NCBI GenBank assembly: GCA_007125005.1
Contig: SLDY01000058.1
Coordinates: 1-32,519 of the forward strand
DNA: 32,519 bases
Source: Natronohydrobacter sp.
Lineage (GTDB): Bacteria > Pseudomonadota > Alphaproteobacteria > Rhodobacterales > Rhodobacteraceae
Direction of reading: 5' to 3'
In this document: positions 1 to 32,519 of the stretch, in pieces
Position numbering within the stretch: the stretch's first letter is position 1
How the letters are laid out: each line of letters starts with the position of its first letter
Made by a program: the position numbers and the translations under genes
Notes under the pieces: model-generated
What the model saw: only the letters and a program-made list of their open reading frames with translations
Told to the model about the DNA's origin: nothing
The model's database searches: none

Positions 1-58
1 CGTCAAATCCAACCGAACAACATGAGCGGAATGGCAGTGCGCAACCGTAACCCAAGTT

Positions 59-90
59 CCGCTCACCGTTGCAGGTCCAGCGGTGAGCGG
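59..90. repeat. 10-bp perfect inverted repeat (stem-loop)
   Basis: CCGCTCACCG at 59-68 is mirrored by CGGTGAGCGG at 81-90 around a 12-base loop. No T-run follows on either strand, so it is not a textbook intrinsic terminator. It may be the 3' end of an upstream transcript or a protein-binding site. Confidence 0.55.
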
Positions 91-125
91 GTGGGAATGC
101 CTTTTCTGCCTTGGGGCACTGAGGT

Positions 126-146
126 GCGGCTGAGAAGCCGCTTTTG
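126..146 (+). terminator. Candidate intrinsic terminator upstream of the anthranilate operon
   Basis: GCGGCT (126-131) pairs with AGCCGC (136-141) across a GAGA tetraloop, a GNRA-type loop, and is followed directly by TTTT. It sits about 225 bases before the first gene. It could therefore end an upstream + strand gene that lies outside the window, or attenuate a long leader. Confidence 0.45.
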
Positions 147-286
147 CCTACAGAACAGCAGATCAGCGGAGATCCTGCGAGGCAAAGCGGGCGCTTGAAA
201 ACAAGGTGCAACCAATCAAAGGGGCAGTGTTCGTTGTGGGGTCGCTGTGGGACGGATGATTGAGGAGACCCGTCGGGCATGCAGAA

Positions 287-300
287 TAGATAAATTTCTA
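287..300. promoter_or_regulatory. Possible MarR-type operator, AT-rich imperfect palindrome
   Basis: TAGA (287-290) and TCTA (297-300) flank an AT-only centre, giving a 14-base imperfect palindrome about 70 bases before the first start codon. MarR regulators commonly bind AT-rich palindromes, and a marR gene is third in the operon. The match is only suggestive. Confidence 0.25.
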
Positions 301-371
301 ACCTAAAATATTAAAGCTTGAAATAGAGGCGTGAACGTTGCAGTCTTCTTACAAAGACAGGGAGTTCGGCG

Positions 372-2660
372 ATGAAGATTCTGTGCCTTGGCGGCGGTCC
401 GGCAGGTCTCTATTTCGGCATATCCATGAAATTGCGCGACCCAGCGCATCATGTGACAGTGCTGGAGCGCAACCGGGCCAATGACACTTTTGGCTGGGGC
501 GTGGTGCTCTCGGATGATGCACTCTCGCGGATGCAGCGCAACGATCCCATATCGACAGAGGCGATCCGCAGCCAGTTTGCCTATTGGGACGATATTGCGG
601 TGATACATGCAGGCAATCGCACTGTCTCGGGGGGGCATGGCTTTGCCGGGATCGGGCGCAAGGCAATGTTGATCCTGCTGCAGGAGCGTGCGTGCGAACT
701 GGGTGTCGAGATGCGCTTCGAGAGCGAATTCGAAAGCGCCGAGAACTATCGGCGCGACTATGATCTGGTCGTGGCCTGCGACGGCATCAACTCGCGCGTT
801 CGTAGTGAATATGCCGATGTCTTCCGCCCTGATATCGACACGCGCAAATGTAAATTCGTCTGGCTGGGCACGCATCAGAAATTCGATGATGCGTTCACCT
901 TCATCTTCGAGAAGACTGAACATGGCTGGGTCTGGGCGCATGTCTATCAGTTCGATGACAATACCGCGACCTTCATTGTCGAATGCCTGCCCGAGACATG
1001 GGAGCGCTGGGGTTTTGAGGCCATGTCGAAGGAGGAAACCGTCGAGACATGCCGCCAGATCTTCGCGGCGCATCTGGACGGGCATGACCTGATGTCGAAC
1101 GCGGCGCATCTGCGCGGATCGGCGGTCTGGATGCAGTTCCCGCGCGTGATTTGTGAGCGGTGGTATCACGAGAATGTCGTGCTGATGGGCGATGCTGCGG
1201 CGACGGGGCATTTCTCCATTGGATCAGGCACGCGGCTGGCCTTCGATTCTGCCATCGCCTTGGCCGAATATCTGCATTCCGAGCCGGATATGCAGACAGC
1301 CTTCAAACGCTATCAGGAAGAGCGGCGTCTGGAAGTGCTGCGCCTGCAATCAGCGGCGCGCAACAGCCTCGAATGGTTCGAGGAGGTGGAGCGCTATCTT
1401 GACATGCCGCCGCTGCAATTCGCCTATTCGCTGCTGACCCGAAGCCAGCGCATCAGCCATGAGAACCTGCGCCTGCGCGACCCGGACTGGCTGCGCGTGG
1501 CCGAGGACTGGTTTGCGGCACAGGCTGGCGGGGAGCCGGGCCGTGCGCCCATGTTCCAGCCCTACCGGCTGCGCGACATGGCATTGCAAAACCGCATCGT
1601 CGTCTCGCCCATGGCGCAATACAAGGCCGTCGATGGTTGCCCGACCGACTGGCACCTTGTCCATTATGCCGAGCGCGCGAAGGGCGGCGCGGGGCTGGTC
1701 TATACCGAGATGACTTGCGTCTCGCCCGAGGGCCGGATTACGCTCGGTTGCCCCGGTCTTTACGCGCCCGAGCATGAAGCGGCATGGCGGCGGCTGGTCG
1801 ATTTCGTTCATTCCGAGACCGAGGCGAAGATCTGTTGCCAGATCGGGCATTCGGGGCGCAAGGGTTCGACCCAGCTTGGCTGGGAGGAGATGGACGCGCC
1901 CTTGAGGCACGGCAACTGGCCAGTGATGAGCGCCAGCGCGATCCCATGGTCCGAGCGCAACGCGGTGCCAAAAGAGATGGACCGCGCCGATATGGATCTG
2001 GTGCGCGATCAGTTCGTCGCCGCTGCCGAGATGGCCAAGCGCGCGGGCTTCGACATGATCGAGCTGCACGCGGCGCATGGGTATCTGATCTCGAGCTTTA
2101 TCAGCCCGGTTTCGAACCAGCGCCGCGATGAATATGGCGGATCGCTGGAAAATCGCCTGCGCTACCCCCTGGAGATTTTCGCCGCCATGCGCGCAGTCTG
2201 GCCCGAGAGCAAGCCTCTCTCGGTGCGGATTTCGGCGCATGACTGGCGCGGGGATGAGGGGATCACGCCCGCGGAGGCTGTGGAGATTGCACGCGCTTTC
2301 CGCGCGGCGGGTGCGGATATCATAGATGTGTCGGCGGGCCAGACCAGCACCGAGGCCAAGCCAGTCTATGGCCGCATGTTCCAGACCCCGTTCTCGGACC
2401 GCATCCGAAACGAGGCGGGCATCCCGACAATGGCGGTAGGCAATATTTATGAGCCCGATCATGTGAACTCGATCCTGATGGCTGGCCGCGCTGATCTGGT
2501 GTGCCTCGCGCGACCGCATCTGGCCGATCCCTATTGGACGCTCCACGCCGCCGTGGCGATGGGCGACACGAGCACAAATTGGCCCCTGCCCTATCTCGCG
2601 GGCCGCGATCAGGCGCGCAGGCTGGCCGAACGTGAGGCCGAAATGGTGGGCAAGGTATGA
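372..2660 (+). CDS. 2-aminobenzoyl-CoA monooxygenase/reductase (salicylyl-CoA 5-hydroxylase/OYE fusion)
   Basis: This 762-residue protein fuses two enzymes. Residues 1 to about 385 are a class A FAD monooxygenase, with an N-terminal dinucleotide fold ([10 protein letters not shown] at 7-16), a DG motif at 137-138 and the FAD-binding [12 protein letters not shown] block from 273. From Met394 onward it is an old-yellow-enzyme (FMN) reductase, with HAAHGYL at 566-572 and the [12 protein letters not shown] signature. This layout matches the Azoarcus-type enzyme that hydroxylates anthraniloyl-CoA and then reduces the ring to a non-aromatic amino-oxocyclohexene carbonyl-CoA. The neighbouring aryl-CoA ligase and kynA favour anthranilate over salicylate. 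A GGGAG box seven bases upstream supports the start. The gene heads a nine-gene operon and overlaps the next gene by 4 bases (ATGA). Confidence 0.9.
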
Positions 2661-3379
2661 GCAGGCGGATTCTGGTCACAGGGGGCGGCTCCGGAATAGG
2701 CCGCGCGATTGCACGCGCCTTTGCGGATGCCGGCGACAGCGTGACCATCACCGGGCGGCGCATGGAGGCGCTGGAGGAAAGTGCTCGCGGGTGGAATATG
2801 GCCTTCCGCGTGGCCGATGTAACCAATGAGGCGCAGGTCGCCGCGCTGTTCGACCAAACCTTCGATGTGGTAATCGCGAATGCTGGCGGGGGCAGCGCAG
2901 GCAAGCTGCGCTCGATCACACTGGCCGACTGGAACGCTACGCTGGCCGCGAATATGACCAGCACATTTCTCACCTTCCGCGAGGCTTTGAAAGGCATGGG
3001 GACAGGCGGGCGACTGATTGCCATGGCTTCGACCGCGAGCCTCAAGGGCGGGGCGACAATCCCGGCCTATGCGGCTGCGAAACATGGGGTGCTGGGGTTG
3101 GTACGCTCTGTCGCGCTGGAGGTGGCGAAGAAGGGCATCACCTGCAACGCAGTGTGCCCGGGCTTTGTCGATACGCCTTTGGCTGCACAGGCCGTGGGCG
3201 CAGTGCAGGAGCGCTTCGGGCTTAACGAGGAGGCAGCATTGGCGCAAATCGTGGCCGATAACCCCATGGCGCGGCTGATCGCACCTGAAGAAGTGGTGGC
3301 GGCAGTGATGTTCCTCGCCTCGCCTTCGGCAGCGATGATCAATGGCCATGCGCTGAGCGTTTCGGGGGGAGAGATATGA
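2657..3379 (+). CDS. SDR-family 3-hydroxyacyl-CoA-type dehydrogenase
   Basis: The product is a 240-residue classical short-chain dehydrogenase. It shows the cofactor motif TGGGSGIG at 8-15, the NAG motif, catalytic Ser125, and Tyr138/Lys142 in YAAAK. The PG motif after the active site (CPGFVDTPL) is also present. Position 2 in an aryl-CoA degradation operon suggests it oxidises a hydroxyl group on a ring-derived or ring-opened CoA ester, as a 3-hydroxyacyl-CoA dehydrogenase would. The exact substrate cannot be read from sequence. The start ATG overlaps the preceding stop as ATGA, and its own stop overlaps the marR start in the same way, so translation is probably coupled through all three genes. 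Confidence 0.85.
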
Positions 3380-3831
3380 CCGCGCCGCCGCTCTCTAAAA
3401 ACCGGCTGCGGCTATGGCTCCGGCTGCTGAAAACCACTGGCGAGATCGAGGCCGAGTTGCGCCGCAGGTTACGCTCCGAATTCGACACCACGCTGCCGCG
3501 CTTCGATGTGATGGCGGCGCTTGCGCGCGCGCCAGAGGGGCTGCGCATGTCCGAGATATCCGCGCGCTTGCGGGTCTCCAACGGCAATATCACCGGCATC
3601 GTGGACCGGCTCGTGCTGGAAGGGCTTGCACTGCGCATTGCTGTGCCGGGCGACCGACGGGCGATGGTCGCCCGGCTCACACCACATGGGCAATCCGTTT
3701 TCGCCGAACAGGCCGCAGCGCATGAGGGCTGGATCAACGAATTGCTGTCCGGGCTCGGGGCCGAGGATCTGGCAGCGATGAGCAGCCGGCTGGAACAGCT
3801 GACCCCCCTTATCGAGAAGGAACGCCTCTGA
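3376..3831 (+). CDS. MarR-family transcriptional regulator
   Basis: This 151-residue protein has the MarR winged-helix arrangement. A recognition helix region lies at about residues 56-85 ([20 protein letters not shown]), followed by the wing with the characteristic PGDRR at about 91-95. Long helices at each end would form the dimer interface. It lies inside the operon, overlapping both neighbours by 4 bases and 1 base, so it is made together with the enzymes. This arrangement is typical of an autorepressor that senses an aromatic acid or its CoA ester; anthranilate or anthraniloyl-CoA is the obvious guess. A possible operator lies near 287-300. Family assignment is firm, ligand is inferred. 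Confidence 0.9.
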
Positions 3832-4631
3832 TGCGCAGTGATGTGACACATTTCCGCTGTGAGATTGACGGCCCTGTGGCGATTGTTTCGCTCAACCGAC
3901 CCGAACGCAAGAACCCGCTAACCTTTGAAAGCTATGCTGAATTGCGCGACTGGTTTCGGGATCTGCATTATGACGATAAACTGCGTGCCGTGGTCTTTGC
4001 GCCCAATGGGGGAAATTTTTCATCCGGGGGGGATGTGCATGACATCATCGGCCCACTGACGCGCATGAGCATGAAGGAACTGCTGGCCTTTACGCGCATG
4101 ACAGGTGATCTGGTGAAAGCCATGATCGGCTGCGGCAAGCCAGTGATCGCAGCGGTGGACGGGGTCTGCGCAGGCGCGGGGGCGATCATCGCCATGGCCT
4201 CGGATCTGCGGATCGCCACACCGGAGGCGAAGACAGCGTTTCTGTTCAATCGTGTAGGGCTTGCGGGCTGCGATATGGGGGCCTGCGCGATTCTGCCACG
4301 GATCATCGGGCAAGGGCGTGCCGCGGAACTTCTGTATCTGGGCCGATCGATGAGCGCGGAAGAGGGGCTCGCCTGGGGTTTCTTCAACCGGGTGGTGGCG
4401 CAGGACGCGCTGATGGGCGAGGCGCGCGCGCTGGCCGAACGGATTGCGGCGGGACCGGGCTTCGCCAATATGATGACCAAGACGATGCTGGCGCAGGAAT
4501 GGGCCATGAGCCTCGATCAGGCGCTGGAGGCAGAGGCGCAGGCGCAGGCGATCTGCATGCAGGGCAATGACTTTCGTCGCGCGTATGAGGCTTTTGTGGC
4601 GCGCGAGAAGCCCGTGTTCCACGGGGATTGA
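3831..4631 (+). CDS. Enoyl-CoA hydratase/isomerase family protein
   Basis: This 266-residue crotonase-fold protein shows the first oxyanion-hole block ([11 protein letters not shown]) and the second ([20 protein letters not shown]). In the active-site loop the sequence reads [15 protein letters not shown], with Asp148 where many hydratases carry a Glu. A similarly placed Asp occurs in dienoyl-CoA isomerases, so hydration, isomerisation or hydrolytic ring opening are all possible. In this operon it most likely acts after ring reduction. The start ATG shares one base with the marR stop (TGATG). A 58-base gap holding an intergenic repeat separates it from the acyl-CoA dehydrogenase gene. Confidence 0.85.
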
Positions 4632-4637
4632 GGGGGG

Positions 4638-4679
4638 GCGGCCTGCGGCCGGATTTTGAGTATTTTTGGCAAGATGAAA
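4638..4679 (+). repeat. Intergenic repeat element, copy 1
   Basis: Read on the + strand the element has a small GC hairpin (CGGCC-TGC-GGCCG at 4639-4651), an AT-rich block GAGTATTTTTGGCAAG, and then ATGAAA. Ten bases later the acyl-CoA dehydrogenase gene starts. Copies 2 and 3, near 14560 and 30171, share the GGCCTGCGGCC core, the TATTT block and the GATGAAA end. They are also placed between two genes of one operon in the direction of transcription. Confidence 0.75.
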
Positions 4680-4689
4680 CGGGGGCGCG

Positions 4690-5844
4690 ATGAGTGACAA
4701 GAGCTATCTCGACTGGCCCTTTTTCGAGGACCGGCATCGCGCGCTGGCAGCGGAGGCCGAAGCGTGGGCGCGCGCGCATCTTGGGGCTGTCGATCATGGC
4801 GATGTCGATGCGACCAGTCGCAAACTGGTGGCAGCGCTTGGGGAAGCGGGTTTTCTGGGTCTGACCGGCGCTGAGGATGGGCGGCTCGATGTGCGGAGCC
4901 TTTGCCTGATGCGCGAGGCGCTTGCGCGCCATGACGGGTTAGCGGATTTCGCCTTTGCGATGCAGGGGTTGGGGACGGGGGCGATTTCACTCTTCGGAAC
5001 TGAGGAACAGAAGGCGCGCTGGCTACCCGAAACACGGGCCGGGCGCGCGATTGCTGCTTTTGCGCTGACCGAGCCGCAATCGGGCTCGGACGTGGCCAAT
5101 TCTACCATGACGGCAGTGTCTGATGGCGATGACTACATCCTGACAGGCGAGAAGACATGGATCTCGAACGGTGGCATTGCCGATCTCTACACGGTTTTCG
5201 CCCGCACAGGCGAGGAACCGGGGGCGAAGGGGCTGTCATGCTTTCTGGTGACGCCGGACACGGCCGGGTTCGAGGTTGTCGAGCGGCTGGAAGTAATGGC
5301 CCCGCATCCATTGGCGCGGCTGCGCTTTTCGGATGTCCGCGTACCGAAAGCGGCACTAGTGGGGCAGCCGGGGGCCGGTTTCCGCATCGCGATGTCGGTG
5401 CTTGATGTGTTCCGCTCGACAGTCGCGGCCGCCGCTCTGGGTTTCGCACGGTGCGCACTCGATGAGGCACTGGCGCGCGTCACCACCCGCCAGATCGGGG
5501 GCGCTGCGCTCTCGGAGTTGCAGATGGTGCAGGGCCATATCGCGGATATGGCACTGGATGTGGATGCAGCCGCGCTGCTCGTCTATCGTGCCGCCTGGAC
5601 CAAGGATTCCGGCGCGCCACGCGTGACGCGCGAAGCTGCAATGGCGAAGCTTTTCGCCACCGATCAGGCGCAACAGGTGATCGACCGTGCGGTCCAGCTT
5701 CATGGCGGCGACGGAGTGCGCGCGGGCGAAGTGGTGGAGCGGCTTTACCGCGATATCCGGGCGCTCAGGATTTATGAGGGGGCCTCGGATGTTCAACGTG
5801 TGGTCATCGCGCGCCAGACATTGGCCGCATATCTGAGAGGATAG
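4690..5844 (+). CDS. Acyl-CoA dehydrogenase
   Basis: This 384-residue flavoprotein has the full acyl-CoA dehydrogenase layout: an N-terminal helical domain, the beta-domain signature [14 protein letters not shown], the FAD-contacting block with TWISNGG, and a C-terminal helical domain. Glu363 in IYEGASDVQ matches the catalytic base position of medium-chain acyl-CoA dehydrogenase. The QLHGGDGV block, which contacts FAD across the dimer, is present. It probably desaturates an alicyclic or ring-opened CoA ester made from anthraniloyl-CoA, passing electrons to ETF. The start is preceded by a G-rich ribosome binding site and by repeat copy 1. Three bases separate it from the ligase gene. Confidence 0.88.
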
Positions 5845-5847
5845 GAC

Positions 5848-7461
5848 ATGTTTGCATCAGCCCATACCGATACATTCGCCCGCGACAACCTGCCCGACCG
5901 GGCACTCTGGCCGGATTTGCTGCTCGAGGGGTTCGACTATCCCGAAAGGCTGAATGCGGCCGTGGAGCTGACCGATGCGATGGTGGCGCGCGGCTTTGGC
6001 GATCATACTGCGCTGATCGGAAATGGACGGCGGCGCACATATAAGGAACTGGCCGACTGGACCAATCGGCTGGCGCATGTGCTGGTTGAGGACCTCGGGG
6101 TAAAACCGGGCAACCGGGTGCTGATCCGTTCGGCCAATAACCCTGCGATGGTAGCCTGCTGGCTCGCGGCGACAAAGGCGGGCGCGGTGGTGGTGAACAC
6201 CATGCCGATGTTGCGCGCCGGGGAGTTGACGAAATATGTTGATGCCGCCGAGATCACGCACGCGCTTTGCGATACGCGGCTAATGGATGAGATGGCGCTC
6301 TGCGCCAAGAACAATCGTTTTCTGAAAACCGTGGTCGGCTTTGATGGCACGGCCAATCACGACGCGGAGCTCGATCGACTTGCACTTCAGAAACCTGTTC
6401 AGTTCAAGCCCGTTGACACTGCGCAGGATGATGTGGCGCTGATCGGCTTCACCTCGGGTTCGACAGGGGTGCCCAAGGGCACGATGCATTTCCACCGCGA
6501 CCTTCTGATCATTGCCGATGGCTATGCCCGCGAGGTGCTGCAGGTCACGCCAGAGGATGTCTTTGTGGGCTCACCACCTCTGGCCTTCACCTTCGGGCTG
6601 GGGGGGCTTGCGATCTTTCCCTTGCGTTTTGGCGCGGCTGCCACATTGCTGGAGCAGGCCACCCCGCCTAATATGATCGAGATCATCGAGACTTATCGCG
6701 CCACAGTCTGCTTTACGGCACCCACAGCTTACCGCGCCATGCTCTCGGCCATGGAGGCGGGGGCGGATCTCTCCTCCCTTCGCGCCGCAGTCTCGGCGGG
6801 AGAAACGCTGCCCGCACCAGTCTATGAACAATGGATTGAAAAAACCGGAAAGCCGATGCTCGACGGGATCGGGGCTACGGAGCTTCTGCATATCTTCATC
6901 ACCAATCGTTTCGACGATCACCGACCTGCCTGCACCGGAAAACCGGTGACAGGCTATGAGGCGAAAGTGATCGGCCCGGATGGGCAGGAGGTCGAGCGCG
7001 GTGTGATCGGGCGGCTGGCTGTGCGCGGGCCAACCGGCTGTCGCTATCTCCGGGGGGATCGGCAGGCCGATTATGTGCACGATGGCTGGAACGTCACAGG
7101 CGATGCTTTCGTTCAGGATGCGGACGGGTATTTCCATTTTGCTGCACGCAATGACGATATGATCCTGTCTTCCGGCTACAATATCGCCGGGCCGGAGGTA
7201 GAGGCGGCGCTGCTTTCGCATGAGGCGGTTGCCGAATGCGCTGTGATTGGCGTTCCCGATGAGATGCGCGGAGCAATAGTTCAGGCGCATATCGTGCTGA
7301 TGGAGGATTTCGCACCTTCGGAGACTTTGGCCGCGCTCTTGCAGGACCATGTGAAAGCCACGATCGCGCCTTATAAGTATCCGAGATCCATTATTTTTGC
7401 CGAGAGACTGCCCAAGACACCAACGGGCAAGATCCAGCGTTTCCAGCTGCGCACGCCATGA
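5848..7461 (+). CDS. Aryl-CoA ligase (2-aminobenzoate/benzoate-CoA ligase family)
   Basis: This 537-residue adenylate-forming enzyme contains the P-loop-like core [10 protein letters not shown] (202-211), the GATE motif (342-345), the hinge-side TGD block, and the C-terminal catalytic Lys528 in PTGKIQR. Length and motif order match the benzoate-CoA ligase family, which activates aromatic acids with ATP and CoA. Its place between the acyl-CoA dehydrogenase and kynA, and the monooxygenase/reductase that heads the operon, make anthranilate the most likely substrate. Salicylate or benzoate cannot be excluded from sequence. A GAGGATAGGAC ribosome binding site precedes the ATG. The stop overlaps the kynA start by 4 bases. 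Confidence 0.85.
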
Positions 7462-8288
7462 CAGAGGCTTATGATCCGCGCGAGGATGGCGCGAAGACAG
7501 ATTTTCGTGATGCCATGTCTTATGGCGATTACCTGCGCCTGAACGAGTTGCTCGAGCAGCAGCACCCCTTGTCGCGCGCGCATGATGAAATGCTGTTCAT
7601 CATCCAGCATCAGACCAGTGAATTGTGGATGAAACTGGCACTGCACGAATTGCAGGCCGCGCGCGAGGCCCTGATTGCGGGGCACATGCCGCAGATGTTC
7701 AAGATGCTCGCCCGCGTTGCGCGGATTTTCGAGCAACTCAACTCTGCATGGGATGTGCTGCGCACAATGACCCCCGCCGATTACACGCAATTTCGTGCTG
7801 CGCTCGGTCCGTCTTCGGGCTTTCAATCATGGCAATACCGCATGATCGAATATGTGCTGGGCAATCGTAACCCGCATCTTTTACGCCCACATGCCCATCT
7901 GCCAACAGCGCTGGAGCAGCTTGAGGCCGAGCTTGCACGACCCAGCTTCTATGATGAGGTGATCCGGCACCTTTTCGAACAACTCGGGGCTGGCGCGGCG
8001 CCAGTTCCTCAACTCGATAGCCCTCATCAGCCCCTGCCCGAGGTGCAGGCGCTTTGGCAGCAGGTTTATGAGGATACGACCACATATTGGGAGCTTTACG
8101 AACTGGCTGAAAAACTGGTCGATCTGGAGGATTACTTTCGCCGCTGGCGTTTCAACCATGTCACCACGGTCGAGCGTGTGATCGGCTTCAAGCGTGGCAC
8201 GGGTGGCACATCGGGTGTCGCTTACCTCAAACGGATGTTGAGTGTGGAACTATTCCCCGAACTCTGGCATTTGCGCAGTGATTTGTGA
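7458..8288 (+). CDS. kynA: Tryptophan 2,3-dioxygenase
   Basis: This 276-residue haem enzyme opens the indole ring of L-tryptophan to N-formylkynurenine, the first step of the kynurenine pathway. Diagnostic blocks are [24 protein letters not shown] with active-site His51, [15 protein letters not shown], and [15 protein letters not shown] with the probable proximal haem ligand His234, then GTGGTSGV near the C terminus. The length is typical of bacterial enzymes. It overlaps the ligase gene as ATGA and so is coupled to it. That links tryptophan breakdown to the anthraniloyl-CoA steps of the operon. Kynureninase and kynurenine formamidase are not in the window. Confidence 0.95.
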
Positions 8289-8298
8289 GGGCAAACCC

Positions 8299-8703
8299 AT
8301 GCGATTTGAAAAACACCAGAAAGTGCTCTTTCGGCATTGCGATCCGGCGGGGATTATCTTCTATCCGCGCTATTTCGAGATGGTGAATGATCTGGTCGAA
8401 GCCTTTTTTGACGAGGCTCTTGGCTGGCCTTTCGAGGAATTGCTGCAAACTCAAGGTGTGCCCACGGCTGAGATCCGCCTGCGCTTTGCTGCGCCTTCGC
8501 GCCATGGTGACCATTTGCGCCTGCAGCTGGAGGTCACGCGGCTGGGGCGGGCCAGCATGGGGCTTGCGCTGCGAGCAGAGGATAACGCCGGGGAATTACG
8601 GTTCGAGGGGGAGTCAGTGCTGGTGCATATTGATGCAAACGGCAAACCCTGTGCCTGGCCTGATGGGATCCGAACCAAGATCGAAGCAGAATTGGACAGA
8701 TGA
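8299..8703 (+). CDS. 4-hydroxybenzoyl-CoA-type thioesterase (hotdog fold)
   Basis: The 134-residue protein begins MRFEKHQKVLFRHCDPAG. HCDPAGIIFYPRYFE is the signature of the 4-hydroxybenzoyl-CoA thioesterase hotdog family, with catalytic Asp15. The frame is open further upstream, but this ATG has a GAGGG ribosome binding site and lies 10 bases after the kynA stop, so it is preferred. In the operon it may hydrolyse an aromatic or alicyclic CoA ester, either as a productive step or to recover CoA from stalled intermediates. It is one base from the next gene. Confidence 0.82.
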   Translation: MRFEKHQKVLFRHCDPAGIIFYPRYFEMVNDLVEAFFDEALGWPFEELLQTQGVPTAEIRLRFAAPSRHGDHLRLQLEVTRLGRASMGLALRAEDNAGELRFEGESVLVHIDANGKPCAWPDGIRTKIEAELDR

Positions 8704-8704
8704 C

Positions 8705-9100
8705 ATGCGCCTGAAAACGATCCACCCCGAAGGCTGGGCCCCTGCACTTGGCTATGCAAACGGGATGCTCGCCCCCGATGGGACATTGCATATTGGCGGG
8801 CAGATCGGCTGGAATGCTGACAAGCAATTCGAGGCCAAGGGTTTTATTGGCCAGTTGGAACAAACACTGCGCAATGTGGTTGCCGTGGTTGAAGCCGCAG
8901 GCGGGAATGTCACCGACATTGCACGCATGACGTGGTTTGTAACGGATAAGGCCGAATACCTCGCGCATCAGCGCGAAGTCGGGCAGGCCTACCGGCGGGT
9001 CATGGGCAAGCATTTCCCGGCCATCTCGATGTTGGTCATCGCTGATCTGATAGAGGATGAGGCGCTGATCGAGATCGAGGCAACCGCGCATATCGGCTGA
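8705..9100 (+). CDS. RidA-family protein lacking the carboxylate-binding Arg
   Basis: This 131-residue protein has the Rid (YjgF/YER057c/UK114) fold signatures, including HIGGQIGWN near the N terminus and the closing EIEATA motif with the conserved Glu123. In classical RidA the motif near the active site reads PARS, and its Arg grips the carboxylate of 2-aminoacrylate. Here the motif is PAISM, with Ile107 in the Arg position. A normal RidA reaction on free enamine acids is therefore unlikely. The monooxygenase/reductase encoded at the head of the operon yields an enamine on a CoA thioester, which has no free carboxylate. Hydrolysis of that enamine with release of ammonia is a reasonable inference. 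The start is chosen because it follows the previous stop by one base. Confidence 0.85.
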   Translation: MRLKTIHPEGWAPALGYANGMLAPDGTLHIGGQIGWNADKQFEAKGFIGQLEQTLRNVVAVVEAAGGNVTDIARMTWFVTDKAEYLAHQREVGQAYRRVMGKHFPAISMLVIADLIEDEALIEIEATAHIG

Positions 9101-9109
9101 AAGGCTGGG

Positions 9110-9137
9110 CTGGCCCCTTGATCAGGGCCAGGTTTTC
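9110..9137 (+). terminator. Candidate terminator of the anthranilate operon
   Basis: CTGGCCC (9110-9116) pairs with GGGCCAG (9125-9131) over an 8-base loop, followed by GTTTTC on the + strand. It lies just after the RidA-like gene and overlaps the end of the convergent paaZ gene. Confidence 0.45.
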
Positions 9138-11170
9138 GCCACCATCGTCAGAACGTCATAAAGCGCCACCTTCGCGCCTGTCTGGTTGCAGACCTGACAA
9201 TCCCAGCGCACCTCGCCATAATCGCCGTCCGCGCGCGGGTTGATCTCCTTGCAGGTCAATGTCACCTGCAGCGTATCGCCGGGATACACGGGGGTTAGAA
9301 AGCGCAGATTGTCGATGCCGTAATTCGCCAACACCGGGCCGGGATCGGGCTGCACGAATAACCCAGCGGCGAAGGATACGATCAGATAGCCATGCGCTAC
9401 GCGCCCCTCAAAGAACGGGTTGGCGCGCGCGGCATCCTCGTCCATATGCGCGTAAAATGTATCGCCGGTGAACTCCGCGAAATGCTCGATATCTGCGAGC
9501 GTGATCTCGCGCGTATCGGTTACAAGCTGGTCGCCGATACGCAGATCGGCCAGTGATTTGCGGAACGGGTGAATATCGCTGCGCGCCTTGGCCCCATCCA
9601 GCCAACGACCGGTTACGGCGCCCAGCAGGCGCGGCGCACCCTGAACGGCGGTGCGCTGCATGTAATGGTGCAGCCCGCGCATACCCCCGAGCTCTTCGCC
9701 CCCGCCTGCGCGCCCCGGCCCGCCATGCACCAGCATCGGCAGGGGGGAGCCATGGCCGGTGGAAGTCTTGGCGCTGTCGCGATTGCCGATCATCACGCGG
9801 CCATGGAAGGGCGCGAGGCCCAGTACCACCTCTTCAGCGACCTCGGTCGCATGTGTGAAAAGAGAGGAGACGAGCGAGCCCTTACCCATGGCAGCAAGCT
9901 CGGTGACTTCGCCCAGATCATCATAGGGCATGAGTGTTGCAACCGGGCCGAAGGCTTCGACTGCGTGGATGGCCTGAGCACGCATCGGCTGATCGGCATA
10001 GAGCAGGACGGGGTTGAGGAAGGCCCCAGTCTCGGGATCGCCGGTTGTGACGCGCACACTTTCGGGATCGCCAGCGACGATCTCGGCCTCTTGTGCCAGT
10101 CGTGCAATTGCCGCGCGCACATCTTCGCGCTGATCGAGGCTTGCGAGCGCACCCATACGGGTGGCGGGATCGGCGGGCAAGCCCACAGCGACCTCTGCGA
10201 GCTTCGTCGCCAGCGCGTCACGCACGGCTCCGGCTTGCGTGCGCGGGATGATGACGCGGCGGATGGCAGTGCATTTCTGGCCTGCCTTGGCGGTCATTTC
10301 GCGCATCACTTCGCGGATGAAAAGGTCGAACTCGGGGCTGTCGGGGCTCGCATCGGGGCCGAGGATGCAAGCGTTGAGGCTGTCGGCCTCCATCGTGAAG
10401 CGCGTACTCTCGCGGATGATCGCGGGATGTGCGCGCAGTTTTTGGCCCGTGCTGGCAGAACCAGTGAAGGTGACCACATCCTGCCCGGTTACATGATCCA
10501 GCAGATCGCCTACGCCACCGCAGATCAGTTGCAGCGAACCCTCGGGCAGGAGCCCCATCTCGATGATCCGGCGCACCATCAATTCTGTAAGATAAGCGGT
10601 CTGGCTAGCGGGTTTGATAATGGCGGGCATCCCGGCCAGAATATTGGGTGCGAGTTTTTCGAGCATCCCCCAGATGGGGAAGTTGAAGGCGTTGATATGC
10701 ACCGCGACCCCGCGCAGTGGCGTCAGGATATGCTGCGCCGAAAAGGTCGCATCCTTCGAGAGCGACTCGACCACGCCATCGGTCAGCACCTTTGTGTTGG
10801 GCAATTCGCGCCGTGCCTTCGAGGCGTAATTCAGCAGCGTTCCGATTCCGCCCTCGATATCGATCCAGCCATCCTTGGGCGTGGCCCCGGTGGCAAGCGA
10901 GAGGGCGTGAAAGTCGTCCTTCTGCTCCATGAGCTTGAGGCCCAGTGCCTTGAGCAACAAGGCGCGCTCATGCACGGTCATTGACCGCAAAGCCCCGCCA
11001 GCGCCGCGCCCATAGGCCAGCGCCTCGGCGAAATCGAGCCCCGTGGAATCGATCTCGGCCACCAGATCGCCTGTCGCTGCATCATGCAGCGGCTTTGCGG
11101 TTCCATGCCCTTTGCGCCATGCGCCGCAGAGATAGCTTTCGAGCGCGCGGGGCTGCTTTGCGTCAAGCAT
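9122..11170 (-). CDS. paaZ: Bifunctional oxepin-CoA hydrolase / semialdehyde dehydrogenase PaaZ
   Basis: This 682-residue protein has the size and layout of PaaZ. Residues 1 to about 530 are an aldehyde dehydrogenase with Glu261 (MEAD) and catalytic Cys300 (GQKCTAIRR). The C-terminal part is a MaoC-type hotdog hydratase with [15 protein letters not shown] and the [12 protein letters not shown] block. PaaZ opens the oxepin-CoA ring and oxidises the aldehyde to 3-oxo-5,6-dehydrosuberyl-CoA. It is the last gene of the paa operon. Its start lies 8 bases inside the preceding PaaA-like gene, and its stop faces the anthranilate operon. Confidence 0.95.
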
Positions 11171-11924
11171 CGGTTTTCACTCCGCATTCAGCAAGCTGCC
11201 TCGCCACAGTGGTCTCCCATTCGGACAGCATCTCGGCATTGGGCCGGTGCCGCAGCCCCAGCGCCTTCAGCCGCTCGAAACGCTCGGAGTCCTTCGCGCC
11301 GAAACCCAACGCCACGCGCGGGTGCCAATAGGCGAGCGACTCGCGCACCTGATCGGGCGTGTCATGCGCCAGCGCCTCGAGGCCCGCGAGTCCAAGCTCG
11401 GCATGGCGCGTCTCACGCGGTAGAATCGCGCGGAAGCACTCCGCCAGCGGCTGATATGAGACTTGCGAGAACTCCCGCAACTGGATCACCGCTGCAGCGC
11501 CTTGCAGCACATTCATCACAACCGCATCGACCCAGCCCTTCAACGGGTAGTGAAACACCGCCAGCCGCATGTCCCCACCCTGTCGCACAGCGCCGATATC
11601 GGCCTCGCGCGGCAACCTTGCGGCCCATGGATGCGTTCCCACATAGCGCGACACATCCGCCCCAAACTCGGCCATGATCTTGAGAACCCGCTCGGCATGA
11701 TCGGCCTTTTCCAGCACGATCCGCGCGGCGGAAATGCGCGAGGTGATCCCCGGCGCGTCATTGATGACATCGGCAAACCCCGCAGATGCCGCCATCTCGC
11801 TATCGACAAAGGATGCCATCATACGCAGAAGCTCGCCCCGATAGCGTGGCGGCACATTGCCGGGCGAGGTCAGCCGTCCGCCCTGCGCCAGATATTCCTC
11901 GATGGGCATGGTCTCATTCGTCAT
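11163..11924 (-). CDS. Extra PaaA/PaaC-family ferritin-like protein
   Basis: This 253-residue protein is not one of the standard PaaABCDE subunits but aligns with PaaA. Glu43 in DSEMAAS matches PaaA SEIVGQ, Asp133 in GWVDAVVMNV matches Paa[12 protein letters not shown], and Glu171/His174 form an ExxH pair like that of PaaA. The first diiron pair differs: the sequence is LEKADHAER, so the Glu-His spacing is ExxxH (72/76), not ExxH. It may be a second diiron oxygenase component, an inactive structural partner like PaaC, or an assembly factor. It overlaps paaE by 11 bases and paaZ by 8, so it is part of the same translated block. Family is confident, role is unknown. Confidence 0.8.
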   Translation of the reverse strand: MTNETMPIEEYLAQGGRLTSPGNVPPRYRGELLRMMASFVDSEMAASAGFADVINDAPGITSRISAARIVLEKADHAERVLKIMAEFGADVSRYVGTHPWAARLPREADIGAVRQGGDMRLAVFHYPLKGWVDAVVMNVLQGAAAVIQLREFSQVSYQPLAECFRAILPRETRHAELGLAGLEALAHDTPDQVRESLAYWHPRVALGFGAKDSERFERLKALGLRHRPNAEMLSEWETTVARQLAECGVKTDA

Positions 11925-12984
11925 AGCTGATCACCAGTTTATCAGAAAGGGGCAGGCATTGGCAGGTCAACACATAGCCTTGCCTGACCTCGTAATCCTC
12001 GAGTGCGTGGTTGACGGCCATCTCGGCCTCGCCCTCGATCACCTTGGCGCGGCAGGTTGAACAGACACCGGCCTTGCAGGCATAGGGCGCATCGAGGCTC
12101 GCGCCCAGCGCTGCATCGAGCACAGACGTGCCATCGAGCGGCAGATCGAGGCTGCGTGTCGTGCCATCGAGAGTGACCGTAAGCGCGCAGGACTTGCCCT
12201 TTGCTGCCTGCACCTGCGCCCGCGCCGATTGCTTGAGCCGCCCCGGCTGATTAGAGGCGAACAGCTCGAACTTGATCTGGCTGTCTTCCAGCCCATGCTC
12301 GCGCAAGGCGCTCGCGATAGTCAGCATCATCGGTTCCGGCCCGCAGATGAAAGCGGTATCCACCGATTTCGGATCCACCCAATGCTGGAACAATGCCGCC
12401 ATCTTCTCGGCATCCACGCGACCGGTGAACAGCTCGATCTCCTGTGCGTCCTGCTCCAGCACATGCAGCACCGAGAGCCGCCCCAGATAGAGGTTCTTGA
12501 GATCCTCCAACTCCTCGCGGAACATGATCGTGCTGATCTGGCGATTGGCATAGACGAGCGTGAAGCGGCTCTTCGGCTCCCGCGCCAGCACAGTGCGGAT
12601 GATCGACAGCACTGGCGTGATCCCAGAGCCGCCGGCGAACCCCAGATAATGCCGCGCCTGATCAGGGGCGAGCGGCACATGAAAATTGCCTGCAGGCGGC
12701 ATCGCCTCCAGCACATCGCCGGGGGCGAGGTTCTCATTCGCCCAGGTCGAGAACGCGCCGCCATCGACACGCTTGATGCCCACGCGCAGCGTACCGTCAT
12801 CAAGGCCTGAGCAGATGGAATAGGAGCGCCGGATCTCCTGCCCCTCAAAATCGCGGCGGAAGGTCAGATACTGGCCCTGAATGAAGCGGAAGGCGTCTGT
12901 ATCCGATGCCTGCAGGGTGACGATAACCGAATCGCGCGTGTCATGCTGCACATCGGTTACATTCAAAGGGTGAAATCGGCTCAT
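11914..12984 (-). CDS. paaE: Phenylacetyl-CoA epoxidase reductase subunit PaaE
   Basis: This 356-residue reductase carries electrons from NADPH to the epoxidase core. It has an FAD domain (RSYSICSG), an NAD(P) domain (GFAGGSGITPVLSII), and a C-terminal plant-type [2Fe-2S] ferredoxin domain with Cys303, Cys308, Cys311 and Cys341. The frame stays open upstream into paaD, but the Met at 12984 begins MSRFHPLNV and gives the usual family length. It lies 10 bases after the paaD stop and overlaps the start of the following PaaA-like gene. Confidence 0.94.
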   Translation of the reverse strand: MSRFHPLNVTDVQHDTRDSVIVTLQASDTDAFRFIQGQYLTFRRDFEGQEIRRSYSICSGLDDGTLRVGIKRVDGGAFSTWANENLAPGDVLEAMPPAGNFHVPLAPDQARHYLGFAGGSGITPVLSIIRTVLAREPKSRFTLVYANRQISTIMFREELEDLKNLYLGRLSVLHVLEQDAQEIELFTGRVDAEKMAALFQHWVDPKSVDTAFICGPEPMMLTIASALREHGLEDSQIKFELFASNQPGRLKQSARAQVQAAKGKSCALTVTLDGTTRSLDLPLDGTSVLDAALGASLDAPYACKAGVCSTCRAKVIEGEAEMAVNHALEDYEVRQGYVLTCQCLPLSDKLVISYDE

Positions 12985-12994
12985 CTCGCGGCCC

Positions 12995-13501
12995 TCAGAT
13001 ACATTTGAAATAATCGAACGGCTCCAGACAGGACCGGCATTGATACGCGGCCTTGCAAGGCGTGGAGCCGAACTGGCTGACCTTTTGCGTCTCTTCCGAG
13101 CCGCAGCGCGGGCAGGGCACGACAAGCGCCACCCCCGTGAGCCGCTTGATCCGGCCCGCGACCACGCCCTCTGCGCGCGTGCCGTCGATGGGGGGCGCGA
13201 TGCCATAGGCACGCAGCTTCTCGCGCGCTGCGGGCTTCAGCCAGTCGGTCGTCCAGGGCGGATCAAGACGGCGCTCCAGCCGCACATCGGCCACGCCCTT
13301 GTCGCGCAGCGCCTTCTCGATCTCGAAATTGATCACCGAGGTCGCGGGGCAGCCCGAATAGGTGGGCGTCACGGTCACCACCACCGTCTCGCCTTCCAGC
13401 GCTACGTCGCGCACGATGCCCAGATCGGTGACCGAGATCACAGGGATCTCGGGGTCCGGCACCTCGTCGAGCCAGTTCCAGACTTGCGCCACGCTTACCA
13501 T
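12995..13501 (-). CDS. paaD: Phenylacetyl-CoA epoxidase accessory protein PaaD
   Basis: The 168-residue protein has an N-terminal MIP18/DUF59 domain (PDPEIPVISVTDLGIV and PTYSGCP with Cys51). A C-terminal Cys-rich zinc-ribbon-like part holds Cys130, Cys133, Cys149, Cys155, Cys158 and Cys167. PaaD is needed for a working epoxidase and resembles iron-sulfur assembly factors, probably maturing PaaE or the diiron core. The start MVSVAQVWNW was chosen because it overlaps the paaC stop by 7 bases and gives the family length. An in-frame codon ten residues earlier is less likely. Confidence 0.92.
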   Translation of the reverse strand: MVSVAQVWNWLDEVPDPEIPVISVTDLGIVRDVALEGETVVVTVTPTYSGCPATSVINFEIEKALRDKGVADVRLERRLDPPWTTDWLKPAAREKLRAYGIAPPIDGTRAEGVVAGRIKRLTGVALVVPCPRCGSEETQKVSQFGSTPCKAAYQCRSCLEPFDYFKCI

Positions 13502-14265
13502 TTGGCATCCGGATAGGCGCGCTGGAGCCATTGCATCGTGGCCAGCATATGGCCCAGATGCTCGGAATGCGTGCCCTGCTTGCCGCCCTTGTGCATGTAA
13601 GCACCCTCGGGCGCCTTCAGCTTCGCCTCGCCGAGCACCTCGGCCACCAGTGCCTCCCAGGTCGGGCGAATGCTGTCGGGCGCGGCCATCACACCTGCCT
13701 CTGCCAGAGTACGATCCACGTCATCGGCCATCATCATCTCGCCCGTATAGGGCCAGAGTGTGTCGAGCGCCGCCTGCATCCGCTTGTGGCTTTCCTCGGT
13801 GCCGTCACCCAGCCGGATCACCAGATCGGCAGATCGTTCCAGATGATAGGCCACCTCACGCCCCGCCTTGGCGGCAATCTCGGCGATACGGGCATCCTTT
13901 GATCCCTCCAGCGCCTTCAGCATCGGCTGGTGCCATGCATCGAACAGGAATTGACGCATAAGAGTCTGGCCGAAATCCCCATTCGGTCGCTCGGCCAGCA
14001 GCAGGTTACGGAACTCCCATGCATCGCGGCGAAAGGCCAGCGCATCGGCATCGCGCCCCTTACCCTCGACGTCACCCGCCAAACCCAGCCAGAGCTGCGT
14101 CTGTCCGATCAGATCAAGCGCCATATTCGCAAGCGCGATATCTTCTTCCAACACGGGCGCATGGCCGCACCATTCCGATACCCGATGCCCCAGCACCAGT
14201 GTCGTATCGCCCATGCGGCACAGCCCCTCGAAGAGCGCCGCGTCCAGATCGACCACGGTTTCCAT
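13495..14265 (-). CDS. paaC: Phenylacetyl-CoA epoxidase structural subunit PaaC
   Basis: This 256-residue protein of the ferritin-like PaaA/PaaC family forms the stable core with PaaA. Landmarks are the N-terminal LGHRVSEWCGHAPVLEEDIA, the DLIGQTQLWL helix and the HLERSADLVIRLGDG block. In the known complex PaaC is structural and has lost catalytic iron. The ATG at 14265 shares one base with the paaB stop (TGATG). A GTG one codon earlier is the alternative start. Confidence 0.94.
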   Translation of the reverse strand: METVVDLDAALFEGLCRMGDTTLVLGHRVSEWCGHAPVLEEDIALANMALDLIGQTQLWLGLAGDVEGKGRDADALAFRRDAWEFRNLLLAERPNGDFGQTLMRQFLFDAWHQPMLKALEGSKDARIAEIAAKAGREVAYHLERSADLVIRLGDGTEESHKRMQAALDTLWPYTGEMMMADDVDRTLAEAGVMAAPDSIRPTWEALVAEVLGEAKLKAPEGAYMHKGGKQGTHSEHLGHMLATMQWLQRAYPDAKW

Positions 14266-14549
14266 CACATCTTCCCCACTTCCTCGGGAATGTCGAAGAA
14301 GGTCGGATGGCGATAGACCTTGGAATTGGACGGATCAAACAGCGGCCCCTTATCCGACGGGCTTGAGGCCGTGATCGCCGAAGACGGCACCACCCAGATG
14401 CTCACCCCTTCATTGCGCCGCGTATAAACATCGCGCGCATGTTTGACCGCCATCTCGGCATCGGGCGCGTGCAGCGAGCCCACATGCCGATGGTTCAACC
14501 CATGCTGGCCGCGAATGAAGATTTCCCACAAAGGCCACTCACTGGACAT
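14265..14549 (-). CDS. paaB: Phenylacetyl-CoA epoxidase subunit PaaB
   Basis: The 94-residue protein has typical PaaB features: WPLWEIFIRGQHGLNHRHVG at its N terminus and the DVYTRRNEGVSIWVV block. The length matches known PaaB proteins. It is a small subunit thought to bridge the PaaAC heterodimers and the reductase. Its ribosome binding site (AAAGGG) directly follows intergenic repeat copy 2, which fills the 81-base gap to paaA. Confidence 0.94.
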   Translation of the reverse strand: MSSEWPLWEIFIRGQHGLNHRHVGSLHAPDAEMAVKHARDVYTRRNEGVSIWVVPSSAITASSPSDKGPLFDPSNSKVYRHPTFFDIPEEVGKM

Positions 14550-14559
14550 CGCTTTGCCC

Positions 14560-14619
14560 TTTCATCCTTGAAAAATATCCTGGGGGTAGGCCGCAGGCCG
14601 CAGGGGGCAAAGCCCCCTG
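14560..14619 (-). repeat. Intergenic repeat element, copy 2
   Basis: Read in the direction of the paa operon, the element starts with a perfect 8-bp hairpin (arms 14601-14608 and 14612-14619, loop of three). It continues with GGCCTGCGGCC, an AGGATATTTTTC block and AAGGATGAAA, and the paaB ribosome binding site comes next. It has the same order and orientation as the other two copies. The hairpin could slow or partly end transcription between paaA and paaB, but no clean T-run follows it. Confidence 0.75.
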
Positions 14620-14630
14620 AGCACGCAGCG

Positions 14631-15608
14631 CTATTCCGCCGCGACCTTCGCCGCTGCTCGCTTTCTTGCATGCGCCATCAGCCCCTCGCGGAACCATGCG
14701 CCATCGTCCCATGCCTTTTGCCGTGCTTCCATCCGCTCAGCATTGCACGGGCCATTTCCCTTGATCACCTCGAAGAATTCCGACCAGTCAGGCTCGGAGA
14801 AATCATAGCCGCCCTTCTCCTCGTTCCAGCGCAATTCCGGGTCGGGGATCGTGAGCCCCAGATATTCCGCCTGCGGCACCGTCTGATCCACGAATTTCTG
14901 GCGCAACTCGTCATTGGTGTTGATCTTGATCTTCCAGGCCATCGACTGCGCGGAATGCACCGAATCCTTGTCCGAGGGCCCGAACATCATCAGCGAGGGA
15001 TACCAGAAGCGGTTGAGCGCATCCTGCGCCATTGCCTTCTGTTCCGGCGTGCCTTGGGCCATCTTCATCATGATGTCATAGCCCTGCCGCTGGTGAAACG
15101 ACTCTTCCTTGCAGATACGGATCATTGCGCGGGAATAGGGCCCGAAGGATGTGCGCTGCAGCGGCACCTGGTTCATGATCGCGGCGCCATCCACCAGCCA
15201 GCCGACCGCGCCGATATCGGCCCAGTTCAGCGTCGGGTAATTGAAGATCGAGGAATATTTCATCTTGCCCGACAAGAGCGCCTCGGTCAGCTCGTCGCGC
15301 GAAACCCCCAGCGTCTCGGCCGCGCAATAGAGATAGAGCCCGTGCCCAGCCTCATCCTGCACCTTGGCCAGCAGGATCGCCTTGCGCTCCAGTGTTGGTG
15401 CGCGGGTGATCCAGTTGCCTTCGGGCAACTGCCCAACGATCTCGGAATGCGCATGCTGGCCGATCTGGCGGATCAATGTCTTGCGATAGCCCTCGGGCAT
15501 CCATTCCTTGGGCTCGATCTTCTCGCCCGCATCGATGCGCGCCTGAAAAGCCGCGAGCTTTTCGGGGTCTTCATTCGTCGCCTCGGATTTTACCATCTGT
15601 GCATACAT
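14631..15608 (-). CDS. paaA: Phenylacetyl-CoA 1,2-epoxidase catalytic subunit PaaA
   Basis: This 325-residue diiron subunit epoxidises the ring of phenylacetyl-CoA. The metal-binding residues are visible: Glu56 (AHSEIVG), Glu86/His89 (DEAGH), Asp140, and Glu169/His172 (KEESFH). The N-terminal [20 protein letters not shown] and the C-terminal [16 protein letters not shown] blocks are typical. A strong GGAGG ribosome binding site lies 7 bases before the ATG, and the gene follows the thiolase gene by 16 bases. Confidence 0.96.
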
Positions 15609-15624
15609 TTCCAGACCTCCAGTC

Positions 15625-16830
15625 TCAGACCCGTTCCAATATCAATGCAGCGCCCTGCCCTACGCCCACGCACATTGTACAAAGCGCATAGCGCCCGCCA
15701 CGGCGCTGCAATTCCCATGTCGCCGCCGCAACCATCCGCGCACCAGAGGCGCCCAGCGGATGCCCCATCGCAATCGCGCCGCCATTCGGGTTCACATGCG
15801 CGGCATCATCGGGCAATCCGAGTTCGCGCAGCGAGGCGAGCGCCTGCGCGGCGAAGGCCTCATTGAGTTCGATCAGGTCGATATCCTCGATCTTGAGCCC
15901 CGCAAGCGCCAGCACCTTGCGCACCGCTGGCACCGGGCCAATGCCCATCACGCGCGGCTCAACCCCTGCCGCCGCATGGGCGACAACGCGCGCACGCGGC
16001 GTCAGCCCCTGCGCCTGCGCCATCGCTTCCGAGGCCAGCAAAAGCGCCGCCGCGCCATCATTGACGCCCGAGGCATTGCCCGCCGTGACGCTCAGATCAG
16101 GCCCGTTGATACCGCGCAGCTTGGCCAGTGCCTCCGGCGTTGTCTCGGGGCGCGGGTGCTCGTCCGTATCGATCACCAGAGGATCACCCTTGCGGCGCGG
16201 GATCGTCACTGTGCAAATCTCGTCGGCAAAGCGCCCGTCGGCCTGCGCGGCGGCCCAGCGCTGTTGCGAGCGCAGCGCGAAAGCGTCCTGATCCGCGCGC
16301 GAGACAGCATAGTCGGCGGCCACATTATCGGCGGTCTCAGGCATGGAATGGGTGCCGTATTGCGCATCGAGTTTCGGGTTCACGAAGCGCCAGCCGATGG
16401 TTGTGTCATAGACTGCATTGGCGCGCGAGAACGCTGTCTCGGCCTTGGGCATGACGAAGGGCGCGCGGCTCATGCTTTCGACCCCACCTGCAAGCATCAG
16501 CCCGCAATCGCCCGCTCTGATAGCGCGCGCAGCCATGCCGACAGCATCCAGCCCAGAAGCACAGAGGCGGTTTACGGTGATGCCCGGCACAGCAACCGGA
16601 AGGCCCGCCAGAAGTGCTGCCATCCGCGCGACATTGCGATTGTCCTCGCCCGCCTGATTGGCGCAGCCATAGATCACATCCTCGACCGCAGCCCAATCCA
16701 CCCCCGGATGCCGCGCCATAAGTGCCGCAAGCGGCACGGCGGCAAGATCATCGGCGCGCATGGATGAAAGTGCGCCACCATAGCGCCCGACGGGTGTGCG
16801 TTGCGCGTCACAAATGAATGCTTGCGGCAA
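15625..16830 (-). CDS. pcaF: 3-oxoadipyl-CoA / 3-oxo-5,6-dehydrosuberyl-CoA thiolase
   Basis: The 401-residue thiolase shows the nucleophilic Cys90 ([12 protein letters not shown]), the NEAFAAQ block, His357 ([14 protein letters not shown]) and Cys387 ([10 protein letters not shown]). In phenylacetate degradation it cleaves 3-oxo-5,6-dehydrosuberyl-CoA and 3-oxoadipyl-CoA, so paaJ is an equally good name. The start is a TTG: GGAGG lies seven bases before it, and this start gives [19 protein letters not shown] and the usual 401 residues. An earlier in-frame TTG lies just before that ribosome binding site and is rejected. It is the first gene after the operator and promoter at 16863-16905. Confidence 0.92.
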
Positions 16831-16862
16831 AGTGGCTCCTCCCAAAGCGATCCTGCCATTTC

Positions 16863-16876
16863 CGACCGTTTGGTCG
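16863..16876. promoter_or_regulatory. Operator-like palindrome upstream of the paa operon
   Basis: CGACCGTTTGGTCG fits a CGACCG-N2-CGGTCG palindrome with one mismatch. It sits directly downstream of the -10 box of the predicted promoter, where a repressor would block initiation. A second site with the same pattern lies upstream of the TRAP operon at 17995-18008. PaaX, encoded next door, or a TetR-type PaaR outside the window are the candidate binders. Confidence 0.55.
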
Positions 16877-16877
16877 A

Positions 16878-16905
16878 TTTATACTCTCAATATGTCACAT
16901 CTCAA
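16878..16905 (-). promoter_or_regulatory. Sigma-70-like promoter of the paa operon
   Basis: On the minus strand TTGAGA (16905-16900) and TATAAA (16883-16878) are separated by 16 bases. They lie about 50 bases upstream of the pcaF start in an AT-rich stretch. The adjacent palindrome overlaps the expected transcription start. Confidence 0.5.
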
Positions 16906-16963
16906 AGCAGATTTTTAATAATTTTGTGATGCTTTGTGCGACAACCAAAAACCGGCTTTGATT

Positions 16964-17842
16964 TCAAACCCTAAGGCTCTCACGAAGTAGCGCATAGCGC
17001 GCCTCGCCTGCGCGCGTGCGGCTCTGGAGCGGGCCTTCGGCACCCTCGAAAGCCGCTGCCACATGCGAATCAGCCTCCGCGCTGAGCGCCAGATAGGTTT
17101 GCGCAAAAACGCTGCGTGCGCGGATCCCGGCCCAGTCGGCGGGCAGTGCCGCGTGCGGCAGGCGTGGATCGCGCAGGGCAATCTGGCGGAAGGCATGAAC
17201 CAAAAGCACCCGCGCCTCGAGCGCCTCTGCGCCAGGAAGCGGCATCATCTCGTTGATCTGCTCGGCATGGCCCAAAAACCCTGTGTATTCCTGATCCAGC
17301 GCATCAAGATCCCAAAGCCGCCGCGCCATGTCATGCAAGGCCGTATCAGACCCTTCTGCAGTGCCCGTGATCGCGCAGAGTCCCTCGGGGAGCGGCATTG
17401 AGCGAGGCCCCAACGCCATGCTATCCGTCAGCGCAACATGGCTCGGGAGATCACCAGCGCTGCAACGCGCCACCGCATCGGCTTGAGGGCAAAACACCAG
17501 CCGCCAGGCTTCTGCCCGCGCATCGCCATAAATCCGTGCGCCTGCTTGTGCATATTCGTTCTGCGCAACCTCTGTCAGCCGGTAGAAACTGCGCCGCCCC
17601 TGCCGCAGCCCCGCAATCTGGCCCGCAGAGACAAGGCGCGACATGGCCGTTCGGATCAGTGTTTCGCTTATGCCAAAAGGCGCGCAGAAGGCGATGATAT
17701 TGCCAATCCACACATCGCCCCCGCGCGGCGCAATCACATCACCGAAGAGCGTTACGATGAAACTGCCCGCGCGCAAGGGCTGCGCGAGGGCAAGATCTGC
17801 GGGCCGTTGCACGCGCACCTGATCATCTTGAGGTAACTGCAT
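16964..17842 (-). CDS. paaX: PaaX-family repressor of phenylacetate degradation
   Basis: This 292-residue protein has the PaaX layout. An N-terminal winged helix (SFIVTLFGDVIAPRGG, then the recognition part SETLIRTAMSRLVSAGQI and the wing GRRSFYRL) is followed by the long effector domain, with YTGFLGH and the VHAFRQIALRDPRLP block near the C-terminal end. PaaX represses paa genes and releases DNA when phenylacetyl-CoA binds. The ATG at 17842 has AGGA seven bases upstream; a TTG one codon earlier is the alternative. It lies 133 bases upstream of the pcaF gene on the same strand and is divergent from the TRAP operon. Confidence 0.9.
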   Translation of the reverse strand: MQLPQDDQVRVQRPADLALAQPLRAGSFIVTLFGDVIAPRGGDVWIGNIIAFCAPFGISETLIRTAMSRLVSAGQIAGLRQGRRSFYRLTEVAQNEYAQAGARIYGDARAEAWRLVFCPQADAVARCSAGDLPSHVALTDSMALGPRSMPLPEGLCAITGTAEGSDTALHDMARRLWDLDALDQEYTGFLGHAEQINEMMPLPGAEALEARVLLVHAFRQIALRDPRLPHAALPADWAGIRARSVFAQTYLALSAEADSHVAAAFEGAEGPLQSRTRAGEARYALLRESLRV

Positions 17843-17858
17843 CAACTGATCCTGCCCC

Positions 17859-17888
17859 TTGCATCGATCCGACGCAAGTCAGATGCAA
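17859..17888. promoter_or_regulatory. Inverted repeat in the paaX leader
   Basis: TTGCATC (17859-17865) and GATGCAA (17882-17888) form a perfect 7-bp inverted repeat with a 16-base spacer, starting 17 bases upstream of the paaX start. It could be an autoregulatory site for PaaX. It does not resemble the palindrome at 16863 or at 17995. Confidence 0.35.
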
Positions 17889-17994
17889 CGAATCAATTCT
17901 TGCATTCTGATCACGCTGGTGAACAATCTAACTTATATGCGTGGCAGATATCTCTGGCCTTGGGCAAGCCGTTGGCGATAACTTGGTACAAAAT

Positions 17995-18008
17995 CAACCG
18001 CTCGGTCG
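17995..18008. promoter_or_regulatory. Second operator-like palindrome, upstream of the TRAP operon
   Basis: CAACCGCTCGGTCG fits the same CGACCG-N2-CGGTCG palindrome as the site at 16863-16876, again with one mismatch, but in the other half-site. Over the wider 16-base windows the two sites agree at 12 positions. It lies 82 bases before the TRAP binding-protein start, in the 248-base divergent gap with paaX. No clear -35/-10 pair was found around it. Confidence 0.5.
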
Positions 18009-18090
18009 AAAAAATAGTGGCACAAATCGGAATCTTGTGCTTTCAAATAGATCGTTGCGGATGCAACATTATCGATGGGAGGAGTAAGAC

Positions 18091-19128
18091 ATGAATCGCA
18101 GACCATTCCTTGGCTTGATCGGCAGCACAGCGCTTGCATTGAGTCTGAGCGCTCCGGCAGCACATGCGCAGGAAGTTACCCTGAGGCTGCATCACTTCCT
18201 TGCGGCGCAGGCGAATGTGCCAATGCATATTCTCGACGTCTGGGCAGACGCTGTCGAGGCCGATAGCGAGGGCCGTATCCGCGTGGAACGCTTCCCCTCG
18301 ATGCAGCTTGGTGGCACGCCGGGCGAGCTTTACGATCAGGCAGTTTCTGGCACGGCCGATATTATCTGGACTGTGGTGGGCCTCACACCAGGACGCTTCC
18401 CCAGCACGGAAGTCTTTGAACTTCCCTTCATGGTAAGTGATGCGCGCGCGGCTTCCTATGCCTACTGGCATATGTTCGAGGAATCGATGCATGAGGAGTT
18501 CTCCGAGACCAAGATGCTCGCAACTTGGGTGCATGGCCCCGGCGTGATCCATACTGAGAATCCAGTGGAAAACCCCGATGATCTGCGCGGCATGCAGATT
18601 CGTGGCCCGTCACGTCTGACCGTGCAACTGCTCGAAGCCCTTGGCGCAACCCCTGTCGGGATGCCCATCGCGCAAAGCCCGGAGGCGCTTTCGCGCGGGG
18701 TCATCAATGGCGCAATCATGCCTTGGGAAGTCACACCATCACTGCGCATCCCCGAACTGGTGGAGAACCACACCGAGTTCGAAGGCGATATGCTTTACAC
18801 GGTGACTTTCGTGCTGGCGATGAATCAGGAGCGTTATGACTCGCTGCCCGATGATCTAAAAGCGGTAATCGACCAGAATTCAGGTCTGGAATTCTCGATC
18901 TTCGCAGGTGGCACGCAGCAGGATTGGGACGCCCCTGGCCGTGAGATGGCCGATGAGCTTGGCAACAACATCATCACCATTTCGGCCGCGGATTCCGAGA
19001 TCTGGCGCGAGCGTGCGATGCCGATCTATGAGCGCTGGATCGCCGATATGGAAGGTCGCGGAATCGATGGGCAGGCGATGATCGACCGGGCGCGCGAATT
19101 GATGGCCGAATACGCAGACGCCAACTGA
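18091..19128 (+). CDS. TRAP transporter solute-binding protein (DctP family)
   Basis: This 345-residue periplasmic protein has a Sec signal peptide (Arg3-Arg4, a hydrophobic core, and likely cleavage after AHA at residue 26). It then shows the DctP fold, with RLHHFLAAQANVP, FELPFMV and LRGMQIRGPSRLTVQLLEALGA. Arg171 or Arg175 in that block corresponds to the conserved Arg that holds the substrate carboxylate. GGGAGGAG lies at a good distance before the ATG. The substrate is unknown. Neighbouring paaX and a shared palindrome make an aromatic carboxylic acid such as phenylacetate a fair guess. A strong hairpin follows the gene. Confidence 0.9.
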   Translation: MNRRPFLGLIGSTALALSLSAPAAHAQEVTLRLHHFLAAQANVPMHILDVWADAVEADSEGRIRVERFPSMQLGGTPGELYDQAVSGTADIIWTVVGLTPGRFPSTEVFELPFMVSDARAASYAYWHMFEESMHEEFSETKMLATWVHGPGVIHTENPVENPDDLRGMQIRGPSRLTVQLLEALGATPVGMPIAQSPEALSRGVINGAIMPWEVTPSLRIPELVENHTEFEGDMLYTVTFVLAMNQERYDSLPDDLKAVIDQNSGLEFSIFAGGTQQDWDAPGREMADELGNNIITISAADSEIWRERAMPIYERWIADMEGRGIDGQAMIDRARELMAEYADAN

Positions 19129-19151
19129 TCAGGGGCATCTGATCTGACCGG

Positions 19152-19180
19152 ACGGCCCCGTCTATCGGGGCCGTTCTTTT
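19152..19180 (+). terminator. Strong hairpin between TRAP P and Q genes
   Basis: ACGGCCCCG (19152-19160) pairs perfectly with CGGGGCCGT (19166-19174) over a 5-base loop, followed by TCTTTT. It is a textbook intrinsic terminator. Placed between the binding-protein gene and the membrane-subunit genes, it probably acts as a partial terminator or as an mRNA stabiliser, giving more binding protein than permease. Confidence 0.8.
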
Positions 19181-19207
19181 CAAGCAATGCCGAACCGAGG
19201 GTCCGCC

Positions 19208-19792
19208 ATGCACGCAATTGCGATGGGTTTGTCACGCGCTCTGGCCATGCTGGGCGGGCTTGTGCTGGCCGCATTGGTGCTGATGACCTGCCTCTCCATC
19301 GTTGGACGGCAGCTCAACATCCTACTGCACAGCGATCTGGCGCAATCTGTCGCACCAGGCCTTGCAGCGGCTCTTCTGGGCATGGGTGTGGGCCCGATCT
19401 TCGGCGATTACGAACTGACAGAGCTTGGCATGGGGTTCGCGATCTTCTGTTTCCTGCCGCTGTGTCAGATCACAGCGGGCCATGCGCGGGTCGATATCTT
19501 CACATCTTTCCTGAGTGAAAGCGCGCAACGCTGGTTACGCCTGATCATAGAGATGGTGTTTTCAGCCGCATTGATCCTGATTGCCTGGCGGCTCTCAGTG
19601 GGCATGACGCGGCGATTGAATACAGGACAGACCACCTATCTTTTGGAATTGCCCTATTGGTGGCCCTATGCCGCCTGTTTCGCAGCAGCCAGCGTAACAG
19701 CTCTCGTCGGAGTCTATATGGTCTGGGTGCGGCTTCAGGAGGCGCTCAGTGGTCATGACATTATCGCCGAAGGCGGGGAGGGCGAGCATTGA
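19208..19792 (+). CDS. TRAP transporter small permease (DctQ family)
   Basis: The product has 194 residues and about four membrane segments, the pattern of the TRAP Q subunit. The first is MLGGLVLAALVLMTCLSIVG, and LCQITAGHARVDIFTSFLS is typical of the family between segments two and three. The ATG at 19208 is preferred because GAGGG precedes it at a normal distance. An in-frame ATG seven codons earlier lies only 6 bases after the T-run of the terminator hairpin and lacks a ribosome binding site. The gene ends overlapping the DctM start. Confidence 0.88.
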   Translation: MHAIAMGLSRALAMLGGLVLAALVLMTCLSIVGRQLNILLHSDLAQSVAPGLAAALLGMGVGPIFGDYELTELGMGFAIFCFLPLCQITAGHARVDIFTSFLSESAQRWLRLIIEMVFSAALILIAWRLSVGMTRRLNTGQTTYLLELPYWWPYAACFAAASVTALVGVYMVWVRLQEALSGHDIIAEGGEGEH

Positions 19793-21285
19793 GCGCGATG
19801 GCAATTGGCCTATGGTCCTTTCCAGCGCTGCTGGCGCTGATCTTCCTGCGCGTGCCAATCGGGCTTGCGATGTTCGTCACCGGCCTTGTCGGGCTGGTTC
19901 TGGTCACCGGCACAACCAACACACCGCTGTCGCGTCTTCAGACCGAGACCTTCACCACATTCGCGAGCTACTCGCTCTCAATCATCCCGATGTTCCTGCT
20001 GATGGGCCATTTCGCCACGCTGGGTGGAATGTCGCAGGCGCTGTTCAAAGCTGCAGAGGGGTGGCTTGGGCATCGCAAAGGCGGCGTAGCGATGGCCGCG
20101 ATTGGATCCAGCGCTGGCTTTGGCGCAATCTGTGGCTCTTCACTTGCCACGGCGGCCACAATGAGCCGCGTGGCCTTGCCGGAATTGAAACGCTGCGGTT
20201 ATGCGGGAGGCCTCTCCACCGCCACGCTCGCGGCGGGTGGCACGCTGGGCATTCTGATCCCGCCATCAGTGGTGCTCGTGATCTACGCGATCCTCACTGA
20301 ACAGAACATCGCCAAGCTGTTCCTTGCAGCCTTCATCCCGGGCATCATGGCGGCCTTGGGCTATCTTATCGTGATTGCCATCTATGTCCGGGTTAATCCC
20401 GCATCGGCAGGTATCCGCCCGCGCGTGCCCTATGGTGAGCGCTTCCTTGCCTTAACCAAGATATGGCCGGTGATGGTGGTTTTCGGCCTTGTCGTTGGCG
20501 GCATTTACGCAGGCTGGTTTACCCCCACCGAAGGCGCCGCCGTCGGCGCTCTGGGGACGGGACTTATTGCATGGGCCAATGGTGGGCTCACCCGCAAGAC
20601 GCTGGCCGAGAGCTTCTATGTCACAGCGCGTTCATCGGCGATGATCTTCTTTATCATCTTTGGCGCTGCCTTCTATAACGGCTTTCTGGCACTCACACAG
20701 GTGCCGCAGAGCATTGCCGCATGGGTTGGCGGGTCGGGTTTCAGCCCGCTGATGGTCTTGCTGCTGATCCTGTGCTTCTATCTGATCCTTGGCTGCGTGA
20801 TGGACAGCCTGTCGATGATACTGCTCACGATCCCGATCTTCTGGCCGATCATGATGGAGCTGGATTTCAACTTTGTGTCCATGGCCGATCTGCACGCCGC
20901 CCGCGCCCGCGAGGCGATCCGCGCAGGGGTGGAGGTTGCGCCCGAGATGTTGCGATCCGTCGAGGCCGCTATTGCTGCTGGTGCAGAGCTTACCCGCGAG
21001 CAAATACAGGCACTTGGCCTGCGCCGGGTCAACGAACTGGCACTGCAGCGTGCCAATATCGAGATGACTGCGATCTGGTTCGGCATTCTGGTGCTGATCG
21101 TGGTCGAAGTGGGGCTGATCACGCCGCCGGTGGGCATGAACCTCTTTGTCATCAACGCGATGGACCCCAAAACAAAGATCACGGATACCTACAGGGCGGT
21201 GCTGCCCTTCGTGGCCTCGGATCTGATCCGCGTGGTTGTCCTCGTTGCCTTCCCCGCGATCACGCTATTCCTGATTGCGGTCTGA
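19789..21285 (+). CDS. TRAP transporter large permease (DctM family) with inserted helical segment
   Basis: This 498-residue multi-spanning protein is the transport subunit of the TRAP system. Family blocks include SIIPMFLLMGHFA, GFGAICGSSLATAATM, LAAGGTLGILIPPSVVLVIYA and VEVGLITPPVGMNLFVI. Most DctM proteins are near 425-430 residues. Here about 65 extra residues (roughly 360-424), rich in Ala, Glu and Arg and predicted helical, lie between LLTIPIFWPIM and AIWFGILVLIVVE. The start is probably TTG: GGAGG lies 7 bases before it and it overlaps the DctQ stop (TTGA). The ATG three codons later has no good site. Confidence 0.9.
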   Translation: MSAMAIGLWSFPALLALIFLRVPIGLAMFVTGLVGLVLVTGTTNTPLSRLQTETFTTFASYSLSIIPMFLLMGHFATLGGMSQALFKAAEGWLGHRKGGVAMAAIGSSAGFGAICGSSLATAATMSRVALPELKRCGYAGGLSTATLAAGGTLGILIPPSVVLVIYAILTEQNIAKLFLAAFIPGIMAALGYLIVIAIYVRVNPASAGIRPRVPYGERFLALTKIWPVMVVFGLVVGGIYAGWFTPTEGAAVGALGTGLIAWANGGLTRKTLAESFYVTARSSAMIFFIIFGAAFYNGFLALTQVPQSIAAWVGGSGFSPLMVLLLILCFYLILGCVMDSLSMILLTIPIFWPIMMELDFNFVSMADLHAARAREAIRAGVEVAPEMLRSVEAAIAAGAELTREQIQALGLRRVNELALQRANIEMTAIWFGILVLIVVEVGLITPPVGMNLFVINAMDPKTKITDTYRAVLPFVASDLIRVVVLVAFPAITLFLIAV

Positions 21286-21290
21286 TGTGG

Positions 21291-21306
21291 CCCTGCACAT
21301 GCAGGG
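21291..21306 (+). terminator. Hairpin after the TRAP operon (weak terminator)
   Basis: CCCTGC (21291-21296) pairs with GCAGGG (21301-21306) over ACAT, five bases after the DctM stop. There is no T-run, so it may mark the transcript end only weakly. Confidence 0.35.
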
Positions 21307-21413
21307 TCACACAATTGACCTCAGTTTTCTTACAGCCACCGCAAACCGGCCCGATTTCTGCCCCAAGCTCTCGTTAACCATTTTGGCAGAGTAGAAACCG
21401 AGAGCCTTGAACA

Positions 21414-21587
21414 ATGTTTGACTTGAAATCCGAAACCGACACCGCGCCCCGGAGCACCGGAACAAGTGGCCTGTTCCCGTTTCTTGCGCGCGCGGGAGAG
21501 CCCGATTGCCTGGTGACAAATCGCATTCTCAATTTAGCCGAGTTGCTGGATAAACGCCTGCCAGTTCGGGGCTATATCAAACAGTGA
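21414..21587 (+). CDS. Small hypothetical protein, 57 residues
   Basis: This short frame runs from ATG at 21414 to TGA at 21587. The protein starts MFDLKSETDTAPRSTG and ends RLPVRGYIKQ. It is soluble, with an N-terminal polar part and a C-terminal amphipathic helix (NRILNLAELLDKRL). Codon use resembles neighbouring genes. The upstream GAGAG is a poor ribosome binding site, which lowers confidence. It overlaps the end of the convergent mipZ gene by 11 bases. I do not recognise the family. Confidence 0.5.
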   Translation: MFDLKSETDTAPRSTGTSGLFPFLARAGEPDCLVTNRILNLAELLDKRLPVRGYIKQ

Positions 21588-22386
21588 CACGCAAATCCGG
21601 CAAGTCCAGTGTCAGCATGAGTTCGCGCAATTCCTGACGCGCCGCGACATGACTCATGGACATCTGTTCACTGCCGGTATCTCCGAGATCAAGCAACGTG
21701 AGCCCCTTGGGAAAAAGCTCGCGAAACACCACGCGCTCGCTGAAGCCGGGGGCCAGCCGAAAGCCGATGCGCTTGGAAAGCGCCTCCAGTGCATCCCCGA
21801 CTTTGCGCTTGTTATGCATCGCCGTCGTGCCCATCCGGTTGCGCAGCACGATCCAGTCAAGGGGCTTCATTCCCGCCTGCGCGCGTGTCTGGCGCGCCTT
21901 CCAGACCATTTCGGAATAGATGGAGGGCGAAAGCACTGCGCCGGTTTCTGGATCCGTTCGCGCAAGCAGATCGAAATCCACAAAGCTGTCATTGATCGGC
22001 GTGATCAGCGTGTCAGCCACGGAATGCGCAAACTGGCTGTAGCGCGTATGCGAGCCGGGGCAATCAATCACGATGAAATCACTGTTGGCGCTCAGCGCCT
22101 CCAGCGCGGCGCTCATGCGGGCATCCTGCAATTGAGGACCGTCAGGAAGCGCGAACCCAGTCGGGTCGGGTAGCGGATGATAGTGCGGGCAAGGCAGATT
22201 GACACCGCTGCGCGCCATCCAGTTTATCCGGTTCTCGATATATCGCGCGAAGCTGATCTGGCGTAAGTCCAGATCCATTGCTCCTACCCGCAATCCCATC
22301 CGCGCCAGCGCAACCGAGACATGCATCGAGACAGTGGATTTTCCCGAGCCGCCTTTCTCATTTCCAACCACGATGATATGCGCCAC
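21577..22386 (-). CDS. mipZ: Cell division-plane positioning ATPase MipZ
   Basis: This 269-residue ParA-like ATPase has the deviant Walker A GNEKGGSGKST (Lys11 and Lys16) and the MipZ-typical DLDLRQ at 38-43 followed by ARYIENR. The switch/Walker B region reads FIVIDCPGSHTRYSQ. MipZ forms gradients from the cell poles and blocks FtsZ assembly away from midcell in alphaproteobacteria. It stands alone here, separated from the ribosomal genes by their terminator. The close match to Caulobacter MipZ motifs makes a plasmid ParA unlikely. Confidence 0.9.
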   Translation of the reverse strand: MAHIIVVGNEKGGSGKSTVSMHVSVALARMGLRVGAMDLDLRQISFARYIENRINWMARSGVNLPCPHYHPLPDPTGFALPDGPQLQDARMSAALEALSANSDFIVIDCPGSHTRYSQFAHSVADTLITPINDSFVDFDLLARTDPETGAVLSPSIYSEMVWKARQTRAQAGMKPLDWIVLRNRMGTTAMHNKRKVGDALEALSKRIGFRLAPGFSERVVFRELFPKGLTLLDLGDTGSEQMSMSHVAARQELRELMLTLDLPDLRVTV

Positions 22387-22480
22387 CGGCCCAACTCCGC
22401 CTTATGGATTTGCTTTCATCTAGGCGGTAAGCGCGGCAGATACAAGCGAACGATTTTTTTAATTAAGCCGCTGAAATATA

Positions 22481-22506
22481 ATAAAAAAGGCGCGGAAAAC
22501 CGCGCC
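22481..22506 (-). terminator. Intrinsic terminator of rplS-rpmE
   Basis: On the minus strand GGCGCGG and CCGCGCC form a perfect 7-bp stem with a TTTT loop, followed by TTTTTTAT. It lies 26 bases after the rpmE stop. Confidence 0.85.
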
Positions 22507-22532
22507 TTTCAAATCTGTCTTTGCAGCTTGGA

Positions 22533-22754
22533 TCAAAAACCCAGACCTGCGTATTTGTTCTTGAACTTCGAGACGCGGCCGCCGGTGTCGAGCAGGCGCG
22601 AAGTGCCGCCCGTCCATGCAGGGTGAACAGTCGGGTCCACATCCAGCGACAACGTGTCGCCCTCTGCGCCCCAGGTCGATTTCATCTGAACGATGGTGCC
22701 ATCGGTCATCTTGACATTGATGAGATGGTAATCGGGGTGGGTATCGGTTTTCAT
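22533..22754 (-). CDS. rpmE: 50S ribosomal protein L31 (zinc-free form)
   Basis: The 73-residue protein begins [19 protein letters not shown] and contains [18 protein letters not shown] and FKNKYAGL, the L31 pattern. It has no cysteine at all, so it is the C-minus form that does not bind zinc. It follows rplS by 11 bases and ends at a strong terminator. Confidence 0.95.
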
Positions 22755-22765
22755 TGCTGCGCTCC

Positions 22766-23146
22766 TCAGGCGTTCGCGTCCAGAGGACGGTAGTTGGTCT
22801 TTTCGGCGATCCGGGCAGATTTGCCGCGACGATCACGCAGATAATAGAGCTTCGCGCGGCGCACGCGGCCACGGCGGACAACTGTGATGCTGTCGATATT
22901 GGTGGAATAGAGCGGGAACACACGCTCCACACCTTCGCCGAAGGAGATCTTACGCACGGTAAAAGATGCGCCGATGCCATTGCCGCCCTTGCGGCCAATG
23001 CAGACGCCCTCAAAGTTCTGCACCCGCGAACGTGTGCCCTCGGTCACCTTGTAGCCCACGCGGATGGTGTCGCCGGCCTTGAAATCCGGAATGTCCTTGC
23101 CAAGCTCCGCAATCTGCTCGGCTTCAATCTGTGCGATCAGGTTCAT
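22766..23146 (-). CDS. rplS: 50S ribosomal protein L19
   Basis: The 126-residue protein contains the L19 blocks [32 protein letters not shown] and the C-terminal [18 protein letters not shown]. The frame is open upstream, but the ATG at 23146 gives the usual N terminus ([11 protein letters not shown]) and has AAGGA before it. In many proteobacteria rplS follows trmD. Here a promoter and roughly 190-base leader precede it instead, and rpmE follows. Confidence 0.95.
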
Positions 23147-23346
23147 CGCAGTTCCTTTCTCTCGCGCGGTTTTGCCCACGCCGGTGATGATGGCCCATAG
23201 CTCTGGTCTTCGACCGGGTCCACCGCAGTGCCCGCCAGAGTTAGGTCATGCTTCTCATCTTATGATGCTGTGCAAAGCGCCAATCGAAGCTATCGGGCAA
23301 AAACAGCAAAAAGCCCACATGCCGATTCCCGGCAGTGAACAGCGTT

Positions 23347-23375
23347 CTGTTAGGCGCTGCTGCAGACTTCGTCAA
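23347..23375 (-). promoter_or_regulatory. Sigma-70 promoter of rplS-rpmE with long leader
   Basis: On the minus strand TTGACG (23375-23370) and TAACAG (23352-23347) are spaced by 17 bases. This would give a 5' leader of nearly 200 bases before rplS. The leader contains short GC hairpins and T-runs, so autoregulation by a ribosomal protein is possible but unproven. Confidence 0.6.
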
Positions 23376-23401
23376 GCGAAAGCGGCAAGTGCGGGCCAAA
23401 G

Positions 23402-23432
23402 AAAAACCCTGCAAAGCATGAGCCTTGCAGGG
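23402..23432 (-). terminator. Intrinsic terminator of rpmI-rplT
   Basis: On the minus strand CCCTGCAA pairs with TTGCAGGG across a 10-base loop, followed by TTTTTC. It is placed 24 bases after the rplT stop. Confidence 0.8.
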
Positions 23433-23456
23433 TGATCTCTAGCTCGAACGCTGGCT

Positions 23457-23819
23457 TCAGGCCATCGCCGCCTTGGCTTTCTCTACGATCTGACCAAAGG
23501 CTTCGGGCTCGTGCACTGCCAGATCGGCCAGAACCTTGCGATCCACTTCGATCCCCGCCAGACCCAGCGCATTGATGAAGCGCGAATAGGTAAGTGTTGG
23601 GTCGATCGCGCGCACGGCTGCGTTGATGCGCTGAATCCAGAGCGCACGGAAATTGCGCTTGCGCACCTTGCGGTCGCGGGTGGCGTATTGGTTGGCCTTG
23701 TCCACCGCCTGTGTCGCAGTGCGGAAATTGCGCGAGCGTGCGCCATAATAGCCTTTGGCGGCCTTTACGACCTTGCGGTGACGGGCATGGGTGACTTTGC
23801 CGGAGGTAACTCTTGACAT
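23457..23819 (-). CDS. rplT: 50S ribosomal protein L20
   Basis: The 120-residue protein carries the L20 signatures [20 protein letters not shown] and [18 protein letters not shown]. It follows rpmI by 12 bases. In E. coli L20 represses its own operon by binding the mRNA; whether that holds here is unknown. It is followed by an intrinsic terminator. Confidence 0.97.
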
Positions 23820-23831
23820 GACAGCGGCTCC

Positions 23832-24032
23832 TTAGCGGTCGTAGGGCATGTATTTCTTGACGATGCGCGAATCCTGATCAGACAGGATCGTGGTGCCGCG
23901 CGCGTCACGGATGAATTTTTTGGTCCGCTTGATCATGCCATGTCGTTTGCCGGCCTGACCTGCCTTGACCTTGCCGCTGGCAGTCATGGAGAAGCGCTTC
24001 TTTGCGCCGGATTTCGTCTTCATCTTGGGCAT
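23832..24032 (-). CDS. rpmI: 50S ribosomal protein L35
   Basis: The 66-residue protein [14 protein letters not shown] is a standard L35. The ATG at 24032 is preferred over an in-frame ATG two codons upstream, because GGAG lies 6 bases before it, whereas the earlier ATG directly abuts that box. It is the first gene of rpmI-rplT. Confidence 0.95.
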
Positions 24033-24109
24033 TTCCATCTCCTTTCACTGGAGGGTTTTGATGCGACTCGGCATGCCACAAGGCCGGCCGCATACGAGTT
24101 AGAGCGCGC

Positions 24110-24138
24110 CGGATAGCGCAGAAAACAGCTCTTCGCAA
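24110..24138 (-). promoter_or_regulatory. Possible promoter of rpmI-rplT
   Basis: On the minus strand TTGCGA (24138-24133) and TATCCG (24115-24110) are spaced by 17 bases, about 80 bases before rpmI. The -10 box is a weak match. Confidence 0.3.
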
Positions 24139-24148
24139 GGGGTTCACA

Positions 24149-24382
24149 TCAGAATGCTGCGATCAGGCGGGCGATCATTCCAGCCGTCATTTCCGGGATG
24201 TCCGAAAAGGCATAAAGCCCCTCCGGGCGGTCATAGGCCACAAACCCGATCAGCCCGGTGCTGACAAGTGCAAGAACGACGCCAATCACGGGTCTGCGCC
24301 CATCTGCCCAAGCGCTTACAAAGCTCACTAGGGCTAGCGGCCCCAGATAGACCCCCATCATGAAGAGTGTCGCGTGATCCAT
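24149..24382 (-). CDS. Small two-helix membrane protein
   Basis: This 77-residue protein has two membrane segments, about residues 7-26 (FMMGVYLGPLALVSFVSAW) and 30-46 (VIGVVLALVSTGLIGFV), joined by a short Asp-Gly-Arg-Arg turn. An amphipathic C-terminal tail follows. The ATG at 24382 lies 28 bases after the pyk stop, so the two are probably co-transcribed. The ribosome binding site (GGTGG) is close to the ATG, which leaves the start uncertain. I recognise no functional family. Confidence 0.65.
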   Translation of the reverse strand: MDHATLFMMGVYLGPLALVSFVSAWADGRRPVIGVVLALVSTGLIGFVAYDRPEGLYAFSDIPEMTAGMIARLIAAF

Positions 24383-24410
24383 CTTCCACCCAGCGCAGCC
24401 ATGGGGCAGG

Positions 24411-25871
24411 TTACTCGGGTTCGCCCTGCACAATCAAGTGTTCGGCGCAGGGCGCGACACGCAGAATATTGGTCGTGCCGGGCTGATTGAAGGGGATGCC
24501 CGCTGTTACGAGGATCTGGTCCTTCTCGGTTGCAAACCCGTATTTCAGTGTAACGCGCACCGCATTGATGACGGCCTTTTTAAAGCGCTCGACATCGCCG
24601 GTGATCGTCTCGCAATGCACGCCCCAGATCAGCGCAAGGCGACGGGCAACAGGCTGGATCGGGGTGATCGCGATGATCGGAACATGCGGCCGCTCACGGG
24701 CCACCAGATTGGCAGTGGTGCCGGATTCGGTGAAGCAACAGATCGCAGCGATATCGGTCTTTTCGGCCAGTTCGCGGGCAGCAGCGACAATACCATCCGC
24801 GATGGTATGGTGCTGAACTTTGCGCGAAGAATCGATGATCTCTATATAGGTGGGGTCACTCTCAACCTCGATGGCGACATTGTCCATCGTGGTCACAGCC
24901 TCGACCGGGTATTGCCCCGCCGCCGATTCTGCCGACAGCATGATCGCATCCGCACCCTCATAGATCGCCGTCGCAACATCCGAGACTTCGGCGCGCGTAG
25001 GCATGGGGCTTTCAATCATAGATTCGAGCATCTGGGTTGCCACGATCACGGGTTTCGCCATCGCACGGGCGCGGCGCACGAGCCGCTTCTGGATCGGCGG
25101 CACATTCTGCACTGGCAACTCGACGCCCAGATCACCACGCGCCACCATGATCCCGTCAGATACGGCGAGGATTTCATCGACCGCTTTCACCGCCGCGGGC
25201 TTTTCAATCTTCGAGAGGATCGCGGCGCGACCCTGTGCCAGTTCGCGCGCCTCTGTCACGTCAGATGCGCGCTGTACGAAGGACAGTGCAAGCCAGTCCA
25301 CACCCAGCCGACAAACGAATTCCAGATCCTTGCGGTCTTTCTCGGAGAGCGCAGCCAGCGGCAGCACGGCATCCGGAACATTCACGCCCTTTCGGTTTGA
25401 GACCATACCGCCCACAGTAACAGTGCAATCTGCGAAATCCGGCCCGCACTTTTCCACGCGTATGCGGATCTTGCCGTCATTTATCAGCAATTCCGATCCG
25501 GGCTCCAACGCACGGAAGATCTCGGGATGAGGCAGGTTCACACGGTGCAGATCCCCCGGCGCAGCATCAAGATCAAGACGGAAAGCCTGACCTTCTTCCA
25601 GCTCCACGGCACCAGAGGAAAACTCGCCCACGCGCAGTTTCGGACCCTGCAAATCCGCCAGAATGGCAATAGGGCGCCCCAGATCAGCCTCGACTTGCCG
25701 AATAATCGCATGGCGCGCGGCGATCTCGTCATGAGTCCCGTGGCTCATATTTAGCCGGAACACATCGGCACCAGCCTCAAACAACGCTCGGATCATCTCG
25801 TAGCTGGAAGAGGAGGGGCCGAGCGTGGCCACGATTTTGATCATACGATGTCGGCGCAGTGGGGGTGTCAT
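24411..25871 (-). CDS. pyk: Pyruvate kinase
   Basis: This 486-residue enzyme converts phosphoenolpyruvate and ADP to pyruvate and ATP. Signatures include KIVATLGPSS near the N terminus, the LNMSHGTHDE loop, ILADLQGPKLRVGEF, ILSKIEKPAAV with the catalytic Lys, the metal-binding MVARGDLGVELP, and MLSAESAAGQYPVEAV. The C-terminal allosteric domain is complete. AAGGA lies 6 bases before the ATG. It stands at the head of a short unit with the small membrane protein gene. Confidence 0.97.
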   Translation of the reverse strand: MTPPLRRHRMIKIVATLGPSSSSYEMIRALFEAGADVFRLNMSHGTHDEIAARHAIIRQVEADLGRPIAILADLQGPKLRVGEFSSGAVELEEGQAFRLDLDAAPGDLHRVNLPHPEIFRALEPGSELLINDGKIRIRVEKCGPDFADCTVTVGGMVSNRKGVNVPDAVLPLAALSEKDRKDLEFVCRLGVDWLALSFVQRASDVTEARELAQGRAAILSKIEKPAAVKAVDEILAVSDGIMVARGDLGVELPVQNVPPIQKRLVRRARAMAKPVIVATQMLESMIESPMPTRAEVSDVATAIYEGADAIMLSAESAAGQYPVEAVTTMDNVAIEVESDPTYIEIIDSSRKVQHHTIADGIVAAARELAEKTDIAAICCFTESGTTANLVARERPHVPIIAITPIQPVARRLALIWGVHCETITGDVERFKKAVINAVRVTLKYGFATEKDQILVTAGIPFNQPGTTNILRVAPCAEHLIVQGEPE

Positions 25872-26063
25872 TCAAGATCCTTTCGCTGGGGCGATCGCGC
25901 ACATCGCTGCGCTGCAAGATGGATTGGTTTTATGTCAGGATCCCGGCATTCCGAAATCGTTAGCGCAAACATCTACCAGATCGGTAGGGTTTTGCAAGCA
26001 TCTCGGATCTTGACCTTCTGCCCCGGCGGGGCCAGATCGAGGGAGAAACACAGGGAGAGAGCC

Positions 26064-26378
26064 ATGGATACCCAGACCCGCATCGAGCTTGAAGCCGCCG
26101 CCTTTCGCACGCTTTTGGCCCATCTGAACAAACGCAGCGATGTTCAGAATATCGACATGATGAACCTTACCGGTTTCTGCCGCAACTGCCTGTCGCGCTG
26201 GTATCAGGAAGCGGCCAATGCCCGTGGCATCGAGATGGACAAGGACACCGCACGCGAGATCGTCTACGGCATGCCATATGAAGATTGGCGCGCGAAATAT
26301 CAGACCGAGGCAAGCAGCGAGAAACAGGCGCGTTTCGAGAAATCCTTTGCCGAGAATGTTGGCCCCAAAAAGCAGTGA
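26064..26378 (+). CDS. DUF1244 family protein
   Basis: The 104-residue protein MDTQTRIELEAAAFRTLLAH is helical and contains MMNLTGFCRNCLSRWYQEAA and IVYGMPYEDWRAKYQ, which I recognise as the DUF1244 (SMc04008-like) domain of unknown function. The two cysteines in FCRNC are notable. The frame is open upstream, but this ATG follows a GGGAGAG ribosome binding site and gives the family N terminus. It converges on dat, with a hairpin between them. Confidence 0.85.
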   Translation: MDTQTRIELEAAAFRTLLAHLNKRSDVQNIDMMNLTGFCRNCLSRWYQEAANARGIEMDKDTAREIVYGMPYEDWRAKYQTEASSEKQARFEKSFAENVGPKKQ

Positions 26379-26401
26379 AGCAAAAAATTGCCGGCGCTGG
26401 C

Positions 26402-26422
26402 AGGGTGGGCGCAACCCACCCT
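26402..26422. terminator. Bidirectional hairpin between DUF1244 and dat genes
   Basis: AGGGTGGG (26402-26409) pairs perfectly with CCCACCCT (26415-26422) over CGCAA. It lies between two convergent genes, 23 and 5 bases from their stops. Similar GGGTGGG...CCCACCC sequences occur as dispersed repeats in many bacterial genomes. There is no T-run. Confidence 0.5.
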
Positions 26423-26427
26423 ACAGC

Positions 26428-27291
26428 CTAGATCGCGGCCTTGCGGCTTTCCTCGATATAGATTTCCCGCAGGCGCGTCGCCAATGGTCCGGGCTTACCT
26501 TCGCCCAGCGTCACGCCGTCGATCTCGATCACAGGCATCACGAAGGTGCTGGCCGAGGTGACGAAAGCTTCATCCGCGGCTTTCGCCTCATCGACCGTGA
26601 AGCTGCGCTCCTCCACCGGCATCTGTGCCTCGCGCGCGAAGCGCAGCACGGCGGCGCGGGTGATCCCATGCAGGATATTATTGGACAGCGCACGCGTGAT
26701 GATCCGCCCGTCCTTGATGATATAGGCATTGTTCGAGGTGCCCTCGGTCACCTCACCCTCCTGCACCATCCACGCATCATCCGCGCCCTGCTTGATGGCC
26801 ATCATCTTGCCCATGCTGGGATAAAGCAGTTGCACAGTCTTGATATCGCGCCGCCCCCAGCGAATATCATCGATGGTGACAACCTTGATGCCCTTTTTCG
26901 CCTTGGGGCTGTCCACCAGTGCCGGATTGGCTTGCGTGAACAACACGACAGTCGGCGCGGTGGTTTCCGGGTCGGGAAAAACGAAATCGCGATCCCCCGG
27001 CGCCCCGCGCGTGACTTGCAGATAGATCATGCCCTGATCGATGCCGTTTTGCGTAACAAGCTGGCGATGCACCTCCAGCCAATCGTCGCGGCCCATGGGG
27101 TTGGCGATGTCCAGTTCCCCAAGCGACCGCTCCAGCCGGGTGAAATGCCCGTCGAAATCGATCAGCTTGCCGTCAATGACCGTGGTGACCTCATAGACTC
27201 CATCCGCCATCAGGAAGCCCCGGTCGAAGATCGACACCTTGGCCGCGCCTTCGGGCAAATATTCCCCATTCACATAGACGATCCGGCTCAT
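26428..27291 (-). CDS. dat: D-amino-acid transaminase (PLP fold type IV)
   Basis: The 287-residue protein is a class IV aminotransferase. The N-terminal IFDRGFLMADGVYEVTTV block resembles D-amino-acid transaminases more than branched-chain ones. Lys151 in DIKTVQLL is the PLP lysine, and EGEVTEGTSNNAYII and NNILHGITR bind the cofactor phosphate. It would move amino groups between D-amino acids and 2-oxo acids, such as 2-oxoglutarate to D-glutamate. The ATG at 27291 lies 2 bases after the ilvD stop; an earlier ATG directly abuts the AAGG box. It is the last gene of a minus-strand cluster with ilvD, dgcA and dgcN. Confidence 0.85.
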   Translation of the reverse strand: MSRIVYVNGEYLPEGAAKVSIFDRGFLMADGVYEVTTVIDGKLIDFDGHFTRLERSLGELDIANPMGRDDWLEVHRQLVTQNGIDQGMIYLQVTRGAPGDRDFVFPDPETTAPTVVLFTQANPALVDSPKAKKGIKVVTIDDIRWGRRDIKTVQLLYPSMGKMMAIKQGADDAWMVQEGEVTEGTSNNAYIIKDGRIITRALSNNILHGITRAAVLRFAREAQMPVEERSFTVDEAKAADEAFVTSASTFVMPVIEIDGVTLGEGKPGPLATRLREIYIEESRKAAI

Positions 27292-27293
27292 TC

Positions 27294-29135
27294 TCACCAT
27301 CCTTCAGGAAGTTTGCGCACGGCCCCCATGGCCGCCGATGTGGTCAAGGCTGCATAGGCCCGCAGGGCTGTCGAGACCTTGCGCGGGCGCGGTTTCGCAG
27401 GTTTCCAGCCCTTGGCATCCTGCGCCGCACGTCTTGCGGCAATCGTCGCGTCATCCACCGCCAGATGGATCGTGCGGTTCGGAATGTCGATCTCGATCCG
27501 GTCACCCTGCTCTACCAGCCCGATCAGCCCGCCCTCTTCGGCTTCCGGGCTTACATGGCCAATGGAAAGCCCCGAAGTGCCCCCCGAGAAGCGCCCATCC
27601 GTTACCAGCGCGCAAGCTTTGCCCAGTCCCTTCGATTTCAGATAGCTGGTAGGATAGAGCATCTCCTGCATCCCCGGCCCGCCGCGCGGCCCCTCGTAGC
27701 GGATGATGACCACTTCACCGGCCTTGACCTTGCCAGTCAGAATCCCGCTGACTGCATCATCCTGGCTTTCAAACACATGGGCCGGACCAGAGAATTTCAG
27801 GATCGATTCGTCCACACCTGCGGTTTTCACGATGCAGCCCTGCTCGGCCAGATTGCCGAAGAGCACTGCAAGGCCCCCGTCCTGACTGAACGCATGCTCT
27901 TTCGACCGGATCACGCCCTTTTCGCGGTCCATGTCGAGCGTGTCGTAAGCCTTTGACTGGCTGAACGCCTGCGTCGTGCGCACGCCCCCCGGTGCGGCCT
28001 TGAAGAAATCATGCACCTCCGGGTCTTCGGTGCGCATGATGTCCCACATATCCAGCGCCATGCCCATGGTCGGGCTGTGAACTGTCGGCAGTTCACGATG
28101 CAAAAGCCCCGCGCGGTCCAATTCGCCGAGGATCGCCATGATCCCGCCCGCGCGATGCACGTCTTCCATATGCACATCATCCTTGGCCGGGGCGACTTTG
28201 GACAGGCAAGGAACGCGGCGCGACAGCCGGTCAATATCCGCCATGGTAAACTCGATCCCGCCTTCATAGGCGGCAGCCAGCAGATGCAGCACCGTATTGG
28301 TCGAGCCGCCCATTGCGATATCCAGCGACATGGCATTCTCGAATGCTTCAAAGCTCGCGATATTGCGCGGCAACACGCTCTCGTCATCCTGTTCGTAATA
28401 GCGTTTGGCCAGATCAACGATCACATGGCCTGCGCGCAGGAACAACTGCCTGCGATAGGCATGGGTCGCCAGCGTCGAGCCATTCCCCGGCAACGAGAGG
28501 CCCAACGCTTCGGTCAGGCAGTTCATCGAATTGGCGGTGAACATCCCCGAGCAGGAACCGCAGGTCGGGCAAGCTTCCTCTTCCATCGCCTGCACTTGCG
28601 CATCGGTGTAGCGCTCATCCGCAGCCACGACCATCGCATCGACCAGATCAACCGCCTTGGTCTTGCCTTCCCACTCAACCTTGCCCGCCTCCATGGGCCC
28701 GCCAGAGACGAATACGCAAGGAATGTTCAGCCGCATCGCCGCCATCAGCATCCCCGGCGTGATCTTGTCGCAATTCGAGATACAGACCATCGCATCGGCG
28801 CAATGGGCATTGACCATGTATTCCACCGAATCCGCGATCACCTCGCGCGAGGGCAGCGAATAGAGCATTCCGTCATGGCCCATCGCAATCCCGTCATCGA
28901 CCGCGATCGTGTTGAACTCCTTGGCCACACCGCCCGCCTTCTCCACCTCGCGCGCGACCATCTGGCCAAGGTCTTTCAGATGCACATGGCCCGGCACGAA
29001 TTGGGTGAAGGAATTGACAATCGCGATGATCGGCTTGCCGAAGTCGCTGTCCTTCATGCCTGTGGCGCGCCAGAGCCCGCGGGCTCCGGCCATGTTGCGT
29101 CCATGCGTTGTCGTGCGCGAGCGGTATCTTGGCAT
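27294..29135 (-). CDS. ilvD: Dihydroxy-acid dehydratase
   Basis: This 613-residue iron-sulfur enzyme makes 2-oxo acids in branched-chain amino-acid synthesis. Cys122 in [12 protein letters not shown] and the Cys cluster in [14 protein letters not shown] hold the iron-sulfur cluster, and the substrate loop [14 protein letters not shown] is present. Starting at 29135 ([17 protein letters not shown]) gives the normal length and has GAGG 8 bases upstream. The frame continues 10 codons further upstream but without a ribosome binding site. It is followed 2 bases later by dat. Confidence 0.95.
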
Positions 29136-29195
29136 CTGGCTATCCTCAGGTTTGGCGCATTCCATAGAGCATGCACAAGGCTTGGGGAAGAGCAG

Positions 29196-30158
29196 TCACC
29201 CCCAGAGCGCGGGCAAGGGGGGGTGCACGCCTTTATCGTCATACACAAGCGGCACATCGCGGTCCTCAGCCAGCAATAGTGGCCCATCAAGATCCACGAC
29301 GTCAGCCCCCTGCGCCACCAGCACCGCCGGCGCCATGGCAAGCGAAGTCCCCACCATACACCCCACCATAACCCGATACCCCTCCGCCCGCGCCGCATCG
29401 CGCAGGGCCAAAGCCTCGGTCAACCCGCCAGTCTTGTCGAGCTTGATATTCACCATGTCATATTTGCCCCTGAGATCGGGAAGGCTGGCGCGGTCATGGC
29501 AACTCTCATCGGCACAGACCGGCAAGGGCCGCGCGATCTCGGCGAGCATTTCATCAGCCCCCGCAGGCAGCGGCTGCTCCACCATTGCCACGCCAAGGCG
29601 CAGCAGATGCGGTGCAAGCTCCGCATAGATCTCCGCGCTCCAGCCTTCATTGGCATCAATGATGATCCGGGTATCAGGCGCGCCGCGCCGCACAGCCTCG
29701 AGCCTCGGCATGTCATCAGGTGTTCCGAGCTTGATCTTCAGAAGCGGCCTGTGCGCGTGCCGCCGCGCCGCCGCTTCCATCTTCTCGGGCGCATCAAGCG
29801 ACAGTGTGAAAGCGGTCACCTGCGCATGGGGCCGCTCCAGCCCTGCAAGCTCCCAGACACGCTTGCCCGCGCGCTTGGCTTCCCAGTCCCAGAGCGCGCA
29901 ATCCACGGCATTGCGTGCAGCCCCCGGCGCAAGCGCCTCTTGCAGCGCCGCGCGCGTGATGTCGGCCTCCAGCCCCTCGATCTGCGCGCGCACTGTACCC
30001 GATGACTCGCCATAGCGCGCATAGGGCACGCATTCCCCACGGCCAGAAGCCCCGTCGCGTGTGAGCGCGACCGTCAGCACATCCGCATGCGTCCGCGATC
30101 CACGCGCGATGGTAAAGACCTCTGCGAGCGCAAACCGTTCCTCCACAACCCTCAGCAA
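29196..30158 (-). CDS. dgcA: N-acetyl-D-glutamate racemase (enolase superfamily)
   Basis: This 320-residue protein belongs to the dipeptide-epimerase branch of the enolase superfamily. It has the Lys141-x-Lys143 pair in LLKIKLG, metal ligands in IIDANEGW, MVEQPLP and CADESCHD, and the opposite base Lys239 in NIKLDKTGG. With dgcN directly upstream it matches DgcA, which racemises N-acetyl-D-glutamate. The start is probably TTG at 30158, with GGAG exactly 7 bases before it. An ATG six codons earlier belongs to intergenic repeat copy 3, which in its other two copies lies entirely upstream of the gene. A general L-Ala-D/L-Glu epimerase role is the alternative. Confidence 0.82.
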   Translation of the reverse strand: MLRVVEERFALAEVFTIARGSRTHADVLTVALTRDGASGRGECVPYARYGESSGTVRAQIEGLEADITRAALQEALAPGAARNAVDCALWDWEAKRAGKRVWELAGLERPHAQVTAFTLSLDAPEKMEAAARRHAHRPLLKIKLGTPDDMPRLEAVRRGAPDTRIIIDANEGWSAEIYAELAPHLLRLGVAMVEQPLPAGADEMLAEIARPLPVCADESCHDRASLPDLRGKYDMVNIKLDKTGGLTEALALRDAARAEGYRVMVGCMVGTSLAMAPAVLVAQGADVVDLDGPLLLAEDRDVPLVYDDKGVHPPLPALWG

Positions 30159-30170
30159 AACCCCTCTCCC

Positions 30171-30236
30171 TTTCATCCTTGTGCCAAATATCCTGGGGTG
30201 AATTGGGCCGCAGGCCCAAAAGGGGCAAAGCCCCTG
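30171..30236 (-). repeat. Intergenic repeat element, copy 3
   Basis: Read in the direction of dgcN-dgcA, the element begins with a hairpin (AGGGGC-TTT-GCCCCT) followed by TTT. A 7-bp hairpin with GGCCTGCGGCC at its core follows (arms 30203-30209 and 30213-30219), then AGGATATTTGGCAC and AAGGATGAAA. It is the most structured of the three copies. It fills the 86-base gap between dgcN and dgcA apart from its outer edges. Confidence 0.75.
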
Positions 30237-30244
30237 AACCCCTC

Positions 30245-31246
30245 TCAGATCGCAGCCAGCGCATCGACCAGACGCCCCGCCCCATGGCGGAAGGGATCGA
30301 CTGTCGGCAGCCCCATACGCGCCTCGAGCTCGGCGCAATAGGCCACTGCCTCGTCGTCCGTCATGGCGGCAGTATTGATCGAGATCCCCACGACCTGACA
30401 GGCCGGATTGGCCACCCGCGCAAGGTGCAACGCCGTGTCGCGCAGATCTTCAAGCGACGGCAGACTGTAGCCCGGCAAACCGCGCATATGCTCCCGCGTC
30501 GGCTCATGGCTCAGGATCAGCGCATCGGGCTGGCCACCATGGATCAGCGCCATGGTCACCCCGGAATAGGAAACATGAAAAAGCGAGCCCTGCCCCTCGA
30601 TCAGATCCCAATGGTCCGCGTCATTATCCGGCGTCAGCCATTCAATGCTTCCGGCCATGAAATCCGCGATCACTGCATCGAGCGGAACGCCGTCACCCGT
30701 TATCAGTATGCCTGTCTGACCAGTGGCGCGGAAACTCGCCTTCATACCGCGCGCGATCATTTCGCGCTCCATGCAGAGTGCGGTATACATCTTTCCCACA
30801 GAACAATCCGTGCCCACAGCAAGACAACGCTTTCCGCTGCGCTTGATGCCATTTGCTATGGGGTATTTCACGGCAGGAACGCGTACATCATGCAGCTTGC
30901 GGCCAGTCGCTTCGGCCACGGCTGCAAGATCGGGTTCGTCGCGCAACAGATTATGCAATCCCGAAGCCAGATCAAAGCCTTCTTCCAGCGCCATGACCAG
31001 CACTTTCTTCCATTCGGGCGAAATCACCCCGCCACGATTCGCAACGCCGATAACGAGTGTCTTGGCTCCGGCGGCCTTGGCCTCGGTCAGTGTCATGTCG
31101 GGCAATTTCATATCGGCGCGGCAGCCTTCCATCCGGAACTGACCCAGGGCAAAATCGGGGCGCCAGTCCTTGATGCCTTGCGCGACCTTGGCTGCAAGAG
31201 GGTCGGGCGCATCGCCCAGAAACAGCAGATAGGGAGTCTCGATCAT
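30245..31246 (-). CDS. dgcN: D-glutamate N-acetyltransferase DgcN (DUF1611 family)
   Basis: This 333-residue protein is of the DUF1611 type. A Rossmann-like N-terminal domain (LVIGVANRGGVISPEW) is followed by a P-loop domain with GTDCSVGK at 145-152 and a C-terminal DALILSHEPTREHMRG block. DgcN proteins acetylate D-glutamate, and DgcA then racemises the product, giving a route from D-glutamate to L-glutamate in marine bacteria. GGAGG six bases before the ATG at 31246 fixes the start. It heads the minus-strand cluster, with dgcA downstream. The regulator DgcR is not in the window. Confidence 0.85.
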   Translation of the reverse strand: MIETPYLLFLGDAPDPLAAKVAQGIKDWRPDFALGQFRMEGCRADMKLPDMTLTEAKAAGAKTLVIGVANRGGVISPEWKKVLVMALEEGFDLASGLHNLLRDEPDLAAVAEATGRKLHDVRVPAVKYPIANGIKRSGKRCLAVGTDCSVGKMYTALCMEREMIARGMKASFRATGQTGILITGDGVPLDAVIADFMAGSIEWLTPDNDADHWDLIEGQGSLFHVSYSGVTMALIHGGQPDALILSHEPTREHMRGLPGYSLPSLEDLRDTALHLARVANPACQVVGISINTAAMTDDEAVAYCAELEARMGLPTVDPFRHGAGRLVDALAAI

Positions 31247-31273
31247 GATTTGCCTCCAGAAAGTGACAGGACG

Positions 31274-31296
31274 ATTTGCGCGAGTTTCGGGCAAAT
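31274..31296. promoter_or_regulatory. ATTTGC/GCAAAT inverted repeat in the dgcN-mcl1 gap
   Basis: ATTTGC (31274-31279) and GCAAAT (31291-31296) form an inverted repeat with an 11-base spacer, close to the dgcN start. TTTGCAAA-type half sites are bound by ScfR-family regulators (RamB, PccR) of short-chain acyl-CoA metabolism, so it may concern mcl1. It may equally be chance in a fairly AT-rich gap. Confidence 0.3.
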
Positions 31297-31335
31297 TGCA
31301 GCGAATGTCCTCGTGATTTTCCGCTCATTACGCGC

Positions 31336-31362
31336 GATCTTGCGAAGATTCTTCGCAAGATC
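31336..31362. promoter_or_regulatory. 27-base perfect palindrome in the dgcN-mcl1 divergent gap
   Basis: Two 13-base arms (GATCTTGCGAAGA and its complement) flank a single central T at 31349. The core reads TTGCGAA...TTCGCAA. The palindrome lies between divergent genes, 90 bases from the dgcN start and 154 from the mcl1 start, where an operator is expected and a terminator is not. The TTGCGAA half-sites resemble those of regulators of acyl-CoA assimilation genes. Confidence 0.6.
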
Positions 31363-31447
31363 ATTAAATTCGCGCAGAATTTGTGCAGGCGCATCCGGTT
31401 TGGGCTCGACAGCAGCCTTCTTTGCACCTGCAGAAACCCGCTTGCAG

Positions 31448-31480
31448 CGGAGCGCGCAAGAATATAACCACGGAGCGCGC
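31448..31480 (+). promoter_or_regulatory. Direct repeat flanking a TATAAC box upstream of mcl1
   Basis: CGGAGCGCGC occurs at 31448-31457 and again at 31471-31480, 23 bases apart, about two helical turns. Between them lies AATATAAC, a plausible -10 box for mcl1. No well-spaced -35 was found, so activation by a bound protein is possible. Confidence 0.4.
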
Positions 31481-31515
31481 TAGATTGCAATTTCCTGACC
31501 CGAAAGGTGCCCCTG

Positions 31516-32472
31516 ATGAGCTTCCGCATTCAGCCCACACCCGTTGCCCGCCCCAATCGCTGCCAGTTGTTCGGCCCTGGTTCACGGGTGGCACTGTTCG
31601 AGAAAATGGCGGCTTCGGCAGCGGATGTGATCAATCTCGACCTCGAAGACTCGGTCGCACCTTCGGACAAGGATCAGGCGCGCGCCAATATCATTGCCGC
31701 CACACATGAGGTGGATTGGGGCAGCAAATACCTGTCCGTGCGCATCAACGGGCTCGACACACCGTTCTGGTATCGCGATGTCGTCGATCTGCTGGAACAG
31801 GCGAGCGACCGGCTCGATCAGATCATGATCCCGAAAGTAGGATGTGCTGCGGATATATACGCTGTGGATGCGCTGGTCTCGGCAATCGAGGGCGCAAAGG
31901 GCCGCAAGAAGCGCATCAGTTTCGAGGTGATCATCGAATCGGCGGCGGGTATCGCGCATGTGGAGGAGATCGCGGCGGCCTCACCGCGCCTGCAGGCGAT
32001 GAGCCTTGGCGCAGCGGATTTCGCGGCCTCGATGGGCATGGCGACCACAGGCATCGGCGGGACGCAGGAGAATTATTACATGTTGCGCGAGGGCGCGCGC
32101 TACTGGTCAGACCCGTGGCACTGGGCACAATCGGCGATTGTGGCGGCCTGCCGCACGCATGGGGTCTTGCCGGTTGATGGCCCGTTCGGGGATTTCAGCG
32201 ATGACGAGGGATACCGCGCGCAGGCGCGGCGCTCGGCCACGCTGGGCATGGTCGGCAAATGGGCGATCCATCCCAAGCAGGTGGCGCTCGCGAATGAGGT
32301 TTTCACGCCTTCCGAGGAGGCCGTGACCGAGGCGCGCGAGATCCTCGAAGCGATGGAAGCAGCCAAGGCGCGTGGTGAGGGGGCGACTGTCTACAAGGGT
32401 CGGCTGGTGGATATCGCCTCGATCAAGCAGGCTGAAGTGATTGTCCGGCAGGCGGAGATGATCGCGGGCTGA
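31516..32472 (+). CDS. mcl1: L-malyl-CoA/beta-methylmalyl-CoA lyase
   Basis: This 318-residue protein is nearly the textbook Rhodobacter Mcl1: MSFRIQPTPVARPNRCQLFG, then VINLDLEDSVAPSDKDQARA. It has Arg76 (SVRING), Glu141 (FEVIIESAAGI) and Asp168 (LGAADFA) for substrate and magnesium binding. It splits beta-methylmalyl-CoA to glyoxylate and propionyl-CoA in the ethylmalonyl-CoA pathway and can cleave malyl-CoA. The start MSFRIQ, with AAAGG eight bases upstream, gives exactly the usual length; the frame extends three codons further upstream. Its use for acetyl-CoA assimilation fits with the aromatic degradation operons upstream, which yield acetyl-CoA. Confidence 0.95.
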   Translation: MSFRIQPTPVARPNRCQLFGPGSRVALFEKMAASAADVINLDLEDSVAPSDKDQARANIIAATHEVDWGSKYLSVRINGLDTPFWYRDVVDLLEQASDRLDQIMIPKVGCAADIYAVDALVSAIEGAKGRKKRISFEVIIESAAGIAHVEEIAAASPRLQAMSLGAADFAASMGMATTGIGGTQENYYMLREGARYWSDPWHWAQSAIVAACRTHGVLPVDGPFGDFSDDEGYRAQARRSATLGMVGKWAIHPKQVALANEVFTPSEEAVTEAREILEAMEAAKARGEGATVYKGRLVDIASIKQAEVIVRQAEMIAG

Positions 32473-32519
32473 GTTTCCTCTGAGAAAAGAAGGTGTGGGG
32501 GCGGGCAGGGGCCGCCTGC

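Follow-up and report, generated by a model that had tools for sequence, protein, structure and literature searches.

An Arg-less Rid-family protein linked to 2-aminobenzoyl-CoA degradation and its proposed role in ammonia release from a CoA-bound ring enamine

Among the described Rid proteins, RidA/UK114/YjgF deaminates 2-aminoacrylate and has a housekeeping function, and RutC from E. coli is a deaminase of the beta-enamine 3-aminoacrylate (PMC8113886) that speeds enamine hydrolysis within a catabolic operon; RutC has an essential Arg104 and its substrate carries a free carboxylate. AmnE, the 2-aminomuconate deaminase, serves aminoaromatic degradation; its cleft retains Arg117, and its substrate is a ring-opened dicarboxylate (PMC6742747). 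RidA and RutC lose their deaminase activity when the Arg is replaced, and such activity was found in none of the published Arg-less Rids that were assayed (PMC4433059, PMC8113886, PMC5619798). In the subfamilies Rid4 to Rid7 the Arg is lost in all and the Glu is kept (Niehaus et al., PMC4433059). The role of this retained Glu in Rids is disputed; Salmonella RidA was hardly affected when Glu120 was changed to Ala (PMC4433059). The current view is that Rids without Arg105 are non-deaminases with no assigned role, and annotation pipelines label many proteins "RidA family". RidA-family genes have also been described in the benzoate/catechol regulons of Thauera and Burkholderia (PMC6449761).

The aerobic 2-aminobenzoyl-CoA pathway (abm genes of Azoarcus evansii; Arthrobacter Rue61a) combines a ligase with a monooxygenase/reductase fusion, as does the locus described here. 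Anthranilate-CoA ligase activity was demonstrated for the Rue61a ligase genes of the pathway, and a CoA ester of C7H8O4 is present in Rue61a cells grown on anthranilate (PMC3534580). The ester was interpreted as cyclohexanedione-carboxyl-CoA, the deaminated product, whose amine precursor was described as unstable below pH 5 (PMC3534580). In the literature we found no enzyme assigned to ammonia release in the CoA route of anthranilate, and none of the papers searched, a set outside which the original Azoarcus gene paper lies, links RidA/L-PSP with 2-aminobenzoyl-CoA or anthranilate.

The Rid gene and its operon

The window, i.e. the whole stretch of DNA that was analysed (32,519 nucleotides), carries a Rid gene as the final gene of a compact operon that begins at position 372. 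The genes are as follows:

372 to 2660, plus strand: 2-aminobenzoyl-CoA monooxygenase/reductase fusion (ACMR; FAD monooxygenase plus old-yellow-enzyme domain); NF006101, 1304.9 bits, above the cut-off of 1078; PF00724 and PF01494
2657 to 3379, plus strand: SDR oxidoreductase; PF13561, 165.5 bits
3376 to 3831, plus strand: MarR-family regulator; PF12802, 42.1 bits
3831 to 4631, plus strand: enoyl-CoA hydratase/crotonase family enzyme; NF006107, 469 bits, above the cut-off of 330
4690 to 5844, plus strand: acyl-CoA dehydrogenase; PF00441, 150 bits
5848 to 7461, plus strand: benzoate-CoA-ligase-like AMP ligase; TIGR02262, 363.5 bits, slightly below the cut-off of 375
7458 to 8288, plus strand: tryptophan 2,3-dioxygenase; TIGR03036, 384.8 bits, slightly below the cut-off of 390.7
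8299 to 8703, plus strand: 4HBT-type acyl-CoA thioesterase; PF13279, 44.4 bits; ends 1 bp before the Rid start
8705 to 9100, plus strand: Rid-family protein, proposed CoA-enamine deaminase; ATG at 8705, 131 aa, complete gene

The fusion and an aryl-CoA ligase are thus found within one operon, the combination by which an aerobic 2-aminobenzoyl-CoA (abm-type) pathway is recognised. The ligase is probably a 2-aminobenzoate-CoA ligase, and a ligase 53% identical to it adjoins ACMR on plasmid pAL1 of Rue61a. In NCBIfam and RefSeq the two-domain ACMR type is named salicylyl-CoA 5-hydroxylase/oxidoreductase. This label is probably misleading for operons like the present one, and we read the product of 372 to 2660 as ACMR because its two-domain make-up and its setting fit. 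The crotonase is a candidate ring hydrolase, or a rival for deamination (see below). A kynureninase is encoded elsewhere in the same genome (contig C63), so that a route from tryptophan to anthranilate is plausible; a search of this genome for kynurenine formamidase (TIGR03035) gave no match. Beyond the Rid gene, on the opposite (minus) strand, a phenylacetate cluster (PaaZ, E, D, C, A and PaaX) occupies 9122 to 17845, with an additional PaaA/PaaC-domain protein at 11163 to 11924, between PaaE and PaaZ.

The product of 8705 to 9100 matches PF01042 with 63.5 bits (cut-off 27.3) over profile positions 7 to 120 of 121. None of the NCBIfam Rid equivalogs scored above its cut-off: we obtained 50.2 bits for TIGR00004 (RidA; cut-off 106.25), 38.4 bits for TIGR03610 (RutC; cut-off 169.1), whose conserved Arg104 is absent, and 34 bits for PRK11401 (cut-off 222). 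Since the defining Arg is absent when checked, the protein stands outside the RidA and RutC definitions. Its predicted structure (monomer model) has a pLDDT of 96.6 and aligns over almost its full length with the structures of RutC, YjgF, TdcF and UK114 (VIA-align, Z 17-19). The product is therefore, on profile and model, a member of the Rid (YjgF/YER057c/UK114) superfamily with a predicted Rid (chorismate-mutase-like) fold. A chance or mis-called ORF is ruled out by the conserved protein, the profile match and the fold. The closest relatives are uncultured MAGs, and the nearest named ones are Rhodobacteraceae.

Four sites in the gene matter for what follows:

9017 to 9031, plus strand: PAISM motif, residues 105 to 109; the Ile107 codon (9023 to 9025) stands at the RidA Arg105 position in the alignment
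9071 to 9073, plus strand: Glu123 codon, equivalent to RidA Glu120 in the alignment
8810 to 8812, plus strand: Trp36 codon (in GQIGW), by conservation counts a hallmark of the proteobacterial group that is linked to ACMR and BCR (BCR, benzoyl-CoA reductase)
8924 to 8926, plus strand: Arg74 codon, second hallmark of the linked Rid group by conservation counts

Aligned with E. coli RidA, the motif reads H-F-P-A-I-S-M, with Ile107 facing Arg105, while Tyr17 and Glu120 of RidA both have their equivalents (the latter Glu123). The sequence-only reading had described a Rid-like protein in which Ile replaces the Arg and the Glu is kept; profile, fold and alignment all confirm it. In the 147 relatives, a set in which some entries are duplicated between collections, position 107 is Met in 136, Ile in 6, another non-Arg residue in 4 and a gap in 1, and never Arg, and Glu is found at position 123 in all 146 having a residue there. 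A relative with 93% identity also has Ile107 and the remaining close relatives have Met, so Ile107 is no sequencing artefact. Going by the alignment, it is a local variant within a Met group, and Ile as a special feature of the group is ruled out, Met being the norm at this position. Of the 101 operon-linked proteins 100 have Trp36, as do all 8 of the BCR group, against 0 of 12 in an unlinked side set; the corresponding figures for Arg74 are 99 of 101, 8 of 8 and 1 of 12.

Compared with the known systems, the protein shares with RidA/UK114/YjgF the fold and the Tyr17 and Glu120 equivalents, but it lacks Arg105 and adds Trp36, Arg74, Trp77 and Arg97; it is also a dedicated pathway gene and not a housekeeping one. 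With RutC it shares the fold (Z 19.1) and the Glu, whereas its group has Ile or Met in place of the Arg and, as we propose, a CoA thioester as substrate; the beta-enamine hydrolysis that RutC speeds is a proposal for the protein of the window. AmnE, of the same family (Z 17.0), differs by its Arg and its substrate. By residue pattern alone, with the Arg replaced and the Glu kept, the protein also fits Rid4 to Rid7, to which no function is assigned so far, whereas the present group is tied to 2-aminobenzoyl-CoA pathways.

It had been argued from the sequence that an Arg would have no partner if the carboxylate is masked as a CoA thioester. The argument was half right: the Arg is indeed absent, but it is also gone in many Rids unconnected with CoA esters. 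The other Rid paralogues that we aligned from the searched relatives all lack it, which rules out Arg loss as evidence by itself; since many unrelated Rids are also without Arg, its loss alone means little. In the second Rid of the same genome (contig C65), a HAR motif, and with it an Arg, stands close to this position.

Association with ACMR and with benzoyl-CoA reductase

Among 385 genomes of the class, we called the Rid type at E ≤ 1e-15 and ACMR at E ≤ 1e-150. This gave 77 genomes with the Rid type, 71 with ACMR and 65 with both, with an odds ratio of 273 and a Fisher p of 9e-54 in which kinship is ignored. The neighbouring catabolic gene paaZ, taken as a control, gave an odds ratio of only 4.7 with ACMR, so that an association arising merely from catabolic or large genomes is ruled out. 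Within the genus of the window, ACMR and the Rid orthologue are present in the identical 5 of 24 genomes (p 2.4e-5).

The two genes lie at most 15 kb apart on one contig in 38 of the 65 genomes with both; in the other 27, some of them fragmented assemblies, we found no contig with a Rid copy that close to ACMR. On several long contigs the distance is 0.2-1.8 Mb, and because the genes are far apart on one contig in some genomes, the co-occurrence is not only a matter of operon inheritance. The Rid gene is in or beside the operon at 101 of the 147 loci, 78 with ACMR adjoining and 23 with other operon genes, and at 77 of these 101 an operon gene stands on the same strand less than 200 bp away.

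Most Rids found without ACMR fall in one supported side clade (11 rows), in a tree of Rid relatives in which many forks are not resolved, and Trp36 and Arg74 are lost in this clade. When its members lacking ACMR and one distant copy (G166) are omitted, 65 of 69 Rid genomes have ACMR; among the four remaining exceptions, one (G148) has a benzoyl-CoA reductase cluster and another (G219) has operon genes on a short contig. Conversely, six genomes, several of them incomplete, have ACMR without this Rid type. The sequence-only reading had called for a comparison of genomes, and had held that finding the same Rid type commonly far from such operons would speak against it. The co-occurrence with the fusion enzyme turned out to be strong, both in operons and where the genes are far apart, and, the side clade omitted, the Rid type is not common without the enzyme. 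We regard the link of this Rid type to the 2-aminobenzoyl-CoA pathway as close to certain.

A sister subclade of 8 rows, including L091 and L104, has BCR genes within about 10 kb of the Rid gene in 6 of 8 cases; the BCR-linked loci are L091, L094, L102, L104, L118 and L089. At L091 we found BCR subunits B and C, cyclohexadienecarbonyl-CoA hydratase and 6-oxocyclohexenecarbonyl-CoA hydratase/hydrolase, all above curated cut-offs. At a betaproteobacterial locus (L198), the Rid gene is flanked by the ACMR operon and by BCR genes. Tryptophan dioxygenase is absent from the BCR-linked loci.

The commonest immediate neighbour of the Rid gene is a thioesterase gene, on the same strand and at most 200 bp away at 54 of the 101 linked loci. 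This would suit a protective Rid that disarms a reactive imine or enamine formed as a by-product of the pathway, e.g. free amino-oxo-cyclohexene carboxylate released by the thioesterase, and does not serve the main flux; pre-emption of reactive enamines is the general Rid role (PMC4433059). A free carboxylate, however, would favour Arg105, and almost every member has a non-polar residue there; moreover, the BCR-linked loci examined yielded no operon thioesterase. We therefore judge such a damage-control role unlikely, if the most credible of the alternatives.

Proposed deamination of a CoA-bound ring enamine

BCR and ACMR are unrelated, and both would give a dearomatised ring derived from 2-aminobenzoyl-CoA that keeps the amino group, beta to the thioester. 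A ring enamine thioester as product would be the simplest common denominator of the two contexts. This shared product, the C7H8O4 ester of Rue61a, whose plasmid carries a Rid of this type beside ACMR, and the precedent of RutC together lead us to propose deamination of the CoA-bound ring enamine. Indeed, since the Rid type occurs almost only in microbes that degrade anthranilate as its CoA ester, it probably releases ammonia from this enamine. We consider it fairly probable that these proteins make up an Arg-less Rid group of their own, one that is specialised in the degradation of 2-aminobenzoyl-CoA (anthraniloyl-CoA) and would hydrolytically deaminate the enamine; substrate, reaction and the roles of the residues are what we infer. 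That two unrelated dearomatising systems share the Rid type makes enamine-CoA hydrolysis plausible on the strength of gene context.

In the proposed mechanism, the CoA-bound ring enamine would tautomerise to the imine, and a water molecule near Glu123, in the trimer cleft, would attack C2; breakdown of the carbinolamine would then give 2,5-dioxocyclohexanecarboxyl-CoA and ammonia. Residue 107, being non-polar, would leave room for, or face, the thioester, with no free carboxylate to pair with. The operon crotonase could then open the beta-keto ring. Against such catalysis speak the Arg-less Rids assayed to date, none of which is a deaminase, the need for the Arg in RidA and RutC, the small effect of the Glu120 change in Salmonella RidA and the six ACMR genomes without this Rid type. 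Spontaneous deamination might also be sufficient, as with RutC, in whose absence growth continues.

Hydration followed by elimination at C-beta is typical crotonase chemistry. The operon crotonase, present with ACMR in most operon loci, might thus itself hydrate the beta-enamino thioester and release ammonia, the Rid merely assisting, binding an effector or stabilising the enzyme; that Arg-less Rids have shown no catalysis (PMC8113886) would fit this. But Glu123 is invariant in the 146 relatives, the Rid persists with ACMR even when encoded far off, and the BCR clusters, which have other crotonases, keep the same Rid type. Release of ammonia by the crotonase seems to us improbable, somewhat more so than a protective Rid.

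If deamination by the Rid is true, the rule that a Rid without the Arg is no deaminase would be overturned, and the ammonia-release step would be filled for anthranilate, tryptophan and quinaldine degraded by the CoA route. One small protein would then serve two unrelated ways to break aromaticity. To our knowledge, it would be the first Arg-less Rid with a catalytic role and the first Rid of any kind with a CoA thioester as substrate. In its widest form, which we put forward tentatively and at a little under an even chance, the proposal is that the group gave up the enamines of free amino acids in favour of ring enamines bound to CoA, with a Met/Ile pocket in place of the Arg, and releases ammonia in both aerobic (flavin monooxygenase/reductase) and anaerobic (BCR) 2-aminobenzoyl-CoA degradation, in bacteria and haloarchaea.

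Distant copies and exceptions

In annotated records, a Rid gene was found near ACMR in Ruegeria pomeroyi DSS-3, on plasmid pAL1 of Arthrobacter Rue61a, in Rhodococcus NJ-530, in Deinococcus psychrotolerans and in the haloarchaea Haladaptatus and Natronococcus. These Rids have Met or Leu at position 107, with Met in the homologue SPO_RS21860 of R. pomeroyi DSS-3, and Glu at position 123; the actinobacterial and archaeal ones lack Trp36 and are about 31-32% identical to that of the window where identity was measured.

Such copies bear on two further explanations. The operon is often plasmid-borne, and the Rid gene could be a passenger inherited with a mobile operon and have no catalytic role. 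Its residues are however conserved in very distant copies, it co-occurs with ACMR unlinked, and it recurs in archaea, in actinobacteria and in the BCR context; we give this explanation the least credit of all. The Rid could otherwise have a different imine or enamine as its substrate, one that arises in the catabolism of tryptophan and kynurenine or when the ring is cleaved in a branch of the 5-hydroxyanthranilate/gentisate type. The tryptophan dioxygenase of the window operon could speak for this, as could the cupin and FAH-family genes near Rid in the Rue61a and Rhodococcus clusters. Yet among the linked loci that are less similar than those of Rhodobacterales, most have no dioxygenase within reach, and there is none in the BCR-linked loci. 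In addition, an ACMR homologue of Cupriavidus taiwanensis, which has cupin and FAH genes, lacks the other operon genes and would be of the salicylyl-CoA/gentisate type, has no Rid within 9 kb. We hold another substrate to be very improbable; a tryptophan-specific role as a general explanation is ruled out, the dioxygenase being absent from many linked loci and from the BCR loci.

Rids beside an acyl-CoA dehydrogenase, with or without a 5-aminolevulinate synthase, are unexplained by the deamination reading and count against it. At nine loci (L069, L073, L085, L092, L097, L105, L108, L115 and L135) the Rid gene adjoins such a dehydrogenase, 71-82% identical among the loci, and some of them also have 5-aminolevulinate synthase or a branched-chain-type ABC transporter nearby.

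In a planctomycetal (L194) and an acidobacterial (L199) locus, Rid stands with the SDR, crotonase and acyl-CoA dehydrogenase of the operon, and ACMR matches are weak and partial (28-33%); these loci possibly have a different dearomatising enzyme. On two haloarchaeal plasmids (L207 and L211), a gene for an LLM-class flavin oxidoreductase lies directly upstream of the ACMR homologue, and the cluster also has an extra trpB gene.
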